NCBI GenBank assembly: GCA_944376795.1
Contig: CALWDW010000016.1
Location: 1-59,160 of the forward strand
DNA: 59,160 nucleotides
Origin: an uncultured Christensenellaceae bacterium
Lineage (GTDB): Bacteria; Bacillota; Clostridia; Christensenellales; UMGS416
Reading direction: 5' to 3'
Position numbers and translations under genes: made by a program. Below the pieces are notes generated by a model. The model searched no databases. It saw nothing but the letters and a program-made list of their open reading frames with translations, and was not told the DNA's origin. This document shows positions 1 through 59,160 of this stretch, one piece after another. How positions within the stretch are numbered: position 1 is the stretch's first letter; each line of letters opens with the position of its first letter.

Positions 1-70
1 GTTCTTCCTGAGTAATTCCCCGTTTATGGCGGTTTTCAATCAGAATCCGGCCAAGATTCATTTCTTTCAT
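1..70 (-). CDS. XRE-family helix-turn-helix regulator, N-terminal fragment cut by the window edge
   Basis: Only the first 23 codons are inside the window. They read MKEMNLGRILIENRH followed by KRGITQEE, the usual beginning of a Cro/CI-type helix-turn-helix (helix 1, then the G-x-T-Q-E-E start of helix 2). The start at 70 is preceded by a clear GGGAGGTGA ribosome binding site and by a good promoter (94..122), so this is the true start of a repressor-type DNA-binding protein. Its target cannot be known from the fragment. A 9-bp inverted repeat upstream (141..190) could be its own operator. Confidence 0.75.
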   Translation of the reverse strand, partial: MKEMNLGRILIENRHKRGITQEE

Positions 71-93
71 CCTGTTCACCTCCCAGTAGCCTT

Positions 94-122
94 ATTATAC
101 CGAAAGAGGGACCCCGATACAA
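94..122 (-). promoter_or_regulatory. SigA-type promoter for the XRE regulator
   Basis: On the minus strand TTGTAT (117..122) is followed after exactly 17 bp by TATAAT (94..99). The transcript would begin about 15 bp before the ribosome binding site of the XRE gene. Confidence 0.7.
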
Positions 123-140
123 CGGAGACGTGTTTCACTT

Positions 141-190
141 TTCTCGTTAGAATCAACTGTCAGGAAACTTTCAAAGGCATGTAACGAGAA
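141..190. repeat. Inverted repeat TTCTCGTTA / TAACGAGAA, operator candidate
   Basis: TTCTCGTTA at 141..149 and its exact reverse complement at 182..190 are separated by 32 bp in AT-richer DNA, about 20 bp upstream of the -35 box of the XRE promoter. Paired half sites at this distance fit a regulator binding site better than a terminator, since the loop is long. No other feature is seen in 123..235. Confidence 0.35.
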
Positions 191-235
191 GAAAAACTTG
201 GACGATAACTGCAACAAAATATGCGAATACCTTAG

Positions 236-291
236 ATAAAAACAAACACGCCCCCTGCACCGGTTCACTATCGTTAACAGGGTGGCGTGTT
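236..291 (-). terminator. Rho-independent terminator overlapping the end of the oxidoreductase gene
   Basis: The arms at 245..257 and 278..291 pair over 13 bp with one bulged base. On the minus strand they are followed by GTTTGTTTTTATC. The stop codon of the upstream gene lies in the loop, so the last residues of that protein are encoded by the terminator stem itself. Confidence 0.75.
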
Positions 292-1107
292 CATCGTTAA
301 TGGGGTATCCGGTGCATTGTTACATTGTATCAATTTCAGAGTGGCAACGGTGGTATGATGCGGCGCGGGCACAATGATCTTCCCCGCATCGCCATAGATC
401 ACCATTCTTTCCTCCACCGCTGCCAGGAAGCTGGTTCGCAGAGAGGCCAGCACCTCCGGGAAACGCAGCGTGATAACGTCGGCCAAATCCACGCCGCCAG
501 GGCTCCACAGGGCAGAGACCTGAAATCCGTCCTCGTGCCTTCCCAGCATCCACGTGGTCAGCTCATAGGCGTAGACCGTCAGGTCAAAAGCCACCCCGCC
601 GCCAAGTTTGGGATTGCGATACCGGTTTTCTTCTCCCGGCGGCGCCGCAAAGCCCAATGCCACATCGATGGCGCTGGCCTTTCCAATCGCACCGTCCGTG
701 AGCCACGTCTTGGCGCGAACCATGGGAGGAAGGAAACGGCTCCACATGGCCTCCATCACAAAAACGCCCCGCGCCTTCGCGGCCTCCAGCGCAGTCCGCG
801 CCTGGGCGCCGCTCATGAACATGGCCTTTTCACACAAAACCGGCACGCCCCGCTGGACACACAGCATGGTCAGCGCGTAATGGTCATGGGGCGTAACGGC
901 AATATAGACGCAATCCGGCTTTTCCCTTTCCAGCATTGCTTCGTAGTCGGCATACGCCCCGGCAATTCCATACTTCTGGGCCAAAGCATTCGCCCGCTCC
1001 TGGGACTTGCTGGCCACGGCGCAAACCTCACATCCAGGCAGCTGGGCCACGGCATCACAGAAATTGTGGGCAATATGGCCCGCTCCCATAATTGCAAATC
1101 GAAACAA
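274..1107 (-). CDS. Gfo/Idh/MocA-family oxidoreductase, C-terminally short
   Basis: A NAD(P)-dependent sugar-type oxidoreductase. It has an N-terminal Rossmann fold (AIMGAGHIAHNF), then the CEKAMFMSG stretch matching the family EKP motif (here EKA), EAMWSRFLP, and the first part of the C-terminal beta-sheet domain. At 277 aa it is about 50-60 residues shorter than usual relatives: it stops soon after the GKIIVP strand, and its final NTPPC is encoded by the terminator stem. This looks like loss of the true 3' end, so activity is uncertain. I chose the TTG at 1107 because the AAGGAGA site is 7 nt upstream; the TTG at 1113 would touch that site. It follows the GH43 gene in one operon, so a role in pentose or uronic sugar conversion is likely but not shown. 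Confidence 0.7.
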   Translation of the reverse strand: MFRFAIMGAGHIAHNFCDAVAQLPGCEVCAVASKSQERANALAQKYGIAGAYADYEAMLEREKPDCVYIAVTPHDHYALTMLCVQRGVPVLCEKAMFMSGAQARTALEAAKARGVFVMEAMWSRFLPPMVRAKTWLTDGAIGKASAIDVALGFAAPPGEENRYRNPKLGGGVAFDLTVYAYELTTWMLGRHEDGFQVSALWSPGGVDLADVITLRFPEVLASLRTSFLAAVEERMVIYGDAGKIIVPAPHHTTVATLKLIQCNNAPDTPLTMNTPPC

Positions 1108-1133
1108 TGACAATCTCCTTCCCCTCTCCTTCT

Positions 1134-1994
1134 TTACGCCTGGCAGACGGCCAGCCCGTCTCCGGTATCCTCCAGCTTCAGGAAGATAGGCCGCTCATTG
1201 GGGGTATCATTGGGCGCGTGCAGCGTCAGGTACAGTTGGCCCGCTTGATCGGTAAAGATCATGCCGTGGCCGCCGTCTCGGTCGAAAAGGGGCTTCTCGC
1301 TCTGCCGCCAGGGCCCCAGGATTCCGCCATCGGAGACCGCCACCCCCATGGTGTACCCGGCATAACCATTGGTAGACCATAGCATCATCAGCTTCCCCGA
1401 GCGGGAGGTATAGAGAAAGGGACCATCGGTGACGTGGTTCTCCGCGTCCTGCTTATTCCACGGGGCCTGGGACGCGGTGAAGAGGGTGACCGGTTCGCCC
1501 TTGGCGGCCCGCAGGTCGGCGGAGAGCCGTACGGCCGCCATAGCGCCGTCTTGGATCTGCAGCCACTCATGGCAGAAGACCATCCACGGATCCCCCTGGG
1601 CATCCACATACAGGGTGCCGTCCAGGCACTCCCAATCCCGCGGGGTTACCGGGCCGTCGCTCCAGGGCACAAAGGGGCCCAACGGCTGCTCTGCCCGCAG
1701 AATCTGGGTGCCGCGGCGCCGGCCCGGCGTATGGAAGCTGGCAAAGAGATAATACGCCCCCTGGTAAACGTGCAGCTCCGGCGCCCAGAAGTTTTCCGTG
1801 GCCCAGAACCCCACCGGTGGGCGGAAAACCGGGAAGGGGCCCTCCCATTGGAAGAGATCCTTGCTGCGGTAGGCGTCAAAGCCCACGCCGGGACCGTTCC
1901 AGCAATCCTTGTCGGTGGTGCCGTACAGATAATACATTCCATCCAGAAACACTACATACGGGTCTCGAATTTGAATTTGTTGGGTCGTCAGCAT
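1134..1994 (-). CDS. Glycoside hydrolase family 43 (five-bladed beta-propeller arabinosidase/xylosidase type)
   Basis: 286 aa, no signal peptide, so probably cytoplasmic. GH43 marks: IRDPYVVF near the N-terminus (catalytic-base Asp of the R-D-P motif), ECLDGTLYVD and MVFCHEW in the middle (region of the pKa-modulating Asp and a Glu), VTDGPFLY, and GGHGMIF near the end. The family removes alpha-L-arabinofuranosyl or beta-D-xylosyl residues; the exact linkage cannot be read from sequence. The start at 1994 has an AGGAGG site 7 nt upstream; a longer reading to 2075 lacks one and would cross the promoter. It is first in an operon with the oxidoreductase, 26 bp downstream. Confidence 0.88.
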   Translation of the reverse strand: MLTTQQIQIRDPYVVFLDGMYYLYGTTDKDCWNGPGVGFDAYRSKDLFQWEGPFPVFRPPVGFWATENFWAPELHVYQGAYYLFASFHTPGRRRGTQILRAEQPLGPFVPWSDGPVTPRDWECLDGTLYVDAQGDPWMVFCHEWLQIQDGAMAAVRLSADLRAAKGEPVTLFTASQAPWNKQDAENHVTDGPFLYTSRSGKLMMLWSTNGYAGYTMGVAVSDGGILGPWRQSEKPLFDRDGGHGMIFTDQAGQLYLTLHAPNDTPNERPIFLKLEDTGDGLAVCQA

Positions 1995-2024
1995 GACGCA
2001 GCCTCCTATCCTTACAATAGGATC

Positions 2025-2053
2025 AGGATACCGCATTGCCGTGGTCCCGTCAA
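2025..2053 (-). promoter_or_regulatory. SigA-type promoter of the GH43 operon
   Basis: TTGACG (2048..2053), 17 bp, TATCCT (2025..2030) on the minus strand, about 30 bp before the GH43 start. It is back to back with the promoter of the cobalamin operon. Confidence 0.6.
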
Positions 2054-2076
2054 TGGAGCCGCGCCGTTTTCTCATC

Positions 2077-2105
2077 TTGTTTTTTTACCGGCGTTATGCT
2101 ACGAT
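2077..2105 (+). promoter_or_regulatory. Promoter of the cobalamin riboswitch-btuFCD transcript
   Basis: TTGTTT (2077..2082), 17 bp, TACGAT (2100..2105). A start near 2112 would place the whole riboswitch at the 5' end of the RNA. Confidence 0.5.
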
Positions 2106-2127
2106 AGTGCCGGTTCCGGCGGAACCG

Positions 2128-2280
2128 GCCAGGTGCCCGCTTCGGCGGGTGAAAAGGGAAAGCGGTCCAATGCCGCTGCAGCCCCCGCTACTGTAGGATG
2201 CGACAAACCGCGCATTCGCCACCCGCAAGGGGAAGGCGCGCGGCGAGGATGACCATCGAGCCAGGAGACCTGCCTGTACG
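2128..2280 (+). ncRNA. Cobalamin riboswitch
   Basis: The conserved pieces occur in order: an AGGTGCC opening (2130..), the GGGAAAGCGGT core (2156..), GCAGCCCCCGCTACTGT with the B12-box-like core (2178..2194), and the closing GAGCCAGGAGACCTGCC (2258..2274), whose GACCTG can pair with the opening to form P1. This is the adenosylcobalamin-type arrangement. About 95 nt lie between it and the btuF start and include GC-rich arms that could mask the weak ribosome binding site. No T-tract terminator is seen there, so control of translation is more likely than of termination. It fits the downstream importer. Confidence 0.92.
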
Positions 2281-2372
2281 GCGTCCGCATGAGCGCGAGG
2301 ATTGGCGGGCATCTGCGCGCCCAGGAGCAAATCAACTCTGCGCGCACGGGCGGTGCGCAACGAAAGGATGAA

Positions 2373-3419
2373 ATGAAACCCATGCAAAAGAAAGGTCTCG
2401 CTCTGTTTTTGTGTGCCATTTTGGCGCTGGCCGCGCTGCTGAGCGGCTGCGCGAACACCCCCGCAGTTACCCCGGCCCCCACCCAGGATCCCACTGCGGC
2501 GCCCTCTCCCGAAGCCACCGCGGAAGCAACGGCCGAGGCGACCGAAGCCCCGGAGGCAACCCCGGAGGCCGATGCCACCGAAGCTCCCTCTGCGGAAGCC
2601 ATTTCCATTGTGGACGTGCTGGGCAACGAGGTAACCCTGGACGCCTATCCGGAAAAGATCGTCTCTCTGTCCCCCTCCACCACCGAGATCCTCTACGCCC
2701 TGGGCCTGGGGGATAAGCTGGTGGGACGGGATTCCTACTCGGACTATCCCGCCGAAAGCGCCGATGTCCCCGTGGTAGGCGACTACAGCGGCCCCAATGT
2801 GGAGGCCATTGCCGCCACGGAGGCCGACCTGGTTCTGGCCTCCACCACCCTCCAGCAGGACGCCATTGACCAGTTGAAGAGCTTGGGCATCACCGTGGCT
2901 TCGGTGGAAGCCACCACCTATGAGCAAATTGCCGAGACCATTACCATGATCGGCACCCTCACCGGCGCCCAGGAGGAGGCCGCGGCCCTCAATGCCTCCA
3001 TGACAGAGGCGGCCGATGCCGTAGCGGCAGCTGTGGCGGACCTGGAGAAGCCCACCGTTTACTATGTTATGTCGTATGGTGAGTATGGCAACTGGACCAG
3101 CGGCCCCGGATCCTTCATCAACTCCATCATTGAGCTGGCCGGTGGAGCCCCCGTCACCGCCGACGCCGAAGCGCCCTGGCTGGAATACAGCCTGGAACAG
3201 CTGCTCCAGGACGATCCCGACGTAATCCTGGTCAGCAGTGATGCCGGAGACCCCGCTCTTTTGGCGGATGCCGAAGGCTATAAGGACTTGACCGCCGTCA
3301 AGGAGGGCCGCGCGTACAGCATTGACGCCAATACCTCCTCCCGGCCCGGCCCCCGCATCCTGGAGGCCGCCGAGGCCGTCGCCACCCTGCTGCATCCCGA
3401 TGCCTTCCCGGCGGAATAG
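2373..3419 (+). CDS. btuF: Cobalamin/corrinoid ABC transporter substrate-binding lipoprotein
   Basis: 348 aa. Lipoprotein signal with lipobox LLSGC (Cys26 by this start), then a low-complexity Ala/Thr/Glu/Pro linker to about residue 80, then a periplasmic-binding-protein fold of the BtuF/FepB type starting [12 protein letters not shown]. Phrases typical of the family: [38 protein letters not shown] and the C-terminal [14 protein letters not shown]. It captures the corrinoid outside the membrane and hands it to BtuC. I start at 2373, the Met directly before the signal peptide; the frame stays open upstream but that part lies in riboswitch-linked RNA. The riboswitch makes cobalamin the likely ligand rather than an iron siderophore. 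The btuC gene begins 10 bp later. Confidence 0.85.
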
Positions 3420-3429
3420 GCGGTAGCCC

Positions 3430-4476
3430 ATGCGTACATCCCCTGCTTCCGTCCCCCCTTCTTCCCAGCCAAGCCGCCTTGCCCGCCGTCTCCTGCTTGG
3501 ATATGGATCGATGGCCGTTTTGCTGGTGCTGCTCATGCTGCTGGCCCTGCTTTTGGGCGCCGGCCTGGACGTTCCGGCCAGTTGGCAGGTCCTATGGGGT
3601 GGGGAGACGGCCGGCACCTCCCGCTCCATCCTCTTTGGCTTACGGCTTCCCCGGATGGTCATGTCCATCCTGGTAGGGGCCGCCCTGTCGGTGAGCGGCG
3701 TGCTGATGCAGGGGATGTTTTTGAATCCCCTGGCAGATCCGCACATCCTGGGCGTCTCCTCCGGAGCGGGGCTGGGCGCGGCCATCGCCATGATCTTTGG
3801 CTTTGGCTCCAGCTTTCTGGGCATGGCGCCGGTGACGGTCCTGTCCTTCCTGGGAGGAATCCTCAGCGTCTTCCTCGTTTATTTCGTCAGTCGACGCCAC
3901 GGACGGGTACAAACCGTAAGCCTGCTCCTGGCCGGAGTGGCCGTGGGAACCTTCCTGTCGGCGGCCACCACCATGCTGATGCGGCTTCACCACGACAAAA
4001 TGGAAGCCGTCTACCTGTGGACCATGGGAAGCTTCTCCACCGTAGGATGGAAGCACGTGCTGTGGTGCCTTCCCTTCACGGCGGCGGGCATTCTGGCCTC
4101 CATGTTCTTTGCCCGGGATCTCAATATCCTTAGCCAGGGGGAAGAGACGGCAACCCTTTTGGGAGTTCCCGTTCGGAAGGTCCAGATCCTCCTCATGGTC
4201 ATCACCGCTCTCACCACCTCTGCCGCCGTTTCCGCTACGGGTATTATTGGTTCGGTGGGGCTCATGGTCCCGCACATTCTGCGGTCGGTCTTTGGTCCCG
4301 ATCACCGGCACCTGATTCCTCTGTCCGCCCTGGGCGGCGGCATCTTCCTTCTGATAATGGACACCCTGGCGCGCACGGTCGCCGCTCCGGTGGAGCTGCC
4401 GGTGGGCGTCCTCACCGCCCTGTGTGGTGGTCCCTTTTTCGTCTACATTCTGCGAAAAAAGCGCTATGGAGGCTGA
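3430..4476 (+). CDS. btuC: Cobalamin ABC transporter permease, FecCD family
   Basis: 348 aa, polytopic. A cytoplasmic N-terminal tail rich in Ser/Pro, then about ten membrane segments. FecCD signatures are visible: [40 protein letters not shown], the ATP-ase contact region around [12 protein letters not shown], and [16 protein letters not shown]. It forms the membrane pore through which BtuF-delivered corrinoid passes. It lies 10 bp after btuF and 3 bp before the ATPase gene, so the three are one operon under the riboswitch. Assignment to corrinoids rests on the riboswitch; sequence alone would also allow a ferric siderophore. Confidence 0.87.
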
Positions 4477-4479
4477 CCC

Positions 4480-5265
4480 ATGCTCACGATCCAACACATC
4501 AGCTTCCGTTTTGACGGAGTCGAAGCGCTGCGCGATGTTTCCCTTTGCCTCAAGCAGGGAGAGTTTGTAGCCATTCTCGGGCCCAACGGTTCGGGAAAAA
4601 CCACCCTTCTCCGGAACATGGCCGGGGTCCTTACGCCCCAGTCCGGGCAGATTCTCCTGCAAGGCCGTCCTATCTCCTCCTTTGGCGCGCGGCAACGCGC
4701 CCGTCTCATGGCCTGGGTTCCCCAGGGGGTGCATGCCGATCTGGCCTTTACCGCGCTGGAAACCGTTTTGATGGGCCGCTACGCCTATCATAGCCGGTTT
4801 GCCTCCGATACCCAAGAGGATATTGCACGCGCCCATGCGGCCCTGCAGGAAGCCGGCGCTTCCCACTATGCCGGCAAAAAGGTCACCGAGCTCTCCGGCG
4901 GAGAGCTGCAGCGTGTCCTGGTGGCCCGGGCCCTTTGCCAAGGCTCCCCCATCCTGCTGCTGGATGAACCGGTTTCCAACCTGGATATCCGGCACCAGGT
5001 GGACATTCTCCAGGTCATTGCCGCCCGCGTCCAATGCCAGAACGCTTTGGCCGTCTGTGTCCTCCATGATCTGAACCTGGCCGCCCACTACGCCCACCGT
5101 ATCATCCTGATGCATCAGGGCCAGATTGTAGCCGACGGATCCCCGCGCCAGGTTCTCACAGCCTCCCGCCTGGAAGCCGTCTATGGGATTCCCCTCCATC
5201 AGGTGGAGACGCCGGAGGGACCGGTATGGGTGCCCGCCTATGACTCCCGTGCCCTGCCGGACTGA
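4480..5265 (+). CDS. btuD: Cobalamin ABC transporter ATP-binding protein
   Basis: 261 aa. ABC ATPase with Walker A GPNGSGKTT (residues 34-42), Q-loop near WVPQG, signature LSGGELQRV (138-146), Walker B ILLLDEP (158-164) and the H-loop in VLHDLNLAAHYAHR. This subgroup (FecE/BtuD) powers import with FecCD permeases. The start is 3 bp after the permease stop, and the operon ends at the strong hairpin at 5283..5325. No cob biosynthesis or B12-dependent gene sits next to it, so the operon is a pure uptake unit. Confidence 0.87.
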   Translation: MLTIQHISFRFDGVEALRDVSLCLKQGEFVAILGPNGSGKTTLLRNMAGVLTPQSGQILLQGRPISSFGARQRARLMAWVPQGVHADLAFTALETVLMGRYAYHSRFASDTQEDIARAHAALQEAGASHYAGKKVTELSGGELQRVLVARALCQGSPILLLDEPVSNLDIRHQVDILQVIAARVQCQNALAVCVLHDLNLAAHYAHRIILMHQGQIVADGSPRQVLTASRLEAVYGIPLHQVETPEGPVWVPAYDSRALPD

Positions 5266-5282
5266 CTTTCCCCCTCCATGCC

Positions 5283-5325
5283 ACAGCCCGCCGTGGACAG
5301 AAAGTCCACGGCGGGCTGTTTCGTC
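5283..5325 (+). terminator. Terminator of the btu operon (perfect 16-bp stem)
   Basis: ACAGCCCGCCGTGGAC (5283..5298), loop AGAAA, exact complement 5304..5319, then TTTCGTC. It also lies just after the convergent M20 gene and may stop both transcripts. Confidence 0.85.
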
Positions 5326-5354
5326 AAAAAGCGGACGGAATGCGTCTTCCCCGC

Positions 5355-6689
5355 CTAGTTTCCATAATCCACGGTTTCATAATCCACGGTTTCCGTTCGG
5401 ATGAAGCTGTCCATAAAGCCACGGTACGCCTCCAGGGTAAAGACGGGATGATAGCTTTCTTTGACACGCTGGGCCTCCACGGCCCCGTCGCGCAGCAGAT
5501 GGTATGCCGTCAGGGCGAAAATCTTCGCCGTCACAATATAGGCCTCATATTCGTCCCCCATGGCGTAATCGGTCCCATGTCCTGTACCGGTAACGCGCCC
5601 CGTATTGAAGCAGAAAGTGGGCATGACATGGCATAGGTCTCCTACGTCCGTTGAAGCGTTATTGTGTCCCCGAGGATCCAACACCGTGGGTTCCCCACCG
5701 ATCGCCGTCCGGGCCGCGGCCTCCAGGGCCTGCAGCCGTTCCAGCGGCAGCGTTGACAAATACCCCGGCACCGTATCAATACGCACCTTGGCCCCCAAGC
5801 CCATGGCGCCGGACCGAAACGCCCGGTCCACAACGGCATCCGCGTGGCGCAGGGCCTCCACTGTCTTGGCCCGCACCAATGTCTCCACCACCGCACAGTC
5901 AGGCACCACATTGACCAAATCCCCGCCCTGGGTGAGTATCGGATGGATCCGAACATGATCCTCGTCCCGGAATGTCTCACGCTGGTAGGCCAGGGCCGAA
6001 AGCCCCAGCATAGCGGCATGCAGCGCGTTGATTCCCTCGTGGGGAGCACCCGCGGCATGGGCCGCCCGTCCGGTATAGGTAATCACCTTGCTGACAAAGG
6101 CGTTGCTGGTCCCGCCGCCGATGGCCGTGCCTATATTGGAAGCGTGATGCGTCACCGCCATATCCACCTCGTCAAAGGCACCGATACGCAGCAGCTCGGA
6201 CTTGCCGCCGCCGTAACGGATCTTTCCCTGTGCCATGAGGGAGTTTTTGAATTCCACTTCGCCATATTCTTCTGACGGCACGGCAAAGAACAGCACGTTT
6301 CCTTCCAAAGCCTGCATAATCTCGGGATCGCACAGGCCCATGGCCGCGCCAACAATCCCGGCCATCTGCGCATTGTGACCGCAGCAGTGGGCTCCTTGGG
6401 TCTCCGGATTATAGTGAGGATGCCCGGGGATGCGCAGCGCGTCCATTTCCCCGATCAGCGCCACCACCGGGCCGTCGGCTTGGGGCTTCAGCCGTCCCTT
6501 GACTCCGGTCAAGGCCAGGCCGTCCTCGTGGGGAATCCCCAGGCCGTCCAATACCTGGGCAAACCGTCCCGCCGTGCGGTACTCCTTATAACCCAATTCC
6601 CCATGATCAAAGAGATCCCTGCCAAAGGCGATAATCTCTTCCCGGCGTGCATCAATGCGCGCCAAAATCTTCTTTTCTATCGTATCCAT
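5355..6689 (-). CDS. M20-family metal-dependent amidohydrolase (AbgB-like)
   Basis: 444 aa, cytoplasmic. M20 peptidase-fold hydrolase with the metal ligands in order: GEMDAL (80-85), HCCGHNAQM (101-109), the EEYGE glutamates, a lid/dimerisation domain containing TYTGRAAHAAGAPHEGINALHAA, and a final HNNASTDVGDLCHVMP. Closest in feel to p-aminobenzoyl-glutamate hydrolase subunit B and related amidohydrolases that cut amide bonds of acylated amino acids; the true substrate is unknown. The start at 6689 follows a GGGGGAG site. The C-terminus ends in a doubled ETVDY caused by a 15-bp tandem repeat. It lies downstream of the Crp/Fnr gene with a 71-bp gap and may be partly read through from it. Confidence 0.8.
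   Translation of the reverse strand: MDTIEKKILARIDARREEIIAFGRDLFDHGELGYKEYRTAGRFAQVLDGLGIPHEDGLALTGVKGRLKPQADGPVVALIGEMDALRIPGHPHYNPETQGAHCCGHNAQMAGIVGAAMGLCDPEIMQALEGNVLFFAVPSEEYGEVEFKNSLMAQGKIRYGGGKSELLRIGAFDEVDMAVTHHASNIGTAIGGGTSNAFVSKVITYTGRAAHAAGAPHEGINALHAAMLGLSALAYQRETFRDEDHVRIHPILTQGGDLVNVVPDCAVVETLVRAKTVEALRHADAVVDRAFRSGAMGLGAKVRIDTVPGYLSTLPLERLQALEAAARTAIGGEPTVLDPRGHNNASTDVGDLCHVMPTFCFNTGRVTGTGHGTDYAMGDEYEAYIVTAKIFALTAYHLLRDGAVEAQRVKESYHPVFTLEAYRGFMDSFIRTETVDYETVDYGN
5363..5392. repeat. 15-bp perfect tandem duplication inside the 3' end of the M20 gene
   Basis: The unit CATAATCCACGGTTT occurs at 5363..5377 and again at 5378..5392. It keeps the reading frame and gives two ETVDY copies two residues before the stop. 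Confidence 0.9.
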
Positions 6690-6760
6690 GGTTATCTCCC
6701 CCTGCAAATTGTCGGCTGTGTTTGTTTAGTATACCACAACGCTGGCAGGAGAGAAACCCC

Positions 6761-7438
6761 CTATTCCGGGGCCGGCGGCTCCCGGAGCACAAATTCACGC
6801 CCGGCAAAGTTGCAAAGGCCGTCTTCCCGCATCCGCGAAAGCTCTCGGGACATGGCGCTGCGGTCTACGGCCAGATAATCGGCCAGCTCCTGCCGGGTAA
6901 AGGGAATGGAAAAACGTCCCCCGCCGCAGCGGCGCGCCTGCTCAGAGAGATAGGAAAGCAGTTTCTCCCGGGTTGTGCGCCGGGTGAGATGCTCCATTTT
7001 CCGGGTCAACGCTGTATTCTTGACCGCTAAAATCTCCAGTAGGTTCCCCATCAGCTTTCCATGGCCCGGGCAGGCCCTGGCACAGGGGCGGAGCACGGCG
7101 CGCCCCTCCAGCAGCAGCGTCGCGCATGGCTCCGCCGCGATCACGCTTACCGGCAGCGTCTCGCCCTCCAGGCAGGCGAAGGACTCCCCGAAGAGTTCCC
7201 CCGCCTCGATACGCGCCACAAGAAAACGCCGCCCCCAATAATCTTCCTGCACCACCTGGGCCGCTCCCTCCAGCAGCAGCCCCATCCTACCCGCCGGCTC
7301 CCCTGCGCGGAGAAGGCAGTCCTCCTTGGCAAAGGTTTGCACCGTCCCCGCAAGGCAGGGCAGAATGGTCTCCACCTCTTCCCGCCGCATCCCGGCAAAG
7401 AGCCGAGACCTCATGGCTGTATCCTCATATTTCCACAT
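6761..7438 (-). CDS. Crp/Fnr-family transcriptional regulator
   Basis: 225 aa. An N-terminal cyclic-nucleotide-binding-like beta-roll (to about residue 115), a dimerisation helix, then a C-terminal winged helix with FTRQELADYLAVDRSAMSRELSRMREDG (180-207), the classic HTH_Crp. There is no N-terminal FNR-type CxxC cluster, but C119-x3-C123 sits at the start of the dimer helix. It is divergent from a ferredoxin-domain protein; the same pair is common in anaerobes near nitrosative or redox-stress genes, so a redox role is likely but inferred. The start at 7438 has a GAGGAAA site. The palindrome at 7454..7467 between the two genes is its probable binding site. Confidence 0.82.
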   Translation of the reverse strand: MWKYEDTAMRSRLFAGMRREEVETILPCLAGTVQTFAKEDCLLRAGEPAGRMGLLLEGAAQVVQEDYWGRRFLVARIEAGELFGESFACLEGETLPVSVIAAEPCATLLLEGRAVLRPCARACPGHGKLMGNLLEILAVKNTALTRKMEHLTRRTTREKLLSYLSEQARRCGGGRFSIPFTRQELADYLAVDRSAMSRELSRMREDGLCNFAGREFVLREPPAPE

Positions 7439-7453
7439 AAATTTTCCTCACAA

Positions 7454-7490
7454 GTTGCAAATGCAACAGACTATCAAGGGATAGTATAGT
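7454..7490 (+). promoter_or_regulatory. Palindromic operator GTTGCAAATGCAAC overlapping the ferredoxin-gene promoter
   Basis: GTTGCA-AA-TGCAAC (7454..7467) is a perfect dyad. TGCAAC in its right half lies exactly 17 bp before TATAGT (7485..7490), so the dyad covers a weak -35 box. That is the position used by Crp/Fnr proteins that activate promoters. A second dyad, ACTATC-AAGG-GATAGT (7470..7485), overlaps the -10 region. Confidence 0.5.
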
Positions 7491-7541
7491 ATCCTTATGC
7501 CAGGAACGCAAGGCGAAAGCCAAGAATCCAGGAGGAATGAC

Positions 7542-8246
7542 ATGATTCGCAAAATCATCCGCATCGATGAAGAGAAGTGCAACGGCTGCGGCCTCTGTGC
7601 CCAGGCCTGCCATGAAGGCGCCATCGTGATGCAGTCGGGCAAAGCCCGCCTCATCCGTGAGGACTACTGCGATGGACTGGGGGATTGCCTCCCCGCCTGT
7701 CCCACCGGCGCCATCTCCTTTGAGGAGCGGGAAGCGCCGGCCTACGATGCAGCGGCCGTCCAAGCCCATCGTGCCAGCCAGGCGGCCCCCTCTCCCTGCG
7801 CTGCCGGCGGCTGTCCGGGCAGCCGTGCCCACAGCATTGCCCACGCCGCTGCACCCCAGGCTGAAGCCTCCGCGATACCCAGCTGCCTGTCCCAGTGGCC
7901 GGTGCAGATCCAGTTGGTCCCCGTCCGCGCCCCCTATCTGCAGGATGCCCATCTTCTCGTGGCAGCCGACTGCGCAGCCTATGCCTATGGGGATTTCCAC
8001 CGCCGCTTTATCCAAGGACGTGTGACCCTGATTGGCTGCCCCAAGCTGGACCCCGTAGACTACAGCGAGAAGCTCACCGCCATTCTGCAGAATAACACCA
8101 TTCGCAGCGTTACGGTGGTGCGTATGGAGGTTCCCTGCTGCGGCGGGCTGGAAAACGCCGTCAAGAACGCCTTGCAGGCCTGTGGGAAAATGATCCCATG
8201 GCAGGTATATACCCTGACGGCAGACGGGCGGATTCTGGAACCCTAG
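7542..8246 (+). CDS. 4Fe-4S ferredoxin-domain protein linked to the Crp/Fnr regulator
   Basis: 234 aa. An N-terminal double ferredoxin domain: the first cluster has C13-x2-C16-x2-C19-x3-C23; the second has C43, C49 and C53 but Leu at the position of the usual second Cys, so it offers only three ligands (this seems typical of the family). A Cys-rich linker around residues 85-95 leads to a C-terminal domain with VVRMEVPCCGGLENAVKNAL. It probably passes electrons to, or senses the redox state for, a partner reductase; no hybrid-cluster protein is in the window. The start at 7542 has an ideal GGAGG site. An earlier in-frame start at 7497 lacks one and falls at the predicted transcription start. 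Confidence 0.75.
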   Translation: MIRKIIRIDEEKCNGCGLCAQACHEGAIVMQSGKARLIREDYCDGLGDCLPACPTGAISFEEREAPAYDAAAVQAHRASQAAPSPCAAGGCPGSRAHSIAHAAAPQAEASAIPSCLSQWPVQIQLVPVRAPYLQDAHLLVAADCAAYAYGDFHRRFIQGRVTLIGCPKLDPVDYSEKLTAILQNNTIRSVTVVRMEVPCCGGLENAVKNALQACGKMIPWQVYTLTADGRILEP

Positions 8247-8281
8247 CGGCAAACGGTGGATTGAACCCACTTTCCTTTGGC

Positions 8282-8310
8282 TTGCCAGCGCCGGGGTATT
8301 GGAGTATAAT
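8282..8310 (+). promoter_or_regulatory. SigA-type promoter of the MBL-fold hydrolase gene
   Basis: TTGCCA (8282..8287), 17 bp, TATAAT (8305..8310); the coding start is about 40 bp downstream. Confidence 0.75.
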
Positions 8311-8355
8311 GGGAGCCATCAGCCAGAAATCCATAGCATAGGAGGAGAAAATCCC

Positions 8356-9192
8356 ATGGACAATTTGGCAAAGGTGTATCCCATCCATGACAATCTCTGG
8401 GCCATTGACGAGGCCGGCAAGACCCTGATGTACCTCTACGCCGGGGAGAAGCGCGTCCTTCTGGTGGATACCGGCTTTGGCCTGACCGACCTCAAGGCGC
8501 TGGCCGCCTCTCTCTGCCCCGGTAAGGAAATCATCGTGGTCAATACCCACGCCCACGGCGATCACAACAGCGGCAACAACCAGTTTGATACGGTCTATGT
8601 CGGACGGATGGACGAACCCTTCAGCTATCGGCAAATGGACGAGGAAGGCATACGCGATTTCTGGGAAGGCTTCCTGCAGGACAATCCCCGGACCCAGGGC
8701 GTCCGTATAGAGGATTGGCATCCCGGCCCCAGCCGTCAGGTCATTCCCCTTACCGATGGGGACACCCTGGATCTGGGGGGAATCACCCTGGAGGTGCTGG
8801 AAACGCCGGGACACACCATTGGCTCCATCTGCCTGCTGGATCGCACCAACGGCTATCTCTTCACCGGGGATCTCATGCTGACCTGGGAGGTCTGGGGACA
8901 GCTGGAATCCTCCTCGGCCCTGAAGGTTTACGCAGACTCCCTGCAGCGGCTGGCCTCCCTGCAGGACCAGGTAACGGAGATCTTCCCTGCCCACGGAGTG
9001 CCTGACAATCCTTTTGGCTGGCCCTTGTATCACCTGCCTCCCCGCACCCTCACGGTCTACGCCCAGGGTACGCAGCGCATTGTGGATGGAAAGGACGTTG
9101 GGAAGCCCTACCGCCATCCCGGAAGCCTCTACGTGCTCTTCGAAATCGGCGGCATGGCCTATGATCCCAAGCGGATCGGCGTAGAAAAATAG
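8356..9192 (+). CDS. MBL-fold metallo-hydrolase
   Basis: 278 aa, cytoplasmic. Metallo-beta-lactamase fold with the metal motif THAHGDH (H65, H67, D69, H70), then LETPGHTIGSICL (third His), LFTGDLML (bridging Asp) and FPAHG (last His). The layout is that of glyoxalase II and related thioester or ester hydrolases, but the substrate is not readable. There is no rubredoxin or flavodoxin extension, so it is not a flavo-diiron protein. It is a single-gene transcript with its own promoter and terminator. The start at 8356 follows GGAGGAG; the frame is open upstream, but that part spans the promoter. Confidence 0.8.
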   Translation: MDNLAKVYPIHDNLWAIDEAGKTLMYLYAGEKRVLLVDTGFGLTDLKALAASLCPGKEIIVVNTHAHGDHNSGNNQFDTVYVGRMDEPFSYRQMDEEGIRDFWEGFLQDNPRTQGVRIEDWHPGPSRQVIPLTDGDTLDLGGITLEVLETPGHTIGSICLLDRTNGYLFTGDLMLTWEVWGQLESSSALKVYADSLQRLASLQDQVTEIFPAHGVPDNPFGWPLYHLPPRTLTVYAQGTQRIVDGKDVGKPYRHPGSLYVLFEIGGMAYDPKRIGVEK

Positions 9193-9255
9193 CGCCGTTT
9201 CCATCCGTCAGGGCAGGAATGTCCCATCCCCTGGCCGATTCCTCCCCAGACACCC

Positions 9256-9285
9256 GCGGCATCCGGATCCGGATGCCGCTTTTCC
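9256..9285 (+). terminator. Terminator after the MBL-fold gene
   Basis: A perfect dyad: GCGGCATCCG (9256..9265) and its complement ending at 9279, followed by TTTTCC. The rest of 9193..9452 shows no gene I can support; it contains A-rich DNA and no clear promoter. Confidence 0.75.
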
Positions 9286-9452
9286 TATGGCCGCAGGCAA
9301 AAGTCCGTCCCGGCCCGGGCAAATGACGGTATCCGCTAAGAAAAAAAACGTAACTTCGGTAAAAAATCAACGTGCTTCTTAGCCCTGCATCCTGCCGTCT
9401 CTGCAAAAGGGCAGCACAAACTTTTCCGAAAATTCTCCGCAGTATAACCTTT

Positions 9453-9488
9453 GGAAACAAAAATGGAGGTCCGCATCCGGCGGACCTC
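9453..9488 (-). terminator. Terminator after the radical-SAM gene
   Basis: GAGGTCCGC (9466..9474), loop ATCCG, complement 9480..9488; on the minus strand it is followed by CATTTTTGTTTCC. Confidence 0.8.
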
Positions 9489-9556
9489 TCTCCTATCACG
9501 GCCAAGCCACCTCTCCCACCGCTTCGCACCCACCGAGGAGCCCCTAAGCCGCCGGC

Positions 9557-10681
9557 TCAGTAAAGCAGTTCTCCCGGCCGGTAGCCCTCGGGAAGCGGCT
9601 CCTCTTCCAGGAAGCGGAAGCTTTCATCCCGAAGAATGGGCAAAAAGGCGTCGTAGGGAATGACGGAAAACTCACAGCCGTAGCTGCTGGCGCCAAACCA
9701 GCCGCCCTCCTGTCCCCGTAGGTGCAGATCCCGTGCAAATTTCGTCTCATTGGAGCAATCGTGTACGACAATCGGCCAGCCTTCGTCGCCGGCCTGCTTC
9801 ATCAGGCGGAAGGTCAGCTCCCGGCTCCATACGGGAGAAATGTAGCCGTGCCGGCAGATATACATATTTTCCCCCGCGTAGTTTCCAATATTGTTGGAAT
9901 TCAAATGCAGCTCGGCGCAGTTGATAAAGTCCAGTCCGGTGTTCAGAACAGCCTGCTTCTTCTCGGAGAAGGCCGCAAAGAATTCGGGCGTCATGGGGGT
10001 TTCAATGCCGACCGCGGGAATGTATCGTTTGGCAATGGCCATGTTCCGAATCACGCTGTCCGCGCAGCCGCTGGCGCCCAGATTGAAGCGCAGCTCATCC
10101 AGACCCGCCTCCCCCAGGGCGCGGAGATTTTCCTCGGTCGCCAGCGTACCATTGGTATAGAGGTGCTGGTGGATTCCTGCCTCATGGAAGATTCGAATCA
10201 CGCCATAGTACTTCTCAATCTCCATGAACGGCTCCAAATACACATAGGACACGCCGGTAGGATTCTTTTGGATTGATAGGAGCTTGGCAATGTCCTGCTC
10301 GCGGAACTTGGTTCCGCCGATTTCCCACATTCCTTCCCCGATCGGCGGAATCTGCTCCATCTCCCCGTAGTTATAGCAAAACTTGCAAGCCAGATTGCAG
10401 CGGTTGGTCTTCCGGATGGCGCTCAGCCCCGTCCCCAGAAGGCACGAGCGGCAGCCGCGTGGGAACTTCGCAGGATCCCCCACGAAATAGGTCCTGTCGT
10501 CCAGCGTCTGCAGACCTGGAATCTGCTGCCGCAGTGCTGCGTGACGCGCCTCCACCGCATCCTCTATCTGTGCGAAGACGGCGTATACGATCTCCTGCTG
10601 CCGGTTCAAAAGCTCCTCCCCCTCCGGCAGGGAAGCAAAAAACGTAAACCAAAGCAGTGCGTCCTTTTGGGAAATCTTCAT
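9557..10681 (-). CDS. Radical-SAM protein of unknown function
   Basis: 374 aa. The radical-SAM cluster motif is C95-x3-C99-x2-C102 (CNLACKFCYNYGEME). Just before it is C77-x2-C80 (GCRSCLLG), and further Cys occur in ENMYICRHGY and VHDCSNETKF, so a second metal site is possible. The core looks like a partial TIM barrel: YVYLEPFMEIEKYY, HLYTNGTLA, LDELRFNLGASG. About 90 residues lie before the cluster, longer than in minimal family members. I do not recognise a named subfamily. It is monocistronic, divergent from nothing obvious, and beside the metal ATPase gene. The start at 10681 follows a GGGAGG site. Confidence 0.75.
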   Translation of the reverse strand: MKISQKDALLWFTFFASLPEGEELLNRQQEIVYAVFAQIEDAVEARHAALRQQIPGLQTLDDRTYFVGDPAKFPRGCRSCLLGTGLSAIRKTNRCNLACKFCYNYGEMEQIPPIGEGMWEIGGTKFREQDIAKLLSIQKNPTGVSYVYLEPFMEIEKYYGVIRIFHEAGIHQHLYTNGTLATEENLRALGEAGLDELRFNLGASGCADSVIRNMAIAKRYIPAVGIETPMTPEFFAAFSEKKQAVLNTGLDFINCAELHLNSNNIGNYAGENMYICRHGYISPVWSRELTFRLMKQAGDEGWPIVVHDCSNETKFARDLHLRGQEGGWFGASSYGCEFSVIPYDAFLPILRDESFRFLEEEPLPEGYRPGELLY

Positions 10682-10858
10682 GGCAATCCTCCCTTGTCCT
10701 TCAGGCAACCATTGTGCGCAGTGGCGGCGCACTGGCGAAGCCCCGCCTTCCACAATGGCATATTTTCCTACCCATTGTATCACACACGTCCAGCCCGTGG
10801 ATAGAGAATCCCGGCGAACGTCTACGCTTTTCTTCTCCCTACGCCGGCAAGGCCAGGC

Positions 10859-12766
10859 CTAGCTCCGGCCGGAGGAAGCGGCCGGGCTTTTCCGTTTCTG
10901 CTTCCAGCCCAGTAACAACGCTGAGTGGACGATTACCACAACGGAACCCGCATTGTGCACCAGCGCCCCTACCACCGGATTGAGGATGCCGGGAATCGCC
11001 AGCGCGATCGCCAGGAAATTCAGCCCCATGGACAGGCACAAATTGCGTTTGATGGTGGTCATCATGCGCCGCGACAGCGCCAGCAAATGGGGGAGCTCTT
11101 GAATTTCATCGTCCACCAACGCAATATCCGCAGCTTCCACGGCAATGTCGCTTCCAATCCCCCCCATTGCAATCCCCACATGGGCCTTCTTCAGGGCCGG
11201 GGCATCATTGACGCCGTCCCCTATCATGCAGACCGCCTCGCCCCTTTCCTGGCAGCTGCTGATATAGCGCAGCTTATCCTCGGGAAGGCAATCGGCATGA
11301 ATTTCCCGAATTCCCAGACGGCCGCCGATGGTTTTCGCCGCCTCCTCGTGGTCTCCCGTCAGCAGCACAGGGCGAACATGCTGTTGGTACAAAGCGGCGA
11401 TCATGCCGGCGCTCTCCTCCCGCAGCGTATCGGACAGGACAATATACCCGGCTAGTCTGCCGTCAATAGACACATAGGTTACGGTGCTTCCTTCGTGAAG
11501 ATGGGCGTCAATTTCCTCCGTCAGTTCCCGGGAAAGCGCCGCCGCGTCTCCCAGCAGCTTGCGGTTCCCGGCGCGCACCGTTTTCCCCCGCACCTTGGCG
11601 ATGACTCCCTCGCCGGGGATCATGCGGAAATCCTCCGCCTGCTCCAGTTCCGCTTTGTGCTCTCTGCGATAACAGCGCACAATAGCCCGGCCCAGCGGAT
11701 GTTCGGAAAACTGCTCGGCCGCCGCCGTGACGGCGTAGAGCGCGTCCTCCGACAGCTCTCCCACGCTCCGCACCGCGGAAACCTGGGGCGTCCCATAGGT
11801 TAAGGTGCCTGTCTTGTCAAACGTAAGCCGGGATACCTGGGCCAAGCGTTCCAACGCATCCCCTTCCCGCACCAAAAAGCCATGCTTGGTTGCATTGCCA
11901 ATGGCAGCCATGATGGCCGTCGGGGTTGCCAGCACCAGCGCACAAGGGCAGAATACGACAAGGATAGTCACAGCCCGGATAATTTCCCCGGTCAACGCCC
12001 AGGTCAGCGCCGCCGCCGTCAGGGCTGCGATGACGATCCACGTCGCCCATCGGTCGGCCAGCCCGACAATCTTGGCCTTCCCAGCGTCTGCCGACTGCAC
12101 CAGGCGGATCATGCGCTGGATGGAGCTATCCTCCCCAATCTTGGTTGCCTCCATTTCAAAGGCGCCGTATTGATTGACCGTGCCGGAGGATACCGCATCC
12201 CCAGGCTCTTTGTCCACAGGCATGGACTCCCCGGTCATAACCGCTTGGTTGATGGAGGTCTGGCCGGTGAGGATCACGCCATCCACAGGGATGGTTTCTC
12301 CCGGGAGCACCCGAAGCCGATCATGCATCCGCACCTGCTCGGCGGGAATGATCCGTTCTTCCCCGCCGGTAAGAACCCGTGCCGTCTGGGGCGTCAGGTG
12401 CACCAGCTTCTCAATCCCTGCCCGGGCCCTGGCGACGGTTAGATCCTCCAGAAGCGCCCCCAGCTGCATGATAAAGGCCACTTCCCCGGCGGCAAAGTCC
12501 TCCCCGATGCAGACCGATGCAATCAGCGCCAGCGATACCAACACATCGGCCTTGATATCCAGCGCCGTCACCAGACCCACGAACGCTTCCATGATAATAG
12601 GCAGACCGCAAAGAACAATAGCCACCCAAGCCGCGTCCACGGGGAGCGGTACCGCGTCCAATAAGCTGATAAGCAGTGCCAAGCCGGAGAGAACCAGGCA
12701 AATGATGTCCTTCTTTGTACCGCCCCACTCCAGCAGTCTTTCTATGGCTCCAACGACAGGTTTCAT
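10859..12766 (-). CDS. Heavy-metal P1B-type ATPase (CPC type) without an N-terminal metal-binding domain
   Basis: 635 aa integral membrane pump. Seen in order: N-terminal membrane helices with no HMA (CxxC) domain, actuator TGES (178-181), CPC in the metal-transporting helix (273-275), phosphorylation site DKTGT (317-321), SEHPLGRAIV (nucleotide-binding HP motif) and the GDGVNDAPAL hinge. The last helices carry NFLAIALAIPGILNP and HNAGSVVVIVHS. They lack the YN and MxxSS motifs of ordinary Cu(I) exporters and resemble the HNxSS-type helix of CtpC-like pumps. It is controlled by a CsoR-like operator, so Cu export is suggested by context while the helix motifs suggest another metal. The start has an AAGGAGG site. 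Confidence 0.87.
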   Translation of the reverse strand: MKPVVGAIERLLEWGGTKKDIICLVLSGLALLISLLDAVPLPVDAAWVAIVLCGLPIIMEAFVGLVTALDIKADVLVSLALIASVCIGEDFAAGEVAFIMQLGALLEDLTVARARAGIEKLVHLTPQTARVLTGGEERIIPAEQVRMHDRLRVLPGETIPVDGVILTGQTSINQAVMTGESMPVDKEPGDAVSSGTVNQYGAFEMEATKIGEDSSIQRMIRLVQSADAGKAKIVGLADRWATWIVIAALTAAALTWALTGEIIRAVTILVVFCPCALVLATPTAIMAAIGNATKHGFLVREGDALERLAQVSRLTFDKTGTLTYGTPQVSAVRSVGELSEDALYAVTAAAEQFSEHPLGRAIVRCYRREHKAELEQAEDFRMIPGEGVIAKVRGKTVRAGNRKLLGDAAALSRELTEEIDAHLHEGSTVTYVSIDGRLAGYIVLSDTLREESAGMIAALYQQHVRPVLLTGDHEEAAKTIGGRLGIREIHADCLPEDKLRYISSCQERGEAVCMIGDGVNDAPALKKAHVGIAMGGIGSDIAVEAADIALVDDEIQELPHLLALSRRMMTTIKRNLCLSMGLNFLAIALAIPGILNPVVGALVHNAGSVVVIVHSALLLGWKQKRKSPAASSGRS

Positions 12767-12781
12767 GGCAGATCCTCCTTC

Positions 12782-12801
12782 ATATACCTATAGGGGTATA
12801 T
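12782..12801 (-). promoter_or_regulatory. CsoR-type operator at the ATPase transcription start
   Basis: On the minus strand ATATACCCCTATAGGTATAT, a near-palindrome with the ATACC/GGTAT half sites and C-tract of CsoR-family operators. It covers the predicted +1 of the ATPase promoter (-10 at 12806..12811), so a bound repressor would block initiation. Confidence 0.7.
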
Positions 12802-12805
12802 GTAT

Positions 12806-12833
12806 ATTGTATACGCGTTCCAACCGGTGTCAA
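12806..12833 (-). promoter_or_regulatory. Strong SigA-type promoter of the metal ATPase
   Basis: TTGACA (12828..12833), 16 bp, TACAAT (12806..12811) on the minus strand. It lies in the 228-bp gap between csoR and the ATPase, so the pump is transcribed separately from csoR. Confidence 0.8.
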
Positions 12834-12994
12834 GCGTTCTTTCCTCTGCTCTCCGGAAGTTTTTCGCCCCCCTTTACGATGCGGGGCTGCTTTGGCAGGC
12901 TTTCACCCTAACAAAAAGCCCCCGTACGAGACGCACAGGGGCCGCTTGGAGAAGCTTTCGTCCTTCGGCGCCCCAAGGCGCCGTCCGGATCCCG

Positions 12995-13270
12995 TCAACG
13001 CATATTGGCAAAACGCTCCACCGCTTTGGTAAAATTGGCGATGGTCTGGTCGGCATCGCCATGCTCAATTCCATCACGAACACAGTGCTGGATGTGCCCT
13101 TCCAACACGACCTGTCCTGCCTTATGCAGCGCGGATTTGGCCGCATTGATCTGGGCAAGAATATCCTCACAAGGCACGTCCTCGTCGATCATCCGGTCAA
13201 TCGCCTGCACCTGTCCAATGATTTTTTTGAGCCGTCGATGGAGATTCGCGGCATCCATGCACTGCTTCAT
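12995..13270 (-). CDS. csoR: CsoR-family metal-sensing repressor
   Basis: 91 aa, all-alpha, no classic helix-turn-helix. The Cu(I)-sensor ligand set is present with correct spacing: C34 (DVPCEDI), H59 and C63 (EGHIQHC). CstR-type persulfide sensors lack this His, and nickel or formaldehyde members have a different pattern, so a Cu(I) sensor is the best reading. The apo-protein binds DNA; Cu(I) releases it. The likely target is the operator at 12782..12801 before the ATPase. The start at 13270 (MKQCMDAAN) follows GGAGGAAA; a longer reading to 13381 crosses the promoter. Confidence 0.85.
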   Translation of the reverse strand: MKQCMDAANLHRRLKKIIGQVQAIDRMIDEDVPCEDILAQINAAKSALHKAGQVVLEGHIQHCVRDGIEHGDADQTIANFTKAVERFANMR

Positions 13271-13303
13271 GTGTATTTCCTCCATGCATGTGGGTATGAA
13301 GCT

Positions 13304-13332
13304 ATGGTACCGTACCCGGACAGATTTGTCAA
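13304..13332 (-). promoter_or_regulatory. SigA-type promoter of csoR
   Basis: TTGACA (13327..13332), 17 bp, TACCAT (13304..13309) on the minus strand, about 35 bp before the csoR start. No good second copy of the CsoR operator is visible here. Confidence 0.65.
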
Positions 13333-13416
13333 ACGCATCAGACCAAGCCCATGATCCTTTGCCGGTCACGCGCCTACGCAAAAGAAAGAATCTTCCCTGC
13401 GCTGTGAAGAAGAGTA

Positions 13417-13445
13417 TTGACAGACCGGTTTCTTTGTATTACAAT
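13417..13445 (+). promoter_or_regulatory. Promoter of tRNA-Asn
   Basis: TTGACA (13417..13422), 17 bp, TACAAT (13440..13445); the tRNA begins 21 bp later. Confidence 0.85.
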
Positions 13446-13466
13446 ACATTTTGTTCCGCGCGCCGT

Positions 13467-13540
<74 letters not shown>

Positions 13541-13541
<1 letters not shown>

Positions 13542-13578
13542 AAGATCCCGAATGTGAATGCATTCGGGATCTTTTATT
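13541..13578 (+). terminator. Terminator of tRNA-Asn
   Basis: GATCCCGAATG (13544..13554) pairs exactly with CATTCGGGATC (13561..13571), followed by TTTTATTTATT. Confidence 0.9.
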
Positions 13579-14016
13579 TATTCTCTCCCTTTTATCACTT
13601 AGCCAGGATTTTGAGAGTGAATACATAATAACGAAAAGTAATGAAGCATAATGTGCCGCTTATGCGGCCCAGTCTTTTTGACACAATACATGGGGATCAA
13701 GCGTCTGCCCACGCACAGCAAAAGAGCCAGACATGAGGCATCCATGCTGTTGCAGTGTTCCGGCCGGAATAAGGGTTTCTTTATTCCGGCTTCCTTTTTT
13801 CTCTAATTTTGCCAGAAAACCTTTCACTTTATCATCCCATTTCTTGGAAGAATCATCCCAGACAGCGGCAAACGAATCCCTCGCTTCTCCGGCAGCCATT
13901 CGCCCGCCCCGTAATTCCATCCCTGTGCCGCCATCTCCTCCAGCGGCCTCGTTTCCAGTTCAATGGACTGTAGATGATCAACGAAATCGAATATTCCCTT
14001 CCTCTACGTCCGCAAT
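13579..14016. other. Non-coding or decayed stretch between tRNA-Asn and recA
   Basis: About 440 bp with no convincing gene and lower GC than its surroundings. On the minus strand an 86-codon frame (13660..13920) contains a hydrophilic WDDSSKKWDDKVKGFLAKLEKK segment but has no good ribosome binding site. A neighbouring frame carries PLEEMAAQGWNYGAGEW and runs into stops. A plus-strand terminator lies in the middle. This pattern fits the worn-down end of an integrated or lost gene. I cannot name its family. Confidence 0.4.
13763..13803 (+). terminator. Orphan terminator-like hairpin
   Basis: GCCGGAATAA (13763..13772) and its exact complement (13781..13790), then TTCCTTTTTTC. No plus-strand gene ends just before it, apart from read-through from tRNA-Asn. 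Confidence 0.55.
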
Positions 14017-14060
14017 GAACAAAAAACAGCGCGAAGAGCCTGCCCTGGCTCCTCGCGCTG
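14015..14060 (-). terminator. Terminator of recA and the ftsK-recA cluster
   Basis: The arms in 14027..14060 (CAGCGCGAGGAGCC with one mismatch) are followed on the minus strand by TTTTTTG. Confidence 0.85.
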
Positions 14061-14086
14061 CATGATTTTGTGTCCGCCTCGCCGGA

Positions 14087-15157
14087 TTACTCCGCCGGCT
14101 CTTCCTCCGGCTCGGCTGCGGCGGCAGAAAGGCCACCCTGGCCCAAAACCTCCTGCCGGATCTTTTGGGAGATGGCATCGCAGATCTCCGGATTGTTCTT
14201 AAGATACTGGCGGGCGTTCTCCCGCCCCTGGCCGATACGCTCGCTGTTGTAGGAGAACCAGGTGCCGCTCTTGTTGATGATCCCCAGGTCTACCGCGCGG
14301 TCCAGAATGCAGCCTTCCTTGGAGATCCCCACTCCGTAGAGGATGTCAAATTCCGCCTGCTTGAAGGGTGGCGCTACCTTGTTCTTCACTACCTTTACCC
14401 GGGTTCGGTTCCCCACCACTTCGCCGCCCGACTTGATGGAATCAATGCGACGGATATCCAGCCGCACCGAGGCATAGAACTTCAGCGCCCGGCCGCCCGG
14501 AGTCGTTTCGGGATTGCCGTAGACAACGCCCACCTTTTCCCGGAGCTGGTTAATGAAAATAATCAAGGTATTGCTCTTATTGATGCCGCCGGCCAGTTTC
14601 CGCAACGCCTGGGCCATGAGCCGCGCCTGTAGGCCCACATGCGAGTCGCCCATCTCTCCCTCGATCTCGGCACGGGGCACCAGCGCCGCCACCGAGTCCA
14701 CCACAATCACGTCAATGGCGCTGGACCGAACCAACGCATCGGCAATCTCCAGTGCCTGCTCTCCGGTATCCGGTTGGGATACATAGAGCTCGTCAATATT
14801 GACCCCCAGCGCCTTGGCATAGATAGGATCCAGGGCGTGCTCGGCATCAATGAAGGCGGCGGTCCCCCCGGCCTTCTGCGCCTCGGCCACCACATGCAAG
14901 GCCACCGTGGTCTTGCCGGAAGACTCCGGGCCAAAGATCTCGATAATACGCCCCCGGGGCACGCCGCCCACACCCAGCGCCAGGTCCAGGTCCAGGCAGC
15001 CGGTCGAGATGCAGTCCATGTTCATCATGCTGACCGACTCGCCCAGCTTCATAATCGAGCCCTTGCCAAACTGCTTCTCAATTTGGCCCAGCGCCAGTTC
15101 CAATGCCTTCTTTTTATCAGAAACGGGATCCAGTTGAGGTTTCTTCTCCGCAGCCAT
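14087..15157 (-). CDS. recA: Recombinase RecA
   Basis: 356 aa, full length. It pairs homologous DNA and triggers LexA self-cleavage. Walker [10 protein letters not shown] (76-84), the MAW-like region MSRACRP counterpart in [34 protein letters not shown] (L2 loop region) and [14 protein letters not shown]. The C-terminal tail is acidic (EPEEEPAE), as usual. It is the last gene of the ftsK-rimO-pgsA-cinA-recA run and has its own promoter (15188..15216). I see no clear LexA box; only an AGAACGATCAT half-like site lies near the start. Confidence 0.97.
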
Positions 15158-15187
15158 CTCGTCATCTCCCTATGTATGATCGTTCTT

Positions 15188-15216
15188 ATTGTACATTATT
15201 CTTTCTATAAATGCAA
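15188..15216 (-). promoter_or_regulatory. SigA-type promoter of recA
   Basis: TTGCAT (15211..15216), 17 bp, TACAAT (15188..15193) on the minus strand, in the 73-bp cinA-recA gap. Confidence 0.75.
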
Positions 15217-15230
15217 ACACTTTTTCGCTT

Positions 15231-16472
15231 TTATTCCAATGTTCTCCCCTGCATAGCGTCCAGAATGAGCTTGAGAAGCGTCAGAGAAGCGTTTCTCCGA
15301 ACGACCTGGCGTTCCCGCGGAATATGCAGGCATTTGGCGAAAGCTACACCCTCCCCGGCCAGAGCGACCCAGACCGTGCCCACCGGCTTCTCCGGCGTTC
15401 CGCCGTCGGGGCCGGCAATTCCGGTGGTCGCCAGTCCCCAGGACGCCCCGGAGGCCGCCCGTATGCCCTGGGCCATTTCCAAGGCAGTTTCCCGGCTCAC
15501 CGCGCCCCAAGCGTCCAGCGTCTCTTTCCGGACACCCAGGCGCCGGATTTTCGCATCATTGGAATAGGTCACCGCACCCTCCAGGAATACCGCCGATACC
15601 CCGGCCACGCCCACCAGCATGGAGGAGAGCAGACCTCCTGTACAGGACTCGGCAACGGCCAAGGTCTCCCCCCGCGTCTGCAGTGTCTCCACCACCACCT
15701 CGGGAAGAGACTGATCCTTCTGGGAAAAGATGTATCGGCCCAGCCTGCGGCTGATTTCCTCCACCACCGGATCCAGCAGCGCCTCCGCATCCTCTCCCGG
15801 AGCCACCCGGGCGGTGATCCGTAGCATCAGGTCGCCGTCTCCGATATAGGGAGCAATGGTAGGATTGGTCTGGGCGTCCAGGAGATCCCGGATTTCGTAG
15901 GCCATTGTGGACTCGCCAATGCCGATCAGCCGCAGCATACGCGTGGCCAATACAGCATCGCTACGCCGCACTAAATAGGGAGTAACCCAATGGGTCATCA
16001 TGGGCTGCAGCTCGCGGGGCGGGCCGGGCAGCACGACATAGAACCGATCCGCCTGCTCAACGATGCATCCCGGCGCCGTGCCGTAGGGATTGGGAAGGAT
16101 CGAAGCGCCTCGGGGGAAGGACGCCTGCTTAAGGTTGTTGGGCGTCATGGGCCGTCCGTCCCGGAAGTAGGCTTCCAGCTCCGCCCGTGCCTGGGGATCC
16201 TCCACCATATCCAGGCCCAAAAACTCCGCCAGCGTTTCCTTGGTCAGGTCATCCGGCGTAGGGCCTAGGCCACCGGTCAGAATGACGCCGTCAGAACGGC
16301 TCGCTGCCAGGGCCAGGGCCTCCTTCAGCCGCCCGGGGTTGTCCCCCACCACCTGATGATGGAGCACAGACGCGCCAACGTCCCGCAGGCAGCGGGAAAT
16401 AAACTGGGCGTCGGTATTGGCTACCTGCCCCATCAAAAGCTCCGTGCCTACCGCAAGAACCTCCACAACCAT
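15231..16472 (-). CDS. cinA: CinA: nicotinamide-nucleotide amidohydrolase / ADP-ribose pyrophosphatase-type protein
   Basis: 413 aa, two domains. N-terminal MoCF-like (COG1058) domain: AVGTELLMGQVANTDAQFIS and ILTGGLGPTPDDLTKE. C-terminal CinA amidohydrolase domain: LAVAESCTGGLLSSMLVGVAGVS, GAVSRETALEMAQG and GIAGPDGGTPEKPVGTVWVA. The protein recycles damaged pyridine nucleotides and in some bacteria is co-expressed with recA in competence. It sits 12 bp after pgsA and 73 bp before recA, the order seen across Firmicutes. Confidence 0.93.
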   Translation of the reverse strand: MVVEVLAVGTELLMGQVANTDAQFISRCLRDVGASVLHHQVVGDNPGRLKEALALAASRSDGVILTGGLGPTPDDLTKETLAEFLGLDMVEDPQARAELEAYFRDGRPMTPNNLKQASFPRGASILPNPYGTAPGCIVEQADRFYVVLPGPPRELQPMMTHWVTPYLVRRSDAVLATRMLRLIGIGESTMAYEIRDLLDAQTNPTIAPYIGDGDLMLRITARVAPGEDAEALLDPVVEEISRRLGRYIFSQKDQSLPEVVVETLQTRGETLAVAESCTGGLLSSMLVGVAGVSAVFLEGAVTYSNDAKIRRLGVRKETLDAWGAVSRETALEMAQGIRAASGASWGLATTGIAGPDGGTPEKPVGTVWVALAGEGVAFAKCLHIPRERQVVRRNASLTLLKLILDAMQGRTLE

Positions 16473-16484
16473 CTTTCTGCCCCC

Positions 16485-17021
16485 TTATTGCATCGCAACC
16501 CTGTTCTTCACAAAATAATCCATCATAGATACCACCGTCAGTACGACGGCGGCCAGCATCACCGCATCTGAAATCCACCAGGTGCGCAGAAAGGGCAGCG
16601 TGTCCTCCAGCAGCATCATCACGATGGCCACATCGGTAAGCACAGTTTTCAGCTTCCCCAGACTGCTGGCGGCAATGACAGGGATCCCTTTGGCCGCCGC
16701 CACAATGCGAAAGCCGCTGATGGCCAGCTCCCGGCCCAGGATGATGAAGGTAACCGCCCAATGCACCCGGCCCGCGGCCGTAAGCGGCAGCAGCGCCGCC
16801 AGCACCAGCAGCTTGTCCGCGATGGGATCAAAAATCTTGCCAAAGTCCGTCACCGTATGGGTGCTCCGGGCAATTTTGCCATCCAGAATATCCGTAACGG
16901 CCGCCACCACAAAGAGGATGGCCGCCAGCAGCCCGCTCCAAGGCACGGAGCTTGCCAGAACGCCCAGCAGCACGGGGATCAATACCAAACGGGCAATGGT
17001 CAGTTTATTCGCCAGCGTCAT
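16485..17021 (-). CDS. pgsA: CDP-diacylglycerol--glycerol-3-phosphate 3-phosphatidyltransferase
   Basis: 178 aa membrane enzyme making phosphatidylglycerophosphate, the first step to phosphatidylglycerol. The CDP-alcohol phosphotransferase motif is intact: DILDGKIARSTHTVTDFGKI then FDPIADK (D-x2-DG-x2-AR-x8-G-x3-D-x3-D). About five membrane helices. Its start overlaps the rimO stop by 4 nt (ATGA), so translation is coupled. Confidence 0.93.
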   Translation of the reverse strand: MTLANKLTIARLVLIPVLLGVLASSVPWSGLLAAILFVVAAVTDILDGKIARSTHTVTDFGKIFDPIADKLLVLAALLPLTAAGRVHWAVTFIILGRELAISGFRIVAAAKGIPVIAASSLGKLKTVLTDVAIVMMLLEDTLPFLRTWWISDAVMLAAVVLTVVSMMDYFVKNRVAMQ

Positions 17022-18343
17022 GGTATCACCTCACCTACCAGATCATATTCTTGGCTTGCAGTGATCCGTACCCGGACAAAGGTCCCGGCCACAGCGCCCG
17101 CTGCACCGGACACGTAGGTTACCCCGTCAATCAAGGGAGCCTGGTAGGCCGTCCTTCCCAGCCAGATTCCGTTTTCCTGTTCCTCTTCCAGAAGGACCTC
17201 CGTCTCCTCCCCTACATGGCGGCACAGCAGCTGCCGGGAGATCCCCTGCTGCAATGCCATCAGCCGGTCCAGGCGCTCCGCCTTGACCTCTTCCTCCAGC
17301 TGTCCAGGCATCTCGGCGGCAACGGTCCCATCCTCTGCACTGTAGGCAAAGGCGCCCAGGTAATCAAAGGGATATTCCTGAATAAAGCTGCAAAGCGCAG
17401 AAAAGGCCGCGGTATCCTCTCCAGGGAAGCCTACAATCATCGTAGTGCGCAGAGCCATGGGCCGCGGCAGCGCCCGGACGCGTTTCATCAGGGTAATAAT
17501 CTCCTCCCGGCTGCTGCGCCGGTTCATTGCCCAGAGGATCGTGTCATCGATGTGCTGGATGGGAATATCCAAATAGGGGCACAGCTTGGGAAGGCGCTGG
17601 AAGGCTTCCAGTAAGGCATCGTCCACCATCTCCGGATAGCAGTACAGCACACGGATCCACACCAGGCCGTCAATTTCATGCAGGGCCTCCAGCAGCGGCG
17701 TCAGCATGGCCTTTCCATAAAGGTCCTCTCCGTAACGGGTGGTGTCCTGAGCCACCACAATCAGCTCCCTGACACCCTGCGCGGCAAGTTCTCGCGCCTC
17801 CGCCGTCAGATCCTCCATCGGGCGGCTGCGATAGCCGCCGCGTATGGCCGGAATGGCGCAGTAGCTGCAGCAATTGTCACAGCCTTCGGCAATCTTGAGA
17901 TACGCCTGCCATGGCGCAGTGGTCAAAATCCGCTTGCCACCGCCCACCACGCGGGGATCCAGGGCACACTCCACCAAGTGCTCGCCCCCCAGTACCCGTT
18001 CCACGATGGAAACGATCTGCGGATATTGGGTGACCCCCAGCCAGGCATCCACCTCAGGCATCTCCCGGTCCAGTTCCTCCCCATAACGGCCCGGAAGGCA
18101 GCCGCTTACGATCAGCGCCCGACAGGTCCCCGTCTTTTTGTAGTCGGCCATATCCAGTATGGTGTTCACCGCCTCCACCTTGGCATCGGTGATGAAGCCG
18201 CAGGTATTGACGATAATCACCTCGGCCTCCGCCGGATCCATGGTTAAAGCATAACCTGCCTCCGCCAGGTTATAGAGCATCACCTCGGCGTCCACTTTAT
18301 TCTTGTTGCAGCCCAGGCTTACCAGGCCTACGGTATGCTTCAT
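17018..18343 (-). CDS. rimO: Ribosomal protein S12 methylthiotransferase RimO
   Basis: 441 aa. UPF0004 domain with VSLGCNKNKVDAE, VNTCGF and VSGCLPGRYG giving the three Cys of the auxiliary cluster. Then radical-SAM C-x3-C-x2-C in GCDNCCSYCAIP with the following RSRPMEDL, and a C-terminal TRAM domain. SLGCNKN and the downstream sequence fit RimO rather than MiaB. It adds a methylthio group to an Asp of ribosomal protein S12. It begins 3 bp after the ftsK stop. Confidence 0.94.
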   Translation of the reverse strand: MKHTVGLVSLGCNKNKVDAEVMLYNLAEAGYALTMDPAEAEVIIVNTCGFITDAKVEAVNTILDMADYKKTGTCRALIVSGCLPGRYGEELDREMPEVDAWLGVTQYPQIVSIVERVLGGEHLVECALDPRVVGGGKRILTTAPWQAYLKIAEGCDNCCSYCAIPAIRGGYRSRPMEDLTAEARELAAQGVRELIVVAQDTTRYGEDLYGKAMLTPLLEALHEIDGLVWIRVLYCYPEMVDDALLEAFQRLPKLCPYLDIPIQHIDDTILWAMNRRSSREEIITLMKRVRALPRPMALRTTMIVGFPGEDTAAFSALCSFIQEYPFDYLGAFAYSAEDGTVAAEMPGQLEEEVKAERLDRLMALQQGISRQLLCRHVGEETEVLLEEEQENGIWLGRTAYQAPLIDGVTYVSGAAGAVAGTFVRVRITASQEYDLVGEVIP

Positions 18344-18346
18344 TGC

Positions 18347-20827
18347 TTACTCGTCCCCTTCCTGACCGCTGTCCAAGGTCTCGTAAATCTCCTGCCGGGA
18401 CTTAAGGAAAGCACGGGGCTTGGCGCCCGCGCCCTCCGCCACAATCCCCAGGGTTTCGAGCTGGTCCACGATCCGCGCCGCCCGCGCATAGCCTACGCCC
18501 ATTTTACGCTGCACCATGGAGATGGAGAGCTGCTGCTGGTCGTAGAGCGTGTCCACCACATCCCGGAGCAGGGGATCCAGGCTGCGGCCGGGCTCTGCGC
18601 CCTCCTCATCCCGCGCCGCGCCCCGGCCCTTGCCTTTGGGCGTAGCCTCAAAGCGGTCGATCTGTTCCAAGATTTCCCCGTCGTACTCCTGCTCCTCCAG
18701 TCCCTGGGTAATAAAGGCCACAACCTCTTCCACCTCTTCCTCCGGCACAAAGCACCCCTGCACCCGCTGGGCCTTCCCCGCACCGGCAGGACTGTAAAGC
18801 ATGTCGCCCTTGCCCAGGAGTTTCTCGGCGCCTGTCATATCCAGAATGGTCCGGGAATCCACCTGGCTGGACACGGCAAAGGCAATCCGCGAGGGAATAT
18901 TGGCTTTAATCACACCGGTAATCACGTCCACCGAGGGGCGCTGGGTGGCAATAATCAGATACATCCCCGCCGCGCGGGCCAGCTGGGCCAGGCGGCAGAT
19001 GGCGTCCTCCACATCCCCGGGAGCCACCATCATCAGGTCGGCCAGCTCATCGATGATGATCACAATGCTGGGAAGCTTGTCCTCTTCCTTCTCCACCAGT
19101 TCGTTGTAGCCCTGGATATTCCGCGTCTTGTTCTCCGCAAAAAGCTGGTACCGGCGGGACATCTCCGAAACAGCCCAGTTCAACGCGCCCGCCGCCTTCT
19201 TCGGGTCGGTAACCACCGGAATGAGCAGATGGGGAATCCCATTGTACACCCCAAGCTCCACCACCTTGGGGTCGATCATGATCATCCGTACCTCCTGGGG
19301 CGTCGCCTTGTACAGGAGGCTGACAATGATGCTGTTGATGCATACCGACTTACCCGAACCGGTAGCGCCTGCAATCAGCAGGTGGGGCATGCGGGCGATA
19401 TCAGCCACAACGTTCTGCCCGACAATGTCCCGACCCAGGCAGAAGGCCACCTTGCTCTTGTGCCCGGAGAATTCGGGAGACTCCAGCACGTCGCGGAGCT
19501 TCACCATGGCGGTGGTCTTATTGGGGATCTCCACGCCGATGGCCGCTTTTCCCGGAATCGGCGCCTCAATACGGACGCTGGGCGCTGCCAGATTCAGCGC
19601 GATGTCATTGGCAAGGTTCACAATGGAGGCGCTCTTCACCCCCGGCGCCGGATGCACCTCAAACTGGGTAATCGCCGGGCCGCAGCTCACATTGGTAACC
19701 TCTGCCCGAATGCCAAAACTCCGGAAGGTCTCCTCTAGCTTCCGGGCCCGCAGGGTCGCGTCCTCGGGCCGGGAAGGGTTTTTGCTTCGAGAGAGCAGGG
19801 AAATCGGCGGAAAGGTATACGCTGGCTTGGCGTCCGTCTCGATGGAAAGCGCCGGCACCGGCTCCTCCCGCTTCTTGGAAGAGGACGCAGTCGGATTTTT
19901 CTGCGGCGTTTCCGGGACAGGAATCTCTTCTTCCCGCGCCTGCAGTTCCCGGGCGAACGCTTCCTCCAGGTCCATGCTGTCGTCGGCTTCCTCTTCGCCG
20001 GCGGGAGCGGACTCCTCCGCGTCAAAGTCCATATCCAGACCGTCCGCCGCTCTCCACGTCTCAGGATGGGCCGGCCTGGATGGCATTTCCTCCTGCGAGC
20101 CTTCATCTTCCCAGCCTAATTCCTGGAAATCCAGCACCTCACGCCGACGCCTGTTTTCCTCCCGGACGCGCTGCCAGCTGTCCACCCGCTGGGCCACGTG
20201 GGTGGTAATGCTCCGGCTCACCCGGCGCAGGGAAAGGCCCGTCCATCCCACAAGGGTGGCCAGGATCAAAACAATATCCGCAATCCACGTACCTGCACGG
20301 CCAACCAGCAGCACGCAGGGATAGAGCAGCAGCCCACCGAAGAAGCCCCCTCCCTGCTGGGACTGGCCGGTGGCATAGCACAGCGGTAGGTACTCCCGCA
20401 GGGTTCGGGCCACAGGCCCCTTGCCCTGGGCCGTTCCCGCCAAGTGGATAAAGAGGAGAATTCCCACAAAAAGCAGCGTCCCCATCCAATAGTCAAAGGC
20501 CCGGGGCGACCACACATATTCCAGCAGGATCAGCACGCCGAAGAGCGCCAGCATCAAGGCAACGCCATATGAACCCAGTCCAAAGAGTCCAAAGAGCACG
20601 CGCTTCACACTTCCGCCCAGGATTCCCGTCCCGTCCCCCAGCAGGCTGATGAAAAAAAAGATGCCGCATCCGATCAACACCAGCGCTGCCAGATCCAGGC
20701 CCAGGCTGTGCCGGGGAGCCGGAGCCTGGGCCTGCGCCGTCCGCTTCCCGCGGCCGTTTCCCGCAGGCTGCTTGCCCGACGTTTTTTTGTTCTTCCCCTG
20801 GGCGGACGACGTCTGCCGTTTTGCCAT
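18347..20827 (-). CDS. ftsK: DNA translocase FtsK/SpoIIIE
   Basis: 826 aa. A basic N-terminal tail, four membrane helices (about residues 40-190), an acidic Glu-rich linker, then the motor: Walker [10 protein letters not shown], Walker [14 protein letters not shown] and [24 protein letters not shown]. The C-terminal gamma winged helix ([23 protein letters not shown]) reads the SRS/KOPS-like DNA sites. It pumps chromosome ends through the septum in division and, in spore formers, into the forespore. The start at 20827 (MAKRQTSS) follows GAGGAGG; an upstream in-frame start at 20845 lacks one. It heads the ftsK-rimO-pgsA-cinA-recA run. Confidence 0.95.
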
Positions 20828-20859
20828 GCCCCTGCCTCCTCGCATTTGGTATTCATTTT

Positions 20860-20888
20860 ATTATACAGCCTGCCCGCCGGGATTTCAA
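20860..20888 (-). promoter_or_regulatory. SigA-type promoter of the ftsK operon
   Basis: TTGAAA (20883..20888), 17 bp, TATAAT (20860..20865) on the minus strand, with the ftsK start about 35 bp downstream. Confidence 0.8.
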
Positions 20889-20927
20889 AGGTTTTCTAGA
20901 GTATGGCGGAAAGCCCCCATTTCCGCC

Positions 20928-20962
20928 AAAACGAAAAGCAGGCGCGCAATGCAGCGCGCCTG
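20928..20962 (-). terminator. Terminator separating the dpaA-ylzJ operon from ftsK
   Basis: CAGGCGCGC (20939..20947) pairs with its complement ending at 20962; on the minus strand CTTTTCGTTTT follows. A second hairpin, TGGCGGAAA with TTTCCGCCA, lies just beyond (20904..20928). The DNA from 20963 to 21154 is GC-rich and I find no further gene or known RNA in it. Confidence 0.7.
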
Positions 20963-21154
20963 CCCGTTCATGCCGTCAAAGATCCCGCGTCAAAGGTTTT
21001 CGCCTGTCTCTTGCAAAAGCCAGAGGCAGAGGCCGCCTCCGCCGCGGGGCGCAGGCTTTTCCCTATCGTACATGCCGTCATTCGCTCCGTGGCCTTGTGG
21101 GGGGCTGCAAGCTGCCTCTCCCGTGGCGGCCTCCTCACCAAACGGGCTCCGCCT

Positions 21155-21325
21155 TCAACGCAAAAACCGCAGGTCCCCAGCCCGAAAGCCGCCAATTCCC
21201 TGCTGCAAATACACATTGGGATCCGAGGAGGGAACCGGTTCCCTGCGGTAATCCGGGGCCGCCGGATTTTCCAGGGGACGTCCCACTCCTTCAATCTCCG
21301 CCCACGGAATCGGTGAATAAATCAT
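21155..21325 (-). CDS. YlzJ-like small protein
   Basis: 56 aa, beginning [13 protein letters not shown] and containing [20 protein letters not shown]. These match the N-terminal MILYTPLPLE-like and the DPxxYLxPxYxPG-like stretches of YlzJ proteins, found between tepA and spoIIIE in Bacillus and many Clostridia. Its start overlaps the tepA stop by 4 nt (ATGA), strong evidence for a real coupled gene in spite of its size. The function is unknown; the fixed position among sporulation and translocase genes is the only clue. Confidence 0.78.
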
Positions 21326-22035
21326 TTTCCATCCGCCTCCTGGATTTGTCCCTTGAGATAGGACAACGCGTCGGAAAGGCTCCCTACCTGGTCAATAAGC
21401 CCACAGGAAACCGCCTCTTCCCCCACTAGGATGGTACCGACGTCGGTAGCCAGCTCCCCAGTCTGCAGCATGAGCTCCATCAGTTTTTCCTTGGAGATGT
21501 GGGAATGGGCGCAGATAAAATTGACCACCCGCTCCTGCATACGGTTAAGATACTCATAGGTCTGCGGCACCCCTACCACCAGGCCGGTCAGGCGAATGGG
21601 ATGCACTGTCATGGTGGCCGAAGGCACAATATACGAGCGGCGGGCGCTCACCGCCAGAGGCACGCCGATAGAATGCCCGCCTCCCAGTACAATGGAAACC
21701 GAGGGTTTGCTCATGCCCCGGATCATTTCGGCGATGGCCAATCCGGCCTCTACGTCGCCGCCAACCGTATTGAGCAGCACAATAAAGCCCTTGATCTCCG
21801 GATTCTCCTCGATGGCGATGAGCATGGGCAGGACATGCTCATACTTGGTTGTCTTGTTGTGCGGCGGCAGGATCATATGCCCCTCCACCTGTCCCACGAT
21901 GCTGATGCAGTGAATGGGGCTCTGCATCCAGGGCACCTCCGGCGTGCCCAACGCCTGGATCCCGGCCGCCGGATTGGCTAGATTCTTTTTTTCCTCATCC
22001 GGACGGACGGTTTCCGGATCCATTTCGTTACACAT
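21322..22035 (-). CDS. tepA: ClpP-like translocation-enhancing protease TepA
   Basis: 237 aa. ClpP/crotonase-fold serine protease: [22 protein letters not shown] (oxyanion-hole glycines), [15 protein letters not shown] with the nucleophile-Ser region, and [11 protein letters not shown] with the His region. In Bacillus TepA helps protein export and spore development; the substrate is not known. The start at 22035 is served by GGGGGTGA, five bases of which lie in a strong hairpin (22043..22068), so translation may be controlled. It is followed by the coupled YlzJ gene and preceded by dapG 57 bp away. Confidence 0.86.
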
Positions 22036-22042
22036 TGAATCA

Positions 22043-22068
22043 CCCCCGGGATTAGCCTCTCCCGGGGG
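22043..22068 (-). promoter_or_regulatory. Hairpin holding the ribosome binding site of tepA
   Basis: A perfect 9-bp GC stem, CCCCCGGGA (22043..22051) with TCCCGGGGG (22060..22068), loop 8 nt. On the minus-strand RNA the 3' arm supplies GGGGG of the GGGGGTGA site 4 nt before ATG. No T-tract follows, so it is not a terminator. Confidence 0.55.
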
Positions 22069-22092
22069 CAGAAACTTATACCATTCCCCTGG

Positions 22093-23295
22093 TCATCCCA
22101 GGTGAAACTCTCGATGCAGCGCCTGCACGGCATCCACCGCCTGCTCCTTGGCCACCAGGCAGGAGATGGTCATGTGGGAATCGGCCGTCTGCAGGATGGC
22201 CACCCCGGCCTGCCGCAGGGCATGGGCAATGCGGGCCATGACGCCCGGAACCCCGCGCATTTTGTGGCCGATGCAGGAAACCTTCACGCAGTTTCCCACA
22301 ACCTGTGGCTCCACCCCCATGGCGTGGAAGCGCTCCACCGCTCTCTCCTTATCCTCCTCCGCCACCGTACAGGCCATGTGCCCGGGGAAGATATTGATTA
22401 AGTCAATGCTTATATCATGGTCCGCCAGGTCGCTCAGGAGCCTGTCGGCCTTTTCCGCGTCCTCCAGGGAGGCCGTCAGCTGGGCGCGGCCGGGCATTTG
22501 GGCGATGGACGTCATAATATCGCCCTCCTCGGGAGCGGCAGCCGGAGCACCGTGGGCGGAAATCCGCGTCCCGGCCTCCTCGCTGAAGGTATTGCGCACG
22601 ATGAGCGGAATATTACCCCGCATGGCCACCTCCACGGCAGAGGGATGGATAACGTGGGCTCCTTCATCGGCCATTTGGAAGACCTCCGCATAGCTGACGC
22701 TGTCAATCACCCGCGCCTCGGAGACGACCCGCGGATCGGCGGTCATAATACCATCTACATCGGTATAAATTTCAATGGCGTCGGCATGCAGGGCTACCCC
22801 CAGCAGCGAGGCGGTGGTGTCGCTGCCGCCGCGTCCCAGCGTAGTCAGGTCGCCGTTCCGGCTGGCTCCCTGAAATCCCGCCACCACCGGCACAATGCCC
22901 TCCTTCAGGCACCCCATAATCCGCGTAGGCTCCACATGAAGGCAGCCAGCCTTGCCGAACCGCTCGTCGGTCAGGATGCCCGCCTGGGCGCCGGTAAGCG
23001 CGGATGCCGCGATGCCATGGGAGATCAGCGTCCCCGCCATGACCACCGACGAAATGATTTCCCCGCAGCCCGCCAGCAGATCCCGATCCCGCGGCGGCAG
23101 ATCGGCGCAGGCCTCCGCCCCCAGGGAGAGCAGCGTATCGGTGGCATAAGGCTCTCCGCGGCGGCCCATCGCGGAAACGACCACCACCGGCGTATAGCCG
23201 CACTGCATGGCTTTATGCACCTTCTCTACCACGCGCAGGCGGCTTTCTGCCGTTGAGACCGATGTGCCTCCGAATTTCTGGATGATGATTTTCAT
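22093..23295 (-). CDS. dapG: Aspartate kinase (DapG type)
   Basis: 400 aa. An amino-acid-kinase domain starting KIIIQKFGGTSV, with FQGASRNGDLTTLGRGGSDTTA and IYTDVDGIMTADPRVV, then two ACT regulatory domains (EGDIMTSIAQMPGRAQLTA and the SCIGHKMRGVPGVMARIAHAL part). It makes aspartyl phosphate for lysine, dipicolinate, threonine and methionine. The place after dpaB copies the Bacillus spoVF-dapG order, which suggests the diaminopimelate-sensitive isozyme feeding spore dipicolinate. Unlike Bacillus, asd and dapA are missing here. The start at 23295 has an AAGGAGG site. Confidence 0.92.
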   Translation of the reverse strand: MKIIIQKFGGTSVSTAESRLRVVEKVHKAMQCGYTPVVVVSAMGRRGEPYATDTLLSLGAEACADLPPRDRDLLAGCGEIISSVVMAGTLISHGIAASALTGAQAGILTDERFGKAGCLHVEPTRIMGCLKEGIVPVVAGFQGASRNGDLTTLGRGGSDTTASLLGVALHADAIEIYTDVDGIMTADPRVVSEARVIDSVSYAEVFQMADEGAHVIHPSAVEVAMRGNIPLIVRNTFSEEAGTRISAHGAPAAAPEEGDIMTSIAQMPGRAQLTASLEDAEKADRLLSDLADHDISIDLINIFPGHMACTVAEEDKERAVERFHAMGVEPQVVGNCVKVSCIGHKMRGVPGVMARIAHALRQAGVAILQTADSHMTISCLVAKEQAVDAVQALHREFHLG

Positions 23296-23305
23296 CGTTT
23301 CCTCC

Positions 23306-23902
23306 TTAGTCGTCTCCTCCGCGGCGCAGAAGTATGGGATGGTACTGCTTACCCTGCAGCGCCAGTTCACAGACCTCAGGGATCAGCCGCATATCGGCCA
23401 CCACAGAGTTGGGTTTCTTGGCTATGTCATCCTGGTAATAGGGCACCAGATAAACATTTTTCATATTGGCTAGCATGCCGATGTTCTTGGCGCTGTTCCC
23501 CATGCCGTCATTGGTGGAGATGCCAATGACCACCGGGCCACCGTTGCGCAGCTGGCTCTTGGCCGCCATGAGGGCCGGGGTATCAATGATGCCCAGCGCC
23601 AGCTTGGCGGCGCTGTTCCCCGTACAGGGTGCCACGACCACCATATCCAGCAAGCGCCTGGGGCCTATAGGTTCGGTCTGCATCAAGGTATGCATGACCT
23701 CCTGCCCGCATATAGCCTCCACACGCTGGCGCAGCTCCAGCGCCTTAAAGAACCGCGTGTCGCAGTCATAGACATGATAGGAGAATATGGGGGTGACAAT
23801 CGCGCCCCGATTCACCAGTTCCTGCATCGCGGGCAGCGTATCCGCCAGCGTGCAAAAAGATCCCGTCATCGCAAAACCGATCTTCTTATTCCGCAAGATC
23901 AT
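23306..23902 (-). CDS. dpaB: Dipicolinate synthase subunit B
   Basis: 198 aa flavoprotein-fold subunit (SpoVFB). KKIGFAMTGSFCTLADTLPAM is the usual N-terminus, followed by VVVAPCTGNSAAKLALGIIDTPALMAAK and STNDGMGNSAKNIGMLAN. With DpaA it converts dihydrodipicolinate to dipicolinate, stored in the spore core. It lies 10 bp before dapG and 63 bp after dpaA. Its presence is firm evidence that the organism makes endospores or descends from one that did. Confidence 0.95.
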   Translation of the reverse strand: MILRNKKIGFAMTGSFCTLADTLPAMQELVNRGAIVTPIFSYHVYDCDTRFFKALELRQRVEAICGQEVMHTLMQTEPIGPRRLLDMVVVAPCTGNSAAKLALGIIDTPALMAAKSQLRNGGPVVIGISTNDGMGNSAKNIGMLANMKNVYLVPYYQDDIAKKPNSVVADMRLIPEVCELALQGKQYHPILLRRGGDD

Positions 23903-23965
23903 TACGATCCACCTTCCTTATTTTATCACGGCCGGCGCAGCATATCCAGCGCCCTATCCGCTTCT

Positions 23966-24808
23966 TTACAGAGATTGGATGAGCCCCCGCAGCTCGTCAT
24001 AGAGAATCTGCGCCGCAGAACGCGGATACTGGACGCCGGGAATCCCCGGATACGCCGCATAGCTGACTCCCAGTTCCTTAGCCCGCGCAGGATCCGTGCC
24101 ATAGGGCGGAGAGGCCAGCTCCACATAACGCGCTCCCCTGGACATCCGCTTCAGGTGCTCCGGGGTAAAGATGGGATACGGCACGGTGTTAATCACCACG
24201 TCGGCTTGGGCAATCCCATCGGGAATTTCTTCCACGGCTATGGCATCCCACCCGTCCTGGCGCACCTCTTCGCGGACGCTTTCCCGCCGGGCGATGACGG
24301 TAACATGGGCCTGGAACGCCCGAAGGATCCCCGCCAAATACCGGCCGATGCGGCCATAGCCCGCCAGGAGTACACGGCTGCCCCACAGCGCCGTACCTGA
24401 CGCCAGGCTCACAAGGGCTGCGGCTCCTTCGGCGGTTAGGGCGGCGTTGCGCAGCTGGTAGCTTTCCCGTTCCATAAGGTTTACCCACCGCAGCTGGGGA
24501 TACGCGGCGCAGGCCTTTGCCTGGGATTTCTGCAGCCCCGCCGCCACAAGGGTTCCCGGGTTTAGGAGCAGGCCCAATTCCTCCAGGGTATACCCCAGCA
24601 TGCCCTGCATCATGGGCGTGCGCGGGGGATCCCCGCGGAAGCTGGGAAAGGGCAGAATACACAGTTCCGCCCCCTTTGCAAAATCTACATCCGCTTCCTT
24701 TTCCCAAAGCCCGTGGCTCACAACCTCGTGCTCGGGATGTTCCCGCCGAATGATGGTATACAGCTCCCGGCTGCGCCCATCTCCGCCCAGCATCACAATC
24801 CTCGCCAT
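23966..24808 (-). CDS. dpaA: Dipicolinate synthase subunit A
   Basis: 280 aa (SpoVFA). N-terminal part MARIVMLGGDGRSRELY; a middle Rossmann domain VLLAGYGRIGRYLAGILRAFQAHVTVIARR for NAD(P); near the end VINTVPYPIFTPEHLKRM and ELASPPYGTDPARAKELG. It is the dehydrogenase half of dipicolinate synthase. The start at 24808 follows GGGAGGG; the frame is open far upstream, but that part is antisense to uxaC. A SigK-like promoter precedes it. Confidence 0.94.
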   Translation of the reverse strand: MARIVMLGGDGRSRELYTIIRREHPEHEVVSHGLWEKEADVDFAKGAELCILPFPSFRGDPPRTPMMQGMLGYTLEELGLLLNPGTLVAAGLQKSQAKACAAYPQLRWVNLMERESYQLRNAALTAEGAAALVSLASGTALWGSRVLLAGYGRIGRYLAGILRAFQAHVTVIARRESVREEVRQDGWDAIAVEEIPDGIAQADVVINTVPYPIFTPEHLKRMSRGARYVELASPPYGTDPARAKELGVSYAAYPGIPGVQYPRSAAQILYDELRGLIQSL

Positions 24809-24831
24809 TCTCCATCCCTCCCTTATGCCAC

Positions 24832-24861
24832 TATAGTATGTCGGCAGCGGACATTCCGTGT
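24832..24861 (-). promoter_or_regulatory. SigK-like (mother-cell) promoter of dpaA
   Basis: On the minus strand ACAC (24858..24861), 17 bp, CATACTATA (24832..24840). This fits the SigK pattern AC-N16/17-CATAnnnTA, and spoVF is a SigK operon in Bacillus. No good SigA promoter is visible in the same stretch. Confidence 0.55.
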
Positions 24862-24883
24862 GGCCGGCTCCGGGGGAAAGGGG

Positions 24884-24913
24884 TTGTACCTTCTGCCCGG
24901 ATCGTGCTACAAT
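24884..24913 (+). promoter_or_regulatory. SigA-type promoter of uxaC
   Basis: TTGTAC (24884..24889), 18 bp, TACAAT (24908..24913), about 40 bp before the uxaC start. Confidence 0.65.
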
Positions 24914-24952
24914 ACCAGGTAGAATATGGCACCGGACGCAAAGGAGAACACC

Positions 24953-26359
24953 ATGAAAGCATTTATGGACGAAAACTTCCTGCTGGAGACGCCCACAGCC
25001 CAGCGGCTCTTTCATGAGGCCGCGGAGAAGGCGCCGATTTTTGACTTCCACTGCCATCTTTCCAGCCAGGAAATCTGGGAAAACAAGCAGTTTGCCAACC
25101 TCACGGAGGCTTGGCTGGGGGGCGACCACTACAAGTGGCGCGCCATGCGCAGCGATGGCATTGACGAGTCCCTCATCACCGGCGACGCCCCTGCCTATGA
25201 TAAGTTCCTGGCATGGGCCGGCTGCATCGAGCGGCTCATCGGCAATCCCCTCTACCACTGGACCCACCTGGAGCTGCAGCGTTTCTTCGGTATCACCACG
25301 CCCCTGACCGCAAAGACCGCCCCGGCAATCTGGGAACAGGCCTGTGCCGCCCTCCAGTCGGGCAAAATGGGGGCCCGTGATCTGATTCTGCGCAGCCATG
25401 TGGCGGCCCTGTGCACCACCGACGACCCCACCGACGACCTGCATTACCACACCCTCCTGGCCCAGGATGATTCCTTCCCCGTGAAGGTGCTCCCCGCCTG
25501 GCGTCCCGACAAGGGACTGAATATCCATCTTCCCGCCTTCCGTCCCTGGGTTGCCGCCCTAGCCCAGGCCAGCGGTGTGGAGATCACCGGCTTTGCCTCC
25601 CTCTGCCAGGCTCTCCTGTGCCGCATGGACTTCTTTGCCGGCCTGGGCTGCTGCGCCAGCGACCACGGCATGGATACCGTCCCCTATGTAGAGGCCTCAT
25701 CCGAGGAGGTCGACGGCATCTTCCGCAAGGCCCTGGCCGGGGAATCCCTGACCCAGCGGGAAAACGATGCCTACCGCACGGCGCTTCTTCAGTTCCTGGG
25801 CCGGGAATACAGCCGCCGCGGCTGGTGCATGGAGCTGCATTTCTCCACCATGCGCAATAACAACACCCGGATGTACCAGGCCATTGGCCCGGACACGGGC
25901 TTTGATTCCATTGGCGATCCCCAGGTGGCGCTCCCCCTCTCCCGGCTGCTGGATTCGCTGGCCAAGGAAGGCGCTCTCCCCCGCACCATTCTCTTCACCC
26001 TGAACCCGAAAGATAACTACGTGCTGGGGGCCATGTGCGGCAATTTCCAGGACGCCTCCGTCCGTGGGAAGGTGCAGTTCGGCTCGGCCTGGTGGTTTGC
26101 CGACAACCGTGACGGGATGCTGGAGCAGATGCGCATCCTGGCCAATACCGGCATCCTGGCCAACTTTGTGGGCATGGTCACCGACTCCCGTTCCTTCCTC
26201 TCCTACCCTCGGCATGAATACTTCCGTCGGATCCTCTGCAATCTTTTGGGCGGCTGGGTGGAAAACGGCGAGTATCCCGCGGATTGGGAGACGCTCTACG
26301 CCATTGTGCAGGATATCAGCTTCGGCAACGCGGCCCGCTACTTTGGTCTGGCGCTGTAG
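24953..26359 (+). CDS. uxaC: Glucuronate isomerase
   Basis: 468 aa, amidohydrolase-superfamily TIM barrel. It turns D-glucuronate into fructuronate, and galacturonate into tagaturonate. N-terminal metal motif FDFHCHL (H33, H35), TDDPTDDLHYH, and conserved SRSFLSYPRHEYFRRILC near the C-terminus. The length is normal for the family. The start at 24953 has AAGGAGA 6 nt upstream. No uxuA/uxuB or kdg genes are in the window, so the rest of the pathway is elsewhere; the GH4 enzyme at 53 kb may release uronic acid for it. Confidence 0.95.
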   Translation: MKAFMDENFLLETPTAQRLFHEAAEKAPIFDFHCHLSSQEIWENKQFANLTEAWLGGDHYKWRAMRSDGIDESLITGDAPAYDKFLAWAGCIERLIGNPLYHWTHLELQRFFGITTPLTAKTAPAIWEQACAALQSGKMGARDLILRSHVAALCTTDDPTDDLHYHTLLAQDDSFPVKVLPAWRPDKGLNIHLPAFRPWVAALAQASGVEITGFASLCQALLCRMDFFAGLGCCASDHGMDTVPYVEASSEEVDGIFRKALAGESLTQRENDAYRTALLQFLGREYSRRGWCMELHFSTMRNNNTRMYQAIGPDTGFDSIGDPQVALPLSRLLDSLAKEGALPRTILFTLNPKDNYVLGAMCGNFQDASVRGKVQFGSAWWFADNRDGMLEQMRILANTGILANFVGMVTDSRSFLSYPRHEYFRRILCNLLGGWVENGEYPADWETLYAIVQDISFGNAARYFGLAL

Positions 26360-26496
26360 CCTCCGCCCGGTTCCATAACCCAACGGATATTCCCAAGATC
26401 CCCCTAGGGCTGCCGCAGCCACGGCAGTCCTTCTTCTGTGGCGGGTTCATCGGCCGCGCCATCGCCCGCCGCGCATTGACAGGAATGAGGTACGAC

Positions 26497-27888
26497 ATGT
26501 CCCTGCACCGTTTCCGGCAGATTCTATCCTCCCAGCCCTCTTTGCTGGAGGGATCCATTGGCAAAGGCCTGATCGCCTTTGCCGTCCCCATCTTCTTGGG
26601 CAATCTGTTTCAGCAGCTCTATAACGCGGCGGATACCTTTATCGTGGGAAATTTCATCGGCAAGGAAGCCCTCGCCGCCGTCAGCTCCTCCAGCAACCTG
26701 ATTTTCATGCTGGTGGGACTGCTGAACGGCATTGCCATGGGCGCCGGCGTACTCATCGCCAAGTACTACGGCGCCAGAGATTACGAGAATATGCGCCTGG
26801 CGATCCATACCAACCTGGCCTTTGGCGTATGGGCAGGCCTGGGGCTGACGGTGGTAGGCGTGGCGCTGACGCCGCATATCCTCCGCTGGATGGGAACCCC
26901 CAGCGACGTACTGCCCAACTCCATCGCCTACTTCCGCACCTACTTTCTGGGGGTCATGGCTACCTTCCTCTATAATATCGCCATGGGCATCCTGCAGGCG
27001 CTGGGCGACAGCCGCCGCCCTCTCTATTACCTGATCCTGTCCTCCGCCATCAACGTGGCGCTGGATCTTTTGTTTGTCGCGGGATTCCATTGGGGCGTGG
27101 CCTCCGCCGCCGCCGCAACCGTCATTTCCCAGGCGGTGTCCGCCTTGCTCTGTCTCTGGCAGCTGACCCACACCGAGCAGATTTACCGGGTCAAACTCAA
27201 GGAACTCCGCATCCATGGCGGAATGCTCCGGAAAATCATCCGTTTTGGCCTTCCCTCCGGCATCCAGAACTCCGTCATCGGCTTTGCCAACGTCATGGTC
27301 CAGGCCAATATCAACGCCTTCGGGGCCGATGCCATGGCCGGCTGCGGCTCCTATGCCAAGATTGAGGGCTTTGCCTTCCTTCCCGTTACCTGCTTCGCCA
27401 TGGGGCTTTCTACATTTGTCGGGCAGAATCTGGGAGCCAGGCAGCACGACCGCGTTCGGAAAGGAGCCCGCTTTGGCATACTTTGTTCCATATCTATGGC
27501 CGAGCTAGTGGGGGGCATCATTTTCCTGGCGGCCCCCTCCATGATTGGATGGTTTAACGGCGATCCCCAGGTTGTGGCCTTCGGCGTGCAGCAGGCCCGT
27601 ACAATTTCCCTTTTCTACTGTCTTCTTGCCCTGAGCCACTGCATGGCCGGTATCTTCCGCGGCGCGGGCCGGGCCACTGTGCCCATGGTGGTGATGCTCT
27701 GCTGCTGGTGCGTAATCCGGGTGGCTTATATTACCGTCACGGTGCGTGTGTTCCAGAATATCCAAGTGGTGTTCACCGCCTATCCCGTCACCTGGGCGCT
27801 GAGCACGGTGGTATTTCTCCTCTACTACTTCCGGTCCGACTGGATCCACAGCTTCGACCGGCTGGATCAAAAATCCGCATCCCGCTGA
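26497..27888 (+). CDS. MATE-family efflux transporter
   Basis: 463 aa, about 12 membrane helices in two similar halves: FLGNLFQQLYNAADTFIVGNFIG in the first half and PSGIQNSVIGFANVMVQANINAFG in the second. The family exports cationic compounds using Na+ or H+. The substrate is unknown. I start at 26497 (MSLHRF), 6 nt after GAGG; an in-frame ATG at 26485 is possible. It lies 137 bp after uxaC, with only a weak CTGCCG/CGGCAG hairpin between, so partial co-transcription is possible. Confidence 0.85.
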   Translation: MSLHRFRQILSSQPSLLEGSIGKGLIAFAVPIFLGNLFQQLYNAADTFIVGNFIGKEALAAVSSSSNLIFMLVGLLNGIAMGAGVLIAKYYGARDYENMRLAIHTNLAFGVWAGLGLTVVGVALTPHILRWMGTPSDVLPNSIAYFRTYFLGVMATFLYNIAMGILQALGDSRRPLYYLILSSAINVALDLLFVAGFHWGVASAAAATVISQAVSALLCLWQLTHTEQIYRVKLKELRIHGGMLRKIIRFGLPSGIQNSVIGFANVMVQANINAFGADAMAGCGSYAKIEGFAFLPVTCFAMGLSTFVGQNLGARQHDRVRKGARFGILCSISMAELVGGIIFLAAPSMIGWFNGDPQVVAFGVQQARTISLFYCLLALSHCMAGIFRGAGRATVPMVVMLCCWCVIRVAYITVTVRVFQNIQVVFTAYPVTWALSTVVFLLYYFRSDWIHSFDRLDQKSASR

Positions 27889-27904
27889 ACAGCATTCCCC
27901 GCGT

Positions 27905-27947
27905 ATGCAAAAAGAGGTCCGCATCCCGGAATAGGATGCGGACCTCT
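27905..27947 (-). terminator. Terminator between the MATE gene and the homocysteine-operon tail (bidirectional)
   Basis: A 14-bp perfect stem, AGAGGTCCGCATCC (27913..27926) with 27934..27947. On the minus strand it is followed by TTTTTGC, so it ends the operon coming from the right; it may also stop the MATE transcript. Confidence 0.85.
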
Positions 27948-27977
27948 TGGATTACAAATCCAGTTTGCTCTGGGGGC

Positions 27978-28379
27978 CTACATATCCCAGCCCATTTCCC
28001 CGCCCTCATAGGCCATGGTGGTCATCAGGGCGTTATTGGCCTGGGTGGCATCCAGCCGGCTGTACTGCACCACCACCGGGATATCCGACACCACCAGAGC
28101 GGCATAGGGCTTCCCCTGCGGAATCTGCCGGCCCTCATAGGAATGCAGGGCGTTCATGCGGATATGGCTGGTGCGGCGGGCAGGGCAAACCGCCGTGAAA
28201 TTCTCCCAGGGCTCCTCGTCCTCAAAATACAGGGTGACATTCAGGGTTGCATCTCCATCCCCCGTATTGAGTACGCACAGGGATTCGTGGCTCTGATACG
28301 CCTGGGCGGCTTGGGCCGCATCGGCCACCGGCCAGTAGCAGTCGGGGATGAGCCATACGGTTTTTCCAAAGTTCTGCAT
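27978..28379 (-). CDS. Anabaena sensory rhodopsin transducer (ASRT)-like protein
   Basis: 133 aa, all-beta soluble protein. It shows the ASRT family pattern: a W-x-I-P-x-x-Y/W start (VWLIPDCYWP), HESLCVLNTGDGDATLNVTLYFED, CPARRTSHIRMN, PYAALVVSDIPVVVQYSRLD and QANNALMTTMAY. In Anabaena the founding member is a small tetramer that binds a rhodopsin and DNA; most bacterial members have no rhodopsin partner, and the fold suggests a small-ligand or sugar-binding role. No rhodopsin gene is in the window. It is the last gene of a five-gene minus-strand run starting with the homocysteine gene, 37 bp after the methyltransferase. The start at 28379 lies 8 nt after GGGAGG; the ATG at 28385 would be too close. 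Confidence 0.83.
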   Translation of the reverse strand: MQNFGKTVWLIPDCYWPVADAAQAAQAYQSHESLCVLNTGDGDATLNVTLYFEDEEPWENFTAVCPARRTSHIRMNALHSYEGRQIPQGKPYAALVVSDIPVVVQYSRLDATQANNALMTTMAYEGGEMGWDM

Positions 28380-28416
28380 TATCATTTCCTCCCTAGCTTA
28401 ACTTTTAGCATGGCGG

Positions 28417-29097
28417 CTACCATATCATAGGAATCAGCCGGTAGCCCACCGACTTCATGTAGTCATAGTACCACTCATAGTGAGCAAAGCGCCAATTGTC
28501 CTCCGCATTGACATAGATCACCAAAAGCACGATCATAATCCCCACCGGAATCATCCCCACCAAAGACCCAATCATCAGCGGTACAGACAGCCCCAGCAGG
28601 ATGGACGCCAGCGCCAAGGGATGGCGTATCACGCCATAGGCGCCATAGTTTTCGGGGCTGGGCTTTGGTTCGCCATAGTGCTCCTGGGCGTGCGGAGGGG
28701 ACGCCAGCAGGCTCTGCATGGCCAGCATGTATCCGGCCATGGCCAGGCATGCACCCAGCACCGAGGCAAAGGCCGGCATTGGCGACCAGGCAAACCGGTA
28801 CACGTCCAGTGTGGAGATCACCACGCTGGCCAGCGCCATCACACACGCGCCCAGCAGGCAGCGCCAGACGTGGCCCTTCTCGATGTCGGTACTCCAGTTC
28901 CTGCGGAAAACATGGGGCCGTCCCGCCTTCAGCATCAGGCTGTAGACAGTGAAAAGCGCCCCGTGAATTCCCACAAAAATCCACAGCCACGGACTCTCCA
29001 GCGTGCCCGCGCAGATTATCGCAGCCGCCAGGCCCGCAACGTACAGGGTCAGGAGCACCCAATAGGCCGGGATCCCCTTCTGATATTCTTCGTACAA
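28417..29097 (-). CDS. ICMT/PEMT-like integral-membrane methyltransferase
   Basis: 226 aa, five or six membrane helices. The C-terminal region carries the marks of the isoprenylcysteine carboxyl methyltransferase / phospholipid methyltransferase superfamily: YGAYGVIRHPLALASILLGL (R158-H159-P160) and AEDNWRF then YYDYMKSVGYRLIP. Such enzymes use S-adenosylmethionine to methylate membrane-embedded or small thiol/amine acceptors. The start is a TTG at 29097 with AGGAGG 6 nt upstream. It lies only 10 bp after the UPF0280 gene, so it belongs to the homocysteine operon; the link to sulfur or methyl-group metabolism is inference. The true acceptor is unknown. Confidence 0.72.
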   Translation of the reverse strand: MYEEYQKGIPAYWVLLTLYVAGLAAAIICAGTLESPWLWIFVGIHGALFTVYSLMLKAGRPHVFRRNWSTDIEKGHVWRCLLGACVMALASVVISTLDVYRFAWSPMPAFASVLGACLAMAGYMLAMQSLLASPPHAQEHYGEPKPSPENYGAYGVIRHPLALASILLGLSVPLMIGSLVGMIPVGIMIVLLVIYVNAEDNWRFAHYEWYYDYMKSVGYRLIPMIW

Positions 29098-29107
29098 TGG
29101 AAACCTC

Positions 29108-29839
29108 CTATGCAGACGCCTGGGGCGCCAGGCGAATGGCTCCCGCGGCCGCTATGTTCTCCCCCAAGATGGCCAACGCCCCTGACACATCCGGCAGGGT
29201 CATGGCCCAGTTGACAGCTTCGGCCAGATCTTCCGGTCGGCGGATCCGGTTCCCCATAGCCGTTGCGGCGGCATCGGCCAGCGCGGCGCTGTGGGAAAGA
29301 ATCAGGGCCGCATGCGCCCGGCCCCATGAAAGGGAGGGACCCACAACGCCCGCCGAGGTGCACACGCCCCACTCCCCGGGCTCAACGCAGAGGGCCAGCC
29401 GGTAGGAGAGCGGCGAATCCCCCGCATAGATGGCAATCCGGCGCTGGCACTGGGTATGGATGTATAAATCTCCGCCGTTCTCTACGATAACCTCTGGACT
29501 GAAGGGCAAAAGAGCGCGTCCCACCGCTTGGGCGATCCCCCCTGCTACCGCGGCCATGGGACCCACGCCAGCCTGGATGGCGGCTTCGGCCATCTCCCGC
29601 TCCAGGGGAAAGGCCCCGGGACGTATGGGCAGGGGTACCAGCGCCGTGGCAAACACCGGCTGGGCGGCAATCGCTCCCTCCACCTGCCCCCGCGCCGCAT
29701 CCAGAGCGGTCAGCGCCTGGGTGGGCAGGGAGCGCAGCGCCCCAATGTGCAGATCGCTCTGCTCCCTGTGAACGCGGAAGTATACCAGGTCTTCTCCCTG
29801 GTGCAGCCTCCGGTAGGTGCGGGTGATATCCTGGGCCAT
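29108..29839 (-). CDS. UPF0280 (COG2122, ApbE-like) protein of the anaerobic homocysteine system
   Basis: 243 aa. VGPMAAVAGGIAQAVGRAL and VIVENGGDLYI are the typical UPF0280 phrases, near in sequence and fold to ApbE flavin transferases; GVCTSAGVVGPSLSWGRAHA follows. In methanogens genetic work ties this family to homocysteine formation together with DUF39 and NIL-ferredoxin proteins, probably in an accessory or redox role. It begins 5 bp after the NIL-ferredoxin gene. The start at 29839 has only a weak GAGTAGG site, so coupling is likely. Confidence 0.85.
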   Translation of the reverse strand: MAQDITRTYRRLHQGEDLVYFRVHREQSDLHIGALRSLPTQALTALDAARGQVEGAIAAQPVFATALVPLPIRPGAFPLEREMAEAAIQAGVGPMAAVAGGIAQAVGRALLPFSPEVIVENGGDLYIHTQCQRRIAIYAGDSPLSYRLALCVEPGEWGVCTSAGVVGPSLSWGRAHAALILSHSAALADAAATAMGNRIRRPEDLAEAVNWAMTLPDVSGALAILGENIAAAGAIRLAPQASA

Positions 29840-29844
29840 GGCGC

Positions 29845-30255
29845 CTACTCGCCGTAGCTGAGGTGCAGGACCCCCATGGGGCAGCTCTTGATGCACATCT
29901 GGCAGACCACGCACTTCTCCTGATCGAAGCTGAGCTTGGCATCGGCATCCAAATGCAGGGCGCCGCTGGCACAAACCGCCGTGCAGGCCCCGCAGCTGAC
30001 ACAGGATTCGCTGTCCCATTGGATCGAACGGGACAGCACGGCCACACCGATCCCCTCCCGTTCCAGGAAGCGCAGGCCGTTTTGGAGATCGACTTCCTCT
30101 CCCTCCAGCTCCATAACCAGCTCGCCGGGGCGTCCGGGCTCAATGCGGGCCTGCAGGATATTAAAAATCAAATTGTAGTCCTGGATCAGATAGCTTGTAA
30201 TAGGCCGGGAAGCCGTCTCCCCGGGGAATACCAGGCGAACTTTGATGGTACTCAT
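29845..30255 (-). CDS. NIL-domain/4Fe-4S ferredoxin protein of the anaerobic homocysteine system
   Basis: 136 aa. An N-terminal NIL domain (to about residue 78, with PITSYLIQDYNLIFNILQARI), then a two-cluster ferredoxin: C85-x2-C88-x2-C91-x3-C95 and C115-x2-C118-x2-C121-x3-C125. It supplies electrons, and perhaps binds ligand, for the DUF39 enzyme. Its start overlaps the DUF39 stop by 4 nt (ATGA), showing tight coupling. NIL domains are also found in methionine ABC importers, which agrees with a sulfur-amino-acid role. Confidence 0.9.
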   Translation of the reverse strand: MSTIKVRLVFPGETASRPITSYLIQDYNLIFNILQARIEPGRPGELVMELEGEEVDLQNGLRFLEREGIGVAVLSRSIQWDSESCVSCGACTAVCASGALHLDADAKLSFDQEKCVVCQMCIKSCPMGVLHLSYGE

Positions 30256-31412
30256 GCGCGAACCTCCCGTATGGTCATGGGGTGGAAGGGGGTGTCTTCC
30301 GGGAACAGGGCGATGGGCTCCTGGAGGGTAAATTGGCCTTGGGCAATGCTGCCCTTCAGCAGCGCGGCAATCTCCCGGGCCATGGCCAGGGAAGACAGCG
30401 GCGCAGTGCGCACCCGCCGGCCCATGAGCTCGATCGAGCCGCTGCGCAGCTCCTGGTAATTGACCCGCTGAATTCCGGGACGCGCCCTTCTGCCCGTGGA
30501 GTAGTCGGTTACGGTGGTATAGAGCTCCGCATTGGGCCGGGAGAGATCATACATCAGATCCTCATCCAGCACCGGCACAGGGATGCCCACCCCCAAGTAG
30601 AGGGTACAGCCGTAGCCCTGCATGGTAGCGCCCCGCACGTAGCGGGCATTCATTGCCTTCATGTCCCCAATCAGGGCCAAGGTCGCGCCGGCATAGTCCT
30701 CGCCGTCGTCATAATGGGTATGCTTGCGCACGAACTGGGTGCCTTGCCAGGCAACCATGCCCTGGGCGCCGCCCATGAAGATCTTGGTGCCAATGCCAAT
30801 GGTACGCAGCTTGGGATCCTTAAGCAGCGGCGACAGTTCTCCCGAAGTAGAATAGGTCACGTTCCCATAACCAGGAAGCAGCGTCCCCATATAGGTATGG
30901 ATGATATGATCCGTACTGTTGGTCGCCGCAGAATAATTTTGGTAGACATTGCGGGGATTGTACATATAGGCCTGATTGCAGTCCTCAATGGTCAGGGTCG
31001 TATCCACGCTCTTGAGGGGATAGCAGTCGGTGCCTGCGCTCTCGGCATGCAGATGCACGGGACGGCGCGCAACCAAATCCTCTATCACGTGGGCCCCGCC
31101 ATACAGTATGCCCCGGTCCGCCGACGGCTCCGTGGCGCCGATGTAGGTATCCACCGCCGCCAGGCCGCCGCTAGCCTGCACCTGATTCAGCGTAATTTTT
31201 CCCATGCGAATGGGAGGGTCGCTGTGGCCAAAGTTCAAAAACGCGCCAGAGGAGCACATGGCGCCAAAGGTAGCGCAGGTCACCACGTCCACCTTTTTGG
31301 CGGCTTCCGCCACCGAAGACTCCTTCACCATGGCCACCACTTCTTCGGCGGTAAATACCGCCACCCGTCCGGTGCGTATTTTCTCATTGATTTCATCAAA
31401 AGTACGGTTCAT
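30252..31412 (-). CDS. DUF39 homocysteine biosynthesis protein (L-aspartate semialdehyde sulfurtransferase)
   Basis: 386 aa, COG1900. It makes homocysteine directly from aspartate semialdehyde, sulfide and electrons, as established for Methanosarcina, without homoserine activation. Conserved stretches: CATFGAMCSSGAFLNFGHSDPPI (C46, C53), LNQVQASGGLAAVDTYIGA, LYGGAHVIEDLV, GIGTKIFMGGAQG, QGYGCTLYLGVGIPVPV. Some archaeal forms carry C-terminal CBS domains; this one does not. It is first in the operon and has its own promoter at 31450..31478. The neighbouring hom-thrC-thrB genes use the same semialdehyde. Confidence 0.93.
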   Translation of the reverse strand: MNRTFDEINEKIRTGRVAVFTAEEVVAMVKESSVAEAAKKVDVVTCATFGAMCSSGAFLNFGHSDPPIRMGKITLNQVQASGGLAAVDTYIGATEPSADRGILYGGAHVIEDLVARRPVHLHAESAGTDCYPLKSVDTTLTIEDCNQAYMYNPRNVYQNYSAATNSTDHIIHTYMGTLLPGYGNVTYSTSGELSPLLKDPKLRTIGIGTKIFMGGAQGMVAWQGTQFVRKHTHYDDGEDYAGATLALIGDMKAMNARYVRGATMQGYGCTLYLGVGIPVPVLDEDLMYDLSRPNAELYTTVTDYSTGRRARPGIQRVNYQELRSGSIELMGRRVRTAPLSSLAMAREIAALLKGSIAQGQFTLQEPIALFPEDTPFHPMTIREVRA

Positions 31413-31449
31413 TCATGCTCCCCCTTCGCGGTTACAGTGCAACACTTTA

Positions 31450-31478
31450 ACTATACCTGTTTTCGCCCACAAATGCAA
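31450..31478 (-). promoter_or_regulatory. SigA-type promoter of the homocysteine operon
   Basis: TTGCAT (31473..31478), 17 bp, TATAGT (31450..31455) on the minus strand. Just downstream lies GTTGCAC-TGTAAC (about 31431..31444), an imperfect dyad that resembles the Crp/Fnr operator at 7454..7467 but has a spacer one base shorter. I see no S-box, SMK or T-box leader: only about 30 nt separate +1 from the start. Confidence 0.65.
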
Positions 31479-31549
31479 TTGGCTGTGCGCCATTCTCCAT
31501 GGGAATTTACACAATCGCCATACATAGGCTGTGTCCTTCCCCACAAAGC

Positions 31550-31589
31550 GGCCAGCGGCAGAATCCCCGAAAGGATCGCGCCGCTGGCC
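31550..31589 (-). terminator. Hairpin after the GT39 gene, probable terminator
   Basis: GGCCAGCGGC (31550..31559) and its exact complement (31580..31589), loop 20 nt. The stem is strong but only GCTTTG follows, so efficiency is uncertain. Confidence 0.45.
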
Positions 31590-31594
31590 ATCCG

Positions 31595-33115
31595 CTACCA
31601 CACCGTATAAAAGAGAGACGCCGATACCGCGAACCAAATCACCGCGGCCCATGCCCCGCCATAGAGGATTCGCCCCCATCCGGGCAGACGCCAGCGCAGG
31701 GTATCGGCCGCCATGGCGATACACAGCGCTCCCACCACGCACGTGGGCACCATATACCGGTAATCCATGGTGCATCCAAAGGGCAGCTGCAGATTGAACA
31801 GCACAAAGGAGGCCAGCTGCGTCCCCCACACCAGGAGAAGCCCCCAGCGCACCGACGCCGCCCAACGCCGCCGGTCCCAAACCACATAGGCCATCGCCGC
31901 CAGGGACAGCGCCACCAGCAGCACATTGGCTCCTAGCAGGGAGCGGCCCAGCCCCAGATCCATGTCGTAAAACGTATACTCGCCAAAGACCGCGCATTGG
32001 AGGGTATACCGCCAGAGATTGTAGTCTCCATAGGGCTGGCAATAGACCTGCCGGAACATGTCACCCCAGGAAAAGGGGCCCAGACGTTCCCACAGGCTGT
32101 GATCCCCGCAGTACAGGTCGCTCTCTTGGGAGAAGGTAAGCACATACCCCGGGCTTTGGCCAAAGCGCAGCCAGTTTCGCAGGGGATACCACAGGCCCAG
32201 GGGCGCACAGACCCCTAAAAAAGCGGCAAACTGCCCGATCAGCCTCCGCCACCAGCCTTCCTTCCAGCCCTTGACCAGCACCGCCAGAAAGGCCGGCGCC
32301 GTTACCAGTGCCACCGTCCCGCCGGAAACCTTGGCCATCATGGACAGGCCGATGCTCAGGGCCAAGAGCAGAATATGCTTCATGGTGGGGCGCTTGTACC
32401 ACCGCAGGGTGTACAGGCAGGCCAGGAGGTAGAAAAGAATCATCATGGCATCATTGTTGATGCACGAGGACATAACGATGAAGGTGGGCATAAAGGAAAG
32501 GATGGTCAGAGCCAAGAGCTGCGCCCTGGAGGAAAGCCCCATCTCCTGGGCCAGGCGGTAGGCCACCACCAGCATGGCACAGCAGGCAAAACAGGGCACC
32601 AGCTTGGCCGTGGAAAACAGGGCGTCCCCCTCCACCCCCGGCATCAGCCAGGACGCGGCCCGCACCACCAGCGCCTGAAGGATGTGCTGCAGCGGCGGAT
32701 GATAAAACTGGCCCGCGTTGGTATCCGGCAGGGTACCTGTGGCATAGATGCGGTAGGTATAGCCGTAGTGACCCTCCCAGTCCCACAGTCCGATATCATG
32801 GCTCCGCTGGGTCAGCGGTGTATAGAGCATGTATCCCACCCGCAGGATGATCCCCATGGCCAGCACCAAAATCAGTACGCGCCGTGTGGTGGCCTCCCCC
32901 ATCCATCGCAGCGCCAGGATGCCCAGCAGGCACATTCCCAGCCCCATGAGCATAGCATACTGGATGCCGCGGCTGTTGCCGTCCGGGATCACCCAGCTCC
33001 AAAGGACATAGGCCAGGATTACAAGGCCCGCCATCATGGCATAGGGCTTTCCCGCCCGGAATGCAGCAGACCCGGCCATCTCCAGCCGGCTAGGAATTCT
33101 TTTCTCGCTCCTCAT
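31595..33115 (-). CDS. GT39-like membrane glycosyltransferase
   Basis: 506 aa with about 11-12 membrane helices. A short basic N-terminus, then a large first loop with [19 protein letters not shown] and [15 protein letters not shown], the place of the catalytic acidic residue in protein-mannosyltransferase/ArnT-like GT-C enzymes. [20 protein letters not shown] and [10 protein letters not shown] are typical of these. It moves a sugar from a polyprenyl-phosphate donor to an outside acceptor. Its start at 33115 lies inside the end of the flavoprotein gene (26-nt overlap) with GAGGAG upstream. The acceptor is unknown; wall polymer or protein glycosylation is possible. Confidence 0.78.
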
Positions 33116-34652
33116 GGTAGCTCTCCTCGGTATTCACGCTCCAGATCGAGGACTTATCCCCGGAGCCGCTTTGGTATACGCGGACAGCCTCCATCGCGGT
33201 GAGCATGGAGTGATCCATATTATTGTACCGGTGCTGCCCATTGCGCCCGATGCAGTAGAGGTTCTCCCAGCCGTCCAGGAAGCGCCGCACCACGGGAAAC
33301 TGCGCATAGCTGCCAAAGTAAGCGGGATAAGCCTTCTTCACCCGAATATGGGTGGCGTCCAGCACATCCTCCCGGCGGATGACGCCGATCTTGGTCAGTT
33401 CCCCTATCGCGAAGTCAATAAAGGCCGCCTCGTCCATATTCCACATGGCGTCCCCCTCGCTGCAGAAATACTCCAGTCCTACAAAAACGCTCTCCGCAGG
33501 ACGCTCCACCATATAGGGCGACCAGTTATTAAAGATCTGCAGCCGCCCCAGCCGCACATCCCGCTCCTGGATGTAGATCCAGCAGTCGGGGACGATACCG
33601 CCCACCGTGGGCTTCTTGGTCGAGTTCCGGATCGCCAGCTTTTTCAGGAGCAGGCCCACCGTGATAAAGTCCCGATAGGGCAGCGCAGAGGCGATCTGCC
33701 GCACGTGGTCCGGCGTCGCCTCTCCCATGCCCAGCACCAGGTCCTTCACCGGCATCGTGGAGAAGAACGCATCCCCCTCCAGGCGCCGCTCTGTTCCGGA
33801 GGCGTCGGTCACCCGAACGGCTTCGATCCGCCCCTGGCCGCATTCCAGTCCGGTTACCCGGGTCTGCATTCGGATCTCCCCGCCCAGTTCCTCAATGCGC
33901 CGGGCCAGCTCCTCCCAAAGCTGGCCCGGACCGCGCTTGGGATAGGAGAACTGCCCGATCAGCGACGTCTCCTTCGCCTCGCCGTGCCGGAAGGGCCGCG
34001 TCAAAAACTCCGTCACCGCCTTGCGCAGGGAGAGGCCCTTGACCCGCTGCGCTCCCCAATCCGGGGCGATTTGGCTGGGATGCACCCCCCACAGCTTCTC
34101 CGTGTAGTCCTCAAAAAACATCTCATACAGCGGTTTTCCGAAGCGGTTGATATAGAAGTCCTCCAAGGACTTCTCCTCCCTCTTGCGGACGCAGGCGGCG
34201 ACATACCCCAGGCCCGCCTTCAGCGTACGCATCAGCCCCATATTGGCCAGCATCCGGGGCGTCAGGGAAATAGGATAGTCGAAAAAGTGCCGCAAATACA
34301 GGATACGCGAAACCCGTTCCCGCAGCAGCATCACCTTTTCCTCCCGTTCGGGATCGGGCCCCCCTGCCGCCAACGGAACCTGCCGCCCCAAAATCCGGTC
34401 ATCCCAGGCCGGCGCGCCCTGGTCGGGCATCAATTCCCGCCAAAGCTCCAGCACCTCAGCGTTCTTGGAGAAAAACCGATGTCCGCCGATGTCCATACGG
34501 TTTCCCTTATAGACAGCGGTCCGGGAAATCCCCCCGATATAGGGACTTTCCTCCAGAATAATCGGGTGCGCATCGGTCTGCCGCAACAGCCGGTAGGCCG
34601 CCGTCAAACCCGCCGGTCCCGCCCCGATAATGATCACATTCTTCCCGGACAT
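33090..34652 (-). CDS. FAD-dependent protein, UDP-galactopyranose mutase / amine-oxidase-like
   Basis: 520 aa. Dinucleotide-binding motif [20 protein letters not shown], then [29 protein letters not shown], a pairing seen in UDP-galactopyranose-mutase-like and protoporphyrinogen-oxidase-like flavoproteins. Further on [21 protein letters not shown] and the C-terminal [36 protein letters not shown] is common in mutase-like enzymes of polysaccharide clusters. It sits between GtrA and a GT39 enzyme, so a role in making an unusual sugar or lipid carrier is likely. The exact reaction is not known. Confidence 0.75.
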
Positions 34653-34664
34653 AGCTGTCTCCTC

Positions 34665-35084
34665 CTAGCGAAATATAAAGAATTTGCGCCCCAGGTAATT
34701 CCACGCCAGCACCAGCGCCGCCACGCACACCTTCACCAGCATGTAGTGCAGGCCCAGCAGATCCACGCCAGCGTACATGCCCAGCTCGGTCAGTCCCAGG
34801 CCCACGAGGCCAATGACGGCAAACCCCAGGAACGCGCCCAAGGATCGCCCCTTTCGCCGCTGCTTCGCGTCCAAAAAAACAAAGGCTAACGAAAGGACAT
34901 AGTTGTACACCAGTCCGGCAAGGAAACCAAGCGCCGTAGCCCAATACAGCCCTGTCTCTCCCCAGTCTGCAAACAAAAAGCGGCGGGACAGATAAAGTGT
35001 TCCGGCATCCACCAGGAAGGCGGTTCCCCCCACCGCCAGATAGCGCAGGATCTCCCCCGCCAGCACCCGGATCCGTTCCTTCAC
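34665..35084 (-). CDS. GtrA-family membrane protein
   Basis: 139 aa with four membrane helices: LRYLAVGGTAFLVDAGTLYL, ATALGFLAGLVYNYVLSLAFVF, FAVIGLVGLGLTELGMY, and the C-terminal VKVCVAALVLAWNYLGRKFFIF. Family members are thought to flip or present polyprenyl-phosphate sugars for cell-surface glycosylation. I choose the GTG at 35084, 7 nt after GGAGG; an upstream ATG at 35141 has no site. It is first in the GtrA-flavoprotein-GT39 cassette. The usual partner GtrB-like GT2 enzyme is not here. Confidence 0.82.
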   Translation of the reverse strand: MKERIRVLAGEILRYLAVGGTAFLVDAGTLYLSRRFLFADWGETGLYWATALGFLAGLVYNYVLSLAFVFLDAKQRRKGRSLGAFLGFAVIGLVGLGLTELGMYAGVDLLGLHYMLVKVCVAALVLAWNYLGRKFFIFR

Positions 35085-35164
35085 AGGCACGCCTCCTCTC
35101 CGCCTCCAGGGTACCATAGAATTATGTACAAAATGCATCATTTCCGATACGCAGGGCCTGTCCG

Positions 35165-35227
35165 CACAAAAAAAGGATATGACGCATCGAATAGCAGAAT
35201 TTCCTTCTCTTTACATCATGTCCTTTT
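35165..35227 (-). terminator. Terminator of the hom-thrC-thrB operon
   Basis: AAAGGACATGATG and CGTCATATCCTTT pair over 13 bp with two G-T wobbles (arms near 35214..35226 and 35172..35184); a run of seven T follows on the minus strand. The loop is about 29 nt. Confidence 0.6.
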
Positions 35228-35277
35228 GGGGCTTCTCCAAACCGTCTGCCGCCCGCAATCCGCCGGCCGCGGCGCCT

Positions 35278-36150
35278 TTATTCCAGGATAACCGCGCCAA
35301 TCGTATCAAAATCCAACGGGAGCGCCTGCCAATCGCCGGCAATGCCTTCCAAGCGCCGGCTCCACACCACCGCCCCCGGAACCGGCCCGGTCCACCAGGT
35401 CATCATCGTGGGGCCCGCGCCGCTGATGGTTACGGCGGCAGCGCCCGCCTGGCGGGCACAATCTTCCACCTCTCTCCAGCCGGGAATTAGGGCCGTACGG
35501 TAGGGCTGATGCATGGCATCCCCAGTGGCCACAGCCAGCTGGGAGAGGTCGCCCGTTGCCAAGCACCCGGCCAGCAGCGCCGCGCGGCTGAGGTTATATA
35601 CGGCATCCTTACGGGAGACCTGGGGAGGCAGTACGCCGCGGGACTTGGCGGTGGACAGCTCTCCGGCAGGAATCATCGCCACGCAGCGCAGCCCCTTGGG
35701 AGGATCCATGCGGAGGGCGTGCACATGTCCTGCCTCCATCACGCCCACGGTAATCCCTCCCAGCAGGGCGGGCAGCACATTGTCCGGATGCCCCTCCAGT
35801 GCCGCCGCCAGATCCAGCAGCGCCGCCCGGTCCAGAGGATATCCCGCCATAGCGTTGGCCGCCAGCAGCCCGCCTGCGATACAGGCCGCTGAGCTTCCCA
35901 GTCCCCGGGTCATGGGAATCTCATCCTCTTGGGTCAACGTTATGGTTTTGGGAACGACCCCGGCCAGCTCCCACAGCGCACACATGGACCGGTAGACCAA
36001 ATGCTCCTCCATCCGGCTCCCCGGCAGGGCAGGGATGCGGAGAACATCGCTCTCTTCCACCGTTAAGGTGTTATACAAGGCCAGCGCCATGCCCATGGAG
36101 TCAAAGCCAGGCCCCAGATTGGCACTGGTGGCAGGCACCCTAATCCGCAT
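35278..36150 (-). CDS. thrB: Homoserine kinase
   Basis: 290 aa GHMP kinase: VPATSANLGPGFDSMGMAL at the start, ATP motif PMTRGLGSSAACIAGGLLAAN, and the C-terminal ISGAGPTMMTWW. It makes O-phosphohomoserine for threonine synthase. The start overlaps the thrC stop by 11 nt. In this organism methionine may not need activated homoserine, because the homocysteine operon next door works from aspartate semialdehyde. Confidence 0.95.
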   Translation of the reverse strand: MRIRVPATSANLGPGFDSMGMALALYNTLTVEESDVLRIPALPGSRMEEHLVYRSMCALWELAGVVPKTITLTQEDEIPMTRGLGSSAACIAGGLLAANAMAGYPLDRAALLDLAAALEGHPDNVLPALLGGITVGVMEAGHVHALRMDPPKGLRCVAMIPAGELSTAKSRGVLPPQVSRKDAVYNLSRAALLAGCLATGDLSQLAVATGDAMHQPYRTALIPGWREVEDCARQAGAAAVTISGAGPTMMTWWTGPVPGAVVWSRRLEGIAGDWQALPLDFDTIGAVILE

Positions 36151-37645
36151 GGCCGCCTCCGATCCACCGCAGCAGTTCCCCGCCTACCTCGCCAGGCTCA
36201 CAGGCGCAGGTATGCAGTTCCGGCAGCGTATCCAGCGCGGTAATGGCATCGGGAAGGGATTCCTGGGCCATACCGGCCAGGATCCGCGACGCCTCTCGGT
36301 CGTCTTCACAGCGCCGGCCGGGATCCACGGCCTTGAGTACATCCAGGCTGAACTTGTACGGACTCGCGGTAGAGATGACTACGGCAGGCCGCCCTCCGTC
36401 CCGTGCCTCCTGCCGGTACTGCTCCAGCACCGAAAGGGCCACCGCCGTATGGGGATCCACCAGGCGTCCCTTCTCCCGGAAGGTGCGGGCGATGCACGCC
36501 AGCGTCGCCGCATCGTCGGCGCAGCCAGCCCACATTCCCTGGGTCATGGCGTCCAGACAGCCGCCCACGTCATAGACCCGTTCCTCCCGCAGGGCCTGCA
36601 TCCAGCCGGCCACCCGCTTCGGATCCCGTCCCGCCTTCTCGTACAGATAGCGCTCCAAGTTGCTGGAGATCAGAATATCCATGCTGGGGGATGCGGTCTG
36701 GTAGAAGGGCCGCCGGGTGCTGTAGCTGCCCGTGCGGAAGAAATCGGTCAGCACATTGTTTCGGTTGGAGGCACACAGGAAGGTATGGACGGGCAGCCCC
36801 ATAGCCTTGGCATAGGTTCCCGCCAGGATGTTGCCAAAGTTCCCGGTAGGCACCACGAAATCCACGGGCTCCCCAAAGGCCAGGATACCCTGCCGGCAAA
36901 GCTGGCCATAGGCATAGAAATAGTACACGATCTGCGGGATCAAACGACCGATATTGATGGAATTAGCCGAGGAAAGCCTCCAGCCACGCTCCCGGAGCGC
37001 CATATGCATAGCCGGATCCCCCATGATGGCCTTCACCGCGCTCTGGGCGTCGTCAAAATTTCCCCGGATGGCCCGCACCCACACATTGCCGCCCTGCTGG
37101 GTGACCATCTGCCGCCGCTGGGCCGGGCTGACCCCGTCCTGGGGATAGATAACCCCCACCCGGGTTCCCTCCACATCACAGAAGCCCTCCAGAGCCGCCT
37201 TTCCCGTATCTCCCGAGGTTGCGGCCACCACCAGCACCCCCTCATCCACCCGTTGGGTACGGATGGCGTTGACCATCAGTCGGGGCAGCAGCTGCAGGGC
37301 AATGTCCTTAAAGGCGAGGGTCGGGCCGTGATAGAGCTCCACCAGGAAGGTTTTGCCGTCCAGAGCAGAAACCGGCGCCGGCATACCCGCCTCGAAACGG
37401 CCGGGAGCGTAGGCTTGGACAGCCATCCGCGCGATATCCTCCCGCCGCATGTCGGTAAGCCAGGGTGTCAAAATCTCCTCTGCCAACACATGGTAAGGCA
37501 GTTCGGGAATACGCTGCAGTGCTTCCGGGGAAAACGCAGGAAAATCCTCCGGCACAAAGAGGCCTCCGTCTCCCGCCAGCCCCTGCAGGATGGCCTGGCT
37601 GGCCTGAACTGAATTCTCACCGCCTCGGGTGCTATGGTACAGCAT
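36140..37645 (-). CDS. thrC: Threonine synthase
   Basis: 501 aa, PLP enzyme. N-terminal MLYHSTRGG, the PLP-lysine motif YHGPTLAFKDIALQLLPRL, VVAATSGDTGKAALEGF (phosphate-binding loop) and TGNFGNILAGTYAKAMGLP. It resembles the longer class of bacterial/yeast threonine synthases. It converts phosphohomoserine to threonine. It lies 3 bp after hom and overlaps thrB. Confidence 0.95.
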   Translation of the reverse strand: MLYHSTRGGENSVQASQAILQGLAGDGGLFVPEDFPAFSPEALQRIPELPYHVLAEEILTPWLTDMRREDIARMAVQAYAPGRFEAGMPAPVSALDGKTFLVELYHGPTLAFKDIALQLLPRLMVNAIRTQRVDEGVLVVAATSGDTGKAALEGFCDVEGTRVGVIYPQDGVSPAQRRQMVTQQGGNVWVRAIRGNFDDAQSAVKAIMGDPAMHMALRERGWRLSSANSINIGRLIPQIVYYFYAYGQLCRQGILAFGEPVDFVVPTGNFGNILAGTYAKAMGLPVHTFLCASNRNNVLTDFFRTGSYSTRRPFYQTASPSMDILISSNLERYLYEKAGRDPKRVAGWMQALREERVYDVGGCLDAMTQGMWAGCADDAATLACIARTFREKGRLVDPHTAVALSVLEQYRQEARDGGRPAVVISTASPYKFSLDVLKAVDPGRRCEDDREASRILAGMAQESLPDAITALDTLPELHTCACEPGEVGGELLRWIGGGHAD

Positions 37646-37648
37646 CGG

Positions 37649-38929
37649 CTACCCCTCCTTCTCTACGCGAATGACATTGACCACCCGGTCCACCGCCTCC
37701 AGCTCCTGGATCTCCGCCATGGCGGCCTGGATGGAAAGCTCCCGTGCCGGATGGGTCACCAGCACCAAAGGTACGGGAGTGTTACGGGAAATCTGATTGA
37801 CCGTTGCCAGGCTGACCCCGTACTTGCCCATCACCCCGGCAATGGAGGCCAAGGCGCCCGGGGTATCGTTGACCAGCAGGTGCACATAGCAGGCAGTCAG
37901 CCAGTTTTTCTCCAACGGAAGCGCATCCTGCTCCCGGCCCAGCAGGAAGGCGGGATGCTCATGCTTACCGGCGTTCTTGGCCGCCATGACGATGTCCGAG
38001 ACAATGGCGCTGGCGGTGGGCAGATCTCCCGCGCCCCGGCCATACAGCATCGCGTGGCCGATGGCATCGCCATGGAGAAACACGGCGTTATAGGCCCGGC
38101 GCACCGAGGCAATGGGATGACCGTCCGGAATGAAGGTAGGATGCACCCGCACCTGCAGCCGGCCCTCCTCCACCCGGCCGATGGCCAGCAGCTTCAGGGT
38201 CAGTCCCAGGCTCTTGCCAAAGGCGATGTCCTCCGGCGTGATCGTGGTAATGCCCTCGCAGTGAATATCTTCGATGCGGATCCGCTGGCCAAAGGCCAAG
38301 GATGCCAGGATGGATAGTTTATACACCGCATCCTGCCCGCCTACGTCCATGGACGGGTCGGGTTCGGCATAGCCCTTGGCCTGGGCATCGGCCAGGGCCG
38401 CCTCATAGGACCATCCCCGCTCCGACATATTGGTCAGAATCGCATTGGTGGTTCCGTTGACGATACCCATGACCTCCAGGATCTTGTTGGCCTGGAGCGA
38501 ACGGTTAAAGGTGCCGATGACCGGGATGCCCCCCGCCACACTGGCCTCATAATAGAGCCCTGCACCGCTTTTGCGGGCGGCTTCGTCCAGTTCCTCCCAG
38601 CAGCAGGCCACCACAGCCTTGTTGGCGGTCACCACGGTCATGCCGCGGTTCAGCGCCTGGACCAGGTAGGTCCGGGCAGGCTCCACCCCGCCCATGAACT
38701 CCGCCACGATGTCGATGGTGGGGTCCTCCAAGATGTCCTCCACCCGGTCGGTGAGAAGGCTCCTCTCCACCTGGACGCTGCGGGGCTTATTCACGTCCCG
38801 CACCAGCACCCGCTTGATCTGCACCACCACATTTTCCCGCTCCAGCAGCGCTTCCTGCTGCCTCTGCAGCACCCGGAAGACACCCGAGCCGATATTCCCC
38901 AGGCCCAGAAGGGCCACATTGATCTGCAT
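37649..38929 (-). CDS. hom: Homoserine dehydrogenase
   Basis: 426 aa. NAD(P) motif LLGLGNIGSGVFRVLQ, catalytic domain with GIVNGTTNAILTNM and GYAEPDPSMDVGGQDAVYKL (catalytic Lys/Asp area), and a C-terminal ACT domain (CYVHLLVNDTPGALASIAGVMGKYGVSLATV) for feedback control, presumably by threonine. It reduces aspartate semialdehyde to homoserine. First gene of hom-thrC-thrB. Confidence 0.95.
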   Translation of the reverse strand: MQINVALLGLGNIGSGVFRVLQRQQEALLERENVVVQIKRVLVRDVNKPRSVQVERSLLTDRVEDILEDPTIDIVAEFMGGVEPARTYLVQALNRGMTVVTANKAVVACCWEELDEAARKSGAGLYYEASVAGGIPVIGTFNRSLQANKILEVMGIVNGTTNAILTNMSERGWSYEAALADAQAKGYAEPDPSMDVGGQDAVYKLSILASLAFGQRIRIEDIHCEGITTITPEDIAFGKSLGLTLKLLAIGRVEEGRLQVRVHPTFIPDGHPIASVRRAYNAVFLHGDAIGHAMLYGRGAGDLPTASAIVSDIVMAAKNAGKHEHPAFLLGREQDALPLEKNWLTACYVHLLVNDTPGALASIAGVMGKYGVSLATVNQISRNTPVPLVLVTHPARELSIQAAMAEIQELEAVDRVVNVIRVEKEG

Positions 38930-38997
38930 CGCACCGCATCCTTATCTGTTATTTCCCCCAGCGCCCCGCCTTTCCGGGCAGGACATCGTCACGAGAC

Positions 38998-39026
38998 ATT
39001 ATACACAATCCCCATGGATTTGTCAT
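38998..39026 (-). promoter_or_regulatory. Promoter of hom-thrC-thrB
   Basis: ATGACA (39021..39026), 17 bp, TATAAT (38998..39003) on the minus strand. The leader is about 60 nt with one GC hairpin; no T-box or threonine leader peptide is seen. The rest of 38930..39295 holds the divergent promoter and leader of the ECF gene and no coding region I can support. Confidence 0.6.
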
Positions 39027-39137
39027 CCAAGAATCGCAATCCACGGAGAAAGCGCCGTCCTGCCATCGAACGCCAGGCGCATCCTGGCAAAAACAGCTTC
39101 ACTCTCCCCCGTACTGTCGAAAAAAACGTAGTTTTCT

Positions 39138-39166
39138 CTTGTACTCCTTCCCCGATGCTGGTATAC
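39138..39166 (+). promoter_or_regulatory. SigA-type promoter of the ECF-coaX-cupin operon
   Basis: TTGTAC (39138..39143), 17 bp, TATACT (39161..39166). The leader to the ATG is about 120 nt; it begins with a CACAA/TTGTG hairpin (39173..39197) and has more GC-rich arms. It matches no riboswitch class that I recognise. Confidence 0.7.
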
Positions 39167-39295
39167 TATTATGCACAAAAGAGGATCGCCCTCTTGTGCC
39201 TGCCAGGCCGACCCATGGCGGCCATGGCATAGGGTGGAGGCGGCCTCTCCAATATCGTCCGGCATCCCTTCCGGGAGCTTGAACGGAGGTACAAA

Positions 39296-39922
39296 ATGAA
39301 TATCAACCCCAAAGTCCGCAAGCTGGTCATTCTGAGTCTCTTGACCGCCATCGTCATCCTGCTGGGCATGCCCGGCTCTCCCCTTGGCTTTGTTCCCTTG
39401 GGCGTTATCACCCCCACCACCATTCACATTCCGGTACTTATCGGAGCCATGGCCACTGGGCCGGTGGGCGGCGCCATTCTCGGACTGGTTTTCGGCATCA
39501 TGAGCCTGATCACCGCCATTGTGCGGCCCACGCTCTTTTCGCCGGCCTTTTTGAATCCGCTGATCTCCATCCTGCCCCGGGTGCTCTTCGGATTGATCGC
39601 CGGCTGGATGTATCGCGGTCTCATGCGGGCTACAAAGGGTTCATTTTGGAGTGTGCCCATCGTAAGCGGCGCGGCCACGGCCATCCATACCGTGATGGTC
39701 ATGGGCGGCATCCTGTTGATTGGCAATTGGTTCCCGGGCATGCAGGAGCTGACCCTGCAGCTCCCCGGACTGCTTTCCGGCATCATCCTTCTCAATACCC
39801 TGCCGGAGATTGCACTGGCCATTCTGGTCTGCAGCGCCGTCATGCGGGCGCTGCGCCCCCTGCTCATCCGCAGCCAGCTGATGGCTCCCCCCATTCCCAA
39901 AGCAAAGGAGAAGACCCCATGA
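39296..39922 (+). CDS. ECF transporter S component, probably for pantothenate
   Basis: 208 aa, about six membrane helices: KLVILSLLTAIVILLGMPG, TIHIPVLIGAMATGPVGGAILGLVFGIMSL, and TPAFLNP-like SPAFLNPLISILPRVLFGLIAGW. The HIPVLIGA, GAILGLVFG and LPRVLFG phrases fit the PF12822 family. S components bind a vitamin and work with a shared EcfAA'T module not present here. The stop overlaps the coaX start by 4 nt, so pantothenate or a close CoA precursor is the best guess for the ligand. Confidence 0.8.
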   Translation: MNINPKVRKLVILSLLTAIVILLGMPGSPLGFVPLGVITPTTIHIPVLIGAMATGPVGGAILGLVFGIMSLITAIVRPTLFSPAFLNPLISILPRVLFGLIAGWMYRGLMRATKGSFWSVPIVSGAATAIHTVMVMGGILLIGNWFPGMQELTLQLPGLLSGIILLNTLPEIALAILVCSAVMRALRPLLIRSQLMAPPIPKAKEKTP

Positions 39923-40719
39923 TTCTGACCATGGACGCAGGCAATACCAATATCAAGCTGGGTATCTATAACGAGAACGGTACGCTGCTCCAGTACGGAC
40001 GGCTTTCCACCGACATCAACAAGACCAGCGACGAATACGGGCTGACGCTGATGAACGTCTTTCACTATGCCCATCTGGATCCTGCCGGCGTCCACGGCAT
40101 CATTTTCTCCTCGGTGGTGCCCAGCATCAACTTCACACTGGAGAGCATGTGCCACACCTTCTTCCACCAGGATCCCATCCTGGCAGGCCCCGGGATCAAG
40201 ACAGGGATGCCCATCCGCTATGACAATCCTAAGGAGGTCGGGTCGGACCGCATCTGCACGGCGGTAGCAGCGTATGAAAAGTACGGCGGCCCCTGTATCG
40301 TCATCGACTTCGGCACTGCCACCACCTTCGGCGCCATTTCAGGCAGCGGAGAATTCCTGGGCGGCGCCATCATGCCCGGTGTAAAGGTCTCCCTCCAGGG
40401 ATTGATTGCCGGCACGTCCCGGCTTCCCAATATCGAGCTAAAAAAACCGGCCAGAGTTATTGGCCGGAACACCGTGGAGAATATGCAGTCGGGTATTATC
40501 CACGGCTACACAGGCTCAGTAGAGCGGTTGATCCGCAAAATCGGCCAGGAAATGAACGAACCCGAACGGGTCAAGGTGGTCGCCACCGGCGGTATGGCGC
40601 GGATCCTTGCCGTGGACAGCAAGGTCATCGACGTCATTGACAGCTACCTGACCATGGAGGGGCTCTATATTATCTATCAGAGAAACCAGCCGGAGAAAGC
40701 TTCGGCCAAGGAGGTATGA
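39919..40719 (+). CDS. coaX: Type III pantothenate kinase
   Basis: 266 aa, ASKHA fold. DAGNTNIKLGIYN (phosphate-1 motif, residues 6-18), the SDRICTAVAAYEKY region, VIDFGTATTFGAI (phosphate-2 motif) and GGAIMPGVKVSLQGLIAGTSRLP. It starts CoA synthesis by phosphorylating pantothenate, is not inhibited by CoA, and typically needs a monovalent cation. Translation starts at the ATGA overlap with the S component; the cupin gene follows after 4 bp. Confidence 0.95.
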   Translation: MILTMDAGNTNIKLGIYNENGTLLQYGRLSTDINKTSDEYGLTLMNVFHYAHLDPAGVHGIIFSSVVPSINFTLESMCHTFFHQDPILAGPGIKTGMPIRYDNPKEVGSDRICTAVAAYEKYGGPCIVIDFGTATTFGAISGSGEFLGGAIMPGVKVSLQGLIAGTSRLPNIELKKPARVIGRNTVENMQSGIIHGYTGSVERLIRKIGQEMNEPERVKVVATGGMARILAVDSKVIDVIDSYLTMEGLYIIYQRNQPEKASAKEV

Positions 40720-40723
40720 ATCC

Positions 40724-41071
40724 ATGCTGATCCGCAATGACGAGCATATTACCGACATCCGTCCCCAAATGCGCGGCGGCAAAGGCGAAGTTCGCTTCGT
40801 CAATCTCGCCGCCCGAGAGCAGCTCCCCCCCAAGTGCCGCTTTATGGCCCGGGGCATCCTGGAGCCGGGCTGCTCCATTGGCTACCATGTCCATGAGGGC
40901 GAGGCCGAAACCTACTACATCCTGCGGGGCGTCGCCCAGGTCAATGACAACGGCACCATGAAGACCGCTTACCCCGGTGATACCGTGGTCACCCTCAGTG
41001 GGACCGGCCACGCCCTGGAGAACGCCGGCAGCGAAACTTTGGAATTCATCGCCACGGTGATCCTGGACTAG
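40724..41071 (+). CDS. Small cupin-domain protein
   Basis: 115 aa, single beta-barrel. The two cupin motifs are visible: GYHVHEGEAETYYILRGVAQV (motif 1, with H-x-H and the distal Glu) and PGDTVVTLSGTGHALENAG (motif 2 with its His). It can therefore bind one metal ion. The function is not known; co-transcription with coaX (4-bp gap, AAGGAGG site inside the coaX 3' end) is the only clue. Confidence 0.82.
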   Translation: MLIRNDEHITDIRPQMRGGKGEVRFVNLAAREQLPPKCRFMARGILEPGCSIGYHVHEGEAETYYILRGVAQVNDNGTMKTAYPGDTVVTLSGTGHALENAGSETLEFIATVILD

Positions 41072-41191
41072 TTTTCCGTCCAATACCAGTCCCCCTTGCA
41101 CCGCCAGATGCGCTCCCCGGAGCCAGTCGGGCGGTTTCTTGCAGTCGGCCGGTATTGGTTCATGATATCATAGATTAAAGGAGGAAATATC

Positions 41192-43138
41192 ATGGCACAG
41201 GAAATGGGACAAATTCAAATTCACAGTGAAAATATCTTCCCCATCATTAAACGTTGGCTCTATTCGGATCGGGATATCTTCATCCGGGAACTGGTGAGCA
41301 ATGGCATAGACGCCATCACCAAGCTGCGCCGCATCGCCTCCATGGGCGAGGTGGATCTTCCTGAGGATGAGGCTCTGGAAATCCATGTGGCGGTGGACGC
41401 CGAACACGGAACCCTCTCCTTCTCCGATAACGGCATTGGCATGACCGGTGAAGAGGTGCGCAAGTACCTAACCCAGGTGGCCTTTTCCAGTGCTGAGGAT
41501 TTCCTGAAGCACTACAAGGGCACCGACGAAGGCAGCCAGATCATCGGCCACTTTGGCCTGGGCTTTTACTCAGCCTTCATGGTAGCCAAATCGGTTACAG
41601 TGGAAACCCTGAGCTGGCAGAGCGGTGCGGAGGCCGTGCTCTGGAAGTGCGACGGCGACATTGACTACACAATGGAGCCCAGCCAACGCACCCAGCGCGG
41701 TACTACGGTAACCTTGGTCATGGATGACGACAGCGCCGACCTGCTCAGCGTAGCCAAGATCCGCGAAGAGCTGGTCAAGTACTGCTCCTTCCTCCCCTAT
41801 CCCATCTACCTGGAGGACCGCAATGCTCCCCAGGAGGAGGACAAAAAGGACAAGACACCCCTGCCTGAGGATCATGACGCGGATGCCTGCCAGGACGAGA
41901 CCTGCGCCTGCCATCAGGAGCACGTCCCTGCAGCTCCTGCTCCCATCAACGACACCCATCCCCTCTGGATGAAAAAGCCCAGCGACTGCACCGAGGAGGA
42001 GTACCGCGCCTTCTACCACCGGGTATTCACCGACTTCCAGGAGCCTCTCTTCTGGGTACATCTGAACGCCGACTACCCCATCCGGCTCCAGGGCATCCTC
42101 TATTTCCCCAGGATCAGCAACCAGATGCAGACCATCGAGGGAAAGATCAAGCTGTATAATAACCAGGTCTATGTCGCCGACAACGTCCAGGAAGTCATCC
42201 CGGAGTACCTGATGATGCTCAAGGGTGTCATCGACTGCCCAGACCTGCCGCTGAACGTCTCCCGCTCCGCGCTGCAGACCGATCGGGAAGTCCAGAAGAT
42301 CCCGGCCTATATCGCCCGGAAGGTGGCCGACCGGCTGATCTCCATGGACAAGACCGACCGGGAAAGCTACGAGAAATATTGGAACGATATCCGCCCCTTT
42401 ATCCTCTACGGCTGCCTGCGGGACGAGAAGTTCTATGAGCGGATGCAGGAGCATCTGATCTTTGGGCTGGCTGGCGGCGGCTTCACCAACCTTACCGACT
42501 ACCTGGCCAAGGCCGAAGAAACCCACAAGAACACCGTCTACTACACCAGCGATCCCCAGGCCCAGGCCGGATATTTGGAGACCTTTGCCCGGCACGATCT
42601 GCAGGTTCTGGTGATGGACAGCCCCTTGGACATCCCCTTTGTGCAGTTCTTGGAGAGCAAGCACGAGGGCGTAACCTTCGCTCGGGTGGACGCCGTGCTC
42701 CCACCCCAGGCCAAGAGCGACGCCGAGGTCAATGCCGAGGATGGGCTCCTGCTGGAGAAGGCTTTCCGCCGCGCCACCGGCCGGGAGCATCTGCGGGTCC
42801 GTATGGAGGCCCTGGCCGATGCGGACACCGCAGCGGTGATTCAGCTCAATGAGCAAATGCGCCGCTGGCAGGAGATGGGCATGTTCTCCACCCACGACCG
42901 GAAAATGGCTGCCGAAATGCTGGATCGGCAGCTGGAGCTGGTGCTCAACGCCGCCTCCCCTGTGGTGCAGAAGCTGGCAGCCGCCGAGAAGAAGGAGGAA
43001 GGCAGCGCGGACAGCCTTTGCTGCCAGGTCTTCGATCTGGCGCGCCTGGGCGCGGGGCTTATGAATCCCGATGACCTGATGGCCTTCGTCCACCGCAGCC
43101 AGGAGATGCTGGCCGGACAGGTGGAACGGATGGAATAA
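41192..43138 (+). CDS. htpG: Hsp90-family chaperone HtpG with a Cys-containing acidic insertion
   Basis: 648 aa. GHKL ATPase domain (ELVSNGIDAITKLRRIA, FSDNGIGMTGEEV, GHFGLGFYSAFMVA), a middle domain with the catalytic-loop Arg in LNVSRSALQTDREVQ, and a C-terminal dimerisation domain. Unusual: between the N and middle domains (about residues 208-255) there is a charged stretch, EEDKKDKTPLPEDHDADAC then QDETCACHQEH. Most bacterial HtpG proteins have a much shorter link; it recalls the charged linker of eukaryotic Hsp90 and adds three Cys and several His that could bind metal. Single-gene transcript; no CIRCE element is seen upstream. Confidence 0.95.
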   Translation: MAQEMGQIQIHSENIFPIIKRWLYSDRDIFIRELVSNGIDAITKLRRIASMGEVDLPEDEALEIHVAVDAEHGTLSFSDNGIGMTGEEVRKYLTQVAFSSAEDFLKHYKGTDEGSQIIGHFGLGFYSAFMVAKSVTVETLSWQSGAEAVLWKCDGDIDYTMEPSQRTQRGTTVTLVMDDDSADLLSVAKIREELVKYCSFLPYPIYLEDRNAPQEEDKKDKTPLPEDHDADACQDETCACHQEHVPAAPAPINDTHPLWMKKPSDCTEEEYRAFYHRVFTDFQEPLFWVHLNADYPIRLQGILYFPRISNQMQTIEGKIKLYNNQVYVADNVQEVIPEYLMMLKGVIDCPDLPLNVSRSALQTDREVQKIPAYIARKVADRLISMDKTDRESYEKYWNDIRPFILYGCLRDEKFYERMQEHLIFGLAGGGFTNLTDYLAKAEETHKNTVYYTSDPQAQAGYLETFARHDLQVLVMDSPLDIPFVQFLESKHEGVTFARVDAVLPPQAKSDAEVNAEDGLLLEKAFRRATGREHLRVRMEALADADTAAVIQLNEQMRRWQEMGMFSTHDRKMAAEMLDRQLELVLNAASPVVQKLAAAEKKEEGSADSLCCQVFDLARLGAGLMNPDDLMAFVHRSQEMLAGQVERME

Positions 43139-43178
43139 CAGGCGTCCCACTCTTCGGATTGTCCCCCCGAAAACACTG

Positions 43179-43219
43179 TGGACCGCCGTGGAACCAAGGG
43201 TTCTGCGGCGGTCCATTTG
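43179..43219 (+). terminator. Terminator of htpG
   Basis: TGGACCGCCG (43179..43188) pairs with CGGCGGTCCA (43206..43215); the inner bases GGAACC/GGTTCT extend the stem, and TTTG follows. Confidence 0.65.
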
Positions 43220-43286
43220 CACTCTTCAGATGTTCTTGGGACAGCCTCTTTCCGATGCGTAACAGCAGAGAACCGGAGCCGATCAT

Positions 43287-43315
43287 TTGACAGCCCCGGC
43301 GGCTCCTGCTATAAT
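43287..43315 (+). promoter_or_regulatory. Consensus SigA promoter of the ThuA-like gene
   Basis: TTGACA (43287..43292), 17 bp, TATAAT (43310..43315), both boxes perfect. Confidence 0.88.
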
Positions 43316-43348
43316 GCAGGCAAACATACAATCGAGAAGGAGGATCCC

Positions 43349-44002
43349 ATGAAGGTATTGGTGATTTGTGATGATCTCTGGCATCCCGGCGAAGTGGTAG
43401 CCCGCGGATTGGCCCCCTTGGCGGAGCGCGGCATTGAATGGGATGTGGTCATGGACGCCAAGGATATCTTAACCAAGGACATGCTTTCCGCCTACCCGGT
43501 GATCGTCGTGGCCAAGGGCGATGCCCTCACCGGGGCCAACAGCCAGGCTCCCTGGTTCGAAGATGGGGTCACCGCGGTGATGCCCGCCGACCTGCAGGCC
43601 TATGTGGAGAATGGCGGCGGCCTGATCGCCCTGCACGCCGGCAACTGCTTTCGGGCCGCCAAGCGACCGGATATGACCGCCATTACAGGCAATGACTTCC
43701 TTGGTCATCCCCGGCAGTGCCACATTGACGTGCGCTTCACTGGTTCCCATCCCATTTTGGAGGGAGTCCAGGAGTTCGGCTTCCGGGATGAGCACTACCA
43801 GATCAACGTAACCGTCCAAGATATCCAGCCGCTCTTTGACACCGTTTCCGAGAGCGCCGGCGTACAGCCCGGCGGATATGTTCGCACCCTGGGCAAGGGA
43901 CGCGTCTGCGTGCTGACTCCCGGCCACAACTGCGCCGTGCTCCTTCATCCCGAGTACCAGAAGCTGCTGTACAACGCCATACGCTGGTGCGCCGGCCGGT
44001 AA
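43349..44002 (+). CDS. ThuA-like (class I glutamine-amidotransferase-fold) protein
   Basis: 217 aa. ThuA fold signs: KVLVICDDLWHPGEVV at the start, AYPVIVVAKGDAL, AYVENGGGLIALHAGN (the elbow region), GHPRQCHIDVRFTGSHPILEGVQEFGFRDEHY and GKGRVCVLTPGHN. ThuA domains occur in sugar-utilisation loci and often lack the catalytic triad of true amidotransferases; here the elbow carries HAG rather than a Cys nucleophile. Its role is probably in carbohydrate metabolism. It is a single-gene transcript with a very strong promoter, facing the GH95 gene. Confidence 0.75.
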   Translation: MKVLVICDDLWHPGEVVARGLAPLAERGIEWDVVMDAKDILTKDMLSAYPVIVVAKGDALTGANSQAPWFEDGVTAVMPADLQAYVENGGGLIALHAGNCFRAAKRPDMTAITGNDFLGHPRQCHIDVRFTGSHPILEGVQEFGFRDEHYQINVTVQDIQPLFDTVSESAGVQPGGYVRTLGKGRVCVLTPGHNCAVLLHPEYQKLLYNAIRWCAGR

Positions 44003-44021
44003 CCACCCCCTATCCCGCCCA

Positions 44022-44063
44022 AAACAAACAGCGCGAAAGAACCTTTGCGGTTCCTCCGCGCTG
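44022..44063 (-). terminator. Terminator between the ThuA-like and GH95 genes
   Basis: CAGCGCG (44029..44035) with CGCGCTG (44057..44063) and the inner AGAACC/GGTTCC pairs. On the minus strand TTTGTTTTG follows, so it mainly ends the GH95 transcript; it may work both ways. Confidence 0.75.
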
Positions 44064-44121
44064 CTGCTATTTTCAGGTCCCGGCGGCGTTTCTTTCTGCC
44101 ATCCGAGACAGGTTATCCTCG

Positions 44122-46392
44122 CTATTGCCGTGCGAAGCTGAAGGGCACCGTCTCCCCGGCCTTCACGGACAGTTTGGTCTCCTGCCCAAAGGCCCGGACA
44201 CAGAGCTCGGCGTCCCACGCGGCCCGAATCGTACCGGTTACGTGCGCCGCATCCCACTGGGCGGCAACCTGGTGCCCGCCATGGGCGCACAAACCACGGA
44301 AAGCGCCCGTCCTCCAGCTCTGCGGCACGGCCGGCAGGAGCAGCAGTTCGTCCGGTCCGCCATCCTGAAGCAGCATCTCCGCCACTGCGGCGGTAAAGCC
44401 CGTGTTGCCGTCCAGCTCGTAAATTCCTCCCGTGATGGTGGTGGTCGGCCCCTGGTGGGTGATCATCATATTGTCCCGGCTCAGGAAGGCAATCATTGGC
44501 TTGACAAACTCCCCGGCAGCCTCAGCCTCTTGCAGTCGCGCATTTTGGAGAATCAAGAGCGCCCCCGCCCAGTTGGCATAGACAATATCCTTCGCATTCT
44601 CCCCCAGCCGGCGGCGCAGCGTAGTGCGCACGGCGTCCCCCAATGCGGGAGACCGCCTGGGATCAATCATGCCGAAGGGATGCAGCGCCAGCAGATGGGA
44701 GGTATGCCTGTGGTCGGGGAGTGCCTCCTCGAAGTCATAGTACCACTCCATAAGCTGGCCATGCTTGCCCGCACGGTAGGGAGGCAGACGGCGCAGCGCC
44801 TCCTCCAGGGAGCGAGTAAAATCGTCCTCCCGGCCTAGGATGTCGGCAGCCTCCCGCACAGCTAGGAAGACCGCCCGGGTAACCGTGGTGTCAAAAGAGC
44901 CGCCCACAGAAAGATAGCGAGGTTTCCCCTCCCAGAGGAAGGCATTCTCCGGGGAGTAGGAGGGTACCGTTACCCATTCTCCATTCTCCGGATCCTCCAT
45001 CAAAATATCCCGCAGGAAACGTGCGCTTTCCAGTAAGGTATCATAGTATTCGGCAAGATATGCCTTGTCCCGCGTCCAAAGGTAGTGCTCCCAAATCGAG
45101 TACGCAATCCAGCCGCCGCAGGTCACCGCAAAGCCCCAGTTCACATCCCAGCCAGGCGCCGCCCAGCCGAAGGCGTTGGAAACGGTGTGGGCTCCCCATC
45201 CCCTTGCCCCATAGAGTGCTTTGGCCATCTCGGCCCCATTGGGCGCCAAACGGTCCCGCACCCATCGCAGCAGGGGCTCTACACAATCGCCCAGTCCCGT
45301 TTTCTCGGCAGGATAGTAGTTCATTTGGGTATTGATGTCCAAATGCATATCGTCGGTCCACTCCATCCGACAGGCGCGGTCGTCGTTCCAGACCCCCTGC
45401 AGGGCGGCGGGCAGGGTCGAATCCGGACGGGTAGAACCTAGGAGAAGGTAACGACCGTACTGGAAAAACAGCGCAATCAGTCCATCGTCCCCCCCACCGT
45501 TCTCGGCAAAGGCACGGATCCGGGCATCCGTAGGCAAATGGCCTCGGGTGTCCTCCATAGTCAAGGTGCAGCGGTTCATCGCCTCGGTATGCTCCTGCAG
45601 GTGTGCGCTCTTCACGGCCTCGTAGCCCTTTTGGCCTGCGGCTTCGATACGGCGGCGGCAGACCTCTTCGGGATCCTCTCCAAAAAAGTCCGTAGCGGCC
45701 GTCAGAAATACCGTTAGCTTGGAAGCGTTCTCCACCACCAAACCGCGGCGGTGCCATACCACGCTGCCGTCGGTCTCATACCGAAGAAAAACGCCGTAGG
45801 ATACCCCGGTCAATCCATCGCTGTGGATATTCTCCAGGGCGCGCCCCCGAACCCAAAGGGTATGGGCGGCTTCATTGCGCTCCGTGTGGCAGGGCTGGCT
45901 CCAGCCTTCAACCCAAAGGCAGAAGGTCTGCCGCTCCCCCAGCGCCTCCATCCGCACGACCATAACCTTATCTGGATTGGACAGGAAGCTCTCCCGCTCT
46001 ACCAGGCCTCCGGCCAGTTCCAATTTGTCCAGGGCCACGCCGGTCTCCAACTCCAGTTCCCGATACACCGAGAGTGGCTCGGCCTCTAGGGATACCGTGA
46101 GCCTGCCAAGGGGGACCTGGGTCCCGTAGTTCCCTTTCTGTCCCACGCAATCCTTCAGAACTTCCTCAGCCTGGGCGTACTGCTTATCCAGCAAAAGCGC
46201 CCGCGCCCGTTGCATGGATTCTCCCGCGTTCCCGGCCAAAGGACAGGGCTGATTCTCTCCCGACCAGCAGGTGTTCTCCGACAAGTCAAATCGGCCTTGG
46301 GCGCCGCCGTAACTCATCGCTCCCATGTGCCCATTTCCAAGAGGCAAGGCTTGGGTCCACTCCCGAGCCTCTTGCCGATACCATAGTTTCAT
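44122..46392 (-). CDS. Glycoside hydrolase family 95 (alpha-L-fucosidase/galactosidase type)
   Basis: 756 aa, no signal peptide. N-terminal beta domain MKLWYRQEAREWTQALPLGNGHMGAMSYGG, then an (alpha/alpha)6 barrel. Near the barrel SPEN (about residue 481) holds the usual catalytic Glu, and YELDGNTGFTAAVAEMLLQ near the end has the conserved Asp. The Asn-bearing motif, usually HHN-x-D/N, reads HTVSNAFGW here, so the base site is divergent. GH95 enzymes remove alpha-1,2-fucose or L-galactose from host or plant glycans. I start at 46392, 7 nt after GAGGAG; the upstream Met codons are too near the site. It has its own promoter and does not depend on GH2. Confidence 0.87.
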   Translation of the reverse strand: MKLWYRQEAREWTQALPLGNGHMGAMSYGGAQGRFDLSENTCWSGENQPCPLAGNAGESMQRARALLLDKQYAQAEEVLKDCVGQKGNYGTQVPLGRLTVSLEAEPLSVYRELELETGVALDKLELAGGLVERESFLSNPDKVMVVRMEALGERQTFCLWVEGWSQPCHTERNEAAHTLWVRGRALENIHSDGLTGVSYGVFLRYETDGSVVWHRRGLVVENASKLTVFLTAATDFFGEDPEEVCRRRIEAAGQKGYEAVKSAHLQEHTEAMNRCTLTMEDTRGHLPTDARIRAFAENGGGDDGLIALFFQYGRYLLLGSTRPDSTLPAALQGVWNDDRACRMEWTDDMHLDINTQMNYYPAEKTGLGDCVEPLLRWVRDRLAPNGAEMAKALYGARGWGAHTVSNAFGWAAPGWDVNWGFAVTCGGWIAYSIWEHYLWTRDKAYLAEYYDTLLESARFLRDILMEDPENGEWVTVPSYSPENAFLWEGKPRYLSVGGSFDTTVTRAVFLAVREAADILGREDDFTRSLEEALRRLPPYRAGKHGQLMEWYYDFEEALPDHRHTSHLLALHPFGMIDPRRSPALGDAVRTTLRRRLGENAKDIVYANWAGALLILQNARLQEAEAAGEFVKPMIAFLSRDNMMITHQGPTTTITGGIYELDGNTGFTAAVAEMLLQDGGPDELLLLPAVPQSWRTGAFRGLCAHGGHQVAAQWDAAHVTGTIRAAWDAELCVRAFGQETKLSVKAGETVPFSFARQ

Positions 46393-46538
46393 GTGCATAC
46401 TCCTCATACCAATGGATTTTGCGAGAAAATCCGCAGGAACCCTTTGCCCGCCAGAACCGAGCCCTCCCACGGCTTCCGCAAGGAATCAACCGCCGCCTTG
46501 CAGCGGCAAACCAGGACCTTGCTCCTATTGTCACGCCA

Positions 46539-46567
46539 AGTATACCGTCTTCGGGGACAAGTTGCAA
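46539..46567 (-). promoter_or_regulatory. SigA-type promoter of the GH95 gene
   Basis: TTGCAA (46562..46567), 17 bp, TATACT (46539..46544) on the minus strand. The leader is about 140 nt with no known structured element. The rest of the 245-bp gap back to GH2 shows nothing else. Confidence 0.7.
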
Positions 46568-46637
46568 GAGCGGAAGCAGCCAAACGCCCCAAGGTCAGTT
46601 CCGGGGCCGTCTGCTGTCTTCCACATTCTGTTTCCCG

Positions 46638-49343
46638 CTAGACCACCAGGTCGCGAACCTCCCCCACCGTCATCTCTTGCCTTGGAGCAAAATTCGGAGA
46701 GGAAAGGTAGCGATAGATGGCATTCTGCAATGCACGGGCCTCGGGATACTGCTGCAAGCTGTGCAGCCCCAAAGACGAGATCAGCAGCCGCCCTCCGCCG
46801 CACCGGCACTCCAGGATCCGCGCCATGGGGCGCAGGTAGGCATAGCTGTCCATCTCGGTCACGATGCACTCCATGGCCCGCGGCAGGATTATGGCCCGCT
46901 GCACTGCCATGGACCACCACTGCCAGTCAGAATGAAACGAAGTGGGAAAGCCTCGGAAAAGAGGATGCTTCTCGTTAATCAGCATTCCCATGCCGCCCTC
47001 CTGCCCCGGGAACGTGCCCACCGACCAAAAATCAGTGGTAAACTGGGCCTGGATAGAGCGAGGAAGCTGCTCCGGGGTGGAATCGGGAGCCAAATACACA
47101 CTTTGGCCCTGGGCCAGGGCACGACACGCTGCATCGTTCAGACGCCGCGTCTCGTACACCCGGAAAGGGCAGATGGGACGCACCGGCGGATACACCCATA
47201 CCGGGTAAGTGGTGCGTACCTCCCCTACCCATACCTGCAGCTGCAGCGCTGCGGCTTCCCCATAGCCCGTCAAAGGAATCGCAAGCTTTCCAAGGAACGT
47301 ATTCTCACCGCAGGGGCAATCCACCTCGCCCAATGTTCCGACGTTCCTTTTTCCGCCGCCTTCCAGGGCATAGTGCAGCACACCGCGCACCGCGGTCCTG
47401 CCATAGTTGGCCAGCTCCACCTCTGCCGTTAGCGTCTCTCCCACCTCATAGGTGTACCTATCCAGTTTTACCAAAGGAAGTTGGGCACGGAAAAAGGCAT
47501 GGAAGGCTTCCGGCTCGGCAAAGGGATAGGGCTTGGATTTCAGATGGGCGTTCAGCATGCCCACCAGGGCCGTCCCCTGACCCGGGAAGTCCTGCAATCC
47601 CAGCAGAGAGATGCCGGACATCTCCCGCGTGCGCATCGCCGCCTCAATTTCCTCCCGGTAGCCGATGCGGGCCCGTTCCCCTGTGGCCTCCACATAGCGT
47701 TCCCAATGCTTTTCCAGCCCTTTTTCCCGCACGCGCTTCTGAATCAGGCGGTAGTTGGCCGGATCCAGCACGCTGCGGAAGTCCTCCAGTTCCCGAAAAT
47801 CGGGCAGCACCTCAAACTGCCCCACTTCAAAGCTGAATACCGGTTTGGCATAGCTTTGGCGCAGGCTCTTCATGGCCGCACTGTAGTCGGTCTTGGTATG
47901 GGGATATTGGTGATTGATGTAGCCCTGAATTCCACCTGGAAGCCCCGGCCACCCGGCAGAAGTCCCCCGCAGATCTTCGCGCGAGAACTTCTGTGATGTG
48001 TAGAAATCACTCTTTTCTCCGCAGCCAATGGCTCCATAGTGCTCATTGGAACCGCGAGAGTACATCCGGGTATCGTCTATGGATCGGGCCATGTCCAGCA
48101 GCGCGTCCATGCGGCGGTGACCTTCCTGGCTGGTGTGGAGCTCATTGCCCAAGGTCAGCATCACAAAGCTGGGATGGTTCGCGTAGGTCAGCAGCAGCTG
48201 ACGCAGCTCCCGACGGTAGTAGGAAAAGCTCTCCTCCGACAGGAATGCGTCCCGCGGATTCCAATGGGACAGTTCGGGCTGCAGAAGCATTCCCATGCCG
48301 TCGGCAGCGGCAAAGGCGGCCTCCGGAGGGCAGTGGGAGTGGAAGCGGACGCAGTTGACCCCGTAGGAGCGATAGGTGCCGAGGATATTCTCCCACGCCG
48401 CTTGGTCCATGGGGCAATAGCCCGTTTCGGGAAATACTGCACAGTTGGCTTCGCTGCGCAGAAAAATAGTACGTCCGTTTAAGGCCAAACGGCCCCTGCC
48501 GTTGCTTCCAAAGCTGCGTACACCAAAGGCGACGATCCTCTCTCCCGCCTCGGACAGGTGGGCCGTCAGACGGCAAAGATTGCCATCTTCTTCCTCCCAA
48601 AGGGGCGTGTCCAAAGCAAGGGGAAGATCCTCCAGCACGACCTCGGTTCTTCCCGGTTCCATACAAACCGCCGTATGCGCCTCCTGGGCCAGCTCCGGAG
48701 AGGCCACGGTCAGTACGCCTTCATAGGGCACAGAGGAGTCGATCTCCGCCTTGACCGTCACCGTGTTCCCGTGAGGATAGACCCGCGTCCAGGAAAGAAA
48801 TACGCGCTCCTCCACCCGGAGACGAATATATCCCAATAGACCGTTCCAATTGGTCTGGGCTTCATCGGTGGCCGCCGAAGAATAAACAATATCATCATGC
48901 GGCAGTCCCGGGTAGCTGTTGTCACTGATAAAGGTCAGGAGATGCTCTCCCGCTGCCACGCCAGTCACCTCAAAGACATGGGGCGCAACCAAGGTTGGCT
49001 CCTCAAAGGGCTCCATCTCCCGTCCGTCCACCAGCAGCCGCAGGCACCGTGCCCGCTCTACCTCCACAAAGGCGCGTTTTCCCTCGGGAATCTCCAAGTT
49101 CCACCGCCGGGAAATCCTCGCCTCTCCCTCATAGGTGTGCTTTCGCGTAAACCGGGTGGCAATGGGCGCGTCGGAAGAATCCTCCGTCTGCGCGCCATGT
49201 CCTTCCCCGGGATGCACCGGATGGGCAGGCGTATCTCGGTGACCGATACCGCTCTCATCCAGCGTTCCCGGGAGTTTCATGATACCCTGAACCCCATCGG
49301 GCAGCGTCACCTGCCACTGTCCAGCCAAAGATTGCAGTGTCAT
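46638..49343 (-). CDS. Glycoside hydrolase family 2 protein (beta-galactosidase/glucuronidase-like)
   Basis: 901 aa, no signal peptide. A sugar-binding jelly-roll domain (ISRRWNLEIPEGKRAFVEVE and VDGREMEPF), an Ig-like domain, then the TIM barrel: GVNCVRFHSHCPPEAAFAAADGMGMLLQPE, acid/base Glu in LTLGNELHTS (about residue 400) and the probable nucleophile in FSFEVGQF (about 506). After the barrel about 330 residues of extra beta domains follow, ending in a domain with ARILECRCGGGRLLISSLGL, which looks like a glutamine-amidotransferase-like fold used for ligand binding. The substrate is not readable. The start overlaps the stop of the TPR gene by 4 nt (ATGA), so the two were made as a pair. Confidence 0.85.
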   Translation of the reverse strand: MTLQSLAGQWQVTLPDGVQGIMKLPGTLDESGIGHRDTPAHPVHPGEGHGAQTEDSSDAPIATRFTRKHTYEGEARISRRWNLEIPEGKRAFVEVERARCLRLLVDGREMEPFEEPTLVAPHVFEVTGVAAGEHLLTFISDNSYPGLPHDDIVYSSAATDEAQTNWNGLLGYIRLRVEERVFLSWTRVYPHGNTVTVKAEIDSSVPYEGVLTVASPELAQEAHTAVCMEPGRTEVVLEDLPLALDTPLWEEEDGNLCRLTAHLSEAGERIVAFGVRSFGSNGRGRLALNGRTIFLRSEANCAVFPETGYCPMDQAAWENILGTYRSYGVNCVRFHSHCPPEAAFAAADGMGMLLQPELSHWNPRDAFLSEESFSYYRRELRQLLLTYANHPSFVMLTLGNELHTSQEGHRRMDALLDMARSIDDTRMYSRGSNEHYGAIGCGEKSDFYTSQKFSREDLRGTSAGWPGLPGGIQGYINHQYPHTKTDYSAAMKSLRQSYAKPVFSFEVGQFEVLPDFRELEDFRSVLDPANYRLIQKRVREKGLEKHWERYVEATGERARIGYREEIEAAMRTREMSGISLLGLQDFPGQGTALVGMLNAHLKSKPYPFAEPEAFHAFFRAQLPLVKLDRYTYEVGETLTAEVELANYGRTAVRGVLHYALEGGGKRNVGTLGEVDCPCGENTFLGKLAIPLTGYGEAAALQLQVWVGEVRTTYPVWVYPPVRPICPFRVYETRRLNDAACRALAQGQSVYLAPDSTPEQLPRSIQAQFTTDFWSVGTFPGQEGGMGMLINEKHPLFRGFPTSFHSDWQWWSMAVQRAIILPRAMECIVTEMDSYAYLRPMARILECRCGGGRLLISSLGLHSLQQYPEARALQNAIYRYLSSPNFAPRQEMTVGEVRDLVV

Positions 49344-51042
49344 ACCGGTTCCCCCTCCTTCTTGCAAAGCTGTCCATAGATTCTGGCTCCCTGATGCCCC
49401 AGATCCAAAGCGGAGGTTTCCGCAAAGAAGGGCAAGGCCCCGTCCCGATCCCCACGGCCCAGTGCTGCTAAGCCCATGAGGTAGCAGCAATGTGCCCGGT
49501 TTTTACGCCCCATGTCGTCCTCAAAGATCAGGAAATCCGGCAAAGAGACCGCAAAAAAGTCGTTTTTCACCGTATCGTCCAGGTGCGCCCGGCCATACCG
49601 CTCTAATTTGTCCAGGCAAAGCCGCGCTTCGTCCTGTTCACCCAACTTCGCGCTGGCCAGAGCCTTGTACAGGATCATGTCGGCAGGCTGATCGTAATAA
49701 TACTGCACCCCGGCAGGCTCGTTGTCCCCTGCCTGCGCTAACCGGTACTCCCGGCGGGCGGCCTGGTCATCGCGAGTCCCTGGTATGCCACGCCCAATGC
49801 ATAGTGGATATCGTTATCCTTCGTCCCTTCCAGGCGCCCCTCGCCCAGGCAGAGCGGATAGGTAAGCGCCTGCGACAGCCGATCTCGGGCCTCTTCCATC
49901 CGTCCCCGGCGGAGGCTCTCCCCCGCCAGGCTGCGGAGCGCCAGCTTGTACTGGCCGGACACCCTTCCTTCTGCCCCCTCCCATGGCCGGAAGTTGTGGG
50001 ACAGGATGGCATCCAGCGCCTCCTGATGCCGCCCCGCTAGGTTGTACAGCGTCACAAACTCCAACATGGCGTCATCCCGTTCCCGGGCCAGTTCCTGATG
50101 CGCCTCATAGCGGGCCAGCCGTTCCTCGACGGACATGCCCAGGCGCTTGTAAAGCTGATCCAGCTCCAGGAAAACCCGTGCGTCGGTCTCATCCAGGGCA
50201 AAGGCTTGCTCCAACTGCTCCCGCGCGCCCTGGGCGTCTCCTCGCTTGTTATAGCGGGCAAGGGCCAGATTGCGGCGCGCCGTGGGGAAGGTTCCATCCA
50301 GGGCGATGGACTTCTCCCACAGGGTCTGGGCCCGGTCAAACTGCAGCTTGTCATAGTACAGGCAGCCAAGATAGTAGAAAGCTTTGGCGCCCTGCGGGTT
50401 CCGCTTTCCGGCATCCTGCAGAACGGCAATGTCCTCCAGCTTGTTGGGGAAGCAGCAGCCGGGAGCCCAGGCCTCGGCCTGTCGGTAGGCTGCGTCCCGT
50501 CCGGCAGCATCTCCCAGCTTTCCCAGATAGAAGCCCCGATAGTACGCCAGCATAGGATACTCCTCCCCGCACAGTTTCAAAACGGCCAGCGCCTGGTCGT
50601 ACATGCCAAACTCCGCATAGTCCCGGGCTGTCTGCAGGTAGTGCTCGGCAAAGCCCCGCATCAGCCGCTGCATTGTCTTCAGCGCCTCCCCCGGATCCTC
50701 CTCCAGCAGCACCTGCTCATAGCGGCTGACATAGTCAAAGGGATCCAGCGCCAGGTTCTCGCAAATCCAACGCCCCGCCTCCTTCCGTCTGCCCATACAC
50801 CGCAGCAGCGCCGCTTTGAGTCCCCGGGCCTTCACGTTGTGGCCGTTTTTCACCAGGCTCTTTTCTGCCAGCTCCAGCGCCTCGTCCCAGGACTGCTCCC
50901 GGGCCTTCAGCGCGGCTAGGTAATAGTAAGACATTTCCTGCTGTTCGCTGCTCCACGTCGCTTTGTAGAAGGCGTCATAGGCCTCCTTCTCCCGCCCCTG
51001 CCAAAGCAGCGCCAGTCCCAGGTTATGGCTCTCTTTAGACAT
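49340..51042 (-). pseudogene. DUF5107-type tetratricopeptide gene: 5'-truncated and frameshifted
   Basis: The two reading frames 51042..49738 and 49708..49340 belong to one TPR protein. The break is near 49771: adding one base there joins YQGL to a frame reading DDQAARREYRLAQAGDNEPAG and then VQYYYDQPADM, continuous with the second piece. Repeats such as KAFYYLGCLYYDKLQFDRAQTLWEKSIALD are the C-terminal TPR half of DUF5107 proteins, which normally also have an N-terminal beta-rich, sugar-hydrolase-like domain of some 500-600 residues. That whole part is missing: the frame starts in the middle of the TPR region with no ribosome binding site and abuts the truncated araC gene. These proteins usually go with GH2 genes, as here (4-nt overlap). 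Probably non-functional; a sequencing error could explain the frameshift but not the truncation. Confidence 0.75.
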
Positions 51043-51061
51043 TACCACGCTGCTAACCAAA

Positions 51062-51406
51062 TTGGCGCTGGTGGATAAGGAACCCTCTGCCGATGCGCCC
51101 CTAGCACGGGCCATCGCCTACATCCAGGAGCACTTTGCCGAGCCCATCAGTCTGGATGATTTGGCCGCTATGGCCTCCTTGCGTCCCTACTACTTCACAC
51201 GGCTCTTCACCCGGGAAACCGGCCAAACGCCCCACCAATACTTACTTTCCGTAAGAATCAACTCCGCCCGGTTTTTGCTCAAAAGCAGTTCCCTCTCTGT
51301 CAAAGAAATTGGTTTTGCCTGCGGCTTTACCAGCGAAAGCAGCTTCAGCGCCGCCTTCCGAAAGCGCACGGGGCAAACTCCTGGCCAGTACCGCTTCTCT
51401 CGGTAA
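51062..51406 (+). pseudogene. AraC-family regulator, only the C-terminal DNA-binding half remains
   Basis: 114 aa. Both AraC helix-turn-helix motifs are intact: ISLDDLAAMASLRPYYFTRLF and LSVKEIGFACGFTSESSFSAAFRKRTGQTPGQYR. The N-terminal sugar-sensing cupin domain (about 160-180 residues) is missing. The coding-like frame continues upstream (DITTLLTKLALVDKEPSAD) to about 51035 and then runs into antisense of the TPR gene, so the 5' part has been lost. No ATG or ribosome binding site is present; only TTG at 51062 or GTG at 51071 could start it. It was most likely the local regulator of the divergent DUF5107/GH2 operon. Confidence 0.7.
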
Positions 51407-51410
51407 GCAC

Positions 51411-51445
51411 AAAAAGCGGCCCCGCGCCTATTGCGCGAGGGCCGC
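51411..51445 (-). terminator. Terminator after the aldo/keto-reductase-like gene
   Basis: GCGGCCC (51416..51422) with GGGCCGC (51439..51445) plus inner CGCGC/GCGCG pairs; on the minus strand TTTTTGTG follows. Confidence 0.75.
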
Positions 51446-51470
51446 CTTGCTGCTCTGAGGATTCCGGGCT

Positions 51471-52322
51471 CTACTTCATAATTGCGGTCTTATTGGGGCT
51501 GTTGCGGCCCTCCAGGTCGGGCTTACGGCGCTCCAGGGCCGCCAGGCCATACTCCACGTCCTCCACCGCCTCGTCAGGATTCATGCAGCCCACGGTCACC
51601 ATGTCGCAGTCCCGAAGCGTGGCAAAGGAGAAGCTCAGCCCTACAAAGGGCGAGCAGCGTCCTGCCGCCATGGGCTTAATGGTCATCACCGGCTTCTTGG
51701 CCCCATGGATCACCGAATGGATGTACTCAATCTCCACCTGCATAAGGAAGCCCATGCAGTTATAAATCTGGATATAGGTCTCCACATCATAGCCCTGTTC
51801 ATCCGAATAGACAATAAGCTCCGGCATATGGGCGGACAACCCGGGGATCATCCCTTCCTCCCGGATCATAGACAGATAGTCGGGCAGGCGGTCCAAGGTA
51901 TGGGTATTTTTGCACACCAGCTGCTCGGCGGCGCTGTGATGGATCAGGCAGAAGGTTGCCCCCCTCTCCCGGCTTCGGCGGATGGTCTCCCGGGCCTCGG
52001 CCCGCGCCATGGGGTTGTTATCCACATTGATGATGGGGGTATCCACCATAATCACCTTACGCCCCACCTCATCCTCGGCGCGTTTAACGCCCTCCAGAAG
52101 GAAATCGTTCCCATCAAACAGCGCCATTAGGGTATCCACACCCCGCTCCAGGAAGCGGGCAATGATGTCCCCGCAGGCATGCGGGCAATGGTTCCGCTTG
52201 GCAATAGCCCGATCTGCGGAAGGGGTAGTGTGGGAATATCCAAGAATCCAATTGGTTCCGATGATCATGCGGGACAGGGACACACCGCCCACCATTGTTC
52301 TGGGGAAAAGATCCTGCGCCAT
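51471..52322 (-). CDS. Aldo/keto-reductase-like TIM-barrel protein
   Basis: 283 aa. TIM-barrel pattern with an aldo/keto-reductase-like start (MVGGVSLSRMIIGTNWILG), an ERGVDTLMALFDG segment like the GxNxFDTA region, PGLSAHMPELI, and an ending VTVGCMNPDEAVEDVEYGLAALE. The catalytic Tyr/Lys pair of true reductases is not clear by eye, so it may be a diverged member or another TIM-barrel enzyme. Conserved HHS (LIHHSAAEQL) and Cys residues are visible. The start at 52322 follows GGAGG. It is divergent from the zinc-ribbon/GH4 operon, which suggests use of the same sugars. Confidence 0.55.
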   Translation of the reverse strand: MAQDLFPRTMVGGVSLSRMIIGTNWILGYSHTTPSADRAIAKRNHCPHACGDIIARFLERGVDTLMALFDGNDFLLEGVKRAEDEVGRKVIMVDTPIINVDNNPMARAEARETIRRSRERGATFCLIHHSAAEQLVCKNTHTLDRLPDYLSMIREEGMIPGLSAHMPELIVYSDEQGYDVETYIQIYNCMGFLMQVEIEYIHSVIHGAKKPVMTIKPMAAGRCSPFVGLSFSFATLRDCDMVTVGCMNPDEAVEDVEYGLAALERRKPDLEGRNSPNKTAIMK

Positions 52323-52559
52323 TTTACGCACCTCCAAATCTCACATTTTCGGGGATGTAAGCTGTAGTTTTACTATACTCCATCCTTCGCTGGGAAACCA
52401 TAGACCGATTACGCCTCTTGGATTGGAGAGACGCACAATTTTGACCTGTATGGGGCGGTATGAACGATTCTACGGCCGGCGGGTCAATTCGCTCAATAGA
52501 AGCAAAATCCACCGGTATGGTATAATACCGATAAGCTAAGGTGATAGGAGGGACTGTTC

Positions 52560-53051
52560 GTGCCAACCCAGCTTTCGTACCGCCGGGTCGAGGGGGCCTT
52601 GGTCTGCCCCTATGGGGATACTCTGTGGACGGTCCTCCGAGGCTCCCTCTATACGCCGCTGGATCACTTCCGTCTGGATGGGGTGCGAACCGCCGCGCTC
52701 CTAGACAACCTGCAGGGTCTGCCCCAGGTGCAGCATGCCGAGATTGTGGAAGGCGTGCTCTGCATCCATCCCCAGGCCGGCATTACCCTGCCGCAGCAGC
52801 AGTCCATCATGGAGGCAGCCGCCGCCCGGCTGGCGGCTATCCCCCAGCCCTATCCGGCAGGGAAAGCCTGCCAGCGCTGCGGACGGACGCAGGACACTTC
52901 GCCCCGGGTGGTGGAAGGGCTGGCGCACTGGTGCTGCCCCTCCTGCCGCGCGCTTTATCAGCGAGCCGAAGGCAGCGCCTTCTGGCGGCTCTGGGAGAAA
53001 CTCACCCGCCCCCGTCTTTCCCGAAAAAGCAGTCCAAAACACCGAAAGTAG
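52560..53051 (+). CDS. Zinc-ribbon protein of unknown function before the GH4 gene
   Basis: 163 aa, not recognised. The C-terminal third carries a zinc-ribbon pattern, C104-x2-C107 and C125-C126-x2-C129 (CQRCGRTQD and HWCCPSC). The first hundred residues look like a small alpha/beta domain (VEGALVCPYGDTLWTVLRGS, HAEIVEGVLCIHPQAG). The start is GTG at 52560, 7 nt after GGAGG. It lies 11 bp before the GH4 gene, and a TATAAT box (52521..52526) lies upstream without a good -35. It could be a regulator or a binding partner; nothing in the sequence decides this. Confidence 0.65.
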   Translation: MPTQLSYRRVEGALVCPYGDTLWTVLRGSLYTPLDHFRLDGVRTAALLDNLQGLPQVQHAEIVEGVLCIHPQAGITLPQQQSIMEAAAARLAAIPQPYPAGKACQRCGRTQDTSPRVVEGLAHWCCPSCRALYQRAEGSAFWRLWEKLTRPRLSRKSSPKHRK

Positions 53052-53062
53052 GAGGTTATTTC

Positions 53063-54571
53063 ATGCCCATCAAGGTAGCCTTCATCGGCGCGGGAAGCGT
53101 TGGCTTTACCCGCAAGCTCCTCAGCGACCTGCTCACCGTTCCCGAATTCTCCGATATCCAGGTATCCTTTACCGATATCGATGAGAAAAACCTGGACATG
53201 GTTTACCAGCTCTGCCAGCGGGATATCGAGGCCAACGGCCTCTCGATCCGCATACACAAGACCCTGGACCGGCGGGAAGCCCTACGGGACGCCAACTACA
53301 TCATCAACGTGGTTCGCATCGGCCGGCTGGAGGGGTTCGCCACCGATATTGATATTCCCCTCAAGTACGGCATCGATCAGTGCGTAGGCGATACCCTCTG
53401 CGCCGGCGGCATCATGTACGGCCAGCGAGGCATCCCCGCGATCCTGGACTTTTGTAAGGACATTCGCGAGGTCTCTGCGCCGGGCGCCCTCATGCTCAAC
53501 TACGCCAACCCCAATGCCATGATGACCTGGGCCGCCAACAAATACGGTAACGTCCCCACTGTCGGCCTGTGCCACGGCGTGCAGGGCGGCCACGCCCTGA
53601 TGGCCCGCGTGCTGGGCCTGCAGCAGAAGGACCTGGACATCATCTGCGCCGGCATCAATCACCAGACCTGGTACATCTCGGTCAAGCACAAGGGTGAGGA
53701 CATGATCCCCAAGCTTCTGGAAGCCTTCCAAAAGGATCCGGAGTGCGCCACCCAGGAAAAGGTGCGCATCGATGTATTGAAGAACTTTGGCTACTTCTCC
53801 ACCGAAAGCAACGGCCATCTCTCCGAATACGTACCCTGGTACCGCAAGCGCTTGGACGAGATCCAGGACTGGATCGGCATGGACAGCTGGATCAATGGCC
53901 AGACCGGAGGCTATCTGCGGGTCTGCACCGAGGGGCGGAATTGGTTCGATACCGAATTTCCCCAGTGGATGCAGGAGCCGCCTATGGAGTATGTCCCCGA
54001 GCACCGCAGCCAGGAGCACGGCTCTTACATCATCGAAGGGCTGGAAACCGGGCGCTGCTATCGCGGCCACTTCAACGTCATGAACGACGGCTGCATCTCC
54101 AATCTGCCCTATGAGTGCGTCGTAGAGGTTCCCGGCTACGTGGATGCCTGCGGGATCCACATTCCCCACATAGGCGACCTCCCCCTAGGCTGTGCGGCTG
54201 TCTGCTCGGCCAGCGTCTGGGTGCAGCGCCTGGCCGTGGAGGCCGCCGTAGCCGCCGATATCCAGCTCCTGCGTCAGGCCATGCTGATGGATCCCCTGAC
54301 CGGCGCCGTGCTCAATCCCCCGGAAATCTACCAAATGGTAGACGAGATGCTGGTGGCAGGGGAGCCTTGGCTGACCCAGTACGCCGCCTCTGGAGAAATC
54401 GAGCGTGCCAAGGCCCGCCTGGCCGCCCACTATGTGACGCCCCGCTATGCGGATTTCAAGGGCTCCAGCCGCCTGGCCACCCGCTCGGTGGAGGAGGTAG
54501 CCGCCGAACGCTCCAGCAAGGTCTCGGCCGAGGATACCGCCTTTAAGTTTAAGGAGAAAGCGCAAGATTAG
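53063..54571 (+). CDS. Glycoside hydrolase family 4, probably alpha-glucuronidase type
   Basis: 502 aa. GH4 enzymes are unusual hydrolases that use NAD and Mn2+. N-terminal Rossmann fold KVAFIGAGSVGFTRKLLSDL, LNYANPNAMMTWA, and the metal site C170-H171-G172-V173 with H200 (GINHQTW). From my memory of the family, CHG at this place is typical of alpha-glucuronidases, while CHS or CHE mark alpha-galactosidases and alpha-glucosidases, and CDMP or CN mark 6-phospho enzymes; this should be checked. Alpha-glucuronidase would fit UxaC at 25 kb. The start at 53063 follows AGGAGG. It forms an operon with the zinc-ribbon gene and ends at a strong terminator. Confidence 0.85.
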   Translation: MPIKVAFIGAGSVGFTRKLLSDLLTVPEFSDIQVSFTDIDEKNLDMVYQLCQRDIEANGLSIRIHKTLDRREALRDANYIINVVRIGRLEGFATDIDIPLKYGIDQCVGDTLCAGGIMYGQRGIPAILDFCKDIREVSAPGALMLNYANPNAMMTWAANKYGNVPTVGLCHGVQGGHALMARVLGLQQKDLDIICAGINHQTWYISVKHKGEDMIPKLLEAFQKDPECATQEKVRIDVLKNFGYFSTESNGHLSEYVPWYRKRLDEIQDWIGMDSWINGQTGGYLRVCTEGRNWFDTEFPQWMQEPPMEYVPEHRSQEHGSYIIEGLETGRCYRGHFNVMNDGCISNLPYECVVEVPGYVDACGIHIPHIGDLPLGCAAVCSASVWVQRLAVEAAVAADIQLLRQAMLMDPLTGAVLNPPEIYQMVDEMLVAGEPWLTQYAASGEIERAKARLAAHYVTPRYADFKGSSRLATRSVEEVAAERSSKVSAEDTAFKFKEKAQD

Positions 54572-54607
54572 CCGTTTATCCGGCATCGCCGCCCCTTTCT
54601 AAACTAA

Positions 54608-54646
54608 GGGCGCACTGCGGATTTGTTTTCGCAGTGCGCCCTTGTT
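54608..54646 (+). terminator. Terminator of the GH4 operon
   Basis: GGGCGCACTGCG (54608..54619) and its exact complement (54630..54641), then TTGTTTG. It may also serve the convergent SIS gene. Confidence 0.85.
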
Positions 54647-54696
54647 TGATTCGTTAATTCTAGCCGCCGTCAAGCCTATCTTCCATCCGGTCTATT

Positions 54697-55239
54697 TTAC
54701 TTTGCCAGGCCGGCGCCTACCGCCGCCGCCAAACCGTCCAGTATGGCATACAGCGTCAAGGAACCAGTTGTTCCCATGAAGTCATTGCTCTCTCCATCGC
54801 GCACCACCATAATCCGCAGCAACAGATCGCTCCACATCCCTAGCATAGAAGCAGGATTCTGGGTAATCCCCACCACCGTAGCCCCGCGCTGCTGGGCGGG
54901 CCCAATGAGGCGCACCACCTCATCGTTGCAGCCTCCCTTAGAGATCAGGATCAGCATATCCCCGCGCTGCAGCATCTGGATGGAACGAAGCCCTTCTTCC
55001 AAAGGTAAATTTCCCACCGTGGCGTTGAGAAGGCCTAGGTTATACACCAGCGTCCGCGACAGGATGCCCGACCTTGCCAACCCACCGACCAGAATTCTTC
55101 CATTACGGCGGATACAATCGGCAATTGCCTCCGCAACCTGGGTAAAAGACTCCGGGTGCACCACCTCAGGTAGCCGATGGATGGAATAGTCCTCCATCCT
55201 CCAAACCTGGCATGCTTGCTCAAACAACGTCTTATCCAT
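54697..55239 (-). CDS. SIS-domain phosphosugar isomerase/binding protein
   Basis: 180 aa. A single SIS domain: AIADCIRRNGRILVGGLARSGILSRTLVYNLGLL (phosphosugar-binding Ser), GDMLILISKGGCNDEVVRLI (second Ser/Lys-Gly loop) and GATVVGITQNPAS. Its size fits 6-phospho-3-hexuloisomerase or small sugar-phosphate isomerases; the substrate is unknown. The start at 55239 follows GGGAGG. It is transcribed from a consensus promoter about 310 nt upstream (55557..55585), giving a long leader. Divergent from the VOC/propeller/GH51 operon. Confidence 0.78.
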   Translation of the reverse strand: MDKTLFEQACQVWRMEDYSIHRLPEVVHPESFTQVAEAIADCIRRNGRILVGGLARSGILSRTLVYNLGLLNATVGNLPLEEGLRSIQMLQRGDMLILISKGGCNDEVVRLIGPAQQRGATVVGITQNPASMLGMWSDLLLRIMVVRDGESNDFMGTTGSLTLYAILDGLAAAVGAGLAK

Positions 55240-55550
55240 ATCGGCCTCCCGAAATACTTACCTCATTGACTCTCTAGGCGCACTTTCGGCGCCTTCTGCC
55301 TACAAGCGCATGGTGCCTTCCCCGCACAGCCCGGGCAAATCCCACCGCCTACCAGCACACCAGCCTGCCGGCAAGCGCCGGGAAAATGCCACAGCAGACC
55401 CGTGAATCCTGTTCATCCATTCTCCATCCTATGGCTTCCATCATCTGCGGACCCATGCGGAGATGCATCGGATACAACAAAGGGGACGATCCCCCAACTT
55501 TTCCAGCCCACGCCTTCAGAAACGTCCGATTCCTTACTCACTATGTAGTT
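55240..55550 (-). other. About 310-nt 5' leader of the SIS gene
   Basis: Between the strong minus-strand promoter and the SIS start. It contains several GC hairpins (for example CCGGC-GCTT-GCCGG and GGCGC-GCGCC). A short frame, GTG near 55541 reading VSKESDVSEGVGWKSWGIV onward for about 42 codons, has a poorly spaced GAGG site, so a leader peptide is possible but unproven. I recognise no known riboswitch. Confidence 0.4.
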
Positions 55551-55556
55551 GCCCTC

Positions 55557-55585
55557 ATTATATCCCAGGGGTATTTCTTTGTCAA
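55557..55585 (-). promoter_or_regulatory. Consensus SigA promoter toward the SIS gene
   Basis: TTGACA (55580..55585), 17 bp, TATAAT (55557..55562), perfect boxes on the minus strand. Confidence 0.85.
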
Positions 55586-55643
55586 CGCTCCGTCTGGGAA
55601 AAGCCAAGATTTAGGCAGTTATACGAAAATAGAGAAGGGAAAT

Positions 55644-55663
55644 TGTAAAGGTAACGCTTTACA
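55644..55663 (+). promoter_or_regulatory. LacI-family-type operator
   Basis: An outer dyad TGTAAA...TTTACA with inner GTAACGCTTTAC, whose reverse complement GTAAAGCGTTAC is the classic GTAA-nnCGnn-TTAC pattern of LacI/CcpA-type repressors. It overlaps the -35 box of the VOC operon promoter. No LacI gene is in this window. Confidence 0.6.
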
Positions 55664-55686
55664 GTCTCTTATCTCTATGATATAAA
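55658..55686 (+). promoter_or_regulatory. Promoter of the VOC/propeller/GH51 operon
   Basis: TTTACA (55658..55663), 17 bp, TATAAA (55681..55686), overlapped by the operator. Confidence 0.6.
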
Positions 55687-55733
55687 GAAAATGGTATAGG
55701 TTATTCCATAGCAGCATATAGCGGAGGTTTATC

Positions 55734-56123
55734 ATGTCCAACAGCATCATTGCCGGCTGCGGATTTCATCATGTAGCTATGAAGGTCGCCAATTTCGACC
55801 AGGTCGTGGCTTTCTATACGGAGGGCCTGGGCTTTTCCGTCAAAAAGCAGTGGCCGGGCGCCATCATGCTGGATGCCGGCGACGGCGTCTGCCTGGAGAT
55901 CTTTCCCGATGGCCGTTTTGAAACCGTAGACAACAGCTACGTCCATGTTGCCTTCAAGGTGGATGACGTAGATGCTGCGCTGGCCCGGGCCGCAGCCTAT
56001 GGCGCCAAGATCACCATCCCCCCCAAGGACGTAGACATCGCCAGCGATCCGGTCTTCCCCGTGCGCATTGCCTTCTGCGTGGGCCTCTCGGGAGAGACCA
56101 TTGAGTTCTTCCACGAGAAATAG
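55734..56123 (+). CDS. VOC (glyoxalase/bleomycin-resistance)-family protein
   Basis: 129 aa. Two beta-alpha-beta-beta-beta modules: GFHHVAMKVANFDQVVAFYTEGLGF and SYVHVAFKVDDVDAALARAAAYGA, ending CVGLSGETIEFFHEK. The metal residues His12 (HHVAM), Glu (CLEIFP), His (VHVAF) and the final Glu (ETIEFF) are all present, so it probably binds a divalent metal. The substrate is unknown; in sugar operons such proteins may act as epimerases or lyases. First gene of the operon; the next gene starts 2 bp after its stop. Confidence 0.82.
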   Translation: MSNSIIAGCGFHHVAMKVANFDQVVAFYTEGLGFSVKKQWPGAIMLDAGDGVCLEIFPDGRFETVDNSYVHVAFKVDDVDAALARAAAYGAKITIPPKDVDIASDPVFPVRIAFCVGLSGETIEFFHEK

Positions 56124-56125
56124 CC

Positions 56126-57439
56126 ATGGATAGGCCGGCCATCCTTCGTCTTGCTCCGGGAGACGGCCATGTCCTGGTAGAGGTCAACGCGGCTTGCTCC
56201 GGCCTGCTCCTGGAAGGGCCCCATTGGCAAGAAGCCGCGGGGGTTCCAAGGGGTACGGCTGACATCGCCGTGCCCAACAGCGTGGATATCAAAATCACGC
56301 CCTTCCATGAGGATGGTTTAGGAATCCCTAGACTGGTCCGCTGCGGGCCGGTCCCCGGTGTTGCTGTCAATTATATCCATCCCCATGACTACGCTTACTG
56401 GCCCAGCGGCCGGTCGCCGGCCAGCCCCAGCCTTGTACGCACGCCCGGCGGCGATCTCCTGGCTAGCCACGACATCTTCTGGGGCGGCGCGGATCAGAAT
56501 CGCACGCTGCTTTTCCGATCTCGTGATGATGGAGCCTCCTGGGAAGCCGCTGGTGAGCTGGCTCCTTGTTTTTGGGGGAAGCTGTTTTGCCATGACGGCA
56601 TACTGTATATGTTGGGCACATCCACCGAATATGGGGCTTTGCTGCTTTACTGTTCAGCAGATGACGGCGCGAGCTGGTCTGCGCCCGTTACCCTTCTTCC
56701 CGGCGGCAGCGATGCCTTCGGCGGGCCGCATAAAGCCCCCATGCCGGTGATCTCTCACGCAGGCCGGCTCTGGACTGCCATCGACTTTGGTTCCTGGGGC
56801 AGCGGAGGATTTGCCAATGGCCTGCTGAGCTGTGCCTGCGGCTCCAATCTCATGGATCCAACCCAGTGGGTTTGTTCTGGATTCACAGCGTATGATCCGC
56901 AATGGCCCGGAACCGCAGAAGGCCCTTCTGTAGGTTGTCTGGAGGGAAACGCGGTTCCCATGCCGGATGGCAGCATTGGCAATATTCTGCGTTACCAGAC
57001 CGACCACGCTTCCCCTTCCTACGGACTGGCGCTGGCCCTGCGGGGAGATCCCTCCCAGCCCGGTCAGCCCCTCGTTTTCAGCCACACGCTGCCCTTTCCC
57101 GGGAATCTCTCCAAGTTCTCGATTCTCTATGACCCTGTATCCGCATGCTATTGGAGCATCGCCACCCGCATCACGGGGGACCCTATTTGGCGGCGCGACC
57201 GGCTCAGCCTGCTTCGCAGCCGTGACCTTTCCGAATTCACCCTTGTCTGCGATGTCTTGGAACTGCCGGACGCCGTTGCACGGGAGGGACTAGAGCACAT
57301 CGGACTGCAGTATGTAGATTTCATCATCGAGGGGGAAGACATCCTTTTCGTCTGCCGCACGGCTGTCAACGAGGCCCATAATTTCCATAATGCCAACCAT
57401 CTTACCTTCCATCGGATTCATCATTTCCGCACACTGTGA
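56126..57439 (+). CDS. Sialidase-fold (Asp-box) beta-propeller protein, probable glycosidase
   Basis: 437 aa, no signal peptide. Two clear Asp-boxes, SRDDGASW (132-139) and SADDGASW (177-184), one blade apart, and Arg/Asp-rich motifs such as SPSLVRTPGGDLLASHDIFWGG that fit a six-bladed sialidase/GH43-like propeller. The C-terminal half contains GNAVPMPDGSIGNILRYQTDH and SKFSILYDPVSACYWSIATR. The first 80 residues are a small beta domain. I cannot assign a CAZy family. It sits between a VOC gene and GH51, so action on an arabinose-containing or acidic glycan is likely. Confidence 0.6.
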   Translation: MDRPAILRLAPGDGHVLVEVNAACSGLLLEGPHWQEAAGVPRGTADIAVPNSVDIKITPFHEDGLGIPRLVRCGPVPGVAVNYIHPHDYAYWPSGRSPASPSLVRTPGGDLLASHDIFWGGADQNRTLLFRSRDDGASWEAAGELAPCFWGKLFCHDGILYMLGTSTEYGALLLYCSADDGASWSAPVTLLPGGSDAFGGPHKAPMPVISHAGRLWTAIDFGSWGSGGFANGLLSCACGSNLMDPTQWVCSGFTAYDPQWPGTAEGPSVGCLEGNAVPMPDGSIGNILRYQTDHASPSYGLALALRGDPSQPGQPLVFSHTLPFPGNLSKFSILYDPVSACYWSIATRITGDPIWRRDRLSLLRSRDLSEFTLVCDVLELPDAVAREGLEHIGLQYVDFIIEGEDILFVCRTAVNEAHNFHNANHLTFHRIHHFRTL

Positions 57440-57443
57440 TTAG

Positions 57444-58958
<1,515 letters not shown>

Positions 58959-59034
58959 GCTTGCCAAGAGGGAGCAATACTCTCCAAAAAACAGATTCTC
59001 CCGAAAAGAGCCGCGCCCGCGCAGGAGTTGCTTC

Positions 59035-59072
59035 GGGGGAGGGAAACCTTTCTCAAAAGGTTTCTCTCCCCC
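59035..59072. repeat. Palindrome A: 17-bp stem with GGGGGAG...CTCCCCC ends
   Basis: Left arm 59035..59051, loop CTCA, right arm 59056..59072; a single G-T mismatch. The centre is CCTTT...AAAGG. It lies about 75 bp after the GH51 stop, and no T-tract follows. Confidence 0.85.
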
Positions 59073-59102
59073 GCAGAGACCGCCGTACTTCCGTGTTCTC
59101 TT

Positions 59103-59138
59103 GGGGGAGGACGCCTTTTGAAAAAGGCGTCCTCCCCC
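59103..59138. repeat. Palindrome B: perfect 17-bp stem, same ends and centre as palindrome A
   Basis: Left arm 59103..59119, loop GA, right arm 59122..59138, no mismatch. It shares GGGGGAGG and CCTTT/AAAGG with palindrome A but differs in the stem between (ACG instead of GAAA), and both sides change together. It looks like a second member of a palindromic repeat family near the window edge. Confidence 0.88.
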
Positions 59139-59160
59139 ATACCCCCTCCCGTGAAAACTT

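Follow-up and report, generated by a model that had tools for sequence, protein, structure and literature searches.

A predicted homocysteine gene trio followed by a putative ICMT-fold methyltransferase gene, possibly acting on a small thiol, and by a probable stray ASRT gene

The homocysteine pathway described in Methanosarcina and Desulfovibrio relies on three protein types (DUF39, NIL-ferredoxin and COG2122), and the same three types are encoded by adjoining genes in the stretch of DNA analysed herein, 59,160 nucleotides of a contig from an uncultured Christensenellaceae bacterium (hereafter, the window). The window differs from the described pathway in that its trio precedes a gene encoding a predicted membrane methyltransferase of the ICMT fold. 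Excerpts of PMC11069360 describe bacterial ICMT-family proteins as numerous and functionally unexplored before RhlM, a bacterial member that methylates rhamnolipid carboxylates, and give carboxylates as the acceptors known for the family. A membrane-bound SAM-dependent methyltransferase from a sulfur context is available for comparison in the methanethiol S-methyltransferase MddA (PMC5607357, in excerpt), whose working is similar to that proposed below for the window protein. The fifth gene of the run encodes an ASRT-family protein, and such proteins have been proposed as ligand sensors that act on enzymes of their own operon (PMC2739507, excerpted text). Our search of the open-licence PMC literature found no paper joining either ICMT or ASRT proteins to the DUF39 pathway.

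The gene run comprises five open reading frames, all on the minus strand between positions 27978 and 31412, with the following features in the order of transcription:

31450–31478, minus strand: candidate operon promoter, TTGCAT-17-TATAGT, read by eye
30252–31412, minus strand: DUF39/HcyBio protein, predicted large subunit of L-aspartate semialdehyde sulfurtransferase (PF01837, 467.7 bits)
29845–30255, minus strand: NIL domain plus ferredoxin, predicted electron-supplying subunit (PF09383, 60.4 bits; Fer4 matches)
29108–29839, minus strand: UPF0280/COG2122-type protein, predicted sulfur-trafficking partner (NF003323, 253.6 bits, under the cut-off of 271)
28417–29097, minus strand: integral membrane protein of the ICMT fold and predicted SAM-dependent methyltransferase (TTG start; PEMT PF04191, 18.7 bits)
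27978–28379, minus strand: ASRT-family protein, probably a stray sugar-operon protein (PF07100, 149.5 bits)
27912–27948, minus strand: intrinsic terminator hairpin with a T-rich 3′ side (16-bp stem, −30.2 kcal/mol)

A previous sequence-only reading had described this layout, with successive gaps of −4, 5, 10 and 37 bp from DUF39 through NIL-ferredoxin, UPF0280 and the ICMT-like gene to ASRT, and the ORF coordinates bear it out; the gap values hold exactly for an ASRT start at the second ATG (28379), where the Shine-Dalgarno spacing is better. That reading also placed one promoter before the first gene and one terminator after the last. The terminator stands, with a stable hairpin behind ASRT, and the promoter is plausible by eye, although neither site is listed by our consensus scan, which returned two promoter-like matches for the region against a mean of 3.3 in shuffled sequence. 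The same scan listed no promoter-like site in the 10-bp or the 37-bp spacer. Our overall interpretation, which we hold tentatively and at somewhat less than even confidence, is that the run joins a predicted homocysteine trio to the gene of a predicted ICMT-fold methyltransferase with a likely small-thiol acceptor and to an ASRT gene that has likely strayed here out of a sugar operon.

The first three genes together encode all the protein types expected of the L-aspartate semialdehyde sulfurtransferase system, the COG2122-type protein being recognized through an NF003323 match under the cut-off, and they are predicted from their sequences to make homocysteine. The DUF39 protein carries the cysteine pair characteristic of COG1900a, Cys53 and Cys130, which are present in 80 and 78, respectively, of 81 aligned DUF39 proteins and correspond, matched by position rather than by aligning that protein, to Cys54 and Cys131 of Methanosarcina acetivorans as given in excerpted literature. 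A reading of the DUF39 protein as coenzyme M synthase (methanogenesis marker 16) was rejected, since it scores 125.1 bits against TIGR03287 with a cut-off of 363.95. The Methanosarcina subunit is described with a CBS domain in the available text of PMC12068725, whereas a Pfam profile search found no CBS domain on the window protein. The NIL-ferredoxin carries two CxxCxxCxxxC motifs of the 4Fe-4S type. The third ORF has no Pfam match and was assigned by NF003323, which we take to represent UPF0280/COG2122; a COG2122-type gene occupies the same place at 13 of the 14 DUF39 loci in the order set.

The order DUF39, NIL-ferredoxin, COG2122, ICMT recurs in four of the five DUF39-bearing genomes of the window's own clostridial family (eight genomes sampled), which represent four genera. 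The COG2122-ICMT gaps in these genera are 10, 6, −4 and −4 bp, and the other three ICMT-like proteins share 45, 36 and 31% identity with that of the window. An ICMT-like protein encoded on metagenome contigs (P0002) shares 66% identity. The presence of the gene behind the trio in three further genera supports its membership of the operon. Fourteen other window genes had no match in the flanks of the relatives' blocks, and the gene following ICMT in two of the four blocks encodes a PatB C-S lyase. In the fifth DUF39-bearing genome of the family (G017) both COG2122 and ICMT are missing at DUF39. A scan of genome contigs with a single peptide pattern did not find the four-gene block beyond the family.

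The predicted fold of the ICMT-like protein and its profile match to solved ICMTs place it in the ICMT superfamily, with a best Foldseek E-value of 0.034; the PEMT match falls under the gathering cut-off of 25 bits, and ICMT PF04140 is not matched up to an E-value of 1. Fold and SAM-side residues appear to be common to the window protein, Ma-ICMT (4a2n), Tribolium ICMT (5v7p) and RhlM: His159 (of an RHP motif) is present in all six operon-type proteins and Glu199 in five of the six, and these were equated with H122 and E162 of RhlM (from excerpted text) by motif rather than by alignment to RhlM itself. In the tree the operon clade has a support of 100/100, and Q128, A132, H136, Y141-G142-E143, R203, Y207 and W209 are fixed in all six subfamily proteins, with R/Y/W at 203/207/209 replacing the L/L/G of all 27 other relatives. 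These counts leave out a protein at a contig end, alignable over its final 75 residues only, from a 68% complete genome (G134) in which DUF39 was not found. Judged by these residues, the ICMT-like proteins of the block are a rare subfamily of their own, predicted to be SAM-dependent methyltransferases, in which the SAM side is kept while several acceptor-side residues are altered, relative to ICMT and RhlM, and fixed. Genomic context differs as well, with the window gene in a homocysteine operon and those of ICMT and RhlM beside prenylation or rhamnolipid genes. NF045656, the MddA model, did not match the window protein up to an E-value of 1, MddA is absent among the solved structures matched by ICMT profiles, and no MddA structure occurs among the 50 structure matches listed.

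A second DUF39-ICMT neighbourhood was found in a distant family (f59), in which eight of nine DUF39-bearing genomes have a same-strand ICMT match 2.5–3.5 kb downstream of DUF39. The f59 proteins score 41 bits of 270 against the MddA model. CysK, NadE, ICMT and YebC also occur together in two genomes where DUF39 was not found (G411 and G486), which means that an ICMT gene can adjoin DUF39 for other reasons, and in G534 the order is DUF39, NIL, COG2122, YebC, with no ICMT between. Because this cluster persists without DUF39, and given the order in G534, we did not accept f59 as separate evidence for a link between DUF39 and ICMT, and its ICMT is not counted as support. At other DUF39 loci, within the stretch examined, YebC occurs in 17 of 58 and NadE in 9 of 58.

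The methyl acceptor of the predicted ICMT-like enzyme is likely a small sulfur compound, a small thiol being our preferred choice. In the working that we infer for the trio and the membrane enzyme, sulfur from sulfide would be passed on with the help of COG2122, DUF39 would hold this sulfur on Cys53 and transfer it to aspartate semialdehyde, and the NIL-ferredoxin would be both the electron donor and a methionine sensor. The membrane enzyme would spend SAM on S-methylating sulfide or homocysteine present in excess and so act as an overflow valve, which could be useful to a DUF39 protein without a SAM-sensing CBS domain. In its boldest form, which we consider unlikely, the DUF39-linked subfamily would be the first case of an ICMT-fold enzyme that serves anaerobic sulfur assimilation alone. 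It would be a SAM-dependent S-methyltransferase of the membrane that uses the operon's own homocysteine or sulfide and thereby sets the level of free sulfide and homocysteine. If a subfamily is tied to a single pathway, only a few sulfur compounds remain as possible acceptors, each open to direct assay, and one might learn from it how DUF39 bacteria lacking the SAM-sensing CBS domain cope with an excess of sulfide, homocysteine or SAM.

The main rival acceptor is a lipid carboxylate. The enzyme would then methylate a carboxyl group on a lipid, a glycolipid or a protein, comparable to RhlM or ICMT, and would share the operon through methionine/SAM supply rather than sulfur chemistry. We regard this as somewhat unlikely, although RhlM itself acts on rhamnolipid carboxylates (PMC11069360, in excerpt), the fold match is to ICMT, and relatives without an adjoining DUF39 account for the other 22 of the 26 ICMT-bearing genomes in the order set. 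It fits poorly with acceptor-side residues that are fixed in the operon clade and different in the 27 other relatives, with a gene that stays with the DUF39 trio as the genes around it change, and with PatB following in half of the blocks. The gene might instead be a passenger, inserted long ago behind COG2122 and retained by chance in one family with no functional link to the trio. Restriction to a single family, the missing ICMT in G017, and the f59 neighbourhood, a by-product of the CysK-NadE-ICMT-YebC cluster, all agree with such an origin, but coupling at −4 to 10 bp in four genera despite 31–45% identity, together with the absence from the vicinity of the 14 other genes compared, renders it improbable.

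The ASRT gene can be considered in the same manner. Were all five genes one functional unit, ASRT would be a tetrameric metabolite sensor tuning homocysteine formation, for which one can cite the common strand, the 37-bp gap with no promoter-like site listed, the single terminator behind ASRT, the operon-enzyme sensing proposed for the family (PMC2739507, in excerpt) and an intact ligand motif, SHE..C..N (as SHESLCVLN). However, among 644 other genomes (247 in the order set and 397 in the phylum set) no second case of ASRT beside DUF39 was found; in the seven that have both families the two never share a contig (0/7), and ASRT is in none of their DUF39 stretches. The closest ASRT relative, a sister protein in G104, lies in a rhamnose-isomerase cluster, and no ASRT follows the ICMT gene of that genome. 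On these neighbourhood counts ASRT was rejected as a member of the homocysteine pathway, a five-gene unit is highly improbable, and the gene is probably a stray from a sugar operon. A rhamnose isomerase search of the window's own genome gave no match, an uninformative answer as the query was a 219-aa piece. The sequence-only reading, which had suggested that the last two genes may belong to the homocysteine pathway, was right for the ICMT-like gene, whose operon place recurs and whose pathway role we infer, and probably wrong for ASRT. Its alternative suggestion, a sugar ligand, fits what has been published on the ASRT family (excerpted text of PMC2739507). The window protein shares with the ASRT/TM1070 family a full-length PF07100 match (profile positions 2–118 of 119) and the ligand motif, and differs in having sulfur genes as neighbours where the family has sugar genes or rhodopsin.

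The putative homocysteine operon consists of five minus-strand open reading frames (ORFs), which we found where the sequence-only reading had placed them and with the same gaps (-4, 5, 10 and 37 bp). In order, they encode:

30252-31412, minus strand: DUF39 protein (HcyBio, PF01837, 467.7 bits)
minus strand: NIL-ferredoxin (NIL domain plus 4Fe-4S)
minus strand: UPF0280/COG2122-type protein (253.6 bits to the NF003323 group, which we take to be UPF0280/COG2122; below the cut-off of 271)
28417-29097, minus strand: ICMT-like predicted membrane methyltransferase (sub-threshold PEMT match only, 18.7 bits)
27978-28379, minus strand: ASRT (rhodopsin-transducer-like) protein (PF07100, 149.5 bits)

The T-rich terminator proposed 3' of ASRT was recovered as a 16-bp hairpin (-30.2 kcal/mol) whose 3' side is rich in T. 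A candidate promoter for the operon, TTGCAT-17-TATAGT, was spotted by eye and was not among the matches of a consensus promoter scan, whose two matches were at chance level. An inverted repeat at ~31589-31550, also seen by eye, lies 3' of the upstream glycosyltransferase-like gene and may terminate that gene's transcript.

DUF39 is present in 14 of the 248 genomes of our order set, with NIL-ferredoxin alongside at all 14 loci and COG2122 at 13, and in 133 of the 398 phylum-set genomes, where each partner was found at 59 of the 60 loci examined. The cysteines at 53 and 130 of the window's DUF39 protein are conserved in 80/81 and 78/81 aligned DUF39 proteins, respectively, and PMC12068725 names Cys54 and Cys131 as the cysteines conserved in proteins that form homocysteine. 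Scored against the coenzyme M synthase model, the window's protein reached 125.1 bits where 363.95 are required. Homocysteine formation in Desulfovibrio is described as requiring all three proteins (PMC5764234), and by analogy with such published systems of other organisms the trio would perform the same chemistry here. According to PMC12068725, the ferredoxin subunit bears a methionine-binding NIL domain and the DUF39 subunit of the SAM-regulated Methanosarcina system a SAM-sensing CBS domain, whereas a domain search found no CBS domain in the window's DUF39 protein.

The sequence-only reading had proposed that both remaining genes may belong to the homocysteine pathway. Protein searches retrieved ICMT-like relatives from 26 of the 248 order-set genomes, and in four of these (the window's genome, G104, G045 and G067, representing four genera of one family) the match lies directly 3' of COG2122, at gaps of 10, 6, -4 and -4 bp, with 45, 36 and 31% identity to the window protein in the latter three. 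The family sample comprised eight genomes, five with DUF39; at the DUF39 locus of the fifth, G017, COG2122 and ICMT matches are absent. G134 has only the end portion of an ICMT-like gene, at a contig edge, and G086 holds a 27% relative without DUF39. When 18 window genes were searched in the relatives' flanks (in G045 these include ~40 kb on the upstream side of DUF39; those of G067 and G104 are far shorter), only DUF39, NIL, COG2122 and ICMT gave matches, the other 14 having none in the available flanks.

The ICMT-like gene is followed by ASRT in the window, by a convergent ORF (from an ORF list without annotation) in G104, and in G045 and G067, at distances of 11 and 23 bp, by a PatB-family C-S lyase above the curated cut-off, in the position that ASRT takes in the window:

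L065:6669-7799, plus strand: PatB-family C-S lyase
L066:3410-4558, plus strand: PatB-family C-S lyase

This adjacency strengthens the sulfur context of the operon; a PatB relative (44%) is encoded elsewhere in the window's genome.

Its predicted fold and SAM-side residues suggest that the ICMT-like membrane protein is a methyltransferase, and the operon together with polar residues fixed in the subfamily points to a small thiol as the possible acceptor. MddA is a membrane enzyme able to S-methylate methanethiol (PMC5607357), and RhlM a bacterial ICMT-family enzyme able to methylate a lipid carboxylate (PMC11069360); we rate a thiol acceptor only slightly above a lipid one.

A search with the operon profile found ICMT relatives in 79 of the 398 phylum-set genomes. 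Within f59, a second, distant family, one lies 2.5-3.5 kb 3' of DUF39 in eight of nine DUF39 genomes, in the order DUF39-NIL-COG2122-CysK-NadE-ICMT-YebC (CysK is missing in G619 and NadE in G556). We weighed this arrangement as support for a DUF39-ICMT link and left it uncounted: G411 and G486 keep CysK-NadE-ICMT-YebC with no DUF39 found, and G534 has DUF39 and YebC without ICMT in between, so the f59 ICMT gene belongs to, and travels with, its own cluster. At L229:2261-7851 and the other f59 loci, the continuation of the trio into this cluster places cysteine and homocysteine formation side by side.

ASRT occurs in 18/248 order-set and 20/398 phylum-set genomes. Seven genomes besides the window's have both ASRT and DUF39 (G104, G004, G048, G329, G549, G589 and G602); in all seven the two genes are on separate contigs. 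Draft contigs may split true neighbours, but none of the seven DUF39 stretches contains an ASRT match. Among 35 ASRT loci examined besides the window's, six have class II aldolase genes nearby, and scanned neighbours include an FGGY kinase and RhaA in G589, GH88 in G602, DeoR with an ABC ATPase in G418, a TPP enzyme in G348, and both SIS and L-rhamnose isomerase in G104. Other neighbours are not sugar-like: two divergent ASRTs have M24 peptidases next to them, and ASRT neighbours an SRP-type GTPase in G082, a metallophosphoesterase in G218 and a PHP-domain protein in G184. The window and G104 proteins are 61% identical and pair in the tree with support of 92/88, which does not clear the program's bar of 95/80. 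The G104 gene has the SIS protein on one side and a split L-rhamnose isomerase on the other, a rhamnose-cluster setting that agrees with the sugar binding proposed for the family in PMC2739507. This isomerase (L079:2977-4188, plus strand) is read as two ORFs, either through a frame error or because the gene is broken.

Aspartate-family genes lie on both sides of the predicted homocysteine genes, given a minus-strand run of homoserine dehydrogenase, threonine synthase and GHMP kinase upstream (35278-38929) and an aspartokinase-like ACT-domain amino-acid kinase downstream (22093-23370, minus strand). A cobalamin riboswitch (2114-2291, plus strand, 104.4 bits) is located just 5' of genes for a periplasmic binding protein and a FecCD permease.
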